This document shows, in pieces, positions 1 to 64,000 of a DNA stretch of 64,000 bases. A program made the translations under genes and the position numbers. The DNA is from Actinoplanes ianthinogenes (GTDB taxonomy: Bacteria; Actinomycetota; Actinomycetes; Mycobacteriales; Micromonosporaceae): NCBI RefSeq assembly GCF_018324205.1, contig NZ_AP023356.1:5190001-5254000 (forward strand), given 5' to 3'. The notes below the pieces were generated by a model, which had not been told where the DNA came from, made no database searches, and saw only the letters and a program-made list of their open reading frames with translations. Positions within the stretch are counted from its first letter, which is position 1. Each line of letters opens with the position of its first letter.

Positions 1-348
1 GTCAAAGCGCTCGGCGAGCTCGGCGTGGGCATCTCGGTGGACGACTTCGGCACCGGGTACACCAGCCTGTCGCACCTGCGCGGGCTGCCGATCAGCGAGA
101 TCAAGGTCGACCGGGCGTTCGTCGCGGACGTCGACCGGGACCCGCAGAGCCAGGCGATCGTCCGCTCGGTCATCGAGCTGGCACACGGGCTGGGCAGCCG
201 GGTCACCGCCGAGGGCGTGGAGACCCGGGACATTCACCGCTGGCTCGTCGCGGCCGGCTGCGACGAGGCACAGGGCTGGCTGTACGGCCGGCCGGTGCCC
301 TGGCCGCAGGTCGCCGTCGAACCGATCACCGAGAGGACCGCCCGATGA
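1..348 (+). CDS. EAL-domain protein, C-terminal part (left edge truncated)
   Basis: Only the last 115 codons lie in the window; the frame is open at base 1. The visible part is the second half of an EAL domain, the cyclic-di-GMP phosphodiesterase fold: [10 protein letters not shown] (metal and substrate site), a KVDRAFV strand, the catalytic-loop block TAEGVET, and the closing [13 protein letters not shown] motif. The conserved residues in this half look intact, so an active enzyme is plausible. The upstream EAL signature itself and any GGDEF, PAS or membrane part are outside the window. Its stop overlaps the start of the next gene by four bases (ATGA), which suggests translational coupling to the solute-binding protein. 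Confidence 0.9.
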
Positions 349-1247
349 ACATCCTCCGCCGCGCTCTGGCGCTGACCGGGGTGCTCGCCGTGTTCGCAGT
401 CGGTGGCTGCGACGCCGCGATGAAGAACGAGGAGAGCGGCGGCCTGGACCTCACCGGCTCGATCACCGCCGACCAGACGTTGCGTGCCGTGCTGCCGCAG
501 AGCATCCGGGACCGCGGGTTCATCCGGCTGGTGACCGACGCCAGCTACGCGCCGATGGAGTACTTCGCCGCGGACGGGCGGACCATCATCGGCTTCGAGC
601 CGGACCTGGCCGCCGCGCTCGGCGCGGTGCTCGGCATCCGGCTGGAGATGGTGGTCGGCGACTTCGCCACCTCGCTGGAGGAGGTGAAAAAGGGCACCTA
701 CGACGGGGTGTTCTCGTCGATGACCGACAGCGCCGAGCGGGAGAAGAAGGCGGACTTCGTCAACTACTTCAGCACCGGGACGGCGATCCTGGTGCAGCGC
801 GGGAACCCGCGGGGCATCCGGAACCTGAGCGACCTGTGCGGGAAGACGGTCGCGGTGGAGGCCGGCACGTACCAGGAGGGCATGCTCGCCCGCCGGCAGA
901 AGCGCTGCGGCCCGGACCCGATCGTCGTCTCCGCGCTGAAGACCAACGCGGACGCCCTGGTGCACCTGCGGACCGGGCGCGCGGTGGCCGTGCTCAACGA
1001 CTTCCCGCCGGCGTCGTACCTGGTCAACGACGCCCGGACCAACATGTACTACCAGCTGGTCTCGGACATGCAGTACGAGACCGGGCTGTTCGGGATCGCG
1101 GTGTCGAAGAGCAACCCGCAACTGCGGGACGCGCTGCGGGGCGCCTTGCAGCGGCTGATCAACACCGGGACGTACGGCGAACTGCTCAAGCGCTGGGGCC
1201 TCGACTCCGGCGCGGTGACCCAGGCGACGGTGAACGCCGGCAATTGA
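345..1247 (+). CDS. Solute-binding lipoprotein, family 3 (amino-acid type), orphan
   Basis: 300 aa. The N terminus is a lipoprotein signal peptide: MNILRR, a hydrophobic stretch, and a lipobox ending VGGC at about residue 22. Residues about 60-285 form an SBP_bac_3 fold ([56 protein letters not shown]), as in polar amino-acid binding proteins. It should be tethered outside the membrane and bind a small polar ligand. No ABC permease or ATPase lies beside it; instead it overlaps the EAL gene by four bases. That context suggests a sensor or partner role for the cyclic-di-GMP protein rather than import, which is inference. The ligand cannot be named. Confidence 0.85.
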
Positions 1248-1275
1248 CAACTGTTGGAGCTATACACGTGTGTAG
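1244..1275 (+). promoter_or_regulatory. TetR gene promoter region with 16-bp inverted repeat
   Basis: CTATACACGTGTGTAG at 1260-1275 is a 16-bp inverted repeat with a single mismatched pair around an ACACGTGT core. It ends 12 bases before the GTG start of the TetR gene. A TTGACA hexamer at 1244-1249 could be a -35 element; no good -10 at standard spacing is visible. The position fits an autoregulatory TetR operator. Confidence 0.55.
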
Positions 1276-1287
1276 TAGGCTGCACAT

Positions 1288-1917
1288 GTGAGTAGCGACA
1301 GCGACCTGACCGCGCGGGCCCGGATCCGCGACGCCGCGATCACGCTCTTTGCCGAGCGGGGCATCGCGGGCGCCACGATCCGGGACATCGCGCAGGCCGC
1401 CGGGGTCTCCTCCGGCCTGCTCCGGCACCACTTCGGGTCGAAGGACGGGCTGCGCGACGCCTGCGACGAGTGGGCCATGAGCCGCGTCTCCGAGCTCCAG
1501 CTCCGGTTCGCCGAGACCCAGGTGGTCGGCGCCCTGCCGCCGGACACCATGAGCCTCCAGCGCTACCTGGTGCGGTCGCTGATGGACGGCTCGCCCACCG
1601 GGATGAAGATGTTCGCCGAGTCGGTCGACCGCGGCGGCCTCTGGCTGGAGCGCACCGGCATCGACAGCGCCGACCCGCGCGCCTTCGTCGCCGTGCTCGC
1701 GGCGATGAAGATGGGCATGTTCCTCATGCACGAGCAGCTCAGCGACGTGCTCGGCGAGGACGTCAGCCTGATGCCCGGCTGGCTGCGCATGGTCCGCGCC
1801 TCGGTGGAGATCTTCCGGCAGCCGCTGCTCACCCCGGAACAGGCCGACCAGGCCAGGCAGGCGCTGGATCGGCTCGCACTCCACGAAGGGGAGTCGCACC
1901 ATGGCCGAGGCGATTGA
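1288..1917 (+). CDS. TetR-family transcriptional regulator
   Basis: 209 aa. Residues about 8-55 form the TetR DNA-binding domain ([35 protein letters not shown], then the helix after GSKDGLRD); the rest is a ligand-binding/dimerisation domain with no recognisable specificity. The GTG start follows the inverted repeat directly with no clear Shine-Dalgarno sequence, so translation may be near-leaderless. The 3' end overlaps the ABC ATPase gene by 17 bases, so regulator and exporter form one operon. The likely role is ligand-relieved repression of its own exporter operon. Confidence 0.9.
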
Positions 1918-2806
1918 TGCCGAAGGACTGATCAAGCGGTTTGGGAAGGTCACTGCCCTGGACGGGCTCGACCTCACGGTCCGGACCGGGGAGGTGCACG
2001 GGTTCCTCGGGCCGAACGGCGCCGGCAAGACCACCACGATCCGCATCCTGCTCGGGCTGATGCGCAACGACGGCGGGAGCGTGCGCCTGCTCGGCGGTGA
2101 CCCGTGGTCCGACGCGACCCGGCTGCACCAGCGGCTGGCGTACGTGCCCGGCGACGTCACCTTCTGGCCGAACCTCACCGGCGGCGAGGTGATCGACCTG
2201 CTCGGCCGGCTGCGCGGCGGGCTCGATCCGCGACGCCGCGACGACCTGATCGAGCGGTTCGAGCTGGACCCGCGGAAGAAGGGCAGGACGTACTCGAAGG
2301 GAAACCGGCAGAAGGTGGCGCTGATCGCCGCTCTCGCCTCGGACGTGGAGCTGCTGCTGCTCGACGAGCCGACCTCCGGGCTGGACCCGCTCATGGAGGA
2401 GGTCTTCCGCGAGGTCATCGTGCAGGAGAAACAGCGCGGTGACCGGACGGTGCTGCTGTCCAGCCACATCCTGGCCGAGGTCGAGGCGCTCTGCGACCGG
2501 CTGACCATCATCCGCGACGGGCGTGCGGTGGAGACCGGCACGCTCGACGACCTGCGGCACCTGACCCGCACCACGATCCGGGCCGAGCTGACCGGCCCGG
2601 TCAACGGCCTGGCCGGCCTCGCCGGGGTGCACGGCCTGACCACCACGGACGGGCGGGTGGCCTTCGACGTGGACGCCGACGCGCTGGAGCCGGCGTTGCA
2701 GTCCCTGGTCGCGGCCGGGGTGCGCAGCCTGGTCAGCCAGCCGCCGTCGCTGGAGGAGTTGTTCCTGCGGCACTACACCCGCGGCGCGGCCGGGAGCGCG
2801 CGATGA
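1901..2806 (+). CDS. ABC-2 type exporter ATP-binding protein
   Basis: 301 aa. A single nucleotide-binding domain: Walker [11 protein letters not shown] (about residue 40), a signature region [15 protein letters not shown] (degenerate LSGGQ), Walker [13 protein letters not shown] and the H-loop LLSSH. The C-terminal 80 residues are the accessory extension typical of DrrA-like drug-export ATPases. It overlaps the TetR gene upstream by 17 bases and the permease gene downstream by four (ATGA), so the three are translated as a unit. The degenerate signature (YSKGN) recurs in actinobacterial antibiotic-export ATPases, so it does not argue against activity. Confidence 0.92.
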
Positions 2807-4374
2807 CCGGCACCGGCAAGCTGCTGCGGCTGATCCTGCGCCGGGACCGGATGATCCTGCCGCTCTGGGTGCTGCTGCTCGGCATCCTCCCGCAGGTCTA
2901 CATCGCGGGCTTTCAGAAACTGTTCACCACCGACGCCGAGCGCTTGGCGTACGCGCACGTCAGCGCGTCCAACGCCGGGTTCACCGGGCTGTACGGGCCG
3001 CTCTCCGGGGACAGCCTCGGCGAGCTGGTGGTCTGGCGGGCCGGGTTCGTCCCGGTGATGATCGGGCTGGCCGCGCTGCTCACCGTGATCCGGCACACCC
3101 GGGCCGAGGAGGAGGCCGGGCGCAGCGACCTGATCCGGGCCACCGTGGTCGGCCGGTGGGCCCAGCTGGCCGCCGCCCTGCTCGTCACCATGACGGGGTG
3201 CCTGGTGATGGGCCTGATCGTGACCGCCTCGATGATCGGGGCGGGGGAGCCGGCCGGCGGCTCGGTGGCGTTCGGCGCGCTGTTCACGCTCAGCGGCTGG
3301 CTGTTCGCCGGGGTGGCCGCGATCGCCGCCCAGCTCACCGGCAGCGCCCGGGGCGCCCGGATGATCGCGGTGCTGGTCCTCGGGGTGTCGTTCGTGCTGC
3401 GGATGGGCGGCGACATCTCGGCGATCGGGGACGGGCGGCTGGACTGGCTCGCCTGGCTCTCCCCGCTCGGCTGGGTGCAGAAGATCGTGCCGTACGGCGA
3501 GAACGCCTGGTGGCCGGCGATCCTGTCGCTGCTCGTCACGGCGGTGACCCTGGGCGTGGCGGGTTACCTGCTCACCAAGCGGGACCTGGGCGCCGGGCTG
3601 CTCGCCGCCCGCCTCGGCCCGGCCCACGCCGCAGCCGGGCTGTCCTCGCCGCTCGGCCTGGCCTGGCGGCTGCACCGCGGGCTGCTGCTCGGCTGGACCG
3701 CCGGGTTCGCCGCGCTGGGTGTGGTGTTCGGCGGGGTCGGCACCAGCGTGGTGGACCTGGCCGAGGGCAACAGCGGGGTGAGCGACGCCTTCAGCAAGAT
3801 CGGCGGCACCGGGTCGGTGACCGACGCCTACTTCGCGACGACCGCCGGGCTCTGTGGACTGATCGTGGCGATCTACGCGATCCAGGCCGGGTTGCGGATC
3901 CGCGACGAGGAGCAGAACGGGCATGCCGAGCTGATCCTGAGCACCGCCGTCGGGCGCACCTCGTGGGCCGCGAGCCATCTGCTGTTCGCGCTGTTCGGGC
4001 CGGCCGTGGCGCTGGCGGCCGAGGGGGCACTGGCCGGGGCGACCTTCGGCGACGTCGGGGTGGTGCTGGCCGGGTCGCTGGCCCAGTTGCCGGCCGTCTG
4101 GGTGCTCGGGTCGGTTGCCGTGCTGCTGATCGGGGTGCTGCCCCGGTTCGCGGCGGTGGCCTGGGGCGCGGTGGCGGTGTCGCTGCTGATTCTGCTGGTC
4201 GGTGGGCTGCTGGAGTTCCCGCAGTGGGCGATGGACGTCTCGCCGTTCACGCACGTGCCGCAGCTGCCGGCGGCGAGCTTCACGGTCGTACCGGAAATTG
4301 TTTTGATCGTGATTGCCGTGACGCTCGGCGGTGTCGGACTCGCCGGACTGCGGCGCCGGGACATCCCGGCGTGA
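2803..4374 (+). CDS. ABC-2 exporter permease, duplicated six-helix type
   Basis: 523 aa and strongly hydrophobic. Two homologous halves of about six membrane spans each (residues about 20-250 and 285-515) match the actinobacterial ABC exporter permeases often labelled polyketide-antibiotic transporters. Each half carries a cytoplasmic loop with a charged RxxEEx[14 protein letters not shown] element. It should form the channel for the ATPase encoded just upstream (four-base overlap) under control of the TetR protein. The substrate is unknown; drug or lipid-like molecules are usual for the family. Confidence 0.9.
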
Positions 4375-4378
4375 GGGC

Positions 4379-4404
4379 CGGCCGGCGGCGAGTGCCGCCG
4401 GCCG
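4379..4404 (+). terminator. Bidirectional hairpin terminator
   Basis: An 11-bp perfect stem (CGGCCGGCGGC at 4379-4389 pairing with its complement at 4394-4404) closes a four-base loop. It lies in the 36-bp gap between the convergent permease and antiporter genes. There is no U-tract, as is common in high-GC actinobacteria. Confidence 0.65.
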
Positions 4405-4410
4405 ATCCGC

Positions 4411-6039
4411 TCAGTGGGTCTTGCTCCGTTTGGGCAGCACCAGTTCCTCGTGGTCCAGCTCGCGGTTGAGGACTCGCAGGTTCTCGTCGTCCAGGCGGCC
4501 GGCGTCGCGCCAGCGCAGCAGCTCCTCCCGTTCCGCGTCGATCACGGCCTGCCGGACGGACAGGGCCGCCTCGTACTGCGGTGACGGGGGCACCTCCGGC
4601 GAGTCGGCCTGCTCCAGCACGTCGAGCCGGTGCCGGTAGCGGTCGAGGCGGACCTGGAGCTGCTTGCGCATGGTCTCCATCGCCTCGTCCTCGACGTTGT
4701 CGTGGTGCTCGCTCTGGATGTCGTCGAGGCGGTTCAGCGCGGCGCGGACCGCGGCCGAGCGGGCCTCGTTGCGCAGCCGGGCCTTGTCGGTCTCGTTGGC
4801 GCGCAGGCCGAGCCGGCGGACCAGCGGCGCGAAGGTGAGGCCTTGGCCGACCAGGGTGACCAGCACCACCGAGAAGGCGCAGAAGGCCAGCAGGTCGCGG
4901 TTCTCGAAGTCCGGGAGGCTGTAGACCGCGGCGAGCGTGATCACGCCGCGGGTGCCGGCCCAGCTCAGCGCGATGGACTCCTTGCCGCTGAGCGACCTCT
5001 CCTTGACCGTGCCGGAGTCGTCCTCGCCGCCCAGCCGGGTGTGCAGCGAGCGGGGCAGCAGCTGGGTGAGCACCAGCCACAGCGGGCGCAGGATCAGCAC
5101 GACGCCGAGCGTGACCGCCAGCGCGATGACGATCGTGCTGGTCTCGTAGTGCTTCAGCTCCTGCACCACGGTCTTCATCTGCTGGCCGATCAGCAGGAAG
5201 ACCACGCCCTCCAGCAGGAAGTCGATCAGCCGCCAGACCGCGCTGGTCTGCAGCCGGCTGGCGCCGGACGCGTACCGCGGGGTGTCGTGACCGATGATCA
5301 GGCCGGCCACCACCACCGCGAGCACCCCGGAGACGTGCAGGTGCTCACCGGCCAGGTATGCCGCGAACGGGGTGACCAGCGAGATCGCGTTGGCGGTCAG
5401 CGGGTCGGCGCGCAGCACCCGGAGGAACCGCACGATCCAGGCGACCCCCCAGCCGACCAGCACGCCACCGGCCGCGGCCACGACGAACTCGCCGACCGTC
5501 GCCTTGACCGAGAAGTCCTCGTGCCCGGTGGCCACGTCGCTGGCGACCAGCAGGATGGTCAGCGCGGTCGCGTCGTTGAGCAGGCCCTCGCCCTGGATCA
5601 GGGTGATCAGGTTGGTGGGCAGGCCGGCCTTGCGGCCGACGGCGAGCGCGGCGACCGGATCGGGCGGGGCCACCGCCGCGCCCAGGGCGACGCCCGCGGC
5701 CAGGCTGACGCCGGTGACCCAGAAGGAGAACCCGTAACCGACCAGCAGCGCGGTGGCGATCACCAGGGCCACCGACAGGCTGATCACGGTACGCATGTTG
5801 CGCCGGATGTCGAGCAGTGACGAGTCCAGCGCCGCGTTGTAGAGCAGTGGCGGAAGGATGAATGTGAGAATGAGTTCCGGTTCGAGTTCGACGTTCGGAC
5901 CGGGCAGGTAGGCGTAGGCGATTCCGAAAACGGTCAGCAGGACAGCGGCGGGCAGGCCGGTCTTCCCGGTGATCCAGTGCACCAGCACGATGACCGCGAC
6001 GGCGCCCAGACCGAAAAGAAGGGTCTCCTCGAGGCTCAT
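4411..6039 (-). CDS. Na+/H+ antiporter, CPA1 (NhaP/NHE-like) family
   Basis: 542 aa. About twelve membrane spans over residues 1-400 carry the Na_H_Exchanger fold; the region ALGAAVAPPDPVAALAV contains the double-proline-aspartate motif typical of CPA1 ion sites, and LLNDATALT the conserved ND segment. The last 130 residues are hydrophilic, charged and probably helical (repeated RLDDIQSE/EREELLRWR), a cytoplasmic tail as in bacterial NhaP proteins. It should exchange Na+ or K+ for protons across the membrane. ATG start at 6039 with AGGCGG just upstream. A 13-bp inverted repeat lies 16 bases before the start codon. Confidence 0.92.
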   Translation of the reverse strand: MSLEETLLFGLGAVAVIVLVHWITGKTGLPAAVLLTVFGIAYAYLPGPNVELEPELILTFILPPLLYNAALDSSLLDIRRNMRTVISLSVALVIATALLVGYGFSFWVTGVSLAAGVALGAAVAPPDPVAALAVGRKAGLPTNLITLIQGEGLLNDATALTILLVASDVATGHEDFSVKATVGEFVVAAAGGVLVGWGVAWIVRFLRVLRADPLTANAISLVTPFAAYLAGEHLHVSGVLAVVVAGLIIGHDTPRYASGASRLQTSAVWRLIDFLLEGVVFLLIGQQMKTVVQELKHYETSTIVIALAVTLGVVLILRPLWLVLTQLLPRSLHTRLGGEDDSGTVKERSLSGKESIALSWAGTRGVITLAAVYSLPDFENRDLLAFCAFSVVLVTLVGQGLTFAPLVRRLGLRANETDKARLRNEARSAAVRAALNRLDDIQSEHHDNVEDEAMETMRKQLQVRLDRYRHRLDVLEQADSPEVPPSPQYEAALSVRQAVIDAEREELLRWRDAGRLDDENLRVLNRELDHEELVLPKRSKTH

Positions 6040-6054
6040 CCGCCTATTCTTCGC

Positions 6055-6102
6055 TACTCCCGATCACATCGTTGTGGCAGGTCGATGACGTGATCGGGAG
6101 TA
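6055..6102 (-). repeat. 13-bp perfect inverted repeat between DUF4142 gene and antiporter
   Basis: TACTCCCGATCAC at 6055-6067 and its exact complement at 6090-6102, spaced by 22 bases, between the DUF4142 stop and the antiporter start. It could end the upstream transcript or form a 5' leader hairpin of the antiporter mRNA; no U-tract follows. The design matches the repeat at 6640-6690. Confidence 0.6.
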
Positions 6103-6111
6103 ATCCCGAAA

Positions 6112-6633
6112 TCAATCCCGGCCGGCCCGCCTCAGGGCGGCGCGGTGACGCTTGATGATCGGCAGTGCGCCCCGGGCGATCTGCTGCACCTCGGCCTCGT
6201 CGCCGTCGGCCAGTTCGGTGCGGATCAGGCGCGCGGCCTGTGCGTGCAGGGTCGCCTGGCTGGTCAGGAAGACCTCGTCGAAATCGGTGCGGGAGGTCGC
6301 CTGGTAGAGCGCGATGCCCTGCTGGACGGTGCTGTTCGGCGCCGTGTCCAGTTCGACGTGCAGGGCGGCGGCGACGTCGCGGACCGCCGCGTCGAGGTGG
6401 ACGCTGTCGGCGGCGAACCGGGCGCCCAACTCCCGGATCCGCGGGTCGGCGGCCTTGTGCGCGGCGATCCGGCCGAGCCGGATCTGGGCGAGGTTGCCCT
6501 GGTGGGCGGTGCGCAGGAAAGCGGCGTCCGGGTCGAGGCGGCGGGCCGGCGGCGCCATCGCCGAAGCCGCGGTGGCGGGCGCGATCATCGCGGCGGCCAG
6601 GCCGAGGACTGCCACAAGGCGTGCAGCGTGCAT
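6112..6633 (-). CDS. DUF4142-domain exported protein
   Basis: 173 aa from the ATG at 6633, chosen because AGGGGG lies just upstream and the protein then begins directly with a signal peptide (MHAARLVAVLGLAAAMIAPA). The mature part (LDPDAAFLRTAHQGNLAQIRLG ... RFAADSVHLDAAVRDVA ... HAQAARLIRTELADG) is the four-helix, ferritin-like DUF4142 fold found in exported proteins of unknown function. No complete metal-binding set can be asserted from the sequence. It lies downstream of ahcY on the same strand, with a strong inverted repeat covering its ribosome-binding site. Confidence 0.8.
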   Translation of the reverse strand: MHAARLVAVLGLAAAMIAPATAASAMAPPARRLDPDAAFLRTAHQGNLAQIRLGRIAAHKAADPRIRELGARFAADSVHLDAAVRDVAAALHVELDTAPNSTVQQGIALYQATSRTDFDEVFLTSQATLHAQAARLIRTELADGDEAEVQQIARGALPIIKRHRAALRRAGRD

Positions 6634-6639
6634 GAAAAT

Positions 6640-6690
6640 CCCCCTATGTCGGAGACCGCAGGCTAACCGCGATAAAACCGACATAGGGGG
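6640..6690 (-). promoter_or_regulatory. Long-loop hairpin over the DUF4142 ribosome-binding site / ahcY 3' end
   Basis: CCCCCTATGTCGG at 6640-6652 and its exact complement at 6678-6690 make a 13-bp stem with a 25-base loop. On the minus-strand RNA the 3' arm contains the AGGGGG ribosome-binding site of the DUF4142 gene and is followed by AUUUUC. It may terminate the ahcY transcript, sequester the downstream ribosome-binding site, or both. Confidence 0.65.
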
Positions 6691-6709
6691 ACTATTTACT
6701 GCTTATAAC

Positions 6710-8170
6710 TCAGTAGCGGTAGTGCTCCGGCTTGTACGGGCCCTCGACGTCCACGCCCAGGTACTCCGCCTGCTTCTTGGTCAGCGTGGTGAGCCGGACG
6801 CCGAGCGCGTCCAGGTGCAGGCGCGCCACCTTCTCGTCCAGGTGCTTGGGCAGGACGTAGACCTGCTTGGCGTACTCGCCCGGCTTGGTCCAGAGCTCGA
6901 TCTGGGCCATCACCTGGTTGGTGAACGAGTTCGACATGACGAAACTGGGGTGGCCGGTGGCGTTGCCCAGGTTCATCAGCCGGCCCTCGGACAGGATGAT
7001 CACCGAGTGCCCGTCCGGGAAGCGCCACTCGTGCACCTGCGGCTTGATCTCCACCTTCTCGACGCCGGGGACCTTGGCCAGGCCGGCCATGTCGATCTCG
7101 TCGTCGAAGTGGCCGACGTTGCCGACGATCGCGTTGTGCTTCATCGCCTGCAGGTGCTCGACCCGGATGATGTCGGTGCCGCCGGTGGTGGTGACGAAGA
7201 TGTCCGCCTCGCCGACCACGTCCTCCAGGCGAACCACCTGCATGCCGTCCATCGCCGCCTGCAGCGCGCAGATCGGGTCGACCTCGGTCACCACGACGCG
7301 GGCGCCCTGGCCGCGCAGGGTCTCCGCGGAGCCCTTGCCGACGTCGCCGTAGCCGCAGACCACGGCCAGCTTGCCGCCGAGCATCACGTCGGTGGCCCGG
7401 TTCAGCCCGTCGACCAGGGAGTGGCGGATGCCGTACTTGTTGTCGAACTTGCTCTTGGTGACCGCGTCGTTGACGTTGATCGCCGGGAAGAGCAGGGTGC
7501 CCTCCTTGGCCAGCTTGTAGAGCCGGGCCACACCGGTGGTGGTCTCCTCGGTCACGCCGCGGATCTCGGCGGCGATCCGGGTGAACCGCTGCGGGTCCTC
7601 GGCGAGGCTGGTCCGCAGGGTGTCCAGGATGATCGAGTACTCGTGCGAGTCGGCCTCGGTGGCCTGCGGGACCGCGCCGGCCGCCTCGAACTCGACACCC
7701 TTGTGCACCAGCAGGGTGGCGTCGCCGCCGTCGTCCAGGATCATGTTCGGACCCCGGCCGTTGCCGAAGTCGAAGAGCTGGGTGGTGGCCCACCAGTACT
7801 CCTCGAGGGTCTCGCCCTTCCAGGCGAAGACCGGGACGCCGGCCGGGGCGTCGACGGTGCCGGTCGGGCCGACCGCGACCGCGGCGGCCGCCTCGTCCTG
7901 GGTGGAGAAGATGTTGCAGGACACCCAGCGCACCTCGGCGCCGAGCGCGACCAGCGTCTCGATCAGGACCGCGGTCTGCACGGTCATGTGCAGCGAACCG
8001 GCGATCCGGGCGCCCGCGAGGGGCTTCGACTCGCCGAACTCGGCGCGCAGCGACATCAGGCCCGGCATCTCGTGCTCGGCGAGGCGGAGCTGGTGGCGGC
8101 CGGCCTCGGCCAGGGTGATGTCGGCGATCGCGAAGTCAAGACCGTTGACGGATCGAAGTTTGTCGCTCAT
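6710..8170 (-). CDS. ahcY: Adenosylhomocysteinase (SAH hydrolase)
   Basis: 486 aa, the usual bacterial length. It hydrolyses S-adenosylhomocysteine to adenosine and homocysteine in the activated-methyl cycle, in the cytosol, with bound NAD. Visible landmarks: the NAD-binding loop [11 protein letters not shown] (about residue 270), the conserved active-site segment [17 protein letters not shown] (about 400), and the C-terminal KPEHYRY tail that reaches into the neighbouring subunit. The gene stands alone; an SAH riboswitch in its leader and a GGAGG-type ribosome-binding site precede the ATG at 8170. Confidence 0.97.
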
Positions 8171-8194
8171 AGAAAGAGGGCTCCTCCCTCTCAG

Positions 8195-8264
8195 GAGGCG
8201 CCCTTACGTCAAAACGCCAGACCGAGCGTGGCGGGCGTCGTTGCCCGTTGCAGCGCCTCTCGGA
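8195..8264 (-). ncRNA. S-adenosylhomocysteine (SAH) riboswitch
   Basis: In the ahcY leader, reading the minus strand: P1 is CCGAG (8263-8259) with CTCGG (8226-8222); it encloses GCGCTGCAACGGGC and a GCCCG stem; then GAGGCGC (8259-8253) has an exact distal complement GCGCCTC (8201-8195) able to form the pseudoknot. This order and these bases match the known SAH riboswitch class, which raises ahcY expression when SAH accumulates. The ATG of ahcY is 25 bases downstream, and a small AGAGGG/CCCTCT hairpin next to the ribosome-binding site could be the expression platform. Confidence 0.88.
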
Positions 8265-8298
8265 TAGGCGTGACTACTTTATCGTCTTCGTCGCTTGA

Positions 8299-9171
8299 TC
8301 ACATGCGCCTGAGGGTTCCGTCGGTGTCGGTAATGACATAGGTCCCGTCGCCGAGCGGTTCGAGATCGTCCGGCTCCATCGTGACGATGCCCAGGTCGCC
8401 GAGGACCTCACCGGTGCGGGTGCCGACCCGGAAATGCCGCCACGAGTCGTCACCGCCGGCGACGACCACGATCGCGGTCTCGTCGTCCAGGTAACCACCG
8501 GCGAACTCGACCGAGTCCGCCCCGAAGTCCTCCGCGGTCAGCCGGAACCGGACCTCGCCACCGGGCAGGTCGTGGAAGGCGACGTCGTCCTGCCCGTGCT
8601 CCACCGTCATGAACTGGCTCTCGTCCGGCGCGACGCTGATCGGCACCCGGTCGTACCAGCCGAAGTCGTGCGGCTCGCCGTCCGGCCCGGCGAGGAAGAC
8701 CCGGCCGCCGTCCTGACCCTCGCCGACGTCGAGCAGCATCCGCCCGTCGCGCAGGGCGTGCTGGCCGCCACCCTGTCCGGCGGTCTCCAGCGGGAACCGG
8801 CGGCGCGGCTCGCCGGTGGCCGCGTCCAGCACGATCCACTCGTCCAGGTCGCCGCGGCCCGCCTCGCTCTGCGGCGCGTAGACCCAGACCAGGGTGTCGT
8901 CGGCGGAGAACACCGCGTCGATCATGAAGGAGCCGGCCCACTCGCCCTGCGGGCCGAGCTCGAAGCGCCACCGCTCACGTCCGTCCGGGTCGATCCGGAC
9001 GACCGCGTCGTCGGTCGCGTAGACCAGCGAGTCGCGGGCCGAGGAGACCGACCAGCTCCAGACGTCCGGCGGCAGCGGAAAGATCCGGAGCGGCTCGAGG
9101 GCCTCGTCGAACACCTGGACGTCGTCGCCGGACCGGCGGGAGATCACGCGCACGCGGGAAGAGTACGTCAC
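8299..9171 (-). CDS. Hypothetical beta-propeller-like protein
   Basis: 290 aa with no signal peptide or membrane span. The sequence is a series of short beta-rich blocks with WSWSVSSARDSLVYATDD, VLDAATGEPRRRFPL and VGTRTGEVLGDLG patterns, as in WD40 or PQQ-like propellers that track values inside the cell. No catalytic residues or named family can be assigned. It is divergent from the LacI-type regulator with only 32 bases between their starts, so the two may share a control region. Confidence 0.6.
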   Translation of the reverse strand: MTYSSRVRVISRRSGDDVQVFDEALEPLRIFPLPPDVWSWSVSSARDSLVYATDDAVVRIDPDGRERWRFELGPQGEWAGSFMIDAVFSADDTLVWVYAPQSEAGRGDLDEWIVLDAATGEPRRRFPLETAGQGGGQHALRDGRMLLDVGEGQDGGRVFLAGPDGEPHDFGWYDRVPISVAPDESQFMTVEHGQDDVAFHDLPGGEVRFRLTAEDFGADSVEFAGGYLDDETAIVVVAGGDDSWRHFRVGTRTGEVLGDLGIVTMEPDDLEPLGDGTYVITDTDGTLRRM

Positions 9172-9203
9172 GCGATGGGGCGGAATGAGATCAAAGACCT
9201 TCC

Positions 9204-10157
9204 ATGCGACCTCAGAAACCCATCATTCTGTACGGCGTGAAGCCCCCGCACCGGATCCAGGAGATCGCCGCGCGGGCCGGTCTCAGCCCGGCCACCGTGG
9301 ACCGAGTGCTGCACCAGCGGGGCGGTGTCCGGGAGAGCACCGCCCGCCGGGTCCATCAGGCGGTCGCCGAGCTGGATCGGGAGTTCGAGCAGATCCGCGT
9401 CCTGACCGTCGACCTGGTGCTGCCCCGCGGCTCCGGCGCGGACGTGCCCGCGGCCCTGGATCTGGACCTGCCGATCCAGCTCCGCACGCATCTCGCCGAC
9501 GACCCGGTCGCCGCGCTCCACCAGGTCGCCCGGTCCCGCTCGGACGGCGTGATCGTGCTGGCGCCACCGCTGCCCGAGGTGGCCGACGCGGTGGGCCGGC
9601 TGGACGTGCCGGTGGTGACGCTGAACGTGGATCTGCCGGCGGGCAAGCGGATCGCGCACGTCGGGGTGGACGACTTCGAGGCCGGGGCGACCGCGGCGTA
9701 CCTGGTCGAGCAGTGGCTGCACGACCGGGCCGGCGACGTGCTGGTGGCCGGCGGGGCGGCGGCGGAGCGACGGACGGCCGGGTTCCGGTCGGTGCTCGGC
9801 CCGGCCCGGCGGCTGCACGAGGTGAGCGGGCCGGAGCAGGCGCGGGCCACGCTGGCCGGCACCCCGACGGTGCGGGCCGCGTACGTGCCGGCCGCGGGCG
9901 GCTGCGCCGAGGTGGTCGCGGCGTTCGCGGCCGAGCAGCGCAACTACGACGTGGTCGTGGCGCACGGGCTGGATCCGGACACCCTGGCGCTGCTGCGCGC
10001 CCAGCAGATCTCCGCGGTGCTGCACCAGGATCTGCGCGCCGACCTGCGGCACGCGTGCCGGGCGATTCTGCGGGCACACGGGGTGTTGCCCGGGCCGATC
10101 CGCTCGCACCCGGCCGCCGTGCAGATTTTCACCCCGTTCAACGTCCCGGTGTCCTGA
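9204..10157 (+). CDS. LacI-family transcriptional regulator
   Basis: 317 aa. The N-terminal helix-turn-helix is clear (RIQEIAARAGLSPATVDRVLHQRGGVRESTARRV, residues about 17-50). The rest is a periplasmic-binding-protein-like sensor domain with the typical RSDGVIVLAPPLPEV and VGVDDFEAGATAAYLV blocks. The likely ligand is a sugar or sugar derivative. The ATG at 9204 gives a longer N terminus than usual; GTG at 9237 would begin closer to the helix-turn-helix, and neither has a strong ribosome-binding site. Possible targets are itself or the divergent propeller gene. Confidence 0.88.
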   Translation: MRPQKPIILYGVKPPHRIQEIAARAGLSPATVDRVLHQRGGVRESTARRVHQAVAELDREFEQIRVLTVDLVLPRGSGADVPAALDLDLPIQLRTHLADDPVAALHQVARSRSDGVIVLAPPLPEVADAVGRLDVPVVTLNVDLPAGKRIAHVGVDDFEAGATAAYLVEQWLHDRAGDVLVAGGAAAERRTAGFRSVLGPARRLHEVSGPEQARATLAGTPTVRAAYVPAAGGCAEVVAAFAAEQRNYDVVVAHGLDPDTLALLRAQQISAVLHQDLRADLRHACRAILRAHGVLPGPIRSHPAAVQIFTPFNVPVS

Positions 10158-10218
10158 TCCCCGGCAGTCGTTCGTCATGCAGGTGAGACATGCGGGTGAG
10201 ACCGAGAAAGGGAGACCG

Positions 10219-10545
10219 ATGAAGTACATGATGTTCGTCTGCACCGACACCGAGCCGGAGACCGAGCTGGAGGCCCCGGACATCGAGAAGTGGGTGGCCG
10301 AGAACGACGCCAGCGGGCGGCGGGTGCTGGGCAACCAGCTCGCCTCGCCGTCGGCGGCCACCACGGTCCGGGTCCGCGGCGGCAAGCTGCTGCTCACCGA
10401 CGGCCCGTTCGCCGAGACCAAGGAGGTGATCGTGGGCTTCGACATCCTGGAGTGCGCCGACCTGGACGAGGCGATCGAGGTGGCCCGCGCCCACCCGATG
10501 GCCTGGGGCGGACGGGTGGAGCTGCGGCCGTACCACGGTGAATGA
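10219..10545 (+). CDS. YCII-related DGPF-domain protein
   Basis: 108 aa from the ATG at 10219, preceded by AAAGGGAG. A dimeric alpha-beta barrel of the YCII-related family: MKYMMFVCTDTEPE, then the namesake DGPF motif (LLTDGPFAETKEVIVGF) and a C-terminal WGGRVELRPY strand. The gene overlaps the sigma gene by eight bases. In the ECF42 group of sigma factors such DGPF proteins are conserved genomic partners, which explains the pairing; their biochemical role is unknown. Confidence 0.88.
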   Translation: MKYMMFVCTDTEPETELEAPDIEKWVAENDASGRRVLGNQLASPSAATTVRVRGGKLLLTDGPFAETKEVIVGFDILECADLDEAIEVARAHPMAWGGRVELRPYHGE

Positions 10546-11692
10546 GGTCTTCTTCAGGGAGTCGTTCAGCCGGATCGTCGCCACGCTGATCCGGCTGACC
10601 GGCGACTGGACCCTGGCCGAGGACTGCGCCATGGACGCCATCGAGTCGGCCCTGCGGCGCTGGCCCCGCGACGGGGAACCCGACAATCCGGGCGGCTGGC
10701 TGATGATCACCGCCCGGAACCGGGCGATCGACCAGCTGCGGAGGGCGGCCATGGCCGAGCGGAAACTGCGTGACCTGGCGTTTCTCCAGGAGAACGACGC
10801 GCCGGCGCCGGAGGAGGACGACCGGCTGCGGCTGATCTTCACCTGCTGCCACCCGGCGCTCGCCATGGAGTCCCGGGTGGCGCTCACCCTGCGCACCGTC
10901 GCCGGCCTGCCGACCACCGAGGTGGCCCGGCTCTTCCTGGTCGGCGAGGCGGCCATGGCCAAGCGGCTGACCCGGGCCAAATCCAAGATCGCGGAGGCCC
11001 GGATCCCGTACCGGGTGCCGTCCGGCGCGGCCCTGACCGAGCGGCTGCCCAGCGTGCTCGCGGTGCTCTACCTGCTCTTCACGCACGGCTACGACGGCGA
11101 GCCGGAGCTGGAACGGGAGGCGATCCGGCTGGCCCGGCTGCTCGCCGCGCTGATGCCGGCCGAGCCGGAGGTGTCCGCCCTGCTGGCCCTCTGCCTGTTG
11201 CAGCACTCCCGGCGGGCGGCCCGCCAGGACGCGGCCGGTGACCTGGTCACCCTGGAGCGGCAGGACCGGTCGCGGTGGGACCACATCGCGATCGCCGAGG
11301 CGGTCGGCCTGCTCGCCGCCCATCCGGTGACCGGCCCGTACGCCATCCAGGCGCACATCGCCGCCTGCCATGCGACCGCACCGGACTTCGCCGCCACCGA
11401 CTGGTCCGCCCTGGCCGCCTGGTACGACCAGCTCGCCCGGGTGCACCCGTCCCCGGTGATCGAGGTGAACCGGGCGGTGGCGCACGGCTACGCGTACGGC
11501 CCGGCGGCCGGCCTGGAACTGCTCGCGCCGATCCGGGACGCGGTCGCCGACTACGCACCGGCGCTGGCGGCCGAGGCCGATCTCACCGCCCGTGCCGGTG
11601 ACCGCGCGGCCGCCGCCGAGCTGTTCCGCCGGGCGGCCGCGGCGGCGACCTCGGACGCGGAACGGCGTGCGTTGCTGAAGCGAACCGGTTGA
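10538..11692 (+). CDS. ECF sigma factor, ECF42-type with long C-terminal extension
   Basis: 384 aa, about twice the length of a plain ECF sigma factor. Region 2 ([33 protein letters not shown]) and region 4 ([39 protein letters not shown]) occupy the first 190 residues. The remaining 190 form the helical, TPR-like extension of the ECF42 group ([39 protein letters not shown]). ECF42 factors have no anti-sigma factor and depend on the extension for activity; none is seen here either. Overlap with the DGPF gene indicates co-translation. Confidence 0.9.
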
Positions 11693-11765
11693 CTCTTGGT
11701 TGCCGGGGTCAGTCCCGCCGAGGAGGTGCCGAACCAGCGGGTACCGACGAGGAGAGGGATGGACA

Positions 11766-13349
11766 ATGGCCGGAAACGGTGGGCTCGGGCAGTGGTGCCG
11801 GGACCGTAAGGTCTCGACCAAGGTGCTTGCGGTCGCCGGCGTGGCGATCGCCGGGACAGTGGTGACCGGTGTGCTCGCCGTGACCGGGATCAGCGACATG
11901 GCGACCACGCGGAACGCTGAGATCGGGCAGATGCTGCCGTACGTCACGGATCTCAACGACGCCGCGCTGTTGCTCAAGGGCGCCGCCAACGACGAGCGGG
12001 GCTACCTGATCACCGGCGACCCGAAATTCTCCAAGGAGGCCCTCGGGCGGCAGGAGAAGGTGAAAACGTCGCTGGACGCGGCCCGTGCGCTGGCCGGCCC
12101 GGAGACCGCGAAGGTCGACGCGATCGAGGCGGCCAGCGACAAGTGGTTCGTGGCGGTCAAGGACGAGTTCACCCTCTACGAGACCAAGCCCAGGGCGGCC
12201 GTCGAACTCGCCCTCGGGGCGAACCGGGACCTGCGCAAGAGCTACGAGGCCCTGCTCTCCGAGGAGATCAGCGCGGCCAACCAGGCGCTGCTCGCCGGGC
12301 GCGGGTTCGACCACGCGGCGGACCGGACCCGGACCCTGGTGATCGCCGCCCTGGCCGCGGCGCTGCTGCTCGGCGTGGGCTGCGCGCTGTTCGTGGCCCG
12401 GCTGATCATCGTGCCGCTGCGCAAGGTGAGCGGCGTGCTGGACCAGGTCGCCGAGGGTGACCTCTCCGGCGACCCGGACGTGCACCAGCGCGACGAGCTC
12501 GGGCACATGGCCGACTCCCTGCGGGCCGCCACCACATCGCTGCGGCAGACCGTGACCGACCTGGCCGCGCACTCCGAGTCGCTGGCCTCCGAGGCCGGCG
12601 CGCTCGCCGCCACCAGCAAGCAGAGCACGGTCAGCGCCGAGCAGGGCGCGCAGCAGGCCGCGACGGTCGCCGACTCGGCGGCCACCATGTCGCTGAACAT
12701 CCAGACCGTGGCGGCCGGCTCGGAGGAGATGGGCGCGTCGATCCGGGAGATCAGCGAGAGCGCCACCCAGGCCGTGCACGTGGCCAACCGGGCGGTCGAC
12801 GTCACCCGCAACACCAGCGCGGTGATGGCCAAGCTGGGCGAGTCGTCGGCGGAGATCGGTGACGTGATCAAGACGATCACCGCGATCGCCGAGCAGACCA
12901 ACCTGCTGGCGCTGAACGCCACCATCGAGTCGGCCCGGGCGGGCGAGATGGGCAAGGGCTTCGCGGTGGTCGCGAGCGAGGTCAAGGAGCTGTCCCAGGA
13001 GACCGCGCGGGCCACCGAGGACATCGGCCAGCGGGTCGCCGCGATCCAGGCGGACACGGCCGGCGCGATGACCGCGATCCAGGAGATCAGCGAGATCATC
13101 CGGCAGATCAACGACTTCCAGACCACCATCGCCTCGGCGGTGGAGGAGCAGACCGTGACCACCCAGGAGATGAGCCGCAACGTCACCGAGGCCGCCGAGG
13201 CCGGCTCCCGGGTGGCCGGGACGATCACCGGAGTGGCCGCGTCGGTGCAGCTCACCACGGTCGGCGTGGCCGAGGCGGACCGCGCCGCCACGCACCTGGC
13301 CGGGATGTCCAGCGACCTGCGCCAGATCGTCGATCGCTTCCGCCTCTAA
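11766..13349 (+). CDS. Methyl-accepting chemotaxis protein
   Basis: 527 aa from the ATG at 11766 (GAGGAGAGG upstream). Layout: a first membrane span about residues 20-42, an extracytoplasmic helical domain to about 175 ([19 protein letters not shown]3-like), a second span about 180-205, a HAMP domain ([18 protein letters not shown]), then the cytoplasmic signalling coiled coil. Its hairpin tip [25 protein letters not shown] is nearly the family consensus and would contact CheA/CheW. The pieces look intact. No other chemotaxis gene is in the window. A chemoreceptor fits an actinobacterium with flagellated spores. Confidence 0.95.
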
Positions 13350-14374
13350 CCGGACCGATAGACCCCGCCGGCCGCGATCACCACCAGGTGGCGATCGCGG
13401 CCGGCCGCGTTAACGACCCTTTCCGGTACGCCCACCGCCCGCCACCCACGCGCATCAGCCGACTCCCACAGTCCGCCGCCGGACACCACGAACCGCCCGT
13501 TCGCCCTGGTCAGCGACTGCACCCCGGTCGGCGCCCCACCGAACGTGGCCACCTCGCTCCAGGCGCCGCCGTGCAGCCGCCACACCCCGAACGAGGTCCC
13601 GTGCGGCCCGGCCGCCAGCACGTCCTCGCCGTCGATCAGCACCCGCTGCAACTCGGTGTAGACACCCGCGTCCGGCGGGTCGAGGCGGCTCCACCGGGTT
13701 CCGTCCACACTGGTCCAGGCGGCGGCCCGCCCGTTCCGGCTGCCTGCCACCAGCCAGCGCCGGTCCGGCAGCTCGACGACGTCCCGGGCCGCGGTGCCCG
13801 GCCCGGCCAGGCCCGGCGCGTTCTCGAAGAGGGTGAACGTGCCGCCGTCCGGGGAGAGCCAGAACGCCGCGCCGGACGACCGGTTGCCGGCGATGGCCAC
13901 CCCGTCCGGGCCGGCGGCCAGGTGCGCCACGTCGACCGCGGTGTCCCCGCCGTAGGTCTCGAACGGCGCCGGGTTCTCCGCCATCCGGCCGTCCGGGAGC
14001 CCGCGCCAGGAGCTGATCCGCAGGTTGCCGTGCGCGCCGCCGGGCGCCCCGCCGAGCATCGTGACCCGGCCGTCCGCGCAGGCCACCATCGAGATGACCT
14101 GCTGCGGGCCGTAATAGCTGCCGGGCAGCGGCCGGAACGCGACCGGGGTCCAGGTGACGGCGTCCGCGCTGCGCCAGGCGGCCGGGCGGGAGGTGCCGCC
14201 GGCGGCGGGGAGCGCGCCGGCGACGTACCAGAAATCGCCGCAGGCGGCGGCCCGCAACGTCGCGCCGGCCGCACCCGGAAGCTCGACCGTGGCCCAGGCC
14301 GGCTCGACCGGCTCGCTCTTGCAAGCCGTGAGCAGCGCGGTGACGAGCAAGCCGCAAGAAATCCAGGCCCTCAT
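13346..14374 (-). CDS. Exported lipoprotein with beta-propeller repeats
   Basis: 342 aa from the ATG at 14374. The N terminus has a lipoprotein signal: MRAWISCG, a hydrophobic core and lipobox LTAC near residue 17. The remainder has repeated [15 protein letters not shown] / [25 protein letters not shown] motifs typical of BNR/Kelch-like propellers. It should sit on the outer face of the membrane. No enzymatic residues recognised. It converges with the chemoreceptor gene, their ends overlapping by four bases. Confidence 0.65.
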
Positions 14375-14439
14375 GAAAGATCCAAGCAATTCACCGAGAA
14401 AACGGGACAGGCTCTTGTGGAGCAGATCACAGGAATTCT

Positions 14440-16428
14440 ATGGTCCTCGACATGTTCGCTCCGCCCCGCTGGGCCGCTCTCCTGACCACACCGCTGGTCA
14501 CCCTCGGCGTGGCGATCGGTCTGTCCGATTCCGCCGCCGCCCATCCGTCCTCGATCTCACCCGCGGCCACCCGGGCCGCTCTCGATCCGGCCCTGGTCGC
14601 CGGACGCGGCGCAGGAGTCGCGTTCACCGAGCAGGAGGCCGAGCACGCCGTCACCACCGGCGCCGTGCTCCCCGCCGACCGGACCGCATACACGCTCGCC
14701 GCCGAAGCCTCCGGCCGCTCCGCGGTCACCCTGGACCCGGGCGAGTACGTCGAGTTCACCCTGCCCAAGGCCGCCAACGCGATCACCGTGCGGTACAGCA
14801 TCCCGGACGCGCCGACCGGCGGCGGGATCACCGCGCCGCTCTCCGTCGGCACGCCGGGCGGCACCCGCACCATGACGCTGACCTCGCAGTACTCCTGGCT
14901 CTACAACCAGTACCCGTTCACCAACGACCCGCAGGCCGGGTTGCTGCACCCGGACTGGTGGATCACCGAGTGTGCCTGCGTGCCGGCCGCCACCGAGCCG
15001 GCGCCGGCGATCAGCAAGCCGTTCCGGCCGATGCACTTCTACGACGAGCAGCGGCTGGCGCTGGGTCGTACCTACCGGGCCGGTGACAAGATCCGGCTGA
15101 CCGCGCGCCAGGTGCCCACCACCATCGACCTGCTCGACTCGGAGCTGGTCGAGGCTCCGAAGATCGACCTCAAAGCGGTGAACGTGCTGCTGTTCGGCGC
15201 GGACCCGACCGGCCGGCGGGACTCGGCCGGCGCCATCGAGAAGGCCATCGCGTTCGCCAAGAAGGTGCACCGCGCGGTCTACCTGCCGCCCGGCACGTTC
15301 CAGGTGAACCGGCACATCATCGTCGACGACGTGACGATCACCGGGGCCGGCAACTGGTACACCACGGTCAAGGGCCACGAGGTTTCCCTGGACACGCCTG
15401 CCGCGGACGGCTCGGTGCACACTGGCGTCGGGTTCTACGGAAAAGACGGTGGCTCGCACAACGTGCACCTGGCCGACTTCGCGATCGAGGGCGACGTCCG
15501 GGAGCGGATCGACACCGACCAGGTGAACGCGATCGGCGGCGCGATGAGCGACTCCACCATCACCGGGCTGCACATCCAGCACACCAAGGTGGGCCTCTGG
15601 TTCGACGGTCCGATGTCGAACACCACGATCAGCGGCAACATCGTCGTGGACCAGATCGCCGACGGCCTGAACTTCCACGTCGGGGTCAGCGACTCGCTGG
15701 TGCGGAACAACTTCGTCCGCAACACCGGTGACGACGCCCTCGCGATGTGGTCGGAGAAGACCGCGGACAGCCGTAACACCTTCGACCGCAACACCGTCCA
15801 GACGCCGACCCTGGCGAACGGCATCGCGATCTACGGCGGCGCGGACAACACCGTGTCCCGGAACCTGATCGCCGACCCGATCCGGGAGGGCAGCGGGATC
15901 CACGTCGGCTCGCGGTTCGGGGCCGAGCCGTTCACCGGCCACCTGTGGATCACCGACAACACCACGGTGCGGGCCGGGACGTACGACCTGAACTGGAACA
16001 TCGGGCTCGGCGCGATCTGGTTCATGGCGCTCGACTCCAGCATTGACGCGGACATCCGGGTGACCGGGGACCACTACCTGGACAACACCTACAACGCGAT
16101 CATGCTGGTCTCCGAGTGGGGGGTGAAGGACCAGTACTCGATCAACGGCGTGCACTTCAAGGACGTCCGGGTGGACGGGACCGGCACCAGTGTGGTCAGC
16201 GCCCGGACCGCCGGCGGCGCCTCGTTCGAGAACGTCGACGCCCGCAACGTCGGCGCGGCCGGGGTGAACAACTGCGGTTCGTTCCACTTCACGCCGAGCG
16301 GGTCCGAGTTCACCCTCAGTGACCTCGGTGGCAACGACGGGGGCTGGCTCGGCCCGTACCTGCCGAACGTGATCACCTGTGACGACCGTCCCGCGGTCGT
16401 CCCGCCTCCGCCGCCTTCGTCCTGGTGA
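14440..16428 (+). CDS. Secreted beta-helix glycoside hydrolase (GH87 alpha-1,3-glucanase/mycodextranase-like)
   Basis: 662 aa with a Sec signal peptide (cleavage likely after SAAA near residue 33). Residues about 60-200 resemble a carbohydrate-binding beta-sandwich (LDPGEYVEFTLPKAANAITVRYSIPD). From about 245 (VNVLLFGADPTGRRDSAGAIEKAI) a right-handed parallel beta-helix begins, with DGLNFH and NTGDDALAMWSEK carrying the paired aspartates expected of a GH87-like site, and many N-x-hydrophobic rungs. The C terminus is a short proline tail. Predicted to cut an alpha-glucan outside the cell. GH87 is the best guess from the fold and motifs; another pectate-lyase-like family is possible. AGGA lies eight bases before the ATG. 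Confidence 0.7.
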   Translation: MVLDMFAPPRWAALLTTPLVTLGVAIGLSDSAAAHPSSISPAATRAALDPALVAGRGAGVAFTEQEAEHAVTTGAVLPADRTAYTLAAEASGRSAVTLDPGEYVEFTLPKAANAITVRYSIPDAPTGGGITAPLSVGTPGGTRTMTLTSQYSWLYNQYPFTNDPQAGLLHPDWWITECACVPAATEPAPAISKPFRPMHFYDEQRLALGRTYRAGDKIRLTARQVPTTIDLLDSELVEAPKIDLKAVNVLLFGADPTGRRDSAGAIEKAIAFAKKVHRAVYLPPGTFQVNRHIIVDDVTITGAGNWYTTVKGHEVSLDTPAADGSVHTGVGFYGKDGGSHNVHLADFAIEGDVRERIDTDQVNAIGGAMSDSTITGLHIQHTKVGLWFDGPMSNTTISGNIVVDQIADGLNFHVGVSDSLVRNNFVRNTGDDALAMWSEKTADSRNTFDRNTVQTPTLANGIAIYGGADNTVSRNLIADPIREGSGIHVGSRFGAEPFTGHLWITDNTTVRAGTYDLNWNIGLGAIWFMALDSSIDADIRVTGDHYLDNTYNAIMLVSEWGVKDQYSINGVHFKDVRVDGTGTSVVSARTAGGASFENVDARNVGAAGVNNCGSFHFTPSGSEFTLSDLGGNDGGWLGPYLPNVITCDDRPAVVPPPPPSSW

Positions 16429-16447
16429 CCTTTCATTAATCAGCCTG

Positions 16448-16477
16448 CGGCCGTACCCGAGCATTCGGGTGCGGCCG
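16448..16477 (+). terminator. Intrinsic terminator after the beta-helix hydrolase
   Basis: A 13-bp stem (CGGCCG, one T-G wobble, ACCCGA) with loop GCAT, followed by TTGTG, about 20 bases past the stop of the hydrolase gene. Confidence 0.75.
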
Positions 16478-16536
16478 TTGTGCTTGGTAGCCTTGTCGAC
16501 GCATTTGCCGCGGCTGGAGAGAAGTTGGGAACTACG

Positions 16537-17427
16537 TTGAGTCAAACCCTGCTGGTCACCGGCGGCGCCGGATTCGTCGGTAGTGCCCTGGTCAAGTCAT
16601 TGTTGACCGAGTTCCCCGACGCCGCGGTCGTCTCGCTGGACAACTACTTCACCGGCAGCCCGGCGAACCATGTGAACGACCCCCGGGTGACGTACCTGGA
16701 GGGTTCCACCGCCGACCTCGCCAAGATCTGGGCGGACCACGGTCTCCCGGCGCCGGAGCTGGTCTTCCACCTCGGTGAGTACAGCCGGATCGTGCAGTCG
16801 TTCGAGGACCACGACCTGACCTGGGACTTCAACCTGCTGGGCACCAAAGAGGTGGTCAAGTTCGCGGCCGGCAAGGGCGCGAAACTGATCTACGCCGGGT
16901 CCAGCTCGAAGTTCGGCAACGACGGCGACGACGAGAACCTGAACCCGTACGCCTGGACCAAGGCGAAGAACATCGAGTACATCAAGAACTACTCGAACTG
17001 GTACGGGCTGGATTACGCCATCACGTACTTCTACAACGTCTACGGGCCGGGCCAGATCGGCAACGGCAAGTACGCCACCGTGATCGGCATCTTCGAGCGG
17101 CAATATCTCGCCGGCGAGCCGCTGACCGTGGTCTCCCCGGGCACGCAGACCCGCGACTTCACCCACATCGACGACATCGTGCGCGGCATCGTGCTGGTCG
17201 CCCGGGGCGGGGCCGGCGACGGCTACCTGCTCGGCACCGGCCGCGAGTGGCCGCTCGCCGAGGTGGCCAAGCTGTTCGGCGCCGAGATCACGATGATCCC
17301 GGCGCTGCCCGGCGAGCGCGTCCGCGGCCAGGCCGACCTGACCAAGGCGGGGAGCCTGGGCTGGCACCCGGAAACCCAGCTCGACGACTACATCGCCAAG
17401 TTCGTCGCCGCGCACCCCCGGGTTTGA
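16537..17427 (+). CDS. NAD-dependent epimerase/dehydratase (nucleotide-sugar type SDR)
   Basis: About 296 aa if translation starts at TTG 16537; TTG at 16525 is an alternative, and GGAGAGAAG lies upstream of both. Extended short-chain dehydrogenase: the N-terminal Rossmann motif TGGAGFVGS binds NAD, the catalytic triad is visible in AGSSSKFGN (Ser) and PYAWTKAKN (Tyr-x3-Lys), and the UDP-sugar region follows (YNVYGPGQIGNGKYATVIGIFERQYL, TRDFTHIDDIV). UDP-glucose 4-epimerase or a related sugar epimerase is likely. The stop codon lies inside the first copy of a 31-bp direct repeat. Confidence 0.85.
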   Translation: MSQTLLVTGGAGFVGSALVKSLLTEFPDAAVVSLDNYFTGSPANHVNDPRVTYLEGSTADLAKIWADHGLPAPELVFHLGEYSRIVQSFEDHDLTWDFNLLGTKEVVKFAAGKGAKLIYAGSSSKFGNDGDDENLNPYAWTKAKNIEYIKNYSNWYGLDYAITYFYNVYGPGQIGNGKYATVIGIFERQYLAGEPLTVVSPGTQTRDFTHIDDIVRGIVLVARGGAGDGYLLGTGREWPLAEVAKLFGAEITMIPALPGERVRGQADLTKAGSLGWHPETQLDDYIAKFVAAHPRV

Positions 17428-17689
17428 TCTCCGGAACCACCCGCGGACAGTAAGGCATCCCATCTGCCAGGGGTGTCAAGCGGCTCGGCCCGATCCCGCG
17501 TCTGCCCAGAACGCTGAAGACCAGCCGAGCAGTGTCGGGCTGGTCCTGGTGGCCCTATCCGGGAACGGGATGGGGCGCTGAGGGCCAGCTGGGGAGTGTG
17601 GGGCTGGTCCTGGTGGCCCTATCCGGGAGTGGGATAGGGCGCTGGGGGCCAGCCCGGTTTTGATCTCCGGAACCACCCGCGGACAGTAA
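17423..17689. repeat. 31-bp direct repeats flanking a 205-bp structured cassette
   Basis: A 31-bp sequence starting TTTGATCTCCGG and ending GCGGACAGTAA occurs exactly at 17423-17453 and 17659-17689. The first copy contains the epimerase stop codon. Between them lie 205 bases with no credible gene but with two tandem hairpin units. Either a local duplication of the epimerase 3' end or a small inserted element bounded by direct repeats would give this arrangement. Confidence 0.75.
17527..17654. repeat. Two tandem 64-bp hairpin units
   Basis: Two units (17527-17590 and 17591-17654) are about 87% identical. Each can fold with GCCCTATCC pairing to GGATAGGGC (unit 2, perfect) or GGATGGGGC (unit 1, one wobble), inside GGCTGG/CCAGCC outer arms. 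The few differences keep the pairing, which suggests the structure matters. GACCAGCC just before unit 1 offers an alternative partner for GGCTGGTC. Confidence 0.65.
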
Positions 17690-17690
17690 A

Positions 17691-17738
17691 GGGGTCGGCG
17701 ATCGCTCTGGACGCGCCAGCGGCCAGATCGCCGACCCC
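17691..17738 (-). terminator. Terminator of the MFS transporter gene
   Basis: GGGGTCGGCGATC (17691-17703) and its exact complement (17726-17738) make a 13-bp stem with a 22-base loop; on the minus strand it is followed by TTTACTG. It lies about 60 bases past the MFS stop codon and partly overlaps the dispersed element at 17720-17785. Confidence 0.65.
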
Positions 17739-17785
17739 GGCCCGCGCGGGAGCATGCGATCTGTACCCGCGCGGACCTGCGTAAA
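17720..17785 (-). repeat. Dispersed 3'-flanking element, copy A
   Basis: About 65 bp, closely matching 39638-39704 in the same orientation relative to the gene before it. The shared core includes GGCCAGATCGCCG, CCCGGCCCGCGCGGGAGCAT and GCGATC. Copy A starts 11 bases after the MFS stop codon; copy B starts 14 bases after the nrdB stop codon. Confidence 0.7.
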
Positions 17786-17795
17786 TAGAGATTTT

Positions 17796-19292
17796 CTATC
17801 CGCTCGCGCGCGGCCGTGAGGTGACGGCGGACAGTGGCGTCGCGACGTCCTCCAGGGATTTTCCTTCGGCGTCGACGCCCAGGAAGATCTCGACGATCCC
17901 GCCGATCGCCATGACGGCCGCGCCGATCAGGTAGCCGATGAAGAGCTTGCCCGGGTCCTCGCCCTCGCCGATCAGCGCGCCGTAGAAGACCGGGCCGATC
18001 GCGCCGAAGCACTGGGCGATCGCGAAGAAGACCGCGATGGCCTGGGCCCGGATCTCCAACGGGAAGATCTCGCTCACCGTCAGGTACGCCGAGCTGGCGC
18101 CCGCCGACGCGAAGAAGAAGATGACGCACCAGGCGATGGTCTGGGTGATCGCGTTCAGCACACCGGCGTTGAACAGGAACGCGCTGATCGCCAGCAGCAG
18201 GCCGGAGAGCAGGTACGTCCCGGCGATCATCTTGCGCCGGCCGACCACGTCGAAGAGGTGCCCGATGGTCAGCGGCCCGATCAGGTTCCCGGCCGCGAAC
18301 GCGATCAGGTAGAGCGGCGCGTTCTTCTCGTCCACCCCGTAGAAGTTGGTCAGCACCAGCGTGTAGGTGAAGAAGATCGCGTTGTACAGGAACGACTGCG
18401 TGATCATCAGGGTGGCGCCGAGGATCGACCGCTGTGGCAGCTGTTTGAAGAGCACCCGGAGCAGCGACAGATACCCGTGTTCCTGGGTCGGCCGGATCTC
18501 GATCGCCTTGGACTCGTCGACCGGCGCGAGCTGCTGCCCGGACGACTCCACGGCCCGCTCGATCTGCTGGATGTTCTCCTCGGCCTCGGCCTCCCGGCCG
18601 TGCATGATCAGCCAGCGCGGGCTCTCCGGCAGGTGCTTGCGCAGGCTCCAGATGCAGGCGCCGATGACCGGGCCGATCAGGAAGCCGAGCCGCCAGCCCA
18701 GGTTCAGGTCCATCTGGTTGAGCAGCACGAACGTGCCCAGGGTGCCGAGGATCGCGCCGCCCCAGTAGGTGCCGTTGACGCCGATGTCGACCCGGCCCCG
18801 ATACTTGGCCGGCATCATCTCGTCGATCGCCGAGTTGATCGCGGCGTACTCGCCGCCGATGCCGGCGCCGGCGATGAATCTGGTGAGATACAGGAAGATC
18901 AGCGCGACGACGCCGTTCCCCCAGGTCAGTGCGGTGAGCGCGTTGCCCGCGAGGTACACGCCGAGGGTGACGACGAACAGGTTCTTGCGGCCCAGCTTGT
19001 CGGAGAGACGGCCGAAGAACAGCGCGCCGAACACCTCGCCGAGCAGGTAGACGGTCGCGATCGCACCCACCTGGGTGCTGCTCAGCGCGAGGGTCTCCTT
19101 TTCGGTCAGCACCGGGCCGATCGCGCTGGCGATGGTGATCTCCAGGCCGTCGAGCACCCAGGCGGTGCCGAGCGCCAGGATCATGCGGGTGTGGAACGGC
19201 GACCAGCTGAGCCGGTCGATGCGGGCGGGGATCAGGCTGCGGATCGTTCCTGCGTCGGAGGCCGGGGCAGGAGATCCCAGACTTTGCGCCAT
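17796..19292 (-). CDS. MFS transporter, sugar/metabolite-proton symporter type
   Basis: 498 aa from the ATG at 19292, where GGAGGC sits five bases upstream. Twelve membrane spans are apparent, with the MFS loop-2 motif GRLSDKLGRKN and the loop-4/5 signature RFIAGAGIGGEY that marks the sugar-porter and metabolite:proton-symporter groups. A hydrophilic central loop (residues about 215-265, AEAEENIQQIERAVESSG) separates the halves. Predicted proton-coupled uptake of a sugar, polyol or organic acid. The divergent Gfo/Idh/MocA oxidoreductase starts 64 bases away, so the two may act on the same compound. Confidence 0.85.
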   Translation of the reverse strand: MAQSLGSPAPASDAGTIRSLIPARIDRLSWSPFHTRMILALGTAWVLDGLEITIASAIGPVLTEKETLALSSTQVGAIATVYLLGEVFGALFFGRLSDKLGRKNLFVVTLGVYLAGNALTALTWGNGVVALIFLYLTRFIAGAGIGGEYAAINSAIDEMMPAKYRGRVDIGVNGTYWGGAILGTLGTFVLLNQMDLNLGWRLGFLIGPVIGACIWSLRKHLPESPRWLIMHGREAEAEENIQQIERAVESSGQQLAPVDESKAIEIRPTQEHGYLSLLRVLFKQLPQRSILGATLMITQSFLYNAIFFTYTLVLTNFYGVDEKNAPLYLIAFAAGNLIGPLTIGHLFDVVGRRKMIAGTYLLSGLLLAISAFLFNAGVLNAITQTIAWCVIFFFASAGASSAYLTVSEIFPLEIRAQAIAVFFAIAQCFGAIGPVFYGALIGEGEDPGKLFIGYLIGAAVMAIGGIVEIFLGVDAEGKSLEDVATPLSAVTSRPRASG

Positions 19293-19356
19293 GGTGCCTC
19301 CATGATTCGTGATGTAGCTCACGCATTACCCACGGTGCCGATTACCATGCACGGGC

Positions 19357-20427
19357 ATGGATGTGATCGGCGTCGGCGTGATCGGTCTCGGCTGGATGGG
19401 CCGGGTGCACACCCAGGCGTATGCCCGGCTGCCGCGGCACTATCCCGATCTCCCGGCGCCCCGGTTGATCGCCGGGGCCGACGACGTGCCCGGCCGGGCG
19501 GACGGGCACGGCTTCGCGAGCGTGACCACCGACTGGCGGGACCTGCTCGGTGACCCGCGGATCGAGGCGGTCAGCATCACCGCGCCGAACTTCCTGCACC
19601 GGGAGATCGGGGCGGCGTTCGCGGCGACCGGGCGGCACATCTGGATCGAGAAGCCGGTCGGCCTGAGCGCGGCCGACGCCCGGGCCGTCGCCGGGACCGG
19701 ACAGGTCTGCGTCGGCTTCAACTACCGGCACGCGCCCGCGGTGCAGCGCGCCCGGGCGATCCTGCGGGACGGCGGGATCGGCGCGGTGACGCATGCCCGG
19801 TTCCGCTTCTTCAGCGACTACGCGGCAGCTCCGGACGCGGCGCTGACCTGGCGGTTCGAGCGGGAACGCGGCGGGAACGGGGTGCTCGGCGACCTCGGTG
19901 CGCACGCGGTCGACCTGGTCCGGCATCTGCTCGGTGAGATCGACGCGGTGGTGGCGGCGGACCGGGCGATCTTCGTCCCGGAGCGGCCGGCGCCCCGTGG
20001 CGTCACCACCGGGCACGAGCGGGGCACCGGGCCGCTGCGGCCGGTGGAGAACGACGACTGGTTCGCGGCGCTGATGCGGACGGCCGGCGGGGCCCGGGTG
20101 GTGGTCGAGGCGAGCCGGGTGGCGGCCGGGGAGCAGAACCACTACGGGTTCACGATCCATGGCACCCGGGGGATGCTGAGCTGGGACTTCCGGCGGATGG
20201 GCGAGTTGCTGGTGGACGGTCGCACGGTCTTCGCGGGGCCGGGGGACGGTGAGTACGCCGCGTTCCAGCCCGCGGCCGGGATCGCGATGAGCTACGACGA
20301 TCTGAAGGTGATCGAGGCGGCGCTGTTCCTGCGTTCGATCACCGGCGGAACCCCGCACGGGCCGACCCTGAACGACGCCGTCCGGGCCGCCGAGATCCTC
20401 GAGATGATCGAGGCGTTTGACCGGTAG
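19357..20427 (+). CDS. Gfo/Idh/MocA-family oxidoreductase
   Basis: 356 aa. The N-terminal NAD(P)-binding Rossmann fold begins at once (GVGVIGLGWMGRVHTQAYARL), followed by the family landmarks SITAPNFLHREI and WIEKPVGLS (the EKP motif with the conserved lysine). The C-terminal domain supplies the substrate pocket (GDLGAHAVDLVRHLLGEI with the usual D-x3-H). Likely a sugar or inositol dehydrogenase. It is divergent from the MFS transporter, suggesting uptake and oxidation of one substrate; which one is not visible. Confidence 0.88.
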   Translation: MDVIGVGVIGLGWMGRVHTQAYARLPRHYPDLPAPRLIAGADDVPGRADGHGFASVTTDWRDLLGDPRIEAVSITAPNFLHREIGAAFAATGRHIWIEKPVGLSAADARAVAGTGQVCVGFNYRHAPAVQRARAILRDGGIGAVTHARFRFFSDYAAAPDAALTWRFERERGGNGVLGDLGAHAVDLVRHLLGEIDAVVAADRAIFVPERPAPRGVTTGHERGTGPLRPVENDDWFAALMRTAGGARVVVEASRVAAGEQNHYGFTIHGTRGMLSWDFRRMGELLVDGRTVFAGPGDGEYAAFQPAAGIAMSYDDLKVIEAALFLRSITGGTPHGPTLNDAVRAAEILEMIEAFDR

Positions 20428-20463
20428 GCCGCTGACCTGCAAGATCACCGGTCGTGTCGACCG

Positions 20464-21330
20464 ATGAACGACTACACCCTGGTGGTCGGGCGCGAGCACA
20501 TGCCCGAGCTGTACCGGCTCGTCGAGCGGGTCGCGGCCGGGACCGGCGCGCCCATGCCGGACCGGATCCACGTCGACTTCCAGGCGAACGCCGGGGCCGC
20601 GACGGTCGGCCTGCGCCGGACCAGGGTGCTGACGCTGGGCGTGCCGATGCTGCTGGCGCTGCGGCCGCAGGAACTCGTCGCGCTGATCGGCCACGGGCTG
20701 GGCCAGCTGAAGCATCTGGACGGCACCCGGTCGCTGCTCACCCATCCGGCCCGGACCTTCTTCGGCCGGCTGTCCCGGATGATCCGGCCGAAGATCTCGG
20801 TGGAGTGGGTGCACCGCCGGTCCGGCATCTTCCACCTGCTCTACCTGGCCCTGCAGTTCGTCGCCGGGCTGCTGTCGTTGGTGTTCGCCGCGGTGCACAC
20901 GTGGTTCGCGGCGCTCGGCGCCGACGAGCGGCGCGAGGCGGTGCTGCGGGCCGACGCGCTGGCGGCGCGGGCGGCCGGGTCGGCGGCGGTGCTCGACACG
21001 CTCGACGTGCTGGCGGCTGCCGGCCCGATCGTCGGGCACATCGAGCGGCACGTGCCGGCCGGTGAGGCGGCGGCGACCTGGCGGCGGCTGGTGCACGCGG
21101 TGCGGGAGCGGGAGACGCCCGCGCTGCCGGCCCATCGCCAGCTCTCCATCCGCAGCGGTGCGTCGCTGCTGGCGAGTCATCCGCCGGCGGGGCGTCGTCA
21201 TCAGTGGCTGAGTGCTCGGCCCTACGAGGCGGCGCGGGTGGTGGTGGACACCGCTACGGCGGCCCGGCTGGAGCGGGAGATCGACCCGTATGCCGAGGCG
21301 ATGCACCGGGCCATGAACGAGCAGGCCTGA
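20464..21330 (+). CDS. M48-peptidase-like protein with degenerate active site
   Basis: 288 aa. The arrangement recalls M48 peptidases: an N-terminal domain, TRVLTLGVPMLLALRPQELVALIGHGLGQLKHLD where a zinc motif HExxH would be, then a hydrophobic segment (residues about 123-155), then ADERREAVLRADALAAR, the place of the usual E-x-x-AD third-ligand motif. Here HExxH reads HGLGQ: the catalytic glutamate and the second histidine are both replaced. If the homology is right, it is a non-catalytic relative. No clear ribosome-binding site; it starts 36 bases after the oxidoreductase stop. Confidence 0.65.
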   Translation: MNDYTLVVGREHMPELYRLVERVAAGTGAPMPDRIHVDFQANAGAATVGLRRTRVLTLGVPMLLALRPQELVALIGHGLGQLKHLDGTRSLLTHPARTFFGRLSRMIRPKISVEWVHRRSGIFHLLYLALQFVAGLLSLVFAAVHTWFAALGADERREAVLRADALAARAAGSAAVLDTLDVLAAAGPIVGHIERHVPAGEAAATWRRLVHAVRERETPALPAHRQLSIRSGASLLASHPPAGRRHQWLSARPYEAARVVVDTATAARLEREIDPYAEAMHRAMNEQA

Positions 21331-21374
21331 CGCCGCGGAGGGAAGGGCGGGGCTGCGGGCGTACCGAAAGCATC

Positions 21375-21416
21375 AAAAAATGAAGCGGGGGCCCGGCCGC
21401 CTGGCCGGTCCCCCGC
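21375..21416 (-). terminator. Intrinsic terminator of the PL4-like lyase gene
   Basis: On the minus strand, GCGGGGG and CGGCC arms pair across 21385-21416 to give a long GC stem with a small internal mismatch, followed by TTCA and six T residues (21380-21375). It is the most classical Rho-independent terminator in the window. Confidence 0.88.
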
Positions 21417-21429
21417 ATGGTGTTGATCT

Positions 21430-23049
21430 TCAGGCCGGGTCGAGGGCCAGGGCGTCGAAGATGAAGTTCGGGCTCAGGAACGTGGCGCCGCTGCTGCCGC
21501 TGATCGTGGCGATGGACAGCGTGTTGCTGCCGGTCTTGAGCGCGCTCGCCGGGATGGTGAAGGTGTAGGTGGTGTTGACGCCGCGCCAGGTGCCCCGGGT
21601 GACGTTGCGGGAGTCCAGGTTGGCCGGTGCGGGCGAGGCCGAGGCCGGCGACGAGTAGCTGCCGACGGTGACCGCGGGACGGCCGCCGGCGAAGCTCGAC
21701 GTGGTGCCGATGCGCAGTTTGACGCCGTTGGCCGGGACCGAGGAGAGGCTGAAGGTCAGCGCCATCGGCGAGTTCACCGACTTGAACTCGGCCATCGGGA
21801 ACTTCGCGGCGTCCGTCGCGCTGTAGCTGCCGGCCGTCCAGGACGACATCCGGCTGTCCGACGGGTGCATCGTCTCGATCTTGTCGGAGTTGCGGAAACC
21901 GGCCGGGGTGCCGTCGAAGGCGCCGAGCTGGAACAGCGTGCCGACGGCCGGGACGTCACCGGACATCGCCAGCGTGGTGGTCGCGCCGGCGGTCACCGTG
22001 ATCGACTTGGTGGCGCCGATGGCCAGTTCGCCGGCGTAGAGCGTGGCGGTGTAGGTACCCGGCTTCACATGCCCGATCACGAAATTTCCGGATTTCACCT
22101 TCCCCCAGTACTGGCCGTTCGGGCCGGCCAGGCCGACGGTCGCGGTGAGGCCGTTGCGGTTGCCGGTCACGGTGCCGCTCACGCCGCCACGCTGGGCGTT
22201 GGAGAGCAGACCCGGAATGTACGCGCTGAGGAAGTCCATGCTGTGCACGACCGGGGCGGCGCCGCCGGTGAGGGCCAGGGCGTACGGGCCGTGCAGGCCC
22301 AGCCGCAGCGCCTCGGTCTGCTGGTGCCCGCTGAACATGTAGTGGGTGATGTTGACCGCGGTGCCGGTGTCGTTCACCTCGATGTCGCGGAAGAACGGGC
22401 CACCCGAGGTCATGTCGTTGGTGCCGGGGATGAGGAACGCCCCGTGCCCGGATCCGCTCGCCCCGAACGGCGTCTGCGTGATCAGCCGCTGCGAGCTGTA
22501 GAACTTCGACGCGGTCTGCCCGTTAGCGAACGCGAAGACGTCCGAACCCTCCACCGTCGACGTGGTGCCGGCGGTCCTCGCGGCGACCGGTGACGTGGTC
22601 AGCAGCGAGCTCTTCAGCCGGGTGATGAACCGGGCCTCGCCCGGGTTCAGCGCCTTGGTGATGTTCGTGGCCAGGTAGATCGTGTTGTCGTTCTTGCGCG
22701 CGAAGTAGTACTGCGTCACGCCGATCGACGAGTTGGTCGCGCTGACCAGGATCGAGTTGCCACCGTTGAACGTCTGGCCGGTGACCGTCGCGGACGACCA
22801 GCCCGACTCGAACTGTCCGGCGGCCTGACCGGCGGCGGTCAGCTCGATGCCGTTGTGCTTGAGCGACGTCATGTTCCCGTTGGTGGTGTCGACCACGAAC
22901 GAGACGCCGGTCCCGGTGTCGAACGTGATGCCGGCCGCGGCGTTCGCCCAGGGCTGGCCGCCGAGCAGACCGGCGCCGGCCAGCACCGCGACCGTGGCGA
23001 TGCCGCCGGCGAGGAGCTTCCGGCGCTTGCGAGTGGGGATGGGGGTCAT
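21430..23049 (-). CDS. Secreted rhamnogalacturonan lyase-like protein (PL4 type)
   Basis: 539 aa from the ATG at 23049. Signal sequence: KRRKLLAGGIATVAVLAGAGLLGG then a likely cleavage after ANA. Domains follow the three-part PL4 plan: a catalytic beta-sandwich (residues about 35-285, FDTGTGVSFVVDTTNGNMTSLKHNGIEL ... QQTEALRLGLHGPYAL), a fibronectin-III-like domain (about 290-370, GTVTGNRNGLTATVGL), and a C-terminal carbohydrate-binding jelly roll (FQLGAFDGTPAGFRNSDKIETMHPSD onward). It should cleave rhamnogalacturonan-I of plant pectin by beta-elimination outside the cell. Family assignment rests on domain plan and local motifs. Confidence 0.78.
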   Translation of the reverse strand: MTPIPTRKRRKLLAGGIATVAVLAGAGLLGGQPWANAAAGITFDTGTGVSFVVDTTNGNMTSLKHNGIELTAAGQAAGQFESGWSSATVTGQTFNGGNSILVSATNSSIGVTQYYFARKNDNTIYLATNITKALNPGEARFITRLKSSLLTTSPVAARTAGTTSTVEGSDVFAFANGQTASKFYSSQRLITQTPFGASGSGHGAFLIPGTNDMTSGGPFFRDIEVNDTGTAVNITHYMFSGHQQTEALRLGLHGPYALALTGGAAPVVHSMDFLSAYIPGLLSNAQRGGVSGTVTGNRNGLTATVGLAGPNGQYWGKVKSGNFVIGHVKPGTYTATLYAGELAIGATKSITVTAGATTTLAMSGDVPAVGTLFQLGAFDGTPAGFRNSDKIETMHPSDSRMSSWTAGSYSATDAAKFPMAEFKSVNSPMALTFSLSSVPANGVKLRIGTTSSFAGGRPAVTVGSYSSPASASPAPANLDSRNVTRGTWRGVNTTYTFTIPASALKTGSNTLSIATISGSSGATFLSPNFIFDALALDPA

Positions 23050-23216
23050 GCGTGGTGGTGTCTCCGGGCGCCGGAAAGGTTGCTCCGCCCGCCGGAGAAT
23101 TTTCCGAGCCAGGCGGCGTCGGCGCAGGTGCGAGGCAACAACGGGCAACCAACCTTGAGGGTGCTGGTTTTTCATGGCCTTTTGGTTGGCAACTGCGATT
23201 AAGTAGGGTGAGTGGC

Positions 23217-23624
23217 ATGACGGTGTTCCAGATCGGTGAGGCGGCCGAGTTGCTCGGGGTCAGCCCGGACACGGTGCGCCGCTGGGTCGATGCCGGTCGG
23301 CTCGCCGCGTCCCGTGACGAGCACGGGCACCGGGTGATCGACGGGGTGGACCTCGCCGGTTTCGTCCGGGCCCAGGCGGCCGAGCCGGACGAGCGCTCCG
23401 ACGCCTCGTCGGCGCGCAACCGGCTGCGCGGGATAGTGACCGCCGTGGTCAAGGACACCGTGATGGCGCAGGTGGACATCCAGGCCGGGCCGTTCCGGGT
23501 GGTGTCGCTGATGAGCCGGGAGGCCGTCGACGAGCTCGATCTCCAGGTCGGCTCGGTGGCGGTGGCGGTGATCAAGTCGACCACCGTCGTGGTGGAGCGG
23601 GCCACTTCGAGGAGGACCGGTTGA
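23217..23624 (+). CDS. HTH-Mop (molybdate-binding) transcriptional regulator
   Basis: 135 aa. Residues 1-55 are an excisionase/MerR-like helix-turn-helix (FQIGEAAELLGVSPDTVRRWVDAGRL); residues about 65-130 are a Mop/TOBE molybdate-binding domain (RNRLRGIVTAVVKDTVMAQVDIQAGPFRVVSLMSREAVDEL). A one-chain analogue of ModE that should sense molybdate and regulate the operon it heads. ATG at 23217 with an AGGGTG sequence upstream. Its TGA overlaps the TTG start of modA. Confidence 0.9.
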   Translation: MTVFQIGEAAELLGVSPDTVRRWVDAGRLAASRDEHGHRVIDGVDLAGFVRAQAAEPDERSDASSARNRLRGIVTAVVKDTVMAQVDIQAGPFRVVSLMSREAVDELDLQVGSVAVAVIKSTTVVVERATSRRTG

Positions 23625-24355
23625 AAAAGCTCTTGGTCGCGGCGATGGTGCTCACGCTGGGTCTGTCCGGCTGCGGCGGGCCGGAGGAGAAGGGCACCGT
23701 CACCGTTTTCGCGGCCGCCTCGCTCACCGAGTCGTTCACGACGCTCGGCAAGCAGTTCGAGGCGGCACACCAGGGCACCACGGTGAAGTTCAACTTCGCC
23801 GGCAGCTCGGCCCTGGCCACCCAGATCACCCAGGGCGCGCCGGCCGACGTGTTCGCCTCCGCCGCCTCGAAGAACATGGCGACCATCGGTGACGCCGCTG
23901 TTACCCCCACCATGTTCGTGAAGAATCAGCTCGTGATCGCCACCGCGAAGGGCAACCCGAAGCAGATCACCGGCGTGGCCGACCTGACCGAGCCGGGCCT
24001 CAAGGTCGCGCTCTGCGCCGCCGAGGTGCCGTGCGGCGCGGCGGCCGGAACCGCGCTGGACGCCGCCGGTGTGAAGCTCACCCCGGTCACCCTGGAACAG
24101 GACGTCAAGGCGGCGCTCTCCAAGGTCAAGCTGGGTGAGGTGGACGCCGCCCTGGTCTATCGCACCGACGCCAGGACGGCATCGGCCGACGTGGACACCG
24201 TCGAGTTCCCCGAGTCGGCCAAGGCGATCAACGAGTACCCGATCGCGGTCCTCAAGGGCGCGGCCAACCCGACCGGCGCCCGGCAGTTCGTCGACTACGT
24301 GCTCTCCGCCGACGGCATCGAGGTGCTGACCGCAGCGGGGTTCCAGGCGCCGTGA
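23621..24355 (+). CDS. modA: Molybdate ABC transporter substrate-binding lipoprotein
   Basis: 244 aa. Start is TTG at 23621, overlapping the previous stop (TTGA), with AGGAGG five bases upstream. Lipoprotein signal with lipobox LSGC at about residue 18. The ModA fold is plain: VTVFAAASLTESF, FAGSSALATQITQGAPADVFASA (oxyanion-binding serines) and LGEVDAALVYRTDA. It binds molybdate outside the membrane and delivers it to ModBC. Next gene modB overlaps its stop (GTGA). Confidence 0.95.
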   Translation: MKKLLVAAMVLTLGLSGCGGPEEKGTVTVFAAASLTESFTTLGKQFEAAHQGTTVKFNFAGSSALATQITQGAPADVFASAASKNMATIGDAAVTPTMFVKNQLVIATAKGNPKQITGVADLTEPGLKVALCAAEVPCGAAAGTALDAAGVKLTPVTLEQDVKAALSKVKLGEVDAALVYRTDARTASADVDTVEFPESAKAINEYPIAVLKGAANPTGARQFVDYVLSADGIEVLTAAGFQAP

Positions 24356-25140
24356 CGCGACAGAGGGTCCCGCCGGCGCTGCTCGTGCCGGCGATCGGGG
24401 GCCTGCTCTTCCTGGTCCTGCCGCTGGCGGGACTCCTCTGGCGTACCCCGTGGTCCACCCTGCTCAGCCGGCTCCGCGAGCCGGAGGTGGCCCAGGCCCT
24501 CCGGCTGTCGCTGCTCACCGCGAGCCTCGCCACCCTGCTCTGCCTGGTCCTCGGCGTGCCGCTGGCCTGGCTGCTGGCCCGGGTGACCTTCCCGGGCCGG
24601 CGGCTGGTCCGGGCGCTGATCACGGTGCCGCTGGTGCTGCCCCCGGTGGTCGGCGGCATCGCCCTGCTGCTCGCTCTGGGCCGGCGCGGCCTGCTGGGCG
24701 GCTGGCTGGACGAGACGTTCGGGGTCAGCCTGCCGTTCACCACGGCCGGCGTGGTGGTCGCCGAGGCGTTCGTGGCGCTGCCGTTCCTGGTCATCGCGGT
24801 GGAGGGCGCGTTACGCGGCGCCGACACCCGATATGAGGAGGCCGCCGCCACCCTCGGCGCGAGCCGCTGGATCACCTTCACCCACGTGACGCTGCCGCTG
24901 GTGGCGCCCGGGATCGCGGCCGGCGGGGTGCTCTGCTGGGCGCGGGCGCTCGGCGAGTTCGGCGCCACCATCACCTTCGCCGGGAACTATCCGGGGATCA
25001 CCCAGACCATGCCGCTCGCGGTCTATCAGACCATGGAGAGCGGTGACCTGGACGGCGCCGTGGTGCTCAGCCTGATCCTGCTGGCCGTCTCGGTCACCAT
25101 CCTGGCCGCGCTGCGCGACCGCTGGCTGGCCGCTCCGTGA
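24352..25140 (+). CDS. modB: Molybdate ABC transporter permease
   Basis: 262 aa, GTG start overlapping the modA stop by four bases. About six membrane spans; the cytoplasmic EAA loop that docks on the ATPase is visible (YEEAAATLGASRWITFTHVTLPLVAPGI). Together with ModA and ModC it imports molybdate. The 3' end overlaps modC (GTGA). Confidence 0.94.
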   Translation: MTRQRVPPALLVPAIGGLLFLVLPLAGLLWRTPWSTLLSRLREPEVAQALRLSLLTASLATLLCLVLGVPLAWLLARVTFPGRRLVRALITVPLVLPPVVGGIALLLALGRRGLLGGWLDETFGVSLPFTTAGVVVAEAFVALPFLVIAVEGALRGADTRYEEAAATLGASRWITFTHVTLPLVAPGIAAGGVLCWARALGEFGATITFAGNYPGITQTMPLAVYQTMESGDLDGAVVLSLILLAVSVTILAALRDRWLAAP

Positions 25141-26174
25141 CCGTGGACGCGCACCTGGTGGTGCGGCGCGGCGACTTCGAGCTGGACATCGCGCTGACGA
25201 TCGAGCCGGGTGAGACGGTCGCCCTGCTCGGGCCGAACGGGGCCGGCAAGACCACCGCGCTGCGGGCCCTGGCCGGGCTGGCCCCGCTCTCCGGCGGGCA
25301 CGTGACGCTGGCCGGGCAGGATCTCTCGGCGACCCCGCCGGAGCGTCGCCGGGTCGGCGTGGTGTTCCAGGACTACCTGCTGTTCCCGCACCTCAGCGCG
25401 CGGGACAACGTGGCGTTCGGGCCGCGCCGGCAGGGCGTCGACCGGCGCGGGGCGCACGCGATCGCCGACCGCTGGCTGGAGCGGGTCGGGCTCGCCGAGT
25501 TCGCCCGGCGCAAGCCCCGGCACCTGTCCGGCGGGCAGGCGCAGCGGGTGGCGCTGGCCCGGGCGCTCGCGGTGGACCCGGCACTGCTGCTGCTCGACGA
25601 GCCGCTGGCGGCGCTGGACGCGCGGACCCGGCTGGAGACCCGGGCCGAGCTGCGCCGGCATCTGGCCGCGCACCCGGGGGCGACGCTGCTGGTCACCCAC
25701 GATCCGCTGGACGCGCTGGTGCTGGCCGACCGGCTGGTGATCATCGAGGGCGGGCGGGTGGTGCAGGAGGGCGACGCGGCGACGATCACCGCCCGGCCGC
25801 GGACCGACTATGTGGCGCAACTGGTCGGGCTGAACCTGTTCCGGGGGCGGGGGGACGGTCACGTCGTACGGATAAGCGGGGATTTCGTCCTGACCGCGAC
25901 CGACGTCGTGCATGGCGACGCGTTTGTCGCCTTCTCCCCGGCGGCCGTCGCGTTGCACCCGCGGCAGCCGGACGGCAGTCCGCGCAACACCTGGCCCGCC
26001 GTGCTCACCGACATTCAGCGGCACGGCGACAACCTGCGGGTCCGGCTGGCCGGCCCGATCGTGGTGGCCGCCGACATCACCCCGGCCGCGGCGGCGCAGC
26101 TGGACCTGCAGCCCGGCCGGGAGCTGTGGGCCGCGGTCAAGGCGAGCGAGACGAGGGCTTACCCCGCCGCTTGA
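25137..26174 (+). CDS. modC: Molybdate ABC transporter ATP-binding protein
   Basis: 345 aa, GTG start overlapping the modB stop. Walker [12 protein letters not shown]-loop VFQDYLLFPHL, signature LSGGQAQRVALARAL, Walker B LLLLDEPLAALD, H-loop LLVTHD. The last 110 residues are the Mop/TOBE regulatory domain (HGDAFVAFSPAAVAL ... LTDIQRHGDNLRVRL), which in ModC binds molybdate and inhibits transport when the cell is replete. A weak hairpin (GCGGCAC, 26209-26229) follows. Confidence 0.94.
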   Translation: MTVDAHLVVRRGDFELDIALTIEPGETVALLGPNGAGKTTALRALAGLAPLSGGHVTLAGQDLSATPPERRRVGVVFQDYLLFPHLSARDNVAFGPRRQGVDRRGAHAIADRWLERVGLAEFARRKPRHLSGGQAQRVALARALAVDPALLLLDEPLAALDARTRLETRAELRRHLAAHPGATLLVTHDPLDALVLADRLVIIEGGRVVQEGDAATITARPRTDYVAQLVGLNLFRGRGDGHVVRISGDFVLTATDVVHGDAFVAFSPAAVALHPRQPDGSPRNTWPAVLTDIQRHGDNLRVRLAGPIVVAADITPAAAAQLDLQPGRELWAAVKASETRAYPAA

Positions 26175-26278
26175 AGATCCTTTTTGGGTACGCCCTGAGC
26201 ACCGTCCAGCGGCACCCCTTTTGTGCCGCGTCACGTGTTAGCTTCCGGTGACCGCGCGCACGAGGGGGAGTGGCCGGA

Positions 26279-28447
26279 ATGTCCATGATCGAGGTGCTCG
26301 CCTCGGAGGCCGTGCGGGTCATGGCGCCCAGCGTCGCGGGTGCCGCCAGCGGCGGAGCCCGGCGCCTGCTGGCCCTGCTCACCAACCGTGGCGAGCGGCT
26401 GCCGGCGGACCCGGCCGGGCGGGTGGCGTTCATCCTGCGCCGGGCCCGGGAGGACGAGACGTTCGCGGCCGAGCTGGCGCAGGAGCTGGTCGCGGTGGAC
26501 AGCGTCGACGCGGTCGCCGTGGTGGCCCCGGCGCTGTTCGCCGACCGGGAGGAGGTCCGGGCCCGCCTGGCGGCGCCCGGCGTCCGGTTGATCGGCGGCG
26601 CGCACGGGACCGGGAAGACCGCGCTGGCCTGGCAGGTCGTCCACGACCTGCGGGAGAGCATCAACGCCTACGCCGTCGTGGACCTGGACGAGTATCGCGA
26701 CGGCGCGGTGCTGCGGGTGACCGAGGTGCGGCAGGAGGTGCTGCGGCAGCTCGGCGTGCCCCAGGTGGACGACACCGCCCCGATCGTCGCGGATCAGTAC
26801 CGCCGGGCGCTGCGGCACCGGCGCTTCGCGCTCGTGCTCGACAACGTGGCGGGCGCCGCCGAGGCCGAGGCGCTGGTGCATCCGTGGGAGCACGCGACGG
26901 TGCTGGTCACCACCCGGGTGCTGACCCAGGACCTGCGCGTCTGGCATCCGGGCCGGCCCGAGGTGCTCGGCGCGGTCGATCCGGACGGCGCCGAGCTGAT
27001 CCTGGCCAGCCGCTGCGGGCCGGAGATGCTGGCCGCCGAGCCGGACGCGGTCCGCGAGCTGATCCGGCGCTGCGACGGGATCCCGTCGATCCTCGGGCAG
27101 GCCGGCGCCTGGCTGGCCCGCAGGCAGGGCAAGCCGGGCGCGGTCGCCGAGATGGTCGCCCGGCTCCGCGGCGCGGGCGAGGTGGGCACCCTCTTCGACG
27201 ACTCGGTCCGGCTCAGCGTGGCCGAGCTCGATGCCGGGACCGCCGCCGACCTGGTGACGCTCGCCGGGCACCCGGGCACGGACATCAGCGACGCCGGGGT
27301 CGCGGCGCTGCTCGGCCGGCCCGCGGACGATCTGGTGGACCGGTTGCTCGACGCCGCGCTGCTGGTCCGCGGCCCGCACGGCCGGCTGAGTCTGCTGTGG
27401 TCGGTCCGCCGCCACCTGCGTCCGGCCGGGGACGACGCCGCCTTCGCGCGGTACCTGCGCTGGTTCCGGGACCTGGCCGGGGCCGCCGACCTGGCGATGG
27501 ATCCGGCCGGGGTGACCGACCGCGCCCGCGAGGGCCGGTTGCGCCGGTACCCCGCGCCGGAGCCGGCCGCGTGGCCGTTCCCGCACCTGCGGCCGGTCGA
27601 CTGGCTCCAGGGTGAGGCGCACCTGGTCCCCGACCTGCTGCGCGAGGCACACCACCGCGGCTACCACGTCGAAGTGCTGCAACTGTGCGGGGCGATGGAG
27701 GCGCTGCTCACCCTGCGCGGCCACCACTGGCTCTGCCTCGAGGCCAACGCCTGGGGCATCGCCGGCGCCGAGGCGCTCGGCCTCCCGCTCGCCGCCGCGC
27801 GGCTGCACGCGTTGCAGGGCCGGATCCACGTGCTGCTCGGGCAGCTGGACCGGGCCGACGCCGAGCTGAGCGCCGCCGAGTCGCTGGTCCCGGACGACGC
27901 CGACCGCCAGCTGACGTCGTCGCTGCTGGAGTTCCGGGCGCGCTGGGCGCAGGAGCGGGCCCGGCTCGGCGCGACCGGCGAGCTGGCCTCGGCCGAGTCG
28001 ATGCTGCGGCGCGCGGTGACGATCGACCGGGCGCTCGACGATCGGCGCGGGCTCGGGCTGCACCTGCGGATGCTGGCGAACGTGCTGGTCGAGGCGAGTC
28101 GTGCCGGGGAGGCACTGGCCCTGCTGGACGGGGCCGCGGCGCCGGCCGGGGACGCGCGGAACGCGGCCCGGATCCACCTGGTGCGCGCGAAGGCCTGGCT
28201 GTCGCTGGGAGCCGCCGCGGAGGCCACGGGCGAGCTGGACCGGGCACGCGGGCTGACCACGGACAGCGGAGCGACCCAGTACGAGCTGGAACTGGCTGAT
28301 CTGCGCGGCTGGGCGGCGCACCTGACCGGTGACACCGAGGCCGCCCGGAAATGGTGGGGCTGGGTCGCCTACCAGTACTTCCTCGGCGAACACCCGCGGG
28401 CGCGGGAGTTCGCCGACCGGCTCAGCCGGGAGACACCCGGATCGTGA
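26279..28447 (+). CDS. STAND-type NTPase with NB-ARC-like and TPR-like regions
   Basis: 722 aa from ATG 26279 (GTG at 26270 is in frame; GAGGGGGA lies just upstream). A short helical N-terminal region (1-100) precedes an NB-ARC-like NTPase: P-loop GGAHGTGKTAL, Walker B FALVLDN, the VLVTTR sensor and a GLPL-like CDGIPSILGQAG. A winged-helix part follows (VTLAGHPGTDISDAGVAALLG), and the last 280 residues are helical repeats of TPR character (AAARLHALQGRIHVLLGQLDRADAELSAAESL). Such proteins act as nucleotide-dependent switches in regulation or defence. No enzymatic effector domain is recognisable. It converges with the next gene, with 26 bases of overlap. Confidence 0.8.
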   Translation: MSMIEVLASEAVRVMAPSVAGAASGGARRLLALLTNRGERLPADPAGRVAFILRRAREDETFAAELAQELVAVDSVDAVAVVAPALFADREEVRARLAAPGVRLIGGAHGTGKTALAWQVVHDLRESINAYAVVDLDEYRDGAVLRVTEVRQEVLRQLGVPQVDDTAPIVADQYRRALRHRRFALVLDNVAGAAEAEALVHPWEHATVLVTTRVLTQDLRVWHPGRPEVLGAVDPDGAELILASRCGPEMLAAEPDAVRELIRRCDGIPSILGQAGAWLARRQGKPGAVAEMVARLRGAGEVGTLFDDSVRLSVAELDAGTAADLVTLAGHPGTDISDAGVAALLGRPADDLVDRLLDAALLVRGPHGRLSLLWSVRRHLRPAGDDAAFARYLRWFRDLAGAADLAMDPAGVTDRAREGRLRRYPAPEPAAWPFPHLRPVDWLQGEAHLVPDLLREAHHRGYHVEVLQLCGAMEALLTLRGHHWLCLEANAWGIAGAEALGLPLAAARLHALQGRIHVLLGQLDRADAELSAAESLVPDDADRQLTSSLLEFRARWAQERARLGATGELASAESMLRRAVTIDRALDDRRGLGLHLRMLANVLVEASRAGEALALLDGAAAPAGDARNAARIHLVRAKAWLSLGAAAEATGELDRARGLTTDSGATQYELELADLRGWAAHLTGDTEAARKWWGWVAYQYFLGEHPRAREFADRLSRETPGS

Positions 28448-29924
28448 CGGGTCGCCGGCCGATCCGGAGCCGGGCGGTCCCGGTCAGCGGCTCGCCCCGC
28501 CGGACCCGCCAGTAGGCCCAGGAGGCCAGCGCCCACGGGTCGATCACCGCGCTGTCGGCGCGGAGCAACACCTCCTCGCCGCCGGGTGTCCAGACGCGAC
28601 ACTCGTTCCGCTCCGCGGCGGCGATCAGCGTGGCGTGTGGCCACTGCCGGAACAGGTCCTCCTCGGGTGCCGTGTCGACGCCGAGGATCGCCGCTCCGGC
28701 GACCTGCGTCGCGGTCGCGTGTTCGAGGCGGGCCACCACGTGCCGATAGGCGAGTTCCTCGTGCACCGCGCCGAGCGCCGGAAACCGGATGATCGTCACC
28801 TGGTCGCCGTCCCGCTGGACGCCGGCCACCCACGCGCCGACCGGCCGTGACGCGGCCGCGGGCACCGGCGGTGGCGGGAACTCGGCGGGCACGGCCGGCT
28901 CGGACAGTTCCATGGTCCGATAGAGCCAGGCCCGCAACCTGGCCGCGGTCGTCTCCGGCTCGGCCACCGCGCCGGCCAGGAGCGGCCGATAGGCGTCCGG
29001 CACGTGCCCCCGGATCGCCACGTCGATCTGTTCGCGCAGATCGGCGTACGGGTCCAGCCGGGCGCACCGCTCGCCGAGCCGATCGGCCACCGAACCGGGC
29101 ACGGTGGTGTCGCTCGGTCGTGGGCCGAGCAGCACCGGGACACCCGTCAGCGCGGCGTAACCGGCCAGCGACCCGTGATCGGCGAGCACGCAGTCGGCCG
29201 CCGTCAGGGCCGCCTGCCAGCTGGTGTCCGGTTCGAGCACACGCAGGCCGGCGGCCGGGGACAGCCAGGCGCGTACCTGCCACGGGCCGTGCTCCGCCCA
29301 CACACCCGGATGCAGAACCGCGACCACCCGGTACTCGTCCATCGGCAGCTGCCCGGCAAGGAGTCCCGGCAGATCGGGGCAGGCGCCGAGGAGGGAGTCC
29401 GGTCCCCAGGTGGAGGCCAGCACGATCAGCCGCCGGCCGGTCGCGCCGAACGCGGCCCGGTAGGCGTTCCGCCGGTGCCGGCCGGCGAGCATCCGGCCCC
29501 AGGCGGGGTCGCCCAGCACCGCGGCCGGTGCGCCGGCGGGCGGGTGCTGTGCCGGGTGCGGGAGGCCGACGGTGACGGCGCCGGTGTGCGGCAGCCGGGC
29601 CGGGTCGAGGCCGGCCACGACCGTGCTGCCGGGGTAGTACTTCTGGAAGGCGAGACCGTGCGGGAGCAGCAGGATCGGGCCGTCCAGGTCGGACAGGCCG
29701 TCGTTCTCGCTGGCCGACAGGATCAGGTCGAAGCGGGTCTTGCGGGCCTGCGTCCAGGAGATCCGGCGGGGGGCCAGCTCGTCGAGCAGGGCCGTGGCGC
29801 CGGCCTCGAAGATCGCCGGGCGCTCGTCGTCGACGGTGAAGACGATCTGGATCCGGTGGTCGGTGGCGATCAGTGAGACGACGTCCAGGAGGCGGGTGAG
29901 TGCGGTGACGGTGCGCGCCACCAC
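28422..29924 (-). CDS. Putative GT-B glycosyl/glycerophosphotransferase, possibly phase-variable
   Basis: At least 500 aa, counting from GTG 29924. Parts resemble CDP-glycerol glycerophosphotransferases and related GT-B enzymes: a first beta-alpha unit (ARTVTALTRLLDVVSLI, RIQIVFTVDD), GPILLLPHGLAFQKYYPGS, ASTWGPDSLL, and CVLADHGSLAGYAALTGVPVLLG, where a nucleotide would bind. The frame stays open and protein-like upstream of GTG 29924 (TTVGHERVVLVV completes the first beta strand), but no start codon exists there before the ten-copy heptamer. ATG 30061, beyond the repeat, is out of frame at ten copies and would be in frame at eleven or eight. Substrate unknown. Confidence 0.62.
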   Translation of the reverse strand: MVARTVTALTRLLDVVSLIATDHRIQIVFTVDDERPAIFEAGATALLDELAPRRISWTQARKTRFDLILSASENDGLSDLDGPILLLPHGLAFQKYYPGSTVVAGLDPARLPHTGAVTVGLPHPAQHPPAGAPAAVLGDPAWGRMLAGRHRRNAYRAAFGATGRRLIVLASTWGPDSLLGACPDLPGLLAGQLPMDEYRVVAVLHPGVWAEHGPWQVRAWLSPAAGLRVLEPDTSWQAALTAADCVLADHGSLAGYAALTGVPVLLGPRPSDTTVPGSVADRLGERCARLDPYADLREQIDVAIRGHVPDAYRPLLAGAVAEPETTAARLRAWLYRTMELSEPAVPAEFPPPPVPAAASRPVGAWVAGVQRDGDQVTIIRFPALGAVHEELAYRHVVARLEHATATQVAGAAILGVDTAPEEDLFRQWPHATLIAAAERNECRVWTPGGEEVLLRADSAVIDPWALASWAYWRVRRGEPLTGTARLRIGRRPVTIRVSPG

Positions 29925-29973
29925 CAGGACGACCCGCTCATGGCCGACAGTCGTCCACGGGCCGCGGATCCCC

Positions 29974-30043
29974 GGGGTCCGGGGTCCGGGGTCCGGGGTC
30001 CGGGGTCCGGGGTCCGGGGTCCGGGGTCCGGGGTCCGGGGTCC
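29974..30043. repeat. Ten perfect copies of heptanucleotide GGGGTCC
   Basis: Exactly ten uninterrupted 7-bp units, 29974-30043, with partial units on both sides, between the coding frame of the glycosyltransferase-like gene and ATG 30061 on the minus strand. Because seven is not a multiple of three, each gained or lost unit shifts the reading frame. No other simple repeat of this purity was noticed in the window. Confidence 0.97.
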
Positions 30044-30115
30044 GGGGGAACGATGAATCATGCGCCGAAGTTACGGGCTTGCTCGATGTCTAGCGCATCC
30101 CGCCAACCTAGACGG

Positions 30116-30769
30116 TCAGGCCGCGGCGGGCAGATCCTCCGGATACGCCGTGCCGAGCTCGTGAAAGACCGCCGCGTTCAGGGCGAAGGCGAGCTGCGAC
30201 TCGGCGACCAGCGTGTCCAGCGCGGCGTCCGGCAGGCCGAGGGCGTCCAGCCGGGTGCGGTAGGCCGTCTTGTAGGCCTTCGGGTCGGCGATCCGGTCGA
30301 ACCGGTAGAACGCGGTGCCCGCCGAGCCCAGGCCGTAGGTCGCGGCGACCTTGCGCCCGACCAGCTGCCCGCCGGAGAGGTCGCCCAGGTAGCGGACATA
30401 GTGGTGGGCCACGAAGTGGGCCGGCGAGGTGTGGCAGTGCTCGCGCAGCCGATCCGCGTACCGCTGGGTCGCCGGGACCGGCCGGACGTGTGCCGCCCAG
30501 TCCGGGCCGTACAGGTGGGCCAGGTCGGACTCCAGGGCGGCGATCCGGGACAGGGCCGGATCGGCGAAGTCCGCGGCGACCGGGTTCGCCCGCATGGCGA
30601 CGGCGGCGGCCTCCAGCTCCCGATAAATGATCAGGTACTGCGCGGTCAGGGCGGCGAAACCGGCGGGCGGGACGGCGCCACCCAGCAGCCGGGTGATGAA
30701 ACCGCGGGTCTCGGCGTCGCGGTGCTCGGACATGGTGGCCCTGCGGAGGCGTGCGGCGAATCCGGTCAT
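30116..30769 (-). CDS. Heme oxygenase (biliverdin-producing type)
   Basis: 217 aa from ATG 30769 (GGAAGGA upstream). The canonical heme oxygenase fold: the proximal histidine lies in LRRATMSEHRDAET (near residue 16), and the distal helix carries HHYVRYLGDLSGGQLVGRK, whose glycines make room for heme. FYRFDRIADPKAYKTAYRTRLD is the usual third block. It opens heme to biliverdin, CO and iron using O2 and a reductant, releasing iron in the cytosol. An iron box 125 bases upstream predicts expression during iron limitation. No heme transporter is adjacent. Confidence 0.95.
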   Translation of the reverse strand: MTGFAARLRRATMSEHRDAETRGFITRLLGGAVPPAGFAALTAQYLIIYRELEAAAVAMRANPVAADFADPALSRIAALESDLAHLYGPDWAAHVRPVPATQRYADRLREHCHTSPAHFVAHHYVRYLGDLSGGQLVGRKVAATYGLGSAGTAFYRFDRIADPKAYKTAYRTRLDALGLPDAALDTLVAESQLAFALNAAVFHELGTAYPEDLPAAA

Positions 30770-30893
30770 GCGTACGGTTCGTCCTTCCTGGGTTGCCGGT
30801 GCCACGGTGGTGATCCCTACGATGGGGGAGAGCCGGCCGGGAATCGTTGCGGAATTCCCGGCCGGTTCCCGTCTCGATCGAGCACCGGCATCT

Positions 30894-30912
30894 TCAGGTT
30901 AGGGTAACCTAA
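30894..30912 (-). promoter_or_regulatory. Iron box (IdeR/DmdR-type operator)
   Basis: TCAGGTTAGGGTAACCTAA matches the 19-bp actinobacterial iron-box consensus TTAGGTTAGGCTAACCTAA at 17 positions and is a near-perfect palindrome. It lies between heme oxygenase and the trypsin gene, upstream of the former. Iron-loaded IdeR/DmdR would bind and repress. Confidence 0.88.
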
Positions 30913-30925
30913 CTTCGGCGCGGAG

Positions 30926-31943
<1,018 letters not shown>

Positions 31944-31972
31944 TTGACTAGCTGTCTTAACAGTCGTAATTT
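31944..31972 (+). promoter_or_regulatory. Housekeeping-type promoter of the SIS gene
   Basis: TTGACT (31944-31949), a 17-base spacer, and TAATTT (31967-31972): the clearest sigma-70-like promoter in the window, in an unusually AT-rich stretch. The spacer includes CTGTCTTAACAG, a near-palindrome that could be an operator. Confidence 0.7.
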
Positions 31973-32009
31973 TCATCGGCAACAGCCGTCGATGAAAAGG
32001 ATGTCCGAC

Positions 32010-32774
32010 GTGACCGGAGAGAGCGGCGTCACCAGCAGTGACTTCCTGCACCGGGTCCGGGTCGTGGTGGACCGGATCGGCACCGGTCAGGTCGACGAGA
32101 AGCGACGTGCTGCCGACCTGCTCACCACCACGGTGCGTAACGGGGGCGTGATCCAGGCCTTCGGCTGCGGCCACTCCGAGGCGCTCGCCATGGAGATCGC
32201 CGGCCGAGCCGGAGGCCTGGTTCCGACCAACCGGATCGCGCTGCGCGACATCGTGCTCTACGGCGGTGACTCGCTCGACACGCTGGCCGACCCGATGGTC
32301 GAGCGGAACACCGCGATCGCCCACCGGCTCTACGACCTCGCCCCGGTCAAACCGGACGACGCGTTCGTGATCGCCTCGAACTCGGGGATCAACGGTGCGG
32401 TCGTCGAGATGGCGCTGCTGGTCAAGGAGCGCGGCCACCCGCTCGTCGCGATCACCTCGGCCGCGCACACGGCCGGCGTCGCCTCCCGGCACCCGAGTGG
32501 GCGCAAGCTCGGCGAGATCGCGGACGTGGTGCTGGACAACGGGGCGCCGTACGGCGACGCGATCCTCCCGATCCCGGGCGGCGGCGCGGTCGGCGCGGTC
32601 TCCTCGATCACCGCGGCGCTGCTGGCCCAGCAGCTCGTCACCGACGTGGTCGCCAACCTGCTCGCGGCGGGGATCACCCCGCCGGTCTACCTGTCGGACA
32701 ACGTGCCCGGCGGTAAGGAACACAACGCGGAACTGGAAGCACGGTACGCCGGTCGGATCCGGCGCACCGCCTGA
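32010..32774 (+). CDS. SIS-domain phosphosugar-binding protein (UPF0309-like)
   Basis: About 254 aa from GTG 32010, chosen because AAAAGGA ends eight bases upstream; in-frame ATGs at 31992 and 32001 lack a well-placed ribosome-binding site. SIS fold: IQAFGCGHSEALAMEIAGRAGG carries the phosphosugar-binding turn, VIASNSGINGAVVEMALLVKERGHPLVAITSAAHT the second half, with LPIPGGGAVGAVSSITAALLAQQL toward the C terminus. Related proteins are sugar isomerases, etherases or regulators; the exact reaction cannot be read from sequence. It has its own promoter. Confidence 0.82.
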   Translation: MTGESGVTSSDFLHRVRVVVDRIGTGQVDEKRRAADLLTTTVRNGGVIQAFGCGHSEALAMEIAGRAGGLVPTNRIALRDIVLYGGDSLDTLADPMVERNTAIAHRLYDLAPVKPDDAFVIASNSGINGAVVEMALLVKERGHPLVAITSAAHTAGVASRHPSGRKLGEIADVVLDNGAPYGDAILPIPGGGAVGAVSSITAALLAQQLVTDVVANLLAAGITPPVYLSDNVPGGKEHNAELEARYAGRIRRTA

Positions 32775-32902
32775 GAGCCCGGTATGCCCTGGCGCAGGGT
32801 CTGGCCACCCTGACGGTCAGCCAGGGCCGCCGCTGTGAACGGCACCTCCGCACCGGAGTGACCACCGGCGCGGTCAAGTAGCTCCTCGGAAAGGAGTCCC
32901 CC

Positions 32903-34090
32903 GTGCTTGGCAAGAAATTCGCTGGGATAGCCGCGGCCGTACTGGCCGCCTCGGGCATCGTCGCCCTGAGCTCCGGCTCGCCCGCCGCGGCCGCTGACTG
33001 CGGATATCTGTTCGACGACTTCCACTACAACACCTCCTCGGACGCGGCGCTGACCGCGAACGGCTGGACGCCGCGCAGCTACCAGGGCGGTCCCGGCGTG
33101 GCCGGGGCGAACTGGTCGCCTGCCAACATCACCTTCCCCACCGCGAACGGGGACAAGGTCGCGCAGCTCACCGCGTACACCGACGGCACCGCGACCGGTA
33201 CCGGGCACGCCGAGCTGTACTCGACCCAGAAGCGGTACCTGGAGGGCACCTACGCCAGCCGGATCAAGTTCACCGACGCACCGGCGTCCGGGGCGGACGG
33301 CGACCACATCAACGAGACGTTCTTCACGATCAGCCCGCTCAACGGGGATCTCGACCCGACCTACAGCGAGCTGGACATCTCCGAGTACCTGCCGAACGGC
33401 GGCTGGGGCGAGACCGGGCCGATCAACTACCAGACGACCTGGTACACGTACCGGAACGACCCCTGGTACGCCGACAACCTGCACTCCTCGCAGCGGTCCA
33501 GCCTGGACGGCTGGCACGACCTGGTCGCCCAGGTGGCGAACGGGCACGTCGTCTACTACATCGACGGGGTGCAGGTCGGCGACCACGGCGGGAAGTACTT
33601 CCCGCGCCAGACGATGACCATCAACTGGAACCTGTGGTTCATCGACCTGGCCACGCACACCGGCGGGAAGAGCACCTACAACCAGCAGATCGACTGGGTG
33701 CTGTTCGCGAAGAACCAGGTGCTGTCGCCGGCCCAGGCCACCGCGCAGGCGGCCGCCTACCGGTCGGGCGGGAAGGCGTTCCTGGACACCGTCGCCTCCA
33801 GCGGCACGTGCTCGACGCCGACCACCCCGCCGGTGACCCCGTCCTCGACGCCGTCGTCCACCCCGCCGACCTCGCAGCCGCCGGCGACCGGATGCTCGGA
33901 CGCGCCGGAGTGGCAGTTCAGCTCGGTGTACCTGGGCGGCAACCTGGTCAAGCACGAGAAGAGCAAGTACGGCGACCCCAGCGGCCCGCCGTCCGGCCAG
34001 GGCAAGCACCTCTGGAAGGCGCGGTACTGGACGCAGGGCTCGGAGCCGGGCTGGACCGAGCAGTGGCAGGACCTCGGCCCCTGCGCGTGA
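32903..34090 (+). CDS. Secreted GH16 glycoside hydrolase with CBM5/12-like module
   Basis: 395 aa. GTG start with AAAGGAG upstream; Sec signal peptide cleaved near PAAAA. Residues about 35-265 are a GH16 jelly roll with the catalytic motif SELDISEYL (nucleophile and acid/base glutamates of ExDxxE). A Pro/Thr/Ser linker (about 300-330, repeated TPSSTPP) leads to a C-terminal 60-residue module (EWQFSSVYLGGN, HLWKARYWTQGSEPG) resembling chitin-binding CBM5/12. GH16 enzymes cut beta-1,3 or beta-1,3/1,4-linked polymers; a beta-glucan or chitin-associated target is plausible. Confidence 0.9.
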   Translation: MLGKKFAGIAAAVLAASGIVALSSGSPAAAADCGYLFDDFHYNTSSDAALTANGWTPRSYQGGPGVAGANWSPANITFPTANGDKVAQLTAYTDGTATGTGHAELYSTQKRYLEGTYASRIKFTDAPASGADGDHINETFFTISPLNGDLDPTYSELDISEYLPNGGWGETGPINYQTTWYTYRNDPWYADNLHSSQRSSLDGWHDLVAQVANGHVVYYIDGVQVGDHGGKYFPRQTMTINWNLWFIDLATHTGGKSTYNQQIDWVLFAKNQVLSPAQATAQAAAYRSGGKAFLDTVASSGTCSTPTTPPVTPSSTPSSTPPTSQPPATGCSDAPEWQFSSVYLGGNLVKHEKSKYGDPSGPPSGQGKHLWKARYWTQGSEPGWTEQWQDLGPCA

Positions 34091-34098
34091 TCTGAGGC

Positions 34099-34135
34099 AA
34101 CGGCGGGGCGCTTTCTCGAAAAGCGCCCCGCCGTT
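34099..34135. terminator. Bidirectional terminator
   Basis: A 16-bp perfect stem (AACGGCGGGGCGCTTT with its complement) and a five-base loop, between the convergent GH16 gene and the small membrane-protein gene. It is flanked by A and T runs on both sides, so it can serve both directions. Confidence 0.88.
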
Positions 34136-34139
34136 CTCC

Positions 34140-34388
34140 TCACCCGCGCTTGCTGTACCGCCAGCCGATCGACCAGACGATGCCCGAGACGCAGAAGCCG
34201 TAGATGGCCGCGTCCAGCAGGTCCACCCGGAATACGAGCGCGATGAGGGACAGCAGGATCGCTCCCACCGAGCCCGCGATGCCGGCGTAGACGGCGATGC
34301 CGGCCCAGGCACGTGGCCGATCAGACGGTGCCGCCTGCTGCGCCCACATGTGCACGGCGAACAGCAGGAATGCCATGGTCCACTTCAT
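34140..34388 (-). CDS. Small membrane protein, 82 aa
   Basis: 82 aa from ATG 34388 (GGAGG about 13 bases upstream). Three hydrophobic segments are likely: residues about 1-13, 28-50 and 56-76; the tail RYSKRG is basic. No named family recognised. It begins 22 bases after the stop of the secreted-protein gene on the same strand, so the two are probably co-transcribed. A membrane partner or immunity-type role is possible but unsupported. Confidence 0.65.
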   Translation of the reverse strand: MKWTMAFLLFAVHMWAQQAAPSDRPRAWAGIAVYAGIAGSVGAILLSLIALVFRVDLLDAAIYGFCVSGIVWSIGWRYSKRG

Positions 34389-34410
34389 CTGACTGAACCT
34401 CCGCGTGCTC

Positions 34411-35409
34411 CTAGGCCTTGCAGTTCTTGTTGGTGGAGGGCACGTCGTCGAAGCTGACCGCCGCGATCTGCTGCGTCGGCAGCACCGCCTGCACCATGTT
34501 GATCCGAACGACGAAGCAACCCTTCCGGTTCGCCGCCTTGTTGATCTCGTAAGCGGCCGCGACACCGGACACGACTACGGCGGCGGCGCAGGCTCCGGCA
34601 GCGACGGGCACCGGGATCTTGGCGCACCCGGTGGCACCGGCGATGATGCCGGCGGCGCTGCCACCCGCGCCGAGCGTGCCCTGGAGAGCCTTCGTAGCCG
34701 ACCGCTTCCAGTAGAACGAGCAGGTCACGCCGCCGCAGAACTTGACCACGTCGGGGTCGGCCACGACCGGGTACAGGGCGCCCGCGGTGTCGATGTGCTG
34801 CGTGACCGTGCCACCGTCAACCTCGTACCAGGTGTGCAGCGACTTGCCGGTGCGATCCTTGGCCCATGGCGCCGCGACGGCGCCCAGCACGACGGCGCCG
34901 TCCGCCGTGACGATGTCCAGGCCACCGTCGCCGGCCGGCTCCAGCTTCGCGCCGGACGGCAGGTCGAAGTCGAAGTCGTACGCCTTCGGCGCCTTGGCGT
35001 CGTGGAGCGTCACCAGCGCGCGGACGTGGCCGTCGGCCAGCGCCTGAACGGCCGTCGAGGCGCTGCGGCCGGGACGCACCAGGGTGCCGTCCGCCGTCTG
35101 CACCGTGGCGCTCCCGGTGACCTTGGGAAGCGTCAGCGCGATGGTGTCAGCCGTACCGGTGCCGATGACGACCGGACTGTCCGCGTCCTTGCTGACGGAC
35201 ACCGCGGCGCCGGTGAAGGTATCGCCTGTCGAGGAGAGGCGGACCACCGGCGCGGACGGGTCGTTGCCGGCGGCGCGGACGACGGAAGCGGTCGCCTCCG
35301 GGGACTCGGTCCCGAGCGGTGCGGCCGACGCGGCGGTAGGCCCGGACAGCAGCGTGGCAGCAATGGCAGCGGTGCTGAGCAGGGCGACAGCAGGTTTGAT
35401 GAGGTTCAT
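34411..35409 (-). CDS. Hypothetical secreted protein with glycine-rich hydrophobic segment
   Basis: 332 aa. Sec signal peptide (MNLIKPAVALLSTAAIAATLLSG, cleavage near ASAA). The middle is beta-rich (VRALVTLHDAKAPKAYDFDFDLP, LHTWYEVDGGTVTQHID). Near residues 243-292 there is a glycine- and alanine-rich hydrophobic stretch (TLGAGGSAAGIIAGATG, AAAVVVSGVAAAYEINKA) that could enter a membrane. The cysteines in the last third may pair. Family not recognised. The arrangement of secreted protein plus small membrane protein resembles some secreted toxin/partner loci, which is only inference. Confidence 0.7.
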   Translation of the reverse strand: MNLIKPAVALLSTAAIAATLLSGPTAASAAPLGTESPEATASVVRAAGNDPSAPVVRLSSTGDTFTGAAVSVSKDADSPVVIGTGTADTIALTLPKVTGSATVQTADGTLVRPGRSASTAVQALADGHVRALVTLHDAKAPKAYDFDFDLPSGAKLEPAGDGGLDIVTADGAVVLGAVAAPWAKDRTGKSLHTWYEVDGGTVTQHIDTAGALYPVVADPDVVKFCGGVTCSFYWKRSATKALQGTLGAGGSAAGIIAGATGCAKIPVPVAAGACAAAVVVSGVAAAYEINKAANRKGCFVVRINMVQAVLPTQQIAAVSFDDVPSTNKNCKA

Positions 35410-35842
35410 GGTCCCGATCTCGGTATGACGAGGAGGCTTTTCTGGTGCCGCTTCTGGGCATGGCGATGCCCGGGTTCGAGCGTTGGAGATCCGAAGCGAG
35501 CAGCATCGTCACAGGCCAGATACCTAGTGGATGCGTTGCCGCATGCGGGCCCCCGTACCTCCCGATGCGACGCCAGGGACGTTAGCAACCCATTGCCCGC
35601 CGCCGATTCGGTGCTTTCGGACAGTCAGCACTGCTGAGGCAGCAATCGGCCGTACCGAAGAATTGGGTTTGATCGGCATGTTCCGCATGCCGGCGGTGAT
35701 GGTTCGTGCCCGCCCGACCGTTTTGAACCGGGGGTCGGCGACGATCATTGTGATGTATGACAATTCGACGAAAGGGATCCGATGCATAATTTTTGGAAAC
35801 TCAACTAATCGTCTCGGCGTGCTCGGGCGGCGGATGTGCGAC
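35410..35842. other. Long intergenic region upstream of nrdAB
   Basis: Holds the leader of the secreted-protein gene and sequence of lower GC than its surroundings. A 147-codon open frame (35531-35974) runs into the riboswitch and lacks coding character, so no gene is called. Confidence 0.5.
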
Positions 35843-35888
35843 ACACCATGTGGCGTTGCGTGTCGCGGACCGTGCCCATATATAGTGT
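35843..35888 (+). promoter_or_regulatory. nrdAB promoter with two NrdR-like boxes
   Basis: TATAGT (35881-35886) with TTGCGT 19 bases upstream is a plausible promoter. Over it lies a 16-bp NrdR-like box (35873-35888) whose right half ATATAGTGT fits the consensus well; a weaker one (35843-35858, ACACCATG left half) starts 30 bases upstream, about three helical turns. NrdR would repress when deoxynucleotides are plentiful. Confidence 0.55.
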
Positions 35889-35904
35889 CCCTCGCAGCTG
35901 GTTC

Positions 35905-36072
35905 GCCCATCCCTAGTGGACGGTCGAGGCAACAGGGAACCCGGTGGGAAACCGGGACTGCCCCGCAGCGGTGAGTGGGAACGACCGCCGTCACACAAGC
36001 ACTGGGTGCGAGCCTGGGAAGCGACGGCCAGTAGGCACGTGCGAAACGCCCACGAGTCCGAAGACCTGCCAG
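35905..36072 (+). ncRNA. Cobalamin (B12) riboswitch
   Basis: The landmark blocks appear in order: GGGAACCCGGTGGGAAACCG, GACTGCCCCGCAGCGGTGA, GCGAGCCTGGGAAGCGACGG, CCAGTAGGCACG, then the B12 box CGAGTCCGAAGACCTGCC at 36054-36071. This is the standard adenosylcobalamin aptamer. Placed before class Ia nrdAB it should switch the genes off when B12 is available, as described for Streptomyces, implying a B12-dependent class II reductase elsewhere in the genome. Confidence 0.96.
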
Positions 36073-36074
36073 CG

Positions 36075-36098
36075 CGCCGCACACGACCGTGTGCGGCG
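36075..36098 (+). terminator. Hairpin just after the B12 aptamer (expression platform)
   Basis: A 10-bp perfect stem, CGCCGCACAC with GTGTGCGGCG, and loop GACC begin three bases after the B12 box. It is a candidate terminator or anti-structure controlled by the riboswitch; no U-tract follows. Confidence 0.6.
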
Positions 36099-36199
36099 GT
36101 CGAAGGCCGCGTGGGACGGCTGACGCCCTCGCGACCTCCGTGCGCCCGGAGGGGAGTGTCGGTGTCTTCCCGCGCGGCGACTCGCGAGGGATGAGGGCC

Positions 36200-38629
36200 A
36201 TGACGCTCACACCGGAGAAAACCAGCGTGCCGGGACAGCGCCGGCAGGTCATGCAGGTGCGCAAGCGCAACGGCGAGCTGACGCCGGTCGACGTCAATCG
36301 GATCGTGGCGGCGGTGGAGCGCTGGATCACCGGGCTGGACGAGGTCGATCCGCTGCGGGTGGCGACCAAGACGATCAGCGGCCTCTACGACGGCGCCACC
36401 ACCGAGGAGCTGGACAAACTCTCCATCCAGACGGCCGCCGAGCTGATCGGCGAGGAGCCGCAGTATTCGAAGCTGGCCGCCCGGCTGCTCATCGACCTGG
36501 TCGAGCAGGAGGTGCGCGAGCAGGGCGTCACGACGTTCAGCGAGTCCATCACGCTGGGCCACACTGAAGGCCTGATCGGCGACGACACTCTAGCCTTTGT
36601 AACGAAATTTCGGGACAAACTGGACGTGGCGATCGACGTGAGCGCGGACCTGCGCTTCGAGTATTTCGGCCTTCGCACCGTCGCCGACCGCTACCTGCTG
36701 CGCCACCCCACCAAGCGCGTCCCCATCGAGACCCCTCAGTACTGGCTGCTGAGAGTGGCCTGCGGGCTGTCGCAAACCCCCGACGAGGCGATCGGCTTCT
36801 ACCGCCTCATGTCGAGCCTCGCCTATCTGCCCAGCTCACCCACCCTGTTCAACTCCGGCACCCGGCACACCCAGATGTCCTCGTGCTTCCTGGTCGACTC
36901 GCCCAAGGACGAGCTGGACTCGATCTACGAGCGGTACCACCAGGTCGCCAAGCTGTCGAAGTTCTCCGGCGGCATCGGCATCGCCTGGTCCCGGGTCCGC
37001 GGCCGGGGCGCGCTGATCCGCGGCACCAACGGCAAGTCCAACGGCATCGTCCCGTTCCTGAAGACCCTGGACGCCGGGGTCGCCGCGGTCAACCAGGGTG
37101 GCCGGCGCAAGGGCGCGGCCTGCGTCTACCTGGAGCCCTGGCACCCCGACGTCGAGGAGTTCCTGGAGCTGCGGGACAACACGGGCGAGGACTCACGGCG
37201 TACGCATAACTTGAATTTGGCGAACTGGATCCCGGACGAGTTCATGCGTCGGGTGGAGGCTGACGAACAGTGGTCGCTGATCGACCCGTCGGACGCCCCC
37301 GAGTTGCCCGACCTGTTCGGCGACGCATTCACCGAGGCCTATCGGAATGCGGAGAAGAAGGCGGTCCGGACCGTCAAGGCCCGCGATCTGTACGGCCGGA
37401 TGATGCGCACCCTGGCGCAGACCGGCAACGGCTGGATGACCTTCAAGGACCGGTCGAACGCGCTGTCCAACCAGACCGGCGCGCCCGGCAACACGATCCA
37501 CCTCTCCAACCTGTGCACCGAGATCCTCGAGGTGAACAGCGACGACGAGACGGCCGTCTGCAACCTCGGCTCGATCAACCTGGGCGCGCACACCACCGCC
37601 GGCGGCGTGGACTGGGAGCGGCTGCGGGCGACCGTGCGCACCGCGGTGGTCTTCCTGGACCGGGTGATCGACATCAACTACTACCCGTCCCAGCAGGCCG
37701 CCGCGTCGAACCCGCGCTGGCGTCCGGTCGGCCTCGGCCTGATGGGCCTCCAGGACGCGTTCTTCACGCTGCGCCTGCCGTTCGACTCGCCGGCCGCCAA
37801 GGAGCTGTCCACCCGGGTGCAGGAGGAGATCCTGCTGACCGCGCTGGAGGCGTCGGCCGAGCTCGCCGCGCGGTTCGGGCCGCATCCGGCCTTCGCCGAG
37901 ACCCGCGCCGCGCGGGGCGACCTGCACCCCGAGCTGTGGGGCGCGCCGCTCGGCCAGCCCGAGCGCTGGGCCGCGGTCAAGGAGCGGATCGCGGCGGACG
38001 GCCTGCGCAACTCGCTGCTGATCGCGATCGCGCCGACCGCCACGATCGCGTCGATCGCCGGCTGCTACGAGTGCATCGAGCCGCAGGTCTCCAACCTGTT
38101 CAAGCGGGAGACCATGTCCGGCGAGTTCCTCCAGATCAACACCTACCTGGTGCGCGAGCTGAAGGCGCGCGGCCTGTGGACCGCGGAGATCCGGGAGGCG
38201 ATCAAACGGGCCGAGGGTTCGGTCCAGGACATCGCCGGCCTGCCGGCCGAGATCAAGGGTATCTTCCGTACGGCCTGGGAACTGCCCCAGCGCGCTCTGA
38301 TCGACCTGGCCGCCGCGCGGGCGCCGTTCATCGACCAGTCGCAGTCGCTGAACCTGTTCCTGGCCGCGCCGACCATCGGCAAGCTCTCGTCGATGTACCT
38401 CTACGCCTGGAAGTCCGGGCTGAAGACCTCGTACTACCTGCGCTCGCGCCCCGCGACGCGCATCCAGCAGGCCACCACCGCCGTCGCTCCGTCAGCGACG
38501 ACGCCGCTGGTCCCGCCCGCTCGAACCGGTCCCGAGGTCGCCTCGTTCGGCGTGAACCTGCTCGGCGACACCGGCGGCGCGCTCGCCGCGGCCCTTGAGA
38601 ACCCCGACATCTGTGAGGCTTGCCAGTAA
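36200..38629 (+). CDS. nrdA: Ribonucleotide reductase class Ia, large subunit
   Basis: About 809 aa from ATG 36200 (GAGGG upstream; ATG 36191 is also in frame). Domains: an N-terminal ATP-cone (QVRKRNGELTPVDVNRIVAAVERW, the allosteric activity site), then the ten-stranded catalytic barrel with SCFLVDSPKDELDSIYERYHQVAKLSKFSGGIG, the NLCTEILE active-site segment, SLNLFLAAPTIGKLSSMYLYAWKSGLKTSYYLRSRPA, and the C-terminal redox cysteine pair in DICEACQ. It reduces ribonucleoside diphosphates with NrdB supplying the radical. Controlled by the B12 riboswitch and probably NrdR. Confidence 0.96.
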   Translation: MTLTPEKTSVPGQRRQVMQVRKRNGELTPVDVNRIVAAVERWITGLDEVDPLRVATKTISGLYDGATTEELDKLSIQTAAELIGEEPQYSKLAARLLIDLVEQEVREQGVTTFSESITLGHTEGLIGDDTLAFVTKFRDKLDVAIDVSADLRFEYFGLRTVADRYLLRHPTKRVPIETPQYWLLRVACGLSQTPDEAIGFYRLMSSLAYLPSSPTLFNSGTRHTQMSSCFLVDSPKDELDSIYERYHQVAKLSKFSGGIGIAWSRVRGRGALIRGTNGKSNGIVPFLKTLDAGVAAVNQGGRRKGAACVYLEPWHPDVEEFLELRDNTGEDSRRTHNLNLANWIPDEFMRRVEADEQWSLIDPSDAPELPDLFGDAFTEAYRNAEKKAVRTVKARDLYGRMMRTLAQTGNGWMTFKDRSNALSNQTGAPGNTIHLSNLCTEILEVNSDDETAVCNLGSINLGAHTTAGGVDWERLRATVRTAVVFLDRVIDINYYPSQQAAASNPRWRPVGLGLMGLQDAFFTLRLPFDSPAAKELSTRVQEEILLTALEASAELAARFGPHPAFAETRAARGDLHPELWGAPLGQPERWAAVKERIAADGLRNSLLIAIAPTATIASIAGCYECIEPQVSNLFKRETMSGEFLQINTYLVRELKARGLWTAEIREAIKRAEGSVQDIAGLPAEIKGIFRTAWELPQRALIDLAAARAPFIDQSQSLNLFLAAPTIGKLSSMYLYAWKSGLKTSYYLRSRPATRIQQATTAVAPSATTPLVPPARTGPEVASFGVNLLGDTGGALAAALENPDICEACQ

Positions 38630-39624
38630 TGCTGCTCGACCCTGGAATGGACCTGACCCTGCGGCCGATGAAGTATCCGCACTTCTTCGACCGTTTCAAG
38701 GACGCCATCAAGAACACCTGGACGGTCGAGGAGGTCGACCTCCACGCCGACCTGGCCGACCTGGCGGTCCTGTCGGACGCGGAGAAGCACATGGTGTCCC
38801 GGCTGGTCGCGTTCTTCGCCACCGGCGACACGATCGTCGCGAACAATCTCGTGCTCAACCTCTATCAGCACGTCAATTCCCCGGAGGGGCGCCTTTACCT
38901 CTCCCGGCAGCTGTTCGAGGAGGCCGTGCACGTCCAGTTCTATCTGAACCTGCTGGACACCTACGTTCCCGATCTCGACGAGCGCGCGGCCGCATTCGCC
39001 GCGGTCGACAACATTCCGTCGATCGCCCGCAAGGCCGAGTTCTGCTTCAAGTGGATCGACTCGGTCTTCGAACTGCGCGCGCTCAAGACGAAAGCGGACC
39101 GGCGGGCGTTCCTGCTCAACGTGATCTGCTTCGCCGCGTGCATCGAGGGGCTGTTCTTCTACGGCGCCTTCGCGTACGTGTACTTCCTGCGCTCGCGCGG
39201 CCTGCTCCAGGGGCTGGCGTCCGGCACCAACTGGGTGTTCCGTGACGAGAGCATGCACATGGCGTTCGCCTTCGACGTGGTCGAGCAGGTCCGCCGCGAG
39301 GAGCCGGATCTGTTCGACGCGGACATGGAGCAGCAGGTCCGCGAGATGCTCGCCGAGGCCGTGGAATGCGAGGTGCAGTTCGCGGCCGACCTGCTGGACC
39401 AGGGCGTCAGCGGAATGTCCCTGGCCGACATGCGGGAATACCTCCAGCACGTCGCCGACCGCCGCCTCCAGGTGCTGGGCATCGAGCCGGTTTACGGCAG
39501 CAAGAACCCGTTCGCCTTCATGGAGCTCCAGGACGTCCAGGAGTTGTCGAACTTCTTCGAGCGCCGCGTCTCGGCCTACCAGGTGGGGGTTACCGGGAGC
39601 GTTACTTTCGACGACGACTTCTAA
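38629..39624 (+). CDS. nrdB: Ribonucleotide reductase class Ia, small (radical) subunit
   Basis: 331 aa; the ATG overlaps the nrdA stop by one base (TAATG). The ferritin-like helical fold has its metal ligands in FATGDTIVANN, LFEEAVHVQFY, CIEGLFFYGAF and DESMHMAF. The tyrosine four residues after the histidine in EAVHVQFY sits where the radical tyrosine of class Ia lies, so this is not a tyrosine-less class Ic protein. The C-terminal tail (TGSVTFDDDF) should dock on NrdA. No nrdS- or nrdR-like gene follows. Confidence 0.95.
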   Translation: MLLDPGMDLTLRPMKYPHFFDRFKDAIKNTWTVEEVDLHADLADLAVLSDAEKHMVSRLVAFFATGDTIVANNLVLNLYQHVNSPEGRLYLSRQLFEEAVHVQFYLNLLDTYVPDLDERAAAFAAVDNIPSIARKAEFCFKWIDSVFELRALKTKADRRAFLLNVICFAACIEGLFFYGAFAYVYFLRSRGLLQGLASGTNWVFRDESMHMAFAFDVVEQVRREEPDLFDADMEQQVREMLAEAVECEVQFAADLLDQGVSGMSLADMREYLQHVADRRLQVLGIEPVYGSKNPFAFMELQDVQELSNFFERRVSAYQVGVTGSVTFDDDF

Positions 39625-39637
39625 ATTCAAGACCTTC

Positions 39638-39704
39638 ATATACGCGCGTCCGCTGGGGTGCGGATCGCATGCTCCCGCGCGGGCCGGGTACGGCGATCTG
39701 GCCG
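39638..39704 (+). repeat. Dispersed 3'-flanking element, copy B
   Basis: Starts 14 bases after the nrdB stop and matches 17720-17785 on the opposite strand over about 65 bp with scattered differences; the core is GATCGCATGCTCCCGCGCGG. Both copies sit immediately 3' of a gene in the same sense. Confidence 0.7.
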
Positions 39705-39706
39705 CC

Positions 39707-39808
39707 GCAAAACGCCGCCGGTGACGAGGCAACTGATTCCCCGACGCCGGTGGGGTTTGCCGGTGGCGGGGAATCAGCTGCCTCGTCACCGGTTACCAGG
39801 CGTTTTGC
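39707..39808. repeat. 102-bp extended inverted repeat
   Basis: Outer arms GCAAAACGCC (39707-39716 and 39799-39808) enclose 25-bp arms 39718-39742 and 39768-39792 with one mismatch (core GTGACGAGGC), around a 25-bp GC-rich centre. The whole forms a long hairpin directly after element copy B. There is no transposase nearby; it may be a non-coding mobile or REP-like unit. Confidence 0.85.
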
Positions 39809-39890
39809 CGCGGAGCGCAGCGGAGCCAGTCAGCTCCGCGTCCAAAACAATCGCCGCACCCTTCAATGCCCGTGGGTGCTCACGGAAAAG

Positions 39891-39929
39891 AAGAAACCCG
39901 GGACCGGTCGTGCCGGTCCCGGGTTTCTT
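39891..39929. terminator. Bidirectional terminator
   Basis: A 17-bp perfect stem (AAGAAACCCGGGACCGG and its complement) with loop TCGTG. It separates nrdB from the convergent membrane-protein gene; the T-rich flank TTTCTT serves nrdB and AAGAAA its counterpart. Confidence 0.9.
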
Positions 39930-39933
39930 CCCC

Positions 39934-40710
39934 TCAGGCTCGGCGGCGGCGCCGGGTGAGCGAGAAGCCGAACAACCCGGTCAGCGCGGCGAGGATGCCG
40001 CCGCCGGCGGTCCAGAACCAGCGGCCGGAGAAGTCCGGCAGCCAGTCCATGCTGAAGCCGCTCTTCTCGGTGTCGGCACCGGCCGACGCGGCCGGTGCGG
40101 GCGCGGTGAGCACGGTGCCGGGCTGGTTGTCCGGGACCAGCGGCTTGGCCAGTTCGCCCTGGTCGGCGTCCTGGTCACCGTTCGGCGTCCGCAGGGTCAG
40201 GCTGACCTTGAGCGGCAGACCCAGATCCGTTTCCGGCACCCGCGTGGTGGACAGGCGCACGTAATAGGTGCCGGGCAGCGGATCCCCGTCCTGCGGCTCG
40301 GCCCACGAACGGACCTGCCGCAGCCGGCAGCCGAGCGTCACCTGCGCGTCGCCCTTGCCGGCCACCGGGCTCTGCTCACCGGCCACGCACGCCTGGCGGC
40401 GGCGCAGCCCGTCGAAGACCTCGATGATCCACGACTCGTCGCCGCTGCGCCCGTCACCGGGCAGCGTGACCGTCGTGCTGAGGTCCGGGCGCTGTCCGGC
40501 CCCGGCGGTGAACTGCCAGTACAGGTAGTCACCGGTGACCGCGCCGACCTCGACCGGCTGGTCCGCGCTGATCGGCACCGCGGTCAGGAACGAGGTGCCG
40601 GCCGTCTTCACCGGGGCGATCGGTTTCGGGTCGTCGGCGAACGCCGGCGCCGGCACGGCCGCGATCCCGACGATCAGGGCGCCGGTCGCGGCGAGGTGCT
40701 TGATCCGCAT
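39934..40710 (-). CDS. Exported single-span membrane protein, partner of the vWA protein
   Basis: 258 aa from ATG 40710, which shares one base with the stop of the vWA gene (TGATG), with GGAGGGAG upstream. A Sec signal peptide (MRIKHLAATGALIVGIAAVPAPAFA) leads to an extracytoplasmic beta-rich domain (about 30-200; AVTGDYLYWQFTAGAGQRPDL, GTYYVRLSTTRVPETDLGLPLKVSL), a low-complexity Ala/Pro linker, then a C-terminal membrane span about 228-248 and the basic anchor LTRRRRRA. No enzymatic motif. Tight coupling implies a complex with the vWA protein at the cell surface. Confidence 0.75.
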   Translation of the reverse strand: MRIKHLAATGALIVGIAAVPAPAFADDPKPIAPVKTAGTSFLTAVPISADQPVEVGAVTGDYLYWQFTAGAGQRPDLSTTVTLPGDGRSGDESWIIEVFDGLRRRQACVAGEQSPVAGKGDAQVTLGCRLRQVRSWAEPQDGDPLPGTYYVRLSTTRVPETDLGLPLKVSLTLRTPNGDQDADQGELAKPLVPDNQPGTVLTAPAPAASAGADTEKSGFSMDWLPDFSGRWFWTAGGGILAALTGLFGFSLTRRRRRA

Positions 40711-42011
40711 CAGTTCTCCCTCCAGGTGGCCACCCAGTAGCGGGTGATCCAACCGGCGAGCACGCCGGCGACCAGTCCGGCGATCGCCAGGACCAGCAGG
40801 AACAGGAAGCCGCGGCCGAGGCCGGGTGCGTCCGGGGCGTGTGACGCGTCGACCAGGTCGATGCTCAGCTCGACCGGCATGCCGGGGGCGTCCGCGGCGG
40901 TCGCCGTCGACGCGAACGAGTTGCTCACGATCAGGCAGAGCTCGGTCGACGTGGTCTCCCCGTGCTCGTCGGCGTCGCTGTCCGCGGCCTCCGCCGACGC
41001 CCTGGCGTCCGCCTTCTGCTCGTCGGCCGACCAGCGCAGGCCCGCGGACAGGACGTCCGCGCGGCCGCTGCCCGCATCGACCCCGCGGACCAGCTCACGG
41101 CCGTCCTTGCTCGCGGCTTTCAGGAGTACGCCGTAGTCCGGGTTCAGCGCCCGGTCCAGCGAGATGCTCACCGAGGCGCGCAGCTCCTGGTCCGGCTGCA
41201 CGGCCACCCGGTAGTAACGGTGCTCGCTGATCTTCTCCCGGTCGGTGTAGACGCCCGGGGCGAGCAGCGGCGCGTTGGTGCAGTCCGCGGTGCCGGTGAC
41301 CACGGCGGGCTGCACCGGCGGCGGCACGGCGGCGCGGTCGACCAGCTGCTGCACCCGGTCGGTCAGCTCCTGTTCGCTCTTCGCCGCGGCGTAGGTGCCG
41401 CCGGTCGCGGTGGAGATGCAGACCAGCTGCTTGCGGGTCTTCTCGTCGGGGGTCAGGCCGAGCGTGTCGACCACCAGGTGAGTGCCCTGCGCGGCCAGTT
41501 CCCGGGCGACCTCGCACGGGTCGGGCGGGGTGCAGGTGTCCTCGCCGTCGGTGATCAGCACGATTCGCCGTACCGAACCGGTGTCGCCGAGGTCCTCGGC
41601 GGCCTTCTTCAGGGCCAGGCCGATCGGGGTGTACCCGGTCGGCTTCAGCGTGGCGATCGCGTTCTTGGCCTGGACCGCGTTGACCGGCCCGACCGGGACG
41701 ATCTGCTGGGTGTCCTTGCAGGCGATCTTCTTGTTCTTGCCGGGGTAGGTGGCGCCGAGCACCCGGATGCCGAGCTGAGTGTTCTCCGGCAGCGCGTCGA
41801 CGACCTTGTTGAAGGCGCGCTTGGCCACCGCGATCCGGGTCTCGCCGTCGATGTCGGCGGCACGCATCGAGCCGCTGACGTCGAGGACCAGCTCAACGCG
41901 GGGTGGTTCGGAGGGTTCGGTCTCGCGGGCGTTTGCCGGGGCGGCGCCGAGCAGGGTGGCTGCGCCGATCAATCCCGTTGCTACCACTATGGACAGACTT
42001 TTGTGGATCAC
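40710..42011 (-). CDS. Exported von Willebrand factor A domain protein
   Basis: 433 aa. Signal peptide (cleavage near ANA), then a vWA domain, residues about 35-215, with an intact metal-dependent adhesion site: DVSGSM, the threonine of KPTGYTPIG and the aspartate of LITDGEDT. The second half is a beta-rich domain (EHRYYRVAVQPDQELRASVSISL) that echoes the partner protein, and a C-terminal span (FLFLLVLAIAGLVAGVLAGW) anchors it. Cysteines in the vWA part may form disulfides. Likely a surface binding or sensing protein; the ligand is unknown. Confidence 0.85.
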   Translation of the reverse strand: MIHKSLSIVVATGLIGAATLLGAAPANARETEPSEPPRVELVLDVSGSMRAADIDGETRIAVAKRAFNKVVDALPENTQLGIRVLGATYPGKNKKIACKDTQQIVPVGPVNAVQAKNAIATLKPTGYTPIGLALKKAAEDLGDTGSVRRIVLITDGEDTCTPPDPCEVARELAAQGTHLVVDTLGLTPDEKTRKQLVCISTATGGTYAAAKSEQELTDRVQQLVDRAAVPPPVQPAVVTGTADCTNAPLLAPGVYTDREKISEHRYYRVAVQPDQELRASVSISLDRALNPDYGVLLKAASKDGRELVRGVDAGSGRADVLSAGLRWSADEQKADARASAEAADSDADEHGETTSTELCLIVSNSFASTATAADAPGMPVELSIDLVDASHAPDAPGLGRGFLFLLVLAIAGLVAGVLAGWITRYWVATWREN

Positions 42012-42064
42012 GCGCCAAGATCATAAAGGCAGCCGCCATCCATGGTGGATGGAGGGGTGACCGC

Positions 42065-42093
42065 CGAGCCGGGCCCTTGTGGGGCCCGGCTCG
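42065..42093 (-). terminator. Terminator of deoC
   Basis: CGAGCCGGGCCC and its exact complement (12 bp) with loop TTGTG, about 100 bases beyond the deoC stop on the minus strand and 54 bases before the vWA start. Confidence 0.7.
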
Positions 42094-42191
42094 CGGGCAT
42101 CGCGCTTGTGGCGCGTTGGTCCAGGCGAAGCGTCCGCCGGCGGCTCTCCCGCCAGCGGATCAGTGCTTTCGCCGCCTTTCGCCGCCGTGAT

Positions 42192-42887
42192 TCAGGCACG
42201 GCGGGCGTACGTGGTCACCTGCCGGCGGGCCAGGTCGTCCAGGATCTCGGCGGTCGCGGACGAGCCGAACCGGGTCACGCCGACCGCCGCCATCGCCAGC
42301 AGCGTGTCCAGGCTGCGGATCCCGCCGGACGCCTTGACCTGCACCTTCGACGACACCGCCGAGCGCATCAGGGCCAGGTCGTCGATGGTCGCGCCGGTCG
42401 GGGCGAACCCGGTCGACGTCTTCACGAACGCCGCCCCGGCTCGCTCCGCGGCCCAGCACGCCGCCAGCTTCTCCTCGTCGGTCAGGTACGCCGTCTCCAG
42501 GATGACCTTGACGTGCGCCGGACCGGCCGCCCGCACGATCTCCTTGATCTCGGTCTCCACCGCCGCGATGTCGCCGGAGCGCAGCCAGCCGATGTTGATC
42601 ACCATGTCGATCTCGGTGGCGCCGCGCTCCACGGCCTGCTCGGTCTCGGCCACCTTCACCTCGGTGCTGGTGTCCCCGTGCGGGAAGCCGATCACGGTGC
42701 CGACGCGCACCTCGGTGCCGCGCAGCAGCTCGACCGCGACCGGCACGTCGGACGGCCGCACACAGACCGAGGCGACCTGGTATTTGGCCGCAATGGCGCA
42801 GCCCGACCGCACGTCCTCGAGCGTGAACTGCGGCTGGAGGATCGAGTGGTCGATCATGCGGGCGATCTGCGACACCGTGAAATCCAT
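42192..42887 (-). CDS. deoC: Deoxyribose-phosphate aldolase
   Basis: 231 aa from ATG 42887. A TIM barrel that splits 2-deoxyribose 5-phosphate into acetaldehyde and glyceraldehyde 3-phosphate. The Schiff-base lysine is in AFVKTSTGF, the second lysine in VQVKASGGI, and the proton-relay aspartate in EIDMVINIGWL, so it should be active. It is divergent from the HutC-type regulator; the 70 bases between hold two identical palindromes, so deoC is very probably repressed by that regulator. Confidence 0.95.
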   Translation of the reverse strand: MDFTVSQIARMIDHSILQPQFTLEDVRSGCAIAAKYQVASVCVRPSDVPVAVELLRGTEVRVGTVIGFPHGDTSTEVKVAETEQAVERGATEIDMVINIGWLRSGDIAAVETEIKEIVRAAGPAHVKVILETAYLTDEEKLAACWAAERAGAAFVKTSTGFAPTGATIDDLALMRSAVSSKVQVKASGGIRSLDTLLAMAAVGVTRFGSSATAEILDDLARRQVTTYARRA

Positions 42888-42902
42888 GGCACTGAACCGT
42901 AC

Positions 42903-42932
42903 CTGTCTAGACAGCCACCTGTCTAGACAGGT
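42903..42932. promoter_or_regulatory. Twin GntR/HutC operators
   Basis: CTGTCTAGACAG occurs twice (42903-42914 and 42919-42930), 16 bp apart centre to centre; the second extends to the 16-bp palindrome ACCTGTCTAGACAGGT. The core GTCTAGAC fits the HutC-subfamily consensus GTMTAKAC. It lies between deoC and the GntR gene starts. Confidence 0.9.
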
Positions 42933-42957
42933 TGGCCGTATCGGTAGGGTGTGCGTC

Positions 42958-43677
42958 ATGTCCGCCGGACCAGACTTCGCGCCGCGATACTTCCGCATCG
43001 AGCAGGAGCTCCGAGCGCGGATCGCCAAGGCACGGCCGCACGATCCGCTGCCCTCCGAGCCGGAGCTGGCCCGCGAGTTCGGGGTGAGCCGGATGACCGC
43101 CCGGGCCGCGGTCACCCAGCTGGTCAACGACGGTTTGGCGTACCGTGCGCCCGGTCGCGGCACGTTCGTGGCGGTGCCCACCGGCCCGCGCCGCGCGGAC
43201 AACCTGATCCGCCTCAGCGAGGAGATCCGCAAGCAGGGCAAGGTCCCGTCGTCCCGGGTGGTCAGCGCCGAGCTGCGCCCGGCCACCGTGATCGAGGCCA
43301 CCCGGTTGCGGCAGCGGGCCGGCGACGTGGTGGCGATCTACCGCGTCCGGCAGGCCGACGGCGACCCGTTCGCCTTCGAGCACGCCTGCTATCCGGGAGC
43401 GCTGAGCGCGCTGCTCGACTTCGACCTCTCCGGGTCGGTGCACGAGGCACTGGTCGCCCTGGGCCGGATCCCGACCCGGGGCACCTCGACGATCACCGCC
43501 CAGCCGGCGAACGAGGAGGACGCCAAGGAGTTGGGTGTCCCGGCCGGCACCGCCCTGCTGGTCGAGGAACGCCTGATCCTGGACCAGGAGGGCCGCCCCC
43601 TGGAGCTGAGCGAGTCCCGTTACTCCGGCACCAAGTACCGCCTGGACGTGGCCTTCGGCGTCGAGCCCCACCAATAA
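42958..43677 (+). CDS. GntR/HutC-family transcriptional regulator
   Basis: 239 aa. Winged helix-turn-helix at residues about 8-72 (PLPSEPELAREFGVSRMTARAAVTQLVNDGLAYRAPGRGTFV), then a UTRA effector domain (DNLIRLSEEIRKQGKVPSSRVV ... LVEERLILDQEGRPLELSESRY). Twin operators upstream of its ATG fit autorepression together with control of deoC; the effector is probably a sugar phosphate. Confidence 0.93.
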   Translation: MSAGPDFAPRYFRIEQELRARIAKARPHDPLPSEPELAREFGVSRMTARAAVTQLVNDGLAYRAPGRGTFVAVPTGPRRADNLIRLSEEIRKQGKVPSSRVVSAELRPATVIEATRLRQRAGDVVAIYRVRQADGDPFAFEHACYPGALSALLDFDLSGSVHEALVALGRIPTRGTSTITAQPANEEDAKELGVPAGTALLVEERLILDQEGRPLELSESRYSGTKYRLDVAFGVEPHQ

Positions 43678-43718
43678 ACCGGTCGGCGGCCCGGATGTGT
43701 CCGGGTAGCCTCGTCGCC

Positions 43719-43742
43719 GTGGCATATCAGATCTACCTCTGA
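43719..43742 (+). CDS. Seven-codon leader peptide of the ABC-F gene
   Basis: GTG GCA TAT CAG ATC TAC CTC TGA encodes MAYQIYL. It is followed at once by GC-rich arms that can pair as CGAGCC/GGCTCG and CCCGC/GCGGG (43750-43790), with the ABC-F ribosome-binding site 27 bases further on. A short leader plus competing hairpins before an antibiotic-resistance ABC-F gene is the layout of ribosome-stalling attenuation. No promoter element is clear. Confidence 0.55.
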   Translation: MAYQIYL

Positions 43743-43831
43743 GCTCGCCCGAGCCTGACCCGCCGAGCGCATCGCGCCGCGGGCGGCTCGCCGCTGTCCA
43801 GCACAGCCCTCCGCTCAGGGGAAGAATCCGC

Positions 43832-45571
43832 ATGCCTGCCACCATCACCCTGCCCGCGCGCGCCCAAGCCCAGCTCGTAGCCGCCGGGCTTCGCGCCGAC
43901 CGAGCGCACCTGTCCGATATAGATCTCACCGTCTCGCCCGGCTCGCGCTGGGGCGTGATCGGCGAGAACGGCCGCGGCAAGACCACCCTGCTCCGCCTGC
44001 TCAGCGGAGCTCTGACCCCGGACGCCGGCACGGTCCGGCTGACCGGCACTCTCGGCGTCGCCGACCAGGAACTCGCCTTCGCTCCGGCCGACACGGTCGG
44101 CACCCTGATCGACACCGCCCTCGCCGACACCCGAGCCGTCCTCCGCGCCCTCGACGAAGCCGCACAGTCCCTCACCGCACTCACCGCACGGGAGTCCTTT
44201 GGGCCGGCGGGGTTCGCCGCCGGCCAGGCCGGCGCGGCTGCCGACTATGCGCGGGCGCTCGACGCGGCCGAACTGCTCGACGCCTGGGACGCCGACCGCC
44301 GTATCGACCTCGCCCTGGAGAACCTCGGCGCGGTCACCGACCGGGACCGGCGGCTGGCCACCCTCTCGGTCGGCCAGCGTTACCGAGTACGGCTGGCCTG
44401 CCTCCTCGGTGCCGCACACGACTTCCTGCTGATGGACGAGCCGACCAACCACCTGGACGCCGCCGGTCTCGCCTTTCTCACCGAACGCCTGCGCTCCCAC
44501 CCCGGCGGCGTCGTGCTGGTCAGCCACGATCGGGCGCTCCTGTACGACGTGGCCACCACGATCCTGGACCTGGACCCCACTGTGGACGGCCGGCCCGCTG
44601 TCTACGGCGGCGGATACGCCGGTTACCGAACAGGGCGGGCAGCCGCGCTGGCCCGCTGGGAGCAGACGTACGAGCAGCAGGCCGAGACCGGCAAACGGCT
44701 GACCGGCGCGCTGGCCGAGGCCCAGGACCGACTGGTCGACGGCTGGCGCCCGGACAAGGGGACCGGCAGGCATCAACGAGCCACCCGAGCCCCCGCCCTG
44801 GTCCGCTCGGTGCACCGGCGCCAGGACGAACTCCGCCGGCACGCGGTCACCGCCCCGGAGCCGCCCCGGCGCTTCCGCATGCCGATGCTGCCGAGCCTGC
44901 CGGGAGTCACCCTGCTGGCGGCCGACCGCGTGCAACGGCGTGATCGGCTGCGGACCCCGGCGACGCTGACCCTCGACTCCGGCTCGAAACTGCTGATCAC
45001 CGGCCCGAACGGCACCGGGAAGTCGACCCTGCTGGCGCTGCTGGCGGGCCGGCTCGAACCCACCTCCGGCACGGTGCACCGGGCAGAAGCCATCCGGATA
45101 GGCCTGCTCTCGCAGGAATCGGCCGGCCCGCCGACCCAGCATTCAGCCGGCCCGCCGCCGCGGGAACCAGCCGGCCCGCCGCCGCGGAAACCAATCGGCC
45201 CGCCGCTGCGGGAATCAGCCGGCTCGCCGCCGCAGGAATCAGTCGGCCCGCCGCCGTGGGAATCAGCTGGCCCGCCGCCGCGGGACTCGGCCGGAGAACG
45301 CGGCGCGGCGACCGCTTTCGGTCTGCTGTCGGCGGCGGATCTGGGGCGGCCGCTGTCGACGGGTCAGCGGCGGCGTCTGGACCTGGCCGCGCTGCTCGCC
45401 GCCGAACCGCACGTGCTGCTGCTCGACGAACCCACCAACCACCTGTCGATCGCGCTGGTGGACGAGCTCACCGAGGGCCTGCTGCGAACCCCGGCAGCGG
45501 TCGTGGTCGCCACCCACGACCGCCGGTTACGCGCCGACCTCGCCTCCTGGCCGGAGCTGACGCTGAGCTGA
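43832..45571 (+). CDS. ABC-F ATPase, antibiotic-resistance (ARE) type, with internal repeat
   Basis: 579 aa, preceded by AGGGGAAG. Two ATP-binding domains without membrane spans: NBD1 has Walker A GENGRGKTTLL, signature LSVGQ and Walker B MDEPTNHLD; NBD2 has GPNGTGKSTLL, LSTGQ and LLDEPTNHLS. ABC-F proteins bind the ribosome E site and displace antibiotics. The interdomain linker (about 265-350) is arginine-rich. Directly after the Q-loop of NBD2 (IGLLSQE) an eight-residue motif repeats about eight times (residues about 428-489), which is not normal for the family. The antibiotic is unknown. Confidence 0.9.
   Translation: MPATITLPARAQAQLVAAGLRADRAHLSDIDLTVSPGSRWGVIGENGRGKTTLLRLLSGALTPDAGTVRLTGTLGVADQELAFAPADTVGTLIDTALADTRAVLRALDEAAQSLTALTARESFGPAGFAAGQAGAAADYARALDAAELLDAWDADRRIDLALENLGAVTDRDRRLATLSVGQRYRVRLACLLGAAHDFLLMDEPTNHLDAAGLAFLTERLRSHPGGVVLVSHDRALLYDVATTILDLDPTVDGRPAVYGGGYAGYRTGRAAALARWEQTYEQQAETGKRLTGALAEAQDRLVDGWRPDKGTGRHQRATRAPALVRSVHRRQDELRRHAVTAPEPPRRFRMPMLPSLPGVTLLAADRVQRRDRLRTPATLTLDSGSKLLITGPNGTGKSTLLALLAGRLEPTSGTVHRAEAIRIGLLSQESAGPPTQHSAGPPPREPAGPPPRKPIGPPLRESAGSPPQESVGPPPWESAGPPPRDSAGERGAATAFGLLSAADLGRPLSTGQRRRLDLAALLAAEPHVLLLDEPTNHLSIALVDELTEGLLRTPAAVVVATHDRRLRADLASWPELTLS
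45113..45298 (+). repeat. In-frame 24-bp minisatellite inside the ABC-F gene
   Basis: Seven full and one partial 24-bp units encode (R/Q)ESAGPPP-like octapeptides: QESAGPPT, QHSAGPPP, REPAGPPP, RKPIGPPL, RESAGSPP, QESVGPPP, WESAGPPP, RDSAGE. Units have diverged. Copy-number change would keep the reading frame. Confidence 0.93.
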
Positions 45572-45579
45572 CAGCTCGG

Positions 45580-45945
45580 TCAGAGCCAGACCGTGGCGAG
45601 CCAGGCGGTGACCGCGGCGGCGGCCAGCAGGGCGATGTTCAGCCCGATCACCTTCGTCTCGCCGCGCGAGACGTGGGTGATGATCCCGCCGATCTGAATC
45701 AGGACCAGGCCGATCGCGGCGGCGAACGCCAGCGCCGTCGCGATCCCGGTCAGCGGCGGCAGGATCAGGCCGACGGCGCCCAGGATCTCCAGGACGCCGA
45801 TGGTCCGCACCAGCGGCATCGGGATCTGGTCGACCCAGCCCATCATCGGCCGCAGCTGATCCTGGCTGCGCACCGTCTTGAGCCCACCGGCGTAGAGGTA
45901 GAACAGCGCGAGCAGACCGGCCAGAATCCAGTACGCGATCTCCAT
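45580..45945 (-). CDS. DoxX-like membrane protein
   Basis: 121 aa from ATG 45945 (AGGAG upstream). Four membrane spans and the typical early glycine-aromatic pattern (ILAGLLALFYLYAGGLKT, VRTIGVLEILGAVGLILPPLTGI) place it in the DoxX family of small membrane proteins, sometimes linked to thiol or oxidative stress. Reaction unknown. Divergent from an HxlR regulator with an 18-bp palindrome between, so it is probably that regulator's target. Confidence 0.85.
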   Translation of the reverse strand: MEIAYWILAGLLALFYLYAGGLKTVRSQDQLRPMMGWVDQIPMPLVRTIGVLEILGAVGLILPPLTGIATALAFAAAIGLVLIQIGGIITHVSRGETKVIGLNIALLAAAAVTAWLATVWL

Positions 45946-46008
45946 GTGTGCTCCTTCGAAGCAGCCGTGATCGGCCACATCATGGGTCACCATCGAGAGG
46001 CTTACAAA

Positions 46009-46026
46009 AGGCACACGCGTGTGCCT
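46009..46026. promoter_or_regulatory. 18-bp perfect palindrome, HxlR operator candidate
   Basis: AGGCACACGCGTGTGCCT lies between the divergent DoxX and HxlR genes, 18 bases before the HxlR ATG. Its symmetry suits a dimeric winged-helix regulator. Confidence 0.8.
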
Positions 46027-46043
46027 CAGGCACAGGGGGCTGC

Positions 46044-46415
46044 ATGTCCGAGTACGAGCACACCTGCATGATCCGGGGCGACGGCGGCCAGACCCTGCGG
46101 GCGATCCTCGACCAGATCTGCAACAAGTGGACGCTGCTCATCGTGGCCACGCTCGATCAGGGCACCCTCCGTTTCACCGACCTGGTCCAGCAGATCCCGG
46201 GCATCTCGCAACGCATGCTCACCCTCACCCTGCGCAACCTGGAACGCGACGGCCTGGTCCACCGCAAGGTCTACGCGGAAGTCCCGCCCCGCGTCGAATA
46301 CACCCTGACCCCGGTCGGCAAGAGCCTGATCCCACCCGCCCTGGCCCTGGCCGGCTGGGCGATCGAACACGTTCCGCACATCGAAGCGAGCCGAGCGGCC
46401 TACCGGTCCCGCTGA
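46044..46415 (+). CDS. HxlR-family transcriptional regulator
   Basis: 123 aa; AGGGGG upstream of ATG 46044. Winged helix with the family pattern: the N-terminal Cys of HTCMIRG, ILDQICNKWTLLIVATLDQGTLRFTDLVQQIPGISQRMLTLTLRNLERDGLVHRKVYAEVPPRVEYTLTPVG. The single cysteine near the start is the usual redox or electrophile sensor position in HxlR proteins. It likely controls the divergent DoxX gene and itself through the palindrome. Confidence 0.93.
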   Translation: MSEYEHTCMIRGDGGQTLRAILDQICNKWTLLIVATLDQGTLRFTDLVQQIPGISQRMLTLTLRNLERDGLVHRKVYAEVPPRVEYTLTPVGKSLIPPALALAGWAIEHVPHIEASRAAYRSR

Positions 46416-46443
46416 AGCCTCGGCCCCAGCGGGACGGGCGGGT

Positions 46444-47643
46444 CTAGCGGCAATGCCAGACCACCGGCTGGATCACCCCGTTCGCGTCGTCCGACTGGCC
46501 GCCGATGGTCTTGCCGTCGGCGCTCACGGTGTTGGCGATGTCGGCCAGCGTGCCGGCGCCCTGAGGCGCCAGGCCGGGCAGTTCGATCGTGCTGGTGTCC
46601 GCGTGCAGCACGGCGCCGGTGTGCCGGTCGATCCCGGTCAGCCAGCCCTGCGCGTTCACCGCGTCCGGCATGCCGTCGAGCCCGTCGATGACCTGCACCT
46701 CCCCGGTGCCCACGTTCCACCGGGCCGTCTCGATCTCGCCTTTCGCCCGGGCCTTCCCGGACGCCTGGCCACCACCGGCTTCGTTCACCACACCGATCAC
46801 CCAGCCGCCGCTGATGTGGAACACCCGGCCCTCGGCCGGCTTGCCGCCGAGATCCGGTGTCCTGAGAGCGTGGTGCGAGCCGTCCGGCAGCCAGACGTAG
46901 GGCGTCTTGTTGTCGATCGTGCCGACGATCGTGCCGTCCTCGTCGATGTCGACCGCCATGGCCGCTTGCGCGCCGGCGGGCATCGGAAGCCGGCGTGCCG
47001 TGGCTGTCGCCGACGACCAGAACACCGGGTGGTCACCGTCGTTCCCGACGATCGCACCGCTGTCGTTGATCGCCTCGGCCGACCCGTCCGTGACGCCGCG
47101 GAGCTGTGACACCCGGCCGTCGTCGTACACAAAAGGGGTCTTCTTGTGGTGGAGGTAGGACCAGCCCACCGCGGTGCCGGTCGTGGTGACGTCGGTCAGC
47201 GACTCCTCCTCGTCGCCCGGCAGCGGCACCTCGGTCCCGGCGCCGTCGTGCCAGATGACCGCCTGGTATCCACCGGCCTGCGGGTAGGAGCGGCCGACGA
47301 AGTATGTCCCCTCGGGGTCGGCGCCGCTGATCAGCGCCTTCGGCGCGTTCCGCGGCGCGGCGAGCTGCTGCACGGTGCAGCTCGTGGGTGCGGGCGCGGC
47401 CGGTGCGGATTTCGTGGCGGCGGTGTCCACGCCAGGTGTCGGCCGGCCCGGCGCGGCGTGGTCGAGTGCGCCGGAGGCGATCGTGACGCCGGTGACCGCC
47501 ACGAAGGTCAGGGCGGCACCCGCGTAACCGGTGCGGCGGCGCACCCTGCGGTGGCCGTCGGTGATCGCCCGCCGCACGTCCACCGTGGAGGGGGTGCGCG
47601 GCTCGGTGTCGAGAGGACGCAGCAGATCGAAATCGGATGGCAT
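46444..47643 (-). CDS. Single-span protein with extracytoplasmic propeller-like domain, sigma-linked
   Basis: 399 aa. A cytoplasmic N terminus of about 35 residues (DLLRPLDTEPRTPSTVDVRRAITDGHRRVRRRTG) precedes one membrane span (about 38-58), a Pro/Ala linker, and a repeat-rich beta domain (GTAVGWSYLHH, AEAINDSGAIVGNDGDHPVFW, DEDGTIVGTIDNKTPYVWLPDG) like HAF/Kelch repeats. Its ATG is nine bases after the stop of an ECF sigma gene, with GAGGAG upstream. Position and topology suggest a sensor or anti-sigma-like partner, but no zinc-binding anti-sigma motif is present. Confidence 0.7.
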   Translation of the reverse strand: MPSDFDLLRPLDTEPRTPSTVDVRRAITDGHRRVRRRTGYAGAALTFVAVTGVTIASGALDHAAPGRPTPGVDTAATKSAPAAPAPTSCTVQQLAAPRNAPKALISGADPEGTYFVGRSYPQAGGYQAVIWHDGAGTEVPLPGDEEESLTDVTTTGTAVGWSYLHHKKTPFVYDDGRVSQLRGVTDGSAEAINDSGAIVGNDGDHPVFWSSATATARRLPMPAGAQAAMAVDIDEDGTIVGTIDNKTPYVWLPDGSHHALRTPDLGGKPAEGRVFHISGGWVIGVVNEAGGGQASGKARAKGEIETARWNVGTGEVQVIDGLDGMPDAVNAQGWLTGIDRHTGAVLHADTSTIELPGLAPQGAGTLADIANTVSADGKTIGGQSDDANGVIQPVVWHCR

Positions 47644-47652
47644 GTCGGCTCC

Positions 47653-48156
47653 TCAATTCGCGGCGGCGAGCTCCGGCTCGCCGAGAAGTCGTCGCAGCGT
47701 GGCCAGCCCGCGGGAGGTGTGGCTCTTGACCGTGCCGGTGGAGCAGCCGAGCGTCGTGGCGACATCGTCGACCGAAAGGTCGTAGAAATAGCGCAGCACG
47801 AGCACGGCCTGCTGCTGGCGAGGCAACCGGCCCAGCGCCGCCCGGACCAGCTGACGGTCCTCGACGCCGCTGGACTCGACCGGTGGTGGCTCCGGCGACT
47901 GCCGGAACAGCCGGACCCGGGCCCACGCCAGCCGTTTCTCGTCCACATAGGTGCGCACCAGCATGGTGCGCACGTAGGCGTCGAGGTTGGCGGCGGCACT
48001 CGCCCGCCGCCATTTCACGTAGAGCGTGGTGATGGTCTGCTGGACCAGGTCGTCGGCGCGGTGCTCGTCACCGGCGAGCAGATACGCCAGGCGGCGCAGC
48101 GCCGGGATCCGGGCGGCGACGTACTCGGTGTACTCCTCTTCGGCACCATCCCGCAT
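47653..48156 (-). CDS. ECF sigma factor, SigE-family (actinobacterial)
   Basis: 167 aa from ATG 48156 (AGGAGGG upstream). Sigma region 2 (RIPALRRLAYLLAGDEHRADDLVQQTITTLYVKWRRA) and region 4 (LPRQQQAVLVLRYFYDLSVDDVATTLGCSTGTVKSHTSRGLATLRRLL) are complete. Followed directly by the single-span propeller protein. Divergent from the second sigma gene, so the two sigma modules stand back to back. Confidence 0.93.
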   Translation of the reverse strand: MRDGAEEEYTEYVAARIPALRRLAYLLAGDEHRADDLVQQTITTLYVKWRRASAAANLDAYVRTMLVRTYVDEKRLAWARVRLFRQSPEPPPVESSGVEDRQLVRAALGRLPRQQQAVLVLRYFYDLSVDDVATTLGCSTGTVKSHTSRGLATLRRLLGEPELAAAN

Positions 48157-48336
48157 GGCGTCACCCTCCTGTCGGGTCATCACCCCTCAGACGGGTGCGG
48201 CCGCGCATCCGGTTGTCATCGTTCTGCGACTCCTTCAAGCCGGCCGGCGTGTGCTCGTTCCGCTACGGAATGTCGCCACCCGCCGGGTGCATCGACCATC
48301 ATGATCGGGTGCCCGGCAAAAAACTTGGGAAGTGGC

Positions 48337-48365
48337 GGGAACCTCGGCGCGGGGTGCCGCGTGTA
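48337..48365 (+). promoter_or_regulatory. Candidate ECF-type promoter of the second sigma gene
   Basis: GGGAACC (48337-48343), a 16-base spacer and CGTGTA (48360-48365) resemble the GGAAC/CGT elements used by ECF sigma factors, just before the ATG at 48372. This suggests autoregulation. Confidence 0.4.
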
Positions 48366-48371
48366 CGGGGC

Positions 48372-48896
48372 ATGGCGGTTTCAGTGGCGGCGGTCGACGA
48401 TCGTCCGCTCCCCGGCGACACGGCGCACGAGGGAGACGGATTCGAGGCGTTCTACCGTGCCAACGTCGACCGGGTCTACCGCGCGCTGGCGGTGACGCTG
48501 CGCCGCGACGAGCTGGCCGGCGAGGCCACCGCCGAGGCCATGGCGCGAGCCTATACGCGCTGGTCAGTGGTGAGCCGCTTGGACAATCCGGCGGGTTGGG
48601 TCTTCCGGGTCGGCCTCAATTACGCCACGTCCTGGTGGCGCAAGGTGCGCCGGGAGCGTCCCCCGGCCGACGAGGCGGCCCACCCCGGCCCGGAGCTCAC
48701 CGAGAGCGCGATCTTCGTTCGCGAGGCATTGGCCCAGCTGCCGACCCCGCAGCGTGCGGTGATCACGTGCCGCATCCTGCTCGACCTGACGACCGCCGAG
48801 ACGGCCGCCGCTCTAAGCATCAGCGAGGGCACCGTGAAAAGCCGGCTCTCCCGCGGTCTCAGCTCGCTGCGGTCAGCCGTGGACGGCAAGGAGTGA
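48372..48896 (+). CDS. ECF sigma factor, SigE-family, second copy
   Basis: 174 aa from ATG 48372. Region 2 reads FEAFYRANVDRVYRALAVTLRRDELAGEATAEAMARAYTRW and region 4 LPTPQRAVITCRILLDLTTAETAAALSISEGTVKSRLSRGLSSLRSAV. The ribosome-binding site is weak and the 5' leader may be very short. The next gene starts two bases after its stop. It mirrors the sigma/sensor module at 46444-48156. Confidence 0.9.
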   Translation: MAVSVAAVDDRPLPGDTAHEGDGFEAFYRANVDRVYRALAVTLRRDELAGEATAEAMARAYTRWSVVSRLDNPAGWVFRVGLNYATSWWRKVRRERPPADEAAHPGPELTESAIFVREALAQLPTPQRAVITCRILLDLTTAETAAALSISEGTVKSRLSRGLSSLRSAVDGKE

Positions 48897-48898
48897 CC

Positions 48899-50029
48899 AT
48901 GGAACAGATTCCGCGCGACGTGGCCGACGCGGTCCGCGCCACGGCGCAGGCGGCCAAGGGATATGCCGGCGACCTCGACGACGTGCGCGAGCGGGCCCGG
49001 CGGCACCGCAAACGGCAGGCGGCCGGCGCGTTCGCCGGTGTCGTCGTCGTGCTCACCGCGATCGGCGCCGGGATCGGTGCCTGGCGGGAGCCCGCGCCTT
49101 CGGCCACACCGACGGCCGCGACCAGCCAGGTCGTCGCCCCACGGGCCGAGCCGGCGCAGCGTCTGCTGCTGGACGGCGTCGCCGGCAGCTATCGGGCGGC
49201 CGGGTCGCCGGTGACGCTGGACGGCCGGGAGCTGGTCGGCGAGCTGGCCCCAGACGGGCGTCTGATCACCCACGACGTGGTCGGCGCCGACGGCTGGGAC
49301 CGGTTCGTCGGCCTTCCCGGCGGGGGCCTGGTCGCGCTCGGGGCACACGACACGATGCCCGGCACCGACCGCGAGGACGGCACCGGCGTGGCCGGGTTGG
49401 AGATCAACCTGGTGGTGGTCGGCGCGGACGGCGCGGTCCGGCTCGAGCGGGATGTCCGGCACCCGGGCGAGGCGGTCAGCCTGCTGACCGCGACCGGCAC
49501 CACGGCCTATCTGTGGCGCCCGGCCGGCCTGGTGGCGCACGACCTCGGCTCCGGGCAGGAGCGGGTGCTGCTGCCGCCCGCGACGCTCGATGTCCGCACC
49601 AACCTGTTCGACGGCTCGCTCCAGGCGGCCGATCTCGCCGGTGACCGGCTCGTCCTGGCCGCCCAGCGTGATTCCTGCGTGCCCCGGGTCTTCGACACCG
49701 CCGCGCGGGCCGCGGTCGTCAGCCTTCCACTGTCCGGCGCCGGGTGCCGCCGGGTGACCGCCCTCCGGCTGTCTCCGGACGGCGCTGTCCTCGCCGCCGC
49801 CTACGAGTCGTCGGCGGTGGAGCACGGCTTCCGGATCGCGTTGATCCGGGTCGCCGACGGCACGGTGATGGCGGATCGCGCCGTCGCCGGCACTGAGCGG
49901 AAAGTGCAGGCCAAGGCCGGTCCGCAGGTGATCATCGCCTGGCAGGACGACCGGACCCTGCGTGCCGTGGCGGTCCCGGTCGCGTCCGGGACCCATGACC
50001 TCAAGCCCTTCACCGTCTCCGTGGGCTGA
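48899..50029 (+). CDS. Single-span protein with extracytoplasmic beta domain, sigma-linked
   Basis: 376 aa; ATG two bases after the sigma stop. A cytoplasmic N terminus of about 40 residues, rich in Arg (LDDVRERARRHRKRQ), one membrane span (AGAFAGVVVVLTAIGAGIGAW), a Thr/Ala linker and a beta-propeller-like exterior (LLTATGTTAYLWRPAGLVAHDLGSG, LRLSPDGAVLAAAYESS, VAVPVASGTHDLKPF). No recognised anti-sigma domain, but the topology and coupling match a membrane sensor for the upstream sigma factor, as in the divergent module. Confidence 0.7.
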   Translation: MEQIPRDVADAVRATAQAAKGYAGDLDDVRERARRHRKRQAAGAFAGVVVVLTAIGAGIGAWREPAPSATPTAATSQVVAPRAEPAQRLLLDGVAGSYRAAGSPVTLDGRELVGELAPDGRLITHDVVGADGWDRFVGLPGGGLVALGAHDTMPGTDREDGTGVAGLEINLVVVGADGAVRLERDVRHPGEAVSLLTATGTTAYLWRPAGLVAHDLGSGQERVLLPPATLDVRTNLFDGSLQAADLAGDRLVLAAQRDSCVPRVFDTAARAAVVSLPLSGAGCRRVTALRLSPDGAVLAAAYESSAVEHGFRIALIRVADGTVMADRAVAGTERKVQAKAGPQVIIAWQDDRTLRAVAVPVASGTHDLKPFTVSVG

Positions 50030-50103
50030 TTCACCGTTCCGACCGCCTCCGGCCGGGACCCGATCCACATCCATTGATGTCTGTCGATCTTCAGGGGGAG
50101 CTC

Positions 50104-51024
50104 GTGACCTTCGTCAAACGCGGCCGCATTCCAGGTACGGACCGGGGGTTCCCGGTCAGGCTGCTGGCCGCCGTGGCCGGTGTCACGGTCCTGCTCTCGC
50201 TGTCGGGCTGTGGCGGGGACAAGGCGGACGCGCAGCCGGTGCCCGATTCCAACCTGCCCTCCTTCATGGCACAGCAGACCGAGAAGGAGCCCAAGCAGGC
50301 CGACGTCGACGACTACTACGTCAAGTTCAACGACATCATGAAGACCTGCATGAAGGAGCAGGGCTTCGACTACCGGGACTACATCCCGACCACCGACAAG
50401 AAGATGTCCCTGGGCCTGACCGACGAGCAGTTCGCCCGTCAGTACGGCTACGGCATCAGCACCCTGATCGACTATCTGGCCCCCGGCTCGCAACGGGTCG
50501 ATCCGAACATCAACGCGGTGCAGAAGCTCGACAAGGCCGCCCGCGCGTCGTACGGCAAGCAGTCCAACGAGTGCCAGCAGCGGGCGCAGGACAAGATCGG
50601 GCCGCCGCCGTCCGGTGGGGCGATCAAGATGAGCACCAAGGATCAGCAGGCCATGGACGGGGTGGTCGCCAAGACCAACACCGACCAGCGGGTGAAAGCG
50701 GCGCAGGCGGACCGCTCGACATGCCTGGAGGGCAAGGGCTTCACCGCCGGCGAGGACCTGACCCAGCCGATCTCCGCCGCCGCCGACAAGTACATCGTCA
50801 AGTTCGAGAACAAAGCGGGCGAGATGGAGGCGGCCGGTCGCAACAGCGACAAGCTGAAGATCACCGACGTGCTCACCGCGGACGAGATGGCCGACCTCAA
50901 GAAGATTCAGAAGCGGGAGATCGCGATGGCGGTCGAGACGTCACCGTGCCAGTCGGCCTATGACAAGGCGTACAAGAAGGTCTTCAACGAGTACCTGCAG
51001 AAGTTGCTGCGCGGGGAGAAGTAG
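50104..51024 (+). CDS. Hypothetical lipoprotein heading a MacB-like export operon
   Basis: 306 aa from GTG 50104 (AGGGGGAG upstream). A lipoprotein signal (RLLAAVAGVTVLLSLSGC) tethers a helical, hydrophilic domain with two similar Cys-containing segments (MKTCMKEQGFDYRDY, STCLEGKGFTAGEDL) and further cysteines near NECQQ and SPCQSAY. No known family. It ends next to the start of the adaptor gene, so it should belong to the same export machine, perhaps as a substrate-binding or assembly part. Confidence 0.75.
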   Translation: MTFVKRGRIPGTDRGFPVRLLAAVAGVTVLLSLSGCGGDKADAQPVPDSNLPSFMAQQTEKEPKQADVDDYYVKFNDIMKTCMKEQGFDYRDYIPTTDKKMSLGLTDEQFARQYGYGISTLIDYLAPGSQRVDPNINAVQKLDKAARASYGKQSNECQQRAQDKIGPPPSGGAIKMSTKDQQAMDGVVAKTNTDQRVKAAQADRSTCLEGKGFTAGEDLTQPISAAADKYIVKFENKAGEMEAAGRNSDKLKITDVLTADEMADLKKIQKREIAMAVETSPCQSAYDKAYKKVFNEYLQKLLRGEK

Positions 51025-52554
51025 GTGGCTGTCCGTTCCCGCCTCGGCTCCCGGCGCCGCCGGCTTGCCGTCCTGCTCGCCGTGGCGGCCGGGGCGGCCG
51101 GCGCCGGCGTCTGGGCCGGGCACCGGATCGAGTCCCCGGCGGACGCCGCGCGGCGGGCGTCGCCGCCCGCGGCCAGCCCGATCACCGTGCCGGTGGAGCG
51201 CCGGGTGATCGCCACCTCGATCGTGGTCCGCGGCGACGTGCAGTACTCCGAGGAGTACGCGGTCGTCCCCGACCCCGACGTGGGCCAGGGCGCCGGCACG
51301 ACCACGCCGGTGGTGACCGGGCGGCTGCCCCGCAGCGGCAGCACCCTCAAGGAGGGCACGGTCGCCCTGGAGGTGTCCGGCCGGCCGATCATCGCGTTGC
51401 AGGGCACGCTGCCGATGTACCGGGCGTTGAAGCCGGGTGCCAAGGGCGCCGACGTCACCCAGTTGCAGACCGCGCTGCGCCGGCTCGGGCACCTCGCCGG
51501 GCGGCCCAGCGGGACCTTCGACGCGGCCACCACCGCCGCGGTCAACCGGCTCTACGACGCGGTGGGCTACGACCCGGTCGCGCCCACCCCGGACGAGACG
51601 CAGCAGGTCGAGGCGGCCGAGCAGCGGGTGACCGACGCGCACCAGCAGACCGTCGCGGCGCAGCAGGCGCTGGCCGCGGCCCGGTCCGGCCCGCCCCGAT
51701 CGCAGGTGCTCGCCGCCGAGGGTGCGGTCGACTCCGCGCGCCGGGCCCGTGACCTGGCCAGGACGGAGCGGGACACGGCCAAACGCACCGGCGCCGACAC
51801 CGCCACGCTGACCCGGCTGGACAACGCCCTGGCCGACGCGGAGAACGCGCTGGCCGTCGCCGAGGCCCAGCTCGCGGAGCTGACGGCGACCACGGACACC
51901 ACGTCACTGCGCCGGGCGGTCACCACCGCGCAGGCCACCGAACGCACCGCCCGGACGGCGCTCACCCAGGTGCGCGCCGCGTCCGGCGCCCGCCTGCCGC
52001 GCGGTGAGATCGTCTTCGTGCCCACCCTCCCGCGCCGGGTGCAGAAAGTGGAGGCCAAGCTCGGCCAGGCGGTCGAGGGCGCGGCGCTGAGCCTGACCGC
52101 GACCACCGCGCGGATCGACACGTCGATCAGTGAGGAGGAGCGCAAGGTGCTCAAGGCCGGCGCCGAGGTGCAGGTCGACGACACCTCCTCGGACGTCAAG
52201 TTCACCGGCGTGGTCGCCGAGATCGCCGACACGGCGGGGACGAACGGGGCGTTGGCCGGCACCTACTACGTCCGGATCGACCCGCGGGGTGTCGACCCGA
52301 AACGGATCGAGGGGCTGAACCTGCGGGTCACCATGCCGATCGAGTCGACCGACGGCGAGGTGCTCGCCGTGCCGGTCGCCGCGCTGGTCACCGATGCGGC
52401 CGGCACCACCACGGTGCGGGTCCGGCGGGGGAGAGCCGATGCGGACGTCCCGGTCACCGCGGGTCTCTCCGCCGACGGGTTCGCCGAGGTCACCCCGGTC
52501 GGCGGGGCCCCGCTCGCGGAGGGCGACCTGGTCGTGGTGGGCCAGCAGTGGTGA
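51025..52554 (+). CDS. Efflux adaptor-like protein with peptidoglycan-binding domain
   Basis: 509 aa; GTG starts directly after the lipoprotein stop. One N-terminal span (about 13-33), then a membrane-fusion-protein plan: half barrel-sandwich (ITVPVERRVIATSIVVRGDVQYSEEYAVV), a PG_binding_1 domain (about 133-175, LKPGAKGADVTQLQTALRRLGHLAGRPSGTFDAATTAAVNRLY), a long coiled-coil hairpin (about 192-320), and C-terminal beta domains (VLKAGAEVQVDD, RIEGLNLRVTMPIES, VPVAALVTDAAG). It links the ABC unit to the cell wall. Confidence 0.88.
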   Translation: MAVRSRLGSRRRRLAVLLAVAAGAAGAGVWAGHRIESPADAARRASPPAASPITVPVERRVIATSIVVRGDVQYSEEYAVVPDPDVGQGAGTTTPVVTGRLPRSGSTLKEGTVALEVSGRPIIALQGTLPMYRALKPGAKGADVTQLQTALRRLGHLAGRPSGTFDAATTAAVNRLYDAVGYDPVAPTPDETQQVEAAEQRVTDAHQQTVAAQQALAAARSGPPRSQVLAAEGAVDSARRARDLARTERDTAKRTGADTATLTRLDNALADAENALAVAEAQLAELTATTDTTSLRRAVTTAQATERTARTALTQVRAASGARLPRGEIVFVPTLPRRVQKVEAKLGQAVEGAALSLTATTARIDTSISEEERKVLKAGAEVQVDDTSSDVKFTGVVAEIADTAGTNGALAGTYYVRIDPRGVDPKRIEGLNLRVTMPIESTDGEVLAVPVAALVTDAAGTTTVRVRRGRADADVPVTAGLSADGFAEVTPVGGAPLAEGDLVVVGQQW

Positions 52555-53276
52555 CCACCGAGGTGCTCGCCGTCCCGGAGACCCCGGTGATCGAGCTGGC
52601 CGGCGCCTCCCGCGTCTATCCGGGTGCCAGCCCGATCGTGGCGCTGCGTCCCACCGACCTGGCGGTCCTGCGCGGGGACGCGGTGGCCATCACCGGGCGG
52701 TCCGGGTCCGGCAAATCCACCCTCCTGCAACTGCTCGGCCTGCTCGACCGCCCGACCGCGGGGCAGTACTGGCTGAACGGCGTGGACACGGCCGCGATGA
52801 CCGACCGGCAGCGCACCCGGTTGCGCGGTTCCCGGATCGGCTTCGTCTTCCAGTCGTTCCACCTGATCGCGCACCGCACCGTCGAGGAGAACGTCCGGCT
52901 CGGCCTGATGTACCGCGGCGTGCCTCGGGCGCGACGCCGGCAGCGCGCGCTCGACGCGCTGGCCCGGGTCGGGCTCGCCGACCGCGCCGACGCGCTGCCC
53001 GGCGAGCTCTCCGGCGGCCAGCGCCAGCGAGTCGCGATCGCCCGGGCACTGGCGATCGAACCGGCCGTGCTGCTGGCGGACGAGCCGACCGGCAACCTCG
53101 ACACGCATACCGCGGAGGACGTGTTGCAGCTGTTCGACGCCATCCACCGGGACGGCCAGACGCTGGTGGTGGTGACCCACGATCAGGACGTCGCGGCGCG
53201 GATGCCCCGGCGCCTGATGATCACCGACGGGCTGGTCGTCGAGGATCTGCCCCGCGAGGCCGGGCATGTGGCGTGA
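52551..53276 (+). CDS. MacB/LolD-type ABC ATPase
   Basis: 241 aa, GTG overlapping the adaptor stop by four bases. Walker A GRSGSGKSTLL, Q-loop VFQSFHLI, signature LSGGQRQRVAIARAL, Walker B VLLADEPTGNLD, H-loop VVTHD. The DEPTGNLD form is typical of MacB/LolD/FtsE ATPases that drive FtsX-type permeases, as encoded next. Confidence 0.94.
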   Translation: MTTEVLAVPETPVIELAGASRVYPGASPIVALRPTDLAVLRGDAVAITGRSGSGKSTLLQLLGLLDRPTAGQYWLNGVDTAAMTDRQRTRLRGSRIGFVFQSFHLIAHRTVEENVRLGLMYRGVPRARRRQRALDALARVGLADRADALPGELSGGQRQRVAIARALAIEPAVLLADEPTGNLDTHTAEDVLQLFDAIHRDGQTLVVVTHDQDVAARMPRRLMITDGLVVEDLPREAGHVA

Positions 53277-54459
53277 CCTGTGGGACGAGGCGCTGGCCGG
53301 AGTGCTGGCCCGGCCCGGACGGACCGCGCTCACCGCGCTGGGCACGGTGCTGGGCACCGCCACGCTGGTGATCACCACCGGGCTGGCGGACACGGCCGGC
53401 GCGCAGATCGTCAGCCGGTTCGACGAACTGGCCGCCACCACCGTGACGGTCGCGCCGACCCCGGAGGACGGGCCGCAGGCCAGAGAGAGCCCGATCCCGT
53501 GGGACGCTCCGGCCCGGCTGAGCCGGCTCAACGGTGTCGAGGCGGCGGCGACCATGACCACCCTGCGCCTGCCCGACGCGAAGATCACCGCGACCACTGT
53601 GGTCGATCCGCTCGCCGCGAAAGGCGCGGCGGCCACTGTGGTCGCCGGGTCACCCGAGTTGGCGGCGGCCGTGGAGGGCCGGGTCATCGGCCGCTTCTTC
53701 GACGCCGGTCACGATCGCCGCGCGGACCGGGTGGCGGTGGTCGGCCGGAACCTTGCCAACTCGCTGCACCTCGCCGACCTGCGGCAGCGGCCGGCGATCT
53801 TCGTGGGCAGCCAGTCCTTCACGGTGATCGGGGTACTGGTCGACACTCGCCGCAACGCCGGCCTGCTCGACGCGATGATCCTGCCGGAGGGAACGGCCCG
53901 CCGGGTGTTCGGCCTCAAGGCCCCGGAGTCGGTCGTCATCGACACCGCGGTCGGCGCGGCCGCCCTGATCGCGTCCCAGGCGCCGGTGGCGCTGGCCCCG
54001 CAGAAACCGGAACTGCTGACCGCCGAGCGGCCACCCGAACCGACCACCACGAAAGCGAAAGTGGCCGAGGACGTCCGCGCGCTTTTCGTCTTGCTCGGCG
54101 TCATCTCACTGGTCGTCGGAGGCGTCGGAATCGCTAATACGACACTTGTCTCCGTGCTCGAGCGGATCGGCGAGATCGGTCTGCGCCGGAGCCTGGGCGG
54201 GACCCGATTCTCGGTCGCCTCGCTCTTCATTCTGGAATCGAGCATGATCGGCCTGATCGGCGGAATTCTGGGATCGTCGGCGGGCATTCTCGCGGTGGTT
54301 CTGGTCGGCGCCGTCAAACAATGGACGCCGGTGCTCAACATCTGGATCATGCCGGCCGCCGTCCTGGTCGGAGCGGTGGTCGGACTGCTCGCCGGGCTCT
54401 ATCCGTCGCTGCGCGCGGCGAAAATCGAACCGATCGCCGCGCTCCGGGCGCAGGCCTGA
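53266..54459 (+). CDS. MacB/FtsX-type ABC permease
   Basis: 397 aa, overlapping the ATPase gene by 11 bases. One span near the N terminus (ALTALGTVLGTATLVITTG), a large extracytoplasmic domain (about 45-265), and three spans at the C terminus (LFVLLGVISLVVGGVGI, MIGLIGGILGSSAGILAVVLVG, IMPAAVLVGAVVGLLAGLYPSL), the FtsX/MacB four-span plan. It uses ATP hydrolysis to transmit movement to the exterior and push out a peptide, lipid or antibiotic. Confidence 0.93.
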   Translation: MWRDLWDEALAGVLARPGRTALTALGTVLGTATLVITTGLADTAGAQIVSRFDELAATTVTVAPTPEDGPQARESPIPWDAPARLSRLNGVEAAATMTTLRLPDAKITATTVVDPLAAKGAAATVVAGSPELAAAVEGRVIGRFFDAGHDRRADRVAVVGRNLANSLHLADLRQRPAIFVGSQSFTVIGVLVDTRRNAGLLDAMILPEGTARRVFGLKAPESVVIDTAVGAAALIASQAPVALAPQKPELLTAERPPEPTTTKAKVAEDVRALFVLLGVISLVVGGVGIANTTLVSVLERIGEIGLRRSLGGTRFSVASLFILESSMIGLIGGILGSSAGILAVVLVGAVKQWTPVLNIWIMPAAVLVGAVVGLLAGLYPSLRAAKIEPIAALRAQA

Positions 54460-54483
54460 CGGATGACCGGTCCGTTCGTGGAA

Positions 54484-54511
54484 CGGGCCGCTCTCGTGCG
54501 AGAGCGGCCCG
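54484..54511 (+). terminator. Terminator of the MacB-like operon
   Basis: CGGGCCGCTCTC with its exact complement, 12 bp, loop GTGC, 24 bases after the permease stop. Confidence 0.75.
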
Positions 54512-54552
54512 TCAGTGCTCAGCGAGTGTTGCGGCCTCGCTGTGCGGTGGGA

Positions 54553-54963
54553 CTAGAAGCCCCAGTTGTGGATCCGGACGGTGCAGGTCGAGCCGGCGCA
54601 GCCGGCCCAGTAGGCGTCGGAGTTGCTCTGCTGGTCGTAGAACTGGAAGTTCACCCAGCTCCCGCCGCTGCAGCCCTGCGTGGTGGTGCCCGGGTCGTAG
54701 TACTTGATGCAGTTCTGGTAGCCGTCGGTGTAGGTGTCGTTCACCTTGCCGCGGTAGTTGCTGTCCCCGTCACAGGTGGAGGCGTACTGCACCGCCTCCT
54801 GGCCCCGGAGGATGCCGCCGATCCACAGGTTGAACGGCGAATACGGGTTCCCGACGCCGCTGCAGTCGGCCATGGCGGGTGACGCCGAGACGCCGACCAG
54901 CACGGTGGCGGTGGCCGCAGCGACGCCGAAGCCGGCGGCGATGCGTTTGAGGGTGATGGACAT
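54553..54963 (-). CDS. Small secreted cysteine-containing protein
   Basis: 136 aa from ATG 54963. A clear signal peptide (MSITLKRIAAGFGVAAATATVLVGVSASPAMA) is cut before DCSGVG. The mature chain of about 100 residues has six cysteines (DCS, STC, NCI, GCS, GCA, TCT), enough for three disulfides, and many aromatic and Asn/Gln residues. Family not recognised. An upstream 14-bp palindrome may regulate it. Confidence 0.75.
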   Translation of the reverse strand: MSITLKRIAAGFGVAAATATVLVGVSASPAMADCSGVGNPYSPFNLWIGGILRGQEAVQYASTCDGDSNYRGKVNDTYTDGYQNCIKYYDPGTTTQGCSGGSWVNFQFYDQQSNSDAYWAGCAGSTCTVRIHNWGF

Positions 54964-55351
54964 GACGATGAATCCCCGATTCTCGAATAGGGTCATCCTG
55001 GAATGCGAGAAAGCAGCTGAACGGAAATGTGATGCGGCCGCAGATCGGCCGGCCGACCATACGAGCCGTCATTCCCAGGTGGCCCCCGCTCCCCGGATCA
55101 GCGGATCCAATGTGGAATCCGTTGACCTGAAGTTAGCAGTGGGAAACTGTCCGTGGATACCCGCTGTCCATAGACGTCTATGAATGTCTGAGTTGTCCGT
55201 ACGGGCACATGGCGAATCTGCTCGGACATGCGTGACGGTATGCTGGCGAGAACGTTTTCCCGGACATTTTTGAAAGCCGGAAAACAAAACCGGCCCGACA
55301 TCAGTTGATGCTGCGGGCCGGTCGGGCGGATCAGGTGCCGCGTGGGCGTCC
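54964..55351. other. Intergenic region with two palindromes
   Basis: CATAGACGTCTATG (55169-55182) is a perfect 14-bp palindrome, and GAGAACGTTTTC (55248-55259) is palindromic with one mismatch, reminiscent of LacI-type operators. GC content drops here. Both are upstream of the small secreted-protein gene and downstream of the nucleosidase gene. No gene is supported. Confidence 0.6.
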
Positions 55352-55927
55352 CTACTGGTGGTGACGGTTGTCGCGGAGCCAGGTGGCCAGCGCGCGGGCG
55401 CACTGGTGCAGATTCTGCTGCCAGGTGGCGGCCGCGGTGGAGCCAGCCTGGTCGCTGACGTGTTTGATGAGGCGGATGGGTACGGAGAAGTGGCTGGCCA
55501 CGGTGGCCAGGGCGTAGCCCTCCATGTCGACCAGATGCGCGTGGTCGGCCAGGCGGGTGCGGGTGGTCTCCTCGGCGACGAACTGGTCGCCGCTGGCCAG
55601 GGTGAGGCCGCGTTCGGCGACCGTCAGTGGCGGGCCGACCAGGTGGCCGGTCAGGGTGTAGAGCGCACGGGCGTCGATGTCGTGCTGGATGACCCTGCTC
55701 ACCTCGTGGGTGCCGGTGATGCCGCCGCGCAGCGAGCCGGCGGTGCCGAGGTTGATCAGAGCGGACGGGCGCGGACCGGCGGCCAGCACGGCGGTCAGGG
55801 CCAGGGCGGCGTTCACCTTTCCCATGCCGGTGATGAGGATGGGCAGGTCACTGTCGAGCATCTCCGCTTCGTCGGAGAGGGCGACGACGAGCAGGGGGCG
55901 GTCCGGGCGAATGGTGCCGCTTTGCAT
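55352..55927 (-). CDS. MTA/SAH nucleosidase-like phosphorylase-superfamily protein
   Basis: 191 aa, shorter than typical Pfs/MTAN (about 230). The PNP_UDP fold is recognisable: ILITGMGKVNAALALTAVL, INLGTAGSLRGGI, LASGDQFV, the purine- and ribose-contacting VDMEGYALA (Met-Glu pair) and the catalytic aspartate in KHVSDQAG. It likely cleaves S-adenosylhomocysteine, methylthioadenosine or 5'-deoxyadenosine, products of the methyltransferase and radical SAM enzyme encoded nearby. Its ATG is 22 bases after the adenylation gene. Confidence 0.82.
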   Translation of the reverse strand: MQSGTIRPDRPLLVVALSDEAEMLDSDLPILITGMGKVNAALALTAVLAAGPRPSALINLGTAGSLRGGITGTHEVSRVIQHDIDARALYTLTGHLVGPPLTVAERGLTLASGDQFVAEETTRTRLADHAHLVDMEGYALATVASHFSVPIRLIKHVSDQAGSTAAATWQQNLHQCARALATWLRDNRHHQ

Positions 55928-55948
55928 GGGCTGTTCCTCGGTCCTGGT

Positions 55949-57439
55949 TCAGGGGGCCGTGAGGCGGGCCGCGACGGAGGCGGTGAGGGTGTCGAGCAGA
56001 GTCCGGGCGTCGGTCTTGCCGTTCGTGGTCACGGGGATGGCGGGGACCTGGCGGATGACGTCGGGGACGGAGTAGTGCGGTAGCCGGGAGGCGAGCAGGC
56101 GGCGCACCGCGGGCGGCTCGACGGCGGTGGCCGTCGTGTAGAAGAGGGCCAGCTTGTCGTAGGAGCCGGGCCGCCCGTCCGCGGCGGGCACCGGGACCAC
56201 CACGCACTGGTGAAGGCCGTCGATGCGGTGGGCGGCGACCTCGATCTCGGCCGGTTCGATCCGGTATCCGCGGATCTTGACCTGCCGGTCGGCCCGCCCC
56301 CGGAAGTGCAGCAGTTCGTCGGCGTCGCGCCGTCCCAGGTCGCCGGTGCGATAGACCCGTACCGGGCGGCCGTCGACGACCCGTTCGACGAAACGCTCGG
56401 CGGTCAGCTCCTCCTGCCCGAGGTATCCCAGAGCCAGGCCGTCGCCGCTGATGCAGATCTCGTCGTCGACGAGGTGGATCCCGGTGCCGGGGACCGGGCG
56501 GCCGAGCGGAATCCCGTCGGTCCGCTCCAGATCGGCCCTGGTGATGGTGTGGTACGTGGCGAACACACAGCTTTCGACCGGGCCGTAACCGTTGGCCAGC
56601 GTGATGTCCGGATAGCGACGGAGGAATCGCTCGACATGTGCCGGGGAAAGCCTTTCACCACCCGTTATCACATGCTTCAGGCCGGTGAAGCATTCCGGCT
56701 CGAGATCTGTGAAGAGATTGAACAGTGACGCTGTCAGCCAGAGCGTGTTGACGTTCTCCTCGGCGATCAGCCGGTGCAGCACGTGCGGGAGCAGGTGATC
56801 GTCGTCGGCGACGACCGCGGTCCCGCCCGTGGTGAGCATGCCCCACAGCTCCAGGCTGAAGGCGTCCCATGCGGGCGGCGATGCCTGGCACATGACCCGG
56901 CCGGGCCCGAAGGCGAGCGGCCCGGACGGGGCGAAGAGCCGGGTGGTCGCCCGGTGCGGCGAGAGGACCCCTTTCGGTACGCCGGTCGTGCCCGAGGTGA
57001 AGAAGACGCACGCGGGCGCGTCCGGGGTGATCTCCGCCTCGGGCGGGGTGCCCCCGGCAGCGGCCCATTCGTCCAGGCCACGACCGGTCGGATCACAGAC
57101 CGGCGTCCCCGGCGGGGCGGGCTGATCCGTGATCAGCACTGGTGGGGCGAGGAGCTGGAGCAGGACGCCGACGCGTTCGGCCGGCCAGCGCCGGTCGATG
57201 GCGGCGTAGGCCGCGCCGCACTTGAGCACCGCGAGCAGAGTCATCGCGAGGTGGGCGGAGCGTCCGAGGCTGACCGGGACGATCGTTCCCGGTCCGACCC
57301 CGAGTGCGGCCAGCTCGGCGGCGCAGGCGTCGGCCGCCGCGTCCAGGGTCCGGTAGTCGACGCGTGATCCGCGATGGATCACAGCGACGGCCTCAGGCTG
57401 TTCGGCGGCGTGTGCGGCTATTACCTTGTGTATCAACAA
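55949..57439 (-). CDS. Stand-alone adenylation (A) domain, NRPS type
   Basis: About 496 aa if it starts at TTG 57439 (TTG 57436 also possible; GAGGAA upstream). Codons further upstream read open but lie under the divergent regulator's leader. The core motifs are intact: A3 FFTSGTTGVPKG, A5 NGYGPVESC, A7 YRTGDLGR, A8 GRADRQVKIRGYRIEP and the A10 lysine in VTTNGKTD. The aspartate of AWDAFSLELW at the first specificity position points to an alpha-amino acid. No carrier or condensation domain is attached; a carrier protein or free acceptor must be elsewhere. It should form an aminoacyl-AMP. Confidence 0.9.
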   Translation of the reverse strand: MLIHKVIAAHAAEQPEAVAVIHRGSRVDYRTLDAAADACAAELAALGVGPGTIVPVSLGRSAHLAMTLLAVLKCGAAYAAIDRRWPAERVGVLLQLLAPPVLITDQPAPPGTPVCDPTGRGLDEWAAAGGTPPEAEITPDAPACVFFTSGTTGVPKGVLSPHRATTRLFAPSGPLAFGPGRVMCQASPPAWDAFSLELWGMLTTGGTAVVADDDHLLPHVLHRLIAEENVNTLWLTASLFNLFTDLEPECFTGLKHVITGGERLSPAHVERFLRRYPDITLANGYGPVESCVFATYHTITRADLERTDGIPLGRPVPGTGIHLVDDEICISGDGLALGYLGQEELTAERFVERVVDGRPVRVYRTGDLGRRDADELLHFRGRADRQVKIRGYRIEPAEIEVAAHRIDGLHQCVVVPVPAADGRPGSYDKLALFYTTATAVEPPAVRRLLASRLPHYSVPDVIRQVPAIPVTTNGKTDARTLLDTLTASVAARLTAP

Positions 57440-57524
57440 TTTAAACCAGCACTTCCTCGGACAGATTTGCTGCCCGACTACGGCCCTGCATTCCGGGGGC
57501 CCGCACCACAACGGGGGAACGACG

Positions 57525-58556
57525 ATGGAAAACGACGGCGTCGGTGGCATTTTTCACTGGGAGCATCTTGACGACGAAGCGGTTCGCGTCTACGAGTTCG
57601 CCACCAATCGGGCGGATGTGAGCACGACCGAGATCGCGGCGTCGCTGGACGTCGAGGAGAAGGCCGCCATCCGGGCGGTGGAGCGGCTCTCCGCGGCGGG
57701 GCTGCTGCGGCCGGCGGGCAGGATGGACCCGCGCGGCTCCGCGCTGGAGGAACGCTTCAGCGCCGTGCCGCCGGACACCGCGCGGATCCAGTTGCTGGCC
57801 CCGGTGATCGAGCACATGGCCGGCCTTCAGCAGGAGGTGGACCGGGCGCGGCTGGACATGGAGAACCTGCTTCCCGGTTACCGGGCCAGCCTGCTGCGGC
57901 GGGTGTGCGAGAACTCCGTCGAGCGGCTGCACGATCTGGCCAGCGTCCACCAGGCCATCACCGACCTGGCCGGGCGGTGCCGGGGCGAGGTGCTCACCTC
58001 GCAGCCCGGCGGCCCGCGCTCGGAGGAGATCCTCCAGGAGTCGCTGCCGCGTACGACGCACCTGCTGGAGCGGGGCGTGCAGATGCGCACGATCTACCAG
58101 CACACCGCGCAGTACAGCCCGGTCACCGTCTCCTATGTGGAGCGCGTCACGGCGCTCGGCGCACAGGTGCGGACGTCGGCGGAAGGCATGTACCAGATGA
58201 TCGTCTTCGACCGCGAGGTCGCGGTGCTGCCGCTGCTGCACGATCCGGTGGGCGCGCTGGTGGTGCGGGAGCCGAGCATCGCCGGGTTCGCCGCCGAGGT
58301 CTTCGACCGGGCCTGGGTCGACGCGACGCCGTTCGCCACGGCGATCGACCGGGAGCGGACCCGGTGGACGACGCAGGACATCAAGAGCCGCATCACCCGG
58401 CTCCTCGTGGAGGGGCTGGAGGACAAGGCGATCGCCCGCAAGATGGGGATGTCGCTGCGCAGCTGTCAGCGGCACATCGCCGACATCATGGCCCAGCTCG
58501 GCGCGCGCAACCGGTTCCACGCCGGCTATCTGATCGCCCAGCAGGAGCTCGACTAG
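57525..58556 (+). CDS. TrmB/LuxR-type transcriptional regulator
   Basis: 343 aa, GGGGGA upstream of ATG 57525. An N-terminal winged helix of TrmB type (DDEAVRVYEFATNRADVSTTEIAASLDVEEKAAIRAVERLSAAGLL) is followed by a helical linker (about 95-125), a phospholipase-D-like/TrmB effector region (GVQMRTIYQHTAQYSPVTVSYVE, VFDREVAVLPL) and a C-terminal LuxR helix-turn-helix (ITRLLVEGLEDKAIARKMGMSLRSCQRHIADIMAQLGARNRFHAG). Such regulators sit in many actinobacterial biosynthetic clusters. It is divergent from the A-domain gene and converges with the ATP-grasp gene. Confidence 0.9.
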   Translation: MENDGVGGIFHWEHLDDEAVRVYEFATNRADVSTTEIAASLDVEEKAAIRAVERLSAAGLLRPAGRMDPRGSALEERFSAVPPDTARIQLLAPVIEHMAGLQQEVDRARLDMENLLPGYRASLLRRVCENSVERLHDLASVHQAITDLAGRCRGEVLTSQPGGPRSEEILQESLPRTTHLLERGVQMRTIYQHTAQYSPVTVSYVERVTALGAQVRTSAEGMYQMIVFDREVAVLPLLHDPVGALVVREPSIAGFAAEVFDRAWVDATPFATAIDRERTRWTTQDIKSRITRLLVEGLEDKAIARKMGMSLRSCQRHIADIMAQLGARNRFHAGYLIAQQELD

Positions 58557-58560
58557 CCGG

Positions 58561-59841
58561 TCACGCACGGCCGGAGCCACAGGCGGCGGTGAGCTGCGCG
58601 GCGGGCACCTCGCGCCGGCCCTCCTCGGTGTCGAGCACGTAGGTGACCCGCCGCAGCGCGTCGGCCAGCGTCCGGGACATGGCCGCGTGGTCGGGCGCGT
58701 CACCGGCCAGCAGGTCCAGTTCCCCGGTGTGCACGCCGCCGGGCAGCGCCTCCCCGGCGCGGACATAGGGCCGGAACTGGCGGATGCCGGGGACACGCGC
58801 GGCGTCGGCGACACCCCGGATCTCGGCGACCGTGCACGGATAGCTCGGCGTCAGCGTCAGGTGCTGGAAGTAGACCTGAGCCGGTCGGGCCCGCTCGATC
58901 TGCGGCCGTTCGCCGAGCGCGATCCGGCACGCCACCTCGACGAGGTCGACGCCGGTGGCACGGCGGGCCAGTTCGGCGATGCTGCCTCCGAGCCGCCCGT
59001 TGACCTCGATGATCCGGGGGCCGTCCGGCGTCAGCTTGATCTCGATGTGGCTGAGGCCGCCGGTGATGCCGAGGGCCCGGACGGCGGCGACGGCGAGCTC
59101 GGTGACCTCGTCCTCCTCGTGCGCGCCGAGGTGCGACGGCCAGAAGTTCCCGGCTTCGCGGAAGGGCGGGGTGAGGGGGTATTTGCCGGTCACGGCGATG
59201 GGGTGGACCACCCCGGCGACGGTTGCGCACTCCACGGACACGTAGTCGCCGTACAACGGTTCCGGGCGTCCGGTGAGGTACTCCTCGACCACGAGTTCGT
59301 CTTCCGGGCCGGCCAGCAATGCGCGTACCCGAGTCTCGCCCTCCTCGACCCCCTCGATCAGGAAGGTGTTGCGGCTGCCCTCACCCGAGCGGGGTTTGAG
59401 GACGGCCGGCAGGCCGGTGTGGCTGACCGCTTCTGCCCACTGCTCCGGGGAGGTCAGCAAGCGGCTGCGGACCGGGCTCACGCCGGCCTCGGCGAGGGCG
59501 GCGCGCTGGCGGTACTTGTCGGTGAGCAGTTCGGCGGTGCCGGGGCCGTGGAAGGGCAGGCCGAGGCCGTCGGCGAGGGTCGCCGTCCGGCGCAGCATGC
59601 GCTCGCTGAAGGTCACGATCCCGTCGGGCTTCCACTCCGAGAGCAGCTCGGCCTGCTCGGCGAGGGTCGCGCCGGCCGGTGTCACCAGGTCGGCGTCCTG
59701 GAAGAAGCCGGCCATGCCGGCGGCGTGCGCCGACTCGCCGAGGACGATGGCCATCGGCGAGAAGATCCGTGCCACCCGGCTGATCTCCAGGGGCGACGCG
59801 GAGCCGGTGTCATAAACCACGGCGAGTCGGGCACGTTCCAT
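58561..59841 (-). CDS. ATP-grasp ligase (amino-acid/dipeptide ligase type)
   Basis: 426 aa. The ATP-grasp core is plain: a preceding domain with LLTDKYRQRAALAEAGVSPVRS, LPAVLKPRSGEGSRNTFLI (ATP-binding Lys and glycine loop), EEYLTGRP, and the metal-binding IIEVNGRLGGS. The plan resembles L-amino-acid ligases and carboxylate-amine ligases that make an amide through an acyl phosphate. In this cluster it probably joins an amino acid to another amine. It stops five bases from the convergent regulator. Confidence 0.88.
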   Translation of the reverse strand: MERARLAVVYDTGSASPLEISRVARIFSPMAIVLGESAHAAGMAGFFQDADLVTPAGATLAEQAELLSEWKPDGIVTFSERMLRRTATLADGLGLPFHGPGTAELLTDKYRQRAALAEAGVSPVRSRLLTSPEQWAEAVSHTGLPAVLKPRSGEGSRNTFLIEGVEEGETRVRALLAGPEDELVVEEYLTGRPEPLYGDYVSVECATVAGVVHPIAVTGKYPLTPPFREAGNFWPSHLGAHEEDEVTELAVAAVRALGITGGLSHIEIKLTPDGPRIIEVNGRLGGSIAELARRATGVDLVEVACRIALGERPQIERARPAQVYFQHLTLTPSYPCTVAEIRGVADAARVPGIRQFRPYVRAGEALPGGVHTGELDLLAGDAPDHAAMSRTLADALRRVTYVLDTEEGRREVPAAQLTAACGSGRA

Positions 59842-59865
59842 GACGGTTGCCTCCGAGTCGTGAGA

Positions 59866-60606
59866 TCAGGAGCGACGGGCGGTGATGTTCAGGCGGACGT
59901 AGTCGACGACCGGCTCGGTGAGCCGGGCCGCGACCTCCTGGACGAAGGGGCGGTGCTCCTCGGCCGGCAGCTGGTCGAGGTACGGGCCGAGGATCACCGT
60001 GCCGAGGAAGCTCCAGAGCTGCTCACCGGGCTCCAGGCGCGCCGGGTCGTCGAGCAGGTCCACCTGGACGTCCCGGAATCCGGCCTCCTTGAGCAGGACC
60101 TCGGTCTCCCCGATCCCGGCGAAGTGCGCCGCGTCGGCGGGACGCCCGAGCACCTCGGCGGCCGCGGTCAGCACCCGGGTGTTGCAGCCCTGCCCGCCGC
60201 ACTCGGCGACGAACTGGCCGCCGGGACGCAGCACCTGGGCGATGTTGGTGAAGAGGGTGCCGTGGTCGTGGATCCAGTGGAAGGTGGCGACGCTGAAGAC
60301 CGCGTCCACCGGCTCCGCCACCGGCAGCGGCTTCGTCAGGTCGGCGTTGATCACGTCGACCCGGTCCAGCCGGTCACCGAGGTTGGCGCGCAACTGCTCC
60401 AGCATCTTGGCCGATCCGTCGACGGCGACGACGCGGCCGGTCGGCAGCAGGTCGAGCAGGGCGGCCGTGTCCCGGCCGGTGCCCGCGCCCGCGTCCAGAA
60501 CGGTCTCGTCGCCCCGCAGGACGAGGCGATCCCGGGTGCGCTTGCCCCAGAACTTGTGCGGCAGCGGGAGCGAGTCGTAGGTCTTGGCGTCCCATTCACG
60601 GGGCAT
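59866..60606 (-). CDS. SAM-dependent methyltransferase
   Basis: 246 aa. Class I Rossmann methyltransferase: motif I VLDAGAGTGRDTAALL, the acidic residue ending VVAVDGSAKM, INADLTKPLP, motif IV VFSVATFHWIHD and post-motif VLRPGGQFVAE. Closest in pattern to trans-aconitate methyltransferase-like carboxyl or small-molecule methyltransferases. It starts inside the 3' end of the preceding gene (11-base overlap) and is followed by the ATP-grasp gene after 24 bases. Product SAH could be removed by the nucleosidase at 55352. Confidence 0.9.
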   Translation of the reverse strand: MPREWDAKTYDSLPLPHKFWGKRTRDRLVLRGDETVLDAGAGTGRDTAALLDLLPTGRVVAVDGSAKMLEQLRANLGDRLDRVDVINADLTKPLPVAEPVDAVFSVATFHWIHDHGTLFTNIAQVLRPGGQFVAECGGQGCNTRVLTAAAEVLGRPADAAHFAGIGETEVLLKEAGFRDVQVDLLDDPARLEPGEQLWSFLGTVILGPYLDQLPAEEHRPFVQEVAARLTEPVVDYVRLNITARRS

Positions 60607-61558
60607 GGGGGGTCTCCGGTTTCGGTCGGATGGTGACGGTGATCGTCCGGGGATTCCGGACGAGGTCGACGGCGCTGCCCCCGGCGGACCAGGCGGCGAG
60701 CCGGGTGGGCTCGGCGTCGTCGTCGGTGCCGTGGCCGGGGAGCAGACACTGGATCAGGATGTCGCGCAGGGCGACCCGGGCGTCGTCGAGGCCGAGCTCC
60801 CCGCGCAGGTCGCGCCGGGCCGAGACGTGGATCTCGGCCGGCCCTGGCGAGAGCCACTGGAGGGCCTCCGCGGCCAGGGCGGCGAGCAGGTAATCCTCCG
60901 GGCTGGGCGCCCGGTCGGCGCCGAAGAGCTGTTTGGGCTGATCGATCTCGACACCGGCCTGGCCCGCGGTGGCGACGGAGAACGCGCCGGCTTCCCATTC
61001 GACCCGCACCTCATGCGTACGGTCGTCGCGGGCGCCGTCGCCACCCGGGGGGATCGCCAGGTGCCTGCCGTCGGCCGACGCCGCGAGGACCCGGGGTGGC
61101 GAGCCTTCCGCCAGGGTGCGGTGAACGACGCTGTACGCCTGAACCTGGCCGACAACGATCAGGATCTGCTCGGCCGTCAGGTCGCCGGAGAGGTCCAGCT
61201 CGTAACCGAGTCCGCCGTCCCGGTCCGCGTACGCGCGCACCGAGATCCGCTGCGGCTGCGCCCCCTGGAGCGCCAGCGCCGTCGCGGCCGTCGCCGCCGC
61301 GGAGGCGCCGAGCGCCGTCAGGACCGCCTCCACCGGGGTCAGCAGTTCCCGGTTCGCCGACTCCGGCGCCCGCAGCCCGACGGTGAAGGGCCGGACCACC
61401 CGGGTCGGCCCGAGCCGCATCGGCAGCAGCCGGACCCGCTGGGTTCCGTCGGCGGCCGTGGTGGCCGACGCCTCCAGGGCGAGCTGCGCCTCCCAGGAGG
61501 CCGCCCGGCTGGCGACGACCAGGTCCCGCCAGCCGTCCAGATTCACACCCGCGAGCAT
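60596..61558 (-). CDS. Tandem OsmC-like protein lacking the usual cysteines
   Basis: 320 aa; ATG 61558 shares a base with the previous stop (TGATG). Two OsmC-like halves: residues about 25-160 (RPFTVGLRAPESANRELLTPVEAVLTALGASAAATAA ... ISVRAYADRDGGLGYEL) and about 180-310 (HEVRVEWEAGAFSV, PSPEDYLLAALAAEALQWL, AEIHVSARRDL). OsmC peroxidases use a cysteine at the end of the LLAALAAC helix and a second near CPV; here the first is Ser/Ala or Glu and the second is absent (NPRTITV). A binding or scaffold role is more likely than peroxide reduction. The fold call rests on pattern only. Confidence 0.6.
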   Translation of the reverse strand: MLAGVNLDGWRDLVVASRAASWEAQLALEASATTAADGTQRVRLLPMRLGPTRVVRPFTVGLRAPESANRELLTPVEAVLTALGASAAATAATALALQGAQPQRISVRAYADRDGGLGYELDLSGDLTAEQILIVVGQVQAYSVVHRTLAEGSPPRVLAASADGRHLAIPPGGDGARDDRTHEVRVEWEAGAFSVATAGQAGVEIDQPKQLFGADRAPSPEDYLLAALAAEALQWLSPGPAEIHVSARRDLRGELGLDDARVALRDILIQCLLPGHGTDDDAEPTRLAAWSAGGSAVDLVRNPRTITVTIRPKPETPHAP

Positions 61559-62556
61559 CAGGCTGCCCCCTTCTCCGCGAGAAGCCCCTGGAGCAGGGCG
61601 ATCAGCGGCTTCGGACTGTCGATCCCGGCGGCCACCCGGACCAGGGTGGGCGTGACACCGGCCTGCTCCCGTCGCCGTGCGCTCACCCCCGCGTGCGAGC
61701 GGAGCACCGGAATGCTGACCGGACCCGGCTGATCCGGGACGGCGAGCGGTGTCCGGGACTCGAAGGAGAGCAGGCCGCCGAAACCGCCGTGCGTCTCGAT
61801 CGCCCACGGGCTGTCGTCGAAACTCGGCCGGTGCACCACCGTCACGGCCGGGTGGCCGCGCAGGAAGGCGGCGACCTGGTCCGCGTTCGCCGTGTGCGCC
61901 GCCATCCGCAGGTCGAGCGTGCGCAGCGCCTGGGCCAGGAGACGGTCGGTCCACCCGTCCGGGCGGCCACCGGCGTGAGCGGCCTGGGCGGTCACCCGCT
62001 CCACCAGCCGTCGCGGTCCACACACGACCGAGGCGTCCAGCGCGGCGTGGTCGTCCAGGTACGGGTCGACGGTCTCGACCACCACCGTCGCCCCCAGGTC
62101 CAGGGGGCGCAGCAGTGCCGGGGAGAGCCCGGTGTTGTCGACCACCAGCTGAAGGTCGGTGCTGTGGGCCAGCTCCGCCAGCTCGTTGACCGGGATGAGG
62201 CGCATCGCCGGATCCGACAGCGACTCGGTGACGATCAGCTGGGTCTCCGGCCGGACGGCCCCGGCCACCGCGTCGACGTCGGCGCAGTCGGTGTACGACA
62301 CCGTCCGCCCCAGCCGCCGGAAGGAGTCCTCCAGGAACTCCCGGACCGGGCCGGAGATCCCGGCCGAGGCGATGACGTGACCGCCCGGGTTGGTCAGCGC
62401 GCAGACGGTCTGCGTCGCCGCCGCGGCGCCGCCGGCGAGCAGCGCGGCGGTCTCGGCCCCGTGCAGTTCGGCGATCCGGCTCTCGGCCGCCGCCTCCCCG
62501 GTCGCGGGGCGTTGCGTGGCGGCCTGGTGCAGCCAGGGTGCATCGAGGGTGGGCAT
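61558..62556 (-). CDS. Cystathionine-gamma-synthase-like protein without the PLP lysine
   Basis: 332 aa from ATG 62556, about 60 residues shorter at the N terminus than Cys/Met-metabolism PLP enzymes. Family landmarks remain: AALLAGGAAAATQTVCALTNPGGHVIAS, LVVDNTGLSPALLRPLDLGA, GFGGLLSFE and the C-terminal HAGVSARRREQAGVTPTLVRVAAGI. At the Schiff-base motif SATKYLGGH it reads TVDPYLDDH: the lysine is proline. The usual YSR-type phosphate-binding segment is also lost. It therefore cannot form the normal internal aldimine and looks like a pseudoenzyme or repurposed binding protein. Coupled to the OsmC-like gene by TGATG. Confidence 0.8.
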   Translation of the reverse strand: MPTLDAPWLHQAATQRPATGEAAAESRIAELHGAETAALLAGGAAAATQTVCALTNPGGHVIASAGISGPVREFLEDSFRRLGRTVSYTDCADVDAVAGAVRPETQLIVTESLSDPAMRLIPVNELAELAHSTDLQLVVDNTGLSPALLRPLDLGATVVVETVDPYLDDHAALDASVVCGPRRLVERVTAQAAHAGGRPDGWTDRLLAQALRTLDLRMAAHTANADQVAAFLRGHPAVTVVHRPSFDDSPWAIETHGGFGGLLSFESRTPLAVPDQPGPVSIPVLRSHAGVSARRREQAGVTPTLVRVAAGIDSPKPLIALLQGLLAEKGAA

Positions 62557-62567
62557 CGGCGCGCCCC

Positions 62568-64000
62568 TCAGCGGCGGCAGACCGGCGCGTCGGAGAGGCC
62601 GATCCGCTCGTGGAAGTAGTGGTAGATGATCTCCTCGTGCAGCGCCTCGCCATCCAGCGTCGGCTTGATCGCACGCCCGTCGTCGACCATCTCGACCAGA
62701 CCGCGCTCCAGCAGGTCGGTGAAGGCCGAGGCGAACGGCTCGGCGTTGAGCAGGTCGGCGCCGAACTGGGTCAGATAGCGGTCGAGCACGATCGGCTGGT
62801 TGGCCTTGAAGTTGAAGCCGAGCGCCGTGCCGATCGCCTTGTGCCCGTCCAGCTTGCGGCCGTGCGAGAGCGGCAGGCCCGGCTCGTTCTGCATGTGCCG
62901 GACGTAGGCGGCGATGTCGGTCTTGTTGTGCGTCTGCACGAACGAGTCCCGGTTGCCGCTGAGCCAGCCGTACGCCCCCGGGCCGTACGCGATCATGGTG
63001 TTGTACTGCTCCCACTTGTTCTTCGACGTCTGTGGGATGTTCCCGTTCTCGTAGGTCCCGGGCCGGCTCCACCATCCGCAGGGGCTGGGGTAGTACCCGT
63101 GGTCGAGCATCACCTCGACGGCCGCCTGCCGCATGAGGTAGGTCGTCTCCAGATCCGGGAAGTACCCCTCGCGGACCAGCCGGTCGCGTACCGCCGGGTT
63201 GTTCCAGACCGCCCGGTTGCCGATGCCCATCTCCTCGCGGTCCGCGTTGCGCAGCCGGTAGATGGTGATGGTCGGTACGCCCAGCTCGACCAGCGTGGTC
63301 AGGTCCTGCCGGACGGACTCGGGGGTCTGGTAGGGCAGGCCGAACATCATGTCGACGTTGAAGGGGCAGTCCGTGGCGATCAGGTTCCGGATCGCCTCCA
63401 GCGACTCGGCGGCGGTGTGCCGGCGCTTGGTGAACTCGTTCACCTCGTCCTGGAGGGACTGGACGCCGAGGCTGAACCGGTTGAACCCGAGGTCCCGGGC
63501 GAGCAGGAGGTTGTCCCGGGTGAAGTTCTCCGGGTTGCCCTCGATGTTGAACTCCGCGCTGTCGGTGAGCCGGTACTGCGAGCGGACGTGCTCGACCAGG
63601 GGCGCGATCGTCTCGCGGCTGTTGAGCAGCAGCGCCGCGGTCCCGCCGCCGATGTAGAAGGACTCGATCCGTGCCTCGGGGATCCAGTCGAAGCGGTCCA
63701 GGTAGCGGCGCGACTCCTCGATGAGCAGGTCCTGCCAGAGGCGCAGGGAGGCGTCCTCCTTGCCGCGCGGCACCAGCCGCTTCACGTAGTTGCAGAAGTG
63801 GCAGATGTAGTTGCACAACGGCAGGTGGAAGTAGAGGTGGGCGGGCTCGCCCGCGCCGGCGAAGCCGGCGATCTCCTCGGCCAGACTCTCTGCGGAGAGC
63901 TGGGCGCCGTCGTTGGAGGTGACGTTGATGTTGTACTGATCCCGCGGGATCTGGAGCTGGGGGTTGCGCTCCAGCAGCGCGCCGAGGTTCAACTCGAGCG
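62568..64000 (-). CDS. HemN-like radical SAM enzyme (right edge truncated)
   Basis: At least 477 codons; the frame is open through base 64000, so the N terminus is missing (TTG 63992 is an unlikely start). The [4Fe-4S] motif is CX3CX2C in LPLCNYICHFCNY, followed by ESFYIGGGTAALLL, FNIEGNPENF, FSLGVQSLQD and MMFGLPYQT, the HemN pattern; the HemN C-terminal domain follows (YGPGAYGW, GHKAIGTALGFNF). HemN relatives in biosynthetic clusters are often radical methyltransferases or cyclopropanases rather than coproporphyrinogen oxidases. The pseudo-PLP gene starts 11 bases after its stop. Confidence 0.92.
   Translation of the reverse strand, partial: LELNLGALLERNPQLQIPRDQYNINVTSNDGAQLSAESLAEEIAGFAGAGEPAHLYFHLPLCNYICHFCNYVKRLVPRGKEDASLRLWQDLLIEESRRYLDRFDWIPEARIESFYIGGGTAALLLNSRETIAPLVEHVRSQYRLTDSAEFNIEGNPENFTRDNLLLARDLGFNRFSLGVQSLQDEVNEFTKRRHTAAESLEAIRNLIATDCPFNVDMMFGLPYQTPESVRQDLTTLVELGVPTITIYRLRNADREEMGIGNRAVWNNPAVRDRLVREGYFPDLETTYLMRQAAVEVMLDHGYYPSPCGWWSRPGTYENGNIPQTSKNKWEQYNTMIAYGPGAYGWLSGNRDSFVQTHNKTDIAAYVRHMQNEPGLPLSHGRKLDGHKAIGTALGFNFKANQPIVLDRYLTQFGADLLNAEPFASAFTDLLERGLVEMVDDGRAIKPTLDGEALHEEIIYHYFHERIGLSDAPVCRR

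Follow-up and report, generated by a model that had tools for sequence, protein, structure and literature searches.

Radical SAM (rSAM) enzymes that use a second SAM molecule as a substrate are among the described counterparts nearest to the central enzyme of the locus analyzed here. In the class C enzyme NocN, the second SAM is held by Tyr34, Tyr96, Arg153, Asp196, and Ser225, and three enzymes of this class are stated to have received detailed in vitro study (PMC12871812). C10P, from the CC-1065 cyclopropanase C10P/C10Q, is likewise described as using two SAM molecules (PMC6050322). A third system, TvgB, is described as forming cyclopropylglycine from Val in a TVGG-repeat peptide (PMC9062424). 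The window, a stretch of 64,000 nucleotides from Actinoplanes ianthinogenes, harbors a cluster that is best read as a nonribosomal branch (A domain, PCP-TE, and ATP-grasp) of a class C rSAM pathway with ribosomal-looking relatives. The literature searched contained no description of this gene combination, in agreement with a previous sequence-only reading that knew of no characterized pathway with such a set.

The seven minus-strand genes and one regulator described in that reading were all found at 55352–64000. The cluster continues past the right edge, as had been proposed: the start codon of the HemN-like rSAM gene lies 55 bases beyond the window, and genes for a TrmO-like protein, a PCP-TE, an MFS protein, a tautomerase::TrmO protein, and an alpha/beta hydrolase extend the cluster by approximately 5 kb to about position 5258779 of the contig (G000). 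From the MFS gene to the ATP-grasp gene, neighbors overlap by 1–20 bases or are 11–24 bases apart, including an 11-base gap between the CGS-like and rSAM genes that follows from the CGS ATG at 62556. The putative cluster regulator (57525..58556, plus strand, ATG at 57525; PF00196, 28.3 vs. 23.5 bits) contains an N-terminal HTH-like region and a C-terminal LuxR-type HTH, and has homologs in L010, L011, and L017. It was called divergent, which holds with respect to the A domain but not to the ATP-grasp gene, with which it is convergent; the A domain and nucleosidase genes, 21 bases apart, therefore look like a second transcription unit. The gene overlaps that had been taken to show joint expression are thus present and suggest co-expression of the cluster genes, with the A domain and nucleosidase apparently separate.

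The rSAM family was found in 25 loci, including the window. Ten of these, designated type A, comprise the window and nine more loci (including Actinoplanes, Streptacidiphilus, and Streptomyces) with the same core; nine genes, among them the rSAM/CGS-like/OsmC-like trio, are common to all ten. Clusters of this kind are rare and conserved; that of the window is therefore not a chance assembly, and the conservation of the neighborhood, on which the sequence-only reading had made its proposal depend, was found in the nine other loci. The gene set that it had delimited was not retained as the unit: the nucleosidase is not conserved, and the core (rSAM, TrmO-like protein, tautomerase, hydrolase, methyltransferase, and exporter) is larger, lies partly outside the window, and is common to ribosomal-peptide-like clusters. 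No plasmid copies were matched by tblastn at E 1e-30, and a PHROGs search with three proteins gave no matches.

The cassette of rSAM, TrmO-like protein, and tautomerase also occurs in 13 type B loci from Bacillota, Streptomycetaceae, and Caballeronia, where its neighbors are a SPASM-type rSAM enzyme and a short peptide resembling a precursor. The peptide gene lies directly beside the SPASM gene and next to the HemN-like gene. All 13 loci encode a motif approximating (D/E)GVxLxxVGA, with two cores in L028, although the Val that precedes GA is not strictly conserved; the motif was absent outside type B loci in the 747 kb scanned. With a conserved precursor-like peptide beside a peptide-modifying rSAM enzyme, type B loci are predicted RiPP clusters. 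A hidden ribosomal precursor in type A loci was also considered and rejected, as the motif scan gave no match in the window, L004, L010–L017, or L041. Types A and B have neither precursor nor SPASM enzyme in common; therefore, their substrates could differ. Two loci (L030 and L031) contained rSAM and TrmO without SPASM or A-domain matches. In the rSAM tree, the rooting is arbitrary and L028 forms a long branch.

The HemN-like rSAM enzyme (62568..64000 plus 55 bases beyond the window end, minus strand) contains the CxxxCxxC motif, whose C81, C85, and C88 are invariant in all 19 aligned family members. Y75, Y134, R193, and D235 are identical to NocN Tyr34, Tyr96, Arg153, and Asp196, and T264 conservatively replaces Ser225; these five residues are also invariant (19/19). 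HemN has His at the place of NocN Tyr96, whereas every aligned family member has Tyr. The family is sharply bounded, scoring 791–897 bits vs. at most 111.4 for other matches in six genomes, and has a mean column identity of 69% across four phyla (19 sequences). Among solved relatives, HemN was nearer by sequence (phmmer, 3.9e-19) than NocN (2.1e-15), and the matched solved structures included no class C enzyme other than NocN. The scores remained below the NCBIfam cut-offs for HemN (97.0 vs. 324.95 bits), HemW (117.7 vs. 205.4), and HutW (143.4 vs. 400). Retention of CxxxCxxC and the second-SAM residues suggests a class C enzyme, for which one-carbon chemistry would be assigned wholly by analogy.

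TrmO is the t6A tRNA N6-methyltransferase. TrmO-like genes were present in all 25 rSAM loci, in many cases as a pair within the cluster or as a fusion with a tautomerase gene. In G595 and G596, the sole genomic copy adjoins the rSAM gene (1–4 TrmO_N matches per genome in the six checked). The proteins contain the TrmO_N domain (PF01980, 86.1 and 84.0 bits vs. 26.8), and most aligned copies retain RPNxxGxS- and DGTPVLDxKPY-like stretches; however, the TrmO equivalog cut-off (TIGR00104, 93.25) was not reached by TrmO1 of the window cluster (81.4) or by the L020 protein (85.5). These proteins are apparently used outside tRNA. The tautomerases begin with Met-Pro in 14/14 aligned sequences and in the window cluster copy (P0005). 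Foldseek matched the L020 tautomerase domain, a beta-alpha-beta fold, to Cg10062, cis-CaaD, and 4-OT (best E 3.5e-8), the ten highest-ranked matches sharing 15–17% identity with it; the L023 tautomerase protein matched no Pfam family above cut-off.

The class I SAM methyltransferase (59866..60606, minus strand; PF13649/PF08241) shares 66–76% identity with six aligned type A orthologs. Type A and type B enzymes matched each other only across a 145-column class I region and are thus not supported as one orthologous family (alignment A3 covers 7 of 10 type A sequences; of the 13 loci in which a type B methyltransferase was matched, alignment A4 covers 8). With regard to SAM supply, a metK gene adjoins the cluster in L012, L014, and L017, whose genomes carry two, three, and three metK genes, respectively; the L011 genome has a single metK C-terminal match, so a spare metK copy is not general. 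The nucleosidase (55352..55927, minus strand; PNP_UDP_1 superfamily) scores above the cut-off of the nucleosidase family NCBIfam NF004168 (212.7 vs. 129 bits) but below that of PRK05584, the MTA/SAH nucleosidase (75.3 vs. 169). No homolog was found in the 22 loci L010–L031 or in L041 and L045, which rules it out as a core gene; it is an accessory that may clear SAM by-products.

The stand-alone NRPS adenylation (A) domain (55949..57550, or perhaps to a TTG near 57439; minus strand) scored 327.5 vs. 317.4 bits against TIGR01733 and has the A10 lysine (Lys at 517 position), with the C-terminal PF13193 slightly below its cut-off (22.9 vs. 24.5 bits). Read by alignment with a GrsA stretch, its specificity code is DALWIGGVFK, and DALW[ILVYF]GGVF(K) occurs in 10/10 type A loci; we take this code to be approximately Val-like and hydrophobic. 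The ATP-grasp protein (58561..59841, minus strand), with PF02786 and PF02655 above and LAL_C2 below cut-off, is probably an amino acid ligase. It was found in nine of ten type A loci, the exception being L011, which carries a PCP-C protein and a second A domain with the code DFWNIGMVHK, corresponding to the Thr code; no condensation domain was detected among the window-cluster genes scanned. A dipeptide-like product, as had been suggested, is favored by the A domain, PCP-TE, and ATP-grasp protein and by the L011 gene set.

The two proteins that had been described as disabled enzymes also lack the expected catalytic residues in the other type A loci, mostly so in the OsmC-like case. The cystathionine gamma-synthase-fold (CGS-like) protein (61558..62556, minus strand, ATG at 62556; PF01053, 184.1 bits) shares 46–57% identity with those of the other type A loci. 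Its PLP Schiff-base lysine is replaced by Pro in eight of the type A loci and by Leu in the other two, which rules out an active PLP enzyme; L028 and L030 have Lys at this column. The tandem OsmC-like protein (60596..61558, minus strand; PF02566, 36.2 bits) is 36–47% identical to its counterparts. According to what we take to be the OsmC/Ohr reactive-cysteine pattern, the first Cys place of domain 1 holds Ser, Asp, or Gly in 9/10 type A loci (Cys in L017), its partner place Ser or Gly in 10/10, and the first Cys place of domain 2 Glu in 10/10; the single Cys of the window protein, which L010 shares, is at another position of domain 2. A fold search with a moderately confident model (pLDDT 62) ranked OsmC structures first. 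In 200 same-family genomes, OsmC-like orthologs comprised the own genome plus two weak matches (ORFs listed for L007 only). The CGS-like protein is thus a conserved pseudoenzyme, and the OsmC-like protein probably another, judging by the residues lost.

On balance, this seems to be a specialized-metabolite cluster for the synthesis and export of a small di- or oligopeptide of nonribosomal origin that is modified by class C radical SAM chemistry. This proposal starts from what was observed, namely the genes present and their conservation, the residues lost or kept, the tautomerase fold, and the second locus class with precursor-like peptides; for the substrate, order of steps, reaction, product, scaffold role, and export, we infer the following. 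The A domain would activate a hydrophobic Val-like amino acid and load the PCP of the PCP-TE, and the ATP-grasp ligase (or the PCP-C/A pair in L011) would add a second. The HemN-like enzyme would generate a 5'-deoxyadenosyl radical from one SAM and, by analogy, transfer a methylene (one-carbon) unit from the second to an sp2 carbon of the substrate, giving the radical-modified metabolite previously suggested. The methyltransferase may finish this transfer in the manner of C10Q with C10P, or it may methylate; one or more TrmO-like beta-barrel proteins may add extra methyl groups; and the Pro1 tautomerase could move a double bond or proton, creating or resolving an unsaturated intermediate. The pseudo-CGS and pseudo-OsmC would have a binding or scaffolding role, and the MFS protein would be the exporter. 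Since the cassette also occurs in 13 ribosomal-looking loci, one uncharacterized chemistry is probably common to two systems of peptide synthesis, ribosomal and nonribosomal. A bolder and tentative version is that the class C rSAM/TrmO-like/Pro1-tautomerase cassette installs one hitherto unknown peptide modification in two settings. These would be a new, widely scattered ribosomal peptide family with the type B core (from Bacillota to Streptomyces to Caballeronia) and, within a single actinobacterial branch, a dipeptide of nonribosomal origin; there, the precursor and SPASM enzyme would have given way to an A domain, a PCP-TE, an ATP-grasp ligase, and the two conserved pseudoenzymes, the latter taking over substrate presentation.

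The strong constraint on the rSAM across four phyla, despite different type A and type B assembly machineries, and the two loci with rSAM and TrmO but no SPASM or A-domain match are also consistent with a core of HemN-like enzyme, TrmO, and tautomerase that produces a single shared small molecule or warhead unconnected to the peptide backbone, which the NRPS-like genes (type A) or peptide plus SPASM (type B) would only attach or carry. However, no obvious small-molecule precursor gene common to all loci was seen, and the type B precursor sits directly beside the SPASM gene and next to the HemN-like gene; this explanation appears rather unlikely. A similarly low probability is given to another radical step of the HemN-like enzyme, such as hydrogen abstraction, HemN-type decarboxylation, or desaturation, with methylations due solely to the methyltransferase and TrmO-like proteins. 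The retention of NocN Tyr96 as Tyr, where HemN has His, argues against it, although HemN is the nearer solved relative, the HutW cut-off was not reached, and HemN is described as binding two SAM molecules yet is no methylase (PMC12871812). An ordinary NRPS-like dipeptide cluster with decayed or accidental CGS-like, OsmC-like, and TrmO-like neighbors would account for single domains from common families, but the odd proteins recur in 10/10 type A loci with largely shared residue losses, making this explanation improbable.

The class C peptide reading thus outlines a new class C-like rSAM subfamily with constant partners, in a field where few enzymes are understood, together with conserved pseudoenzymes in a pathway. 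One tailoring cassette seemingly serving ribosomal and nonribosomal peptides constitutes a natural experiment, and in the ribosomal loci a short peptide could serve as the substrate from which the chemistry is read directly. The cluster TrmO-like proteins share the TrmO_N family and motif stretches with TrmO, but score below the equivalog level and lie within biosynthetic clusters. The tautomerase resembles the 4-OT/cis-CaaD superfamily in fold and in the Pro after the start Met, and differs in its fusion or adjacency to TrmO. BacD and DdaF are also ATP-grasp L-amino acid ligases, but the LAL_C2, BacD, and DdaF matches of the window protein are weak and far below cut-offs, and the partner genes differ. 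C10P/C10Q, compared by description rather than sequence, resembles the cluster in its partnership of HemN-like rSAM and methyltransferase, but acts on a pyrrole in CC-1065, and the accessible part of the source mentions no TrmO-like, tautomerase, or peptide partners (PMC6050322). TvgB resembles type B loci in combining a peptide-modifying rSAM with a short Val-Gly-rich peptide, whereas its cluster, as described, consists of peptide, rSAM, dioxygenase, and two transporters (PMC9062424). A peptide of this kind is absent from the window cluster. The window rSAM keeps the second-SAM residues of NocN; the class C methylases NosN and NocN differ from it in their described thiopeptide indolic-acid context, low similarity, and other partners (PMC12871812).

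The cluster at 55352-64000 of the window, which corresponds to G000:C1:5190001-5254000 in the single-contig, 9.9 Mb genome of Actinoplanes ianthinogenes, contained seven genes on the minus strand and one regulator on the plus strand. According to Pfam and NCBIfam, the minus-strand genes encode a HemN-like radical SAM protein, a PLP-fold protein of Cys/Met metabolism (CGS-like), a tandem OsmC-like protein, a class I methyltransferase, an ATP-grasp protein, an amino-acid adenylation domain (A domain), and a PNP/UDP-type nucleosidase, and the regulator has a LuxR-type HTH. The sequence-only reading had proposed that the cluster continues past the right edge, and it does: the start of the radical SAM gene lies 55 bases beyond that edge, and genes encoding a TrmO-like protein, a PCP-thioesterase (PCP-TE), and an MFS protein lie upstream of it on the minus strand, with a tautomerase::TrmO fusion gene (minus) beyond a 343-base gap from the MFS gene, and then an alpha/beta hydrolase gene (plus). 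From the MFS to the ATP-grasp gene, adjacent genes overlap by 1-20 bases or are 11-24 bases apart, and the A domain and nucleosidase genes appear to form a unit of their own that faces the regulator. No description of this cluster, which is wider than first seen, was found in the literature searched.

A LanC-like protein and a 1047-codon ORF, located farther right of the hydrolase and treated as a separate cluster, share L004 11258-19079 (G000 5261258-5269079) with a DUF6895 protein and an ABC-2 permease, and this region is possibly a lanthipeptide cluster. Immediately left of the cluster, window 54553-54996 (minus) encodes a 147-aa protein whose start resembles a signal peptide by eye; it had no Pfam or NCBIfam match and no homologue in the compared loci. 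At window 51025-54459 (plus), the translations of three successive ORFs resemble, by eye, a MacA-type adaptor, an ABC ATPase, and a MacB-type permease.

One pattern scan for the radical SAM protein across an 84,980-species collection yielded 22 loci, and may miss relatives because exact short peptides were used; whole-genome searches added two more (L041 and L045). The family is rare: at an E-value of 1e-60, a search of 396 genomes from the phylum found only its own genome. Profile A1, at 1e-80, matched 5 of 297 genomes in the family of the L020 genome (the centre and three previously known loci counted) and 2 of 249 in the L023 genome's order (centre counted); in the phyla of L028 (398 genomes) and L031 (188 genomes), it matched the centre genome alone. 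It is also sharply delimited, scoring 791-897 bits versus at most 111.4 for the remaining matches in the same six genomes.

The cluster is real and conserved. In all ten type A loci (the window, L010-L017, and L041), which are probably nonribosomal, tblastn identified nine families (hydrolase, MFS, PCP-TE, first TrmO, radical SAM, CGS-like, OsmC-like, methyltransferase, and A domain). ATP-grasp was found by tblastn in nine and not in L011, which contained a PCP-condensation protein and a second A domain in its place; the second TrmO was absent only from L010, and the tautomerase domain was found in eight, but not in L010 or in L013, where the contig ends at that point. Next to the cluster lies a metK gene in L012, L014, and L017, whose genomes hold two, three, and three copies, and the end of a metK gene in L011, whose genome gave one match; the single metK of A. 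ianthinogenes is distant from the cluster. Near the S. griseofuscus cluster, L014 19932-21086 encodes a 385-aa ORF with only arginyl-tRNA synthetase N-terminal and DALR domains in Pfam.

The radical SAM, TrmO, and tautomerase core is shared with 13 ribosomal-peptide-like, type B loci (L018-L029 and L045). All 13 also contained a SPASM radical SAM enzyme and an alpha/beta hydrolase, and all except L028 had matches for a methyltransferase and for an MFS protein (12/13 each); L028 matched neither of these two and has a different methyltransferase-like protein. A short ORF adjoining the SPASM gene carries the motif R(I/V)(H/R)(L/M)..., followed by approximately (D/E)GVxLxxVGA, with variants in Streptomyces (GVTLSAVGA), Bacillus and Peribacillus (GIVLAANGA), Paludifilum (GVVQAVVGA), Actinacidiphila (TVVLSLAGA), L045 (GITLAVVGA), and two copies in Caballeronia (GVTLAMVGA and GVSLAMVGA). 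When 747 kb (47 sequences including duplicates) were scanned with a pattern in six frames, each of the 13 type B loci was matched, as were their duplicates, and no other sequence was; this is evidence of specificity, not independent discovery, because the pattern was fitted to the same sequences. The Paludifilum locus additionally encodes an ATP-grasp protein (L018 15021-16250), whose LAL_C2 domain is clear. Two further, type C loci (L030 and L031) contained radical SAM and TrmO genes with no SPASM or A-domain match by tblastn. At L030 11490-14490 (gammaproteobacterial; no SPASM match or precursor motif), the radical SAM gene is followed in a row by genes for a TrmO-like protein, a CGS retaining the lysine, and a PrpF-like protein. 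At L031 3126-11948 (myxobacterial), it is surrounded by genes for a methyltransferase, a tautomerase, two TrmO-like, an acyl-CoA dehydrogenase, ThiS-like, and AhpC/TSA-like proteins.

A TrmO-like gene was located inside the radical SAM locus in 25 of 25 cases; the six genomes checked had 1-4 TrmO_N matches each, and in two (G595 and G596) the sole match adjoins the radical SAM gene. These proteins retain stretches resembling known TrmO proteins and score under the TrmO equivalog cut-off. The tautomerase domain starts with Met-Pro in 14 of 14 aligned sequences, and its predicted model (pLDDT 86) matches the Cg10062, cis-CaaD, and 4-OT structures. The CGS-like and OsmC-like proteins are probable pseudoenzymes. 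In the CGS-like protein, the PLP-lysine column contains Pro in eight of the type A loci and Leu in the other two; the distant homologues of L028 and L030 have Lys there. At the three places where we presume that cysteines are expected, the OsmC-like proteins have Ser/Asp/Gly, Ser/Gly, and Glu, with L017, which has Cys at the first of them, as the exception; the window protein contains a single Cys, at a position common to L010. Decay is disfavored because other stretches are strongly conserved (e.g., DQPKQLFGxDxAPS-like), and the top fold matches of the predicted model of the OsmC-like protein (moderate confidence) are still OsmC structures.

Type A loci formed a single clade (99/98), which the ribosomal-looking L028 joins (96/96); since the root is the midpoint and L028 is a long branch, the tree suggests that the nonribosomal type may have come from the ribosomal one. 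The A-domain code DALW[ILVYF]GGVF(K), which we take to be closest to Val codes, is constant in type A. From the observed parts list and residues, we infer that a Val-like aminoacyl or dipeptidyl unit would be held on PCP-TE, with ATP-grasp supplying the second residue. The HemN-like enzyme would transfer one carbon to this substrate, a step that the methyltransferase would complete; the TrmO-like proteins may perform methylations, the tautomerase may shift a double bond, and the MFS protein may export the product.

The radical SAM family has a mean column identity of 69% (19 members, four phyla). Among solved relatives, HemN (3.9e-19) is closer than the class C methylase NocN (2.1e-15). The NocN residues that hold the second SAM, according to PMC12871812, aligned by phmmer with Y75, Y134, R193, D235, and T264, which are invariant in 19/19; one of these positions is Tyr in NocN and in this family, and His in HemN. 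A one-carbon transfer of the class C type is expected. The HemN-like enzyme C10P acts together with the methyltransferase C10Q in CC-1065 biosynthesis (PMC6050322), and provides a precedent for this kind of partnership.
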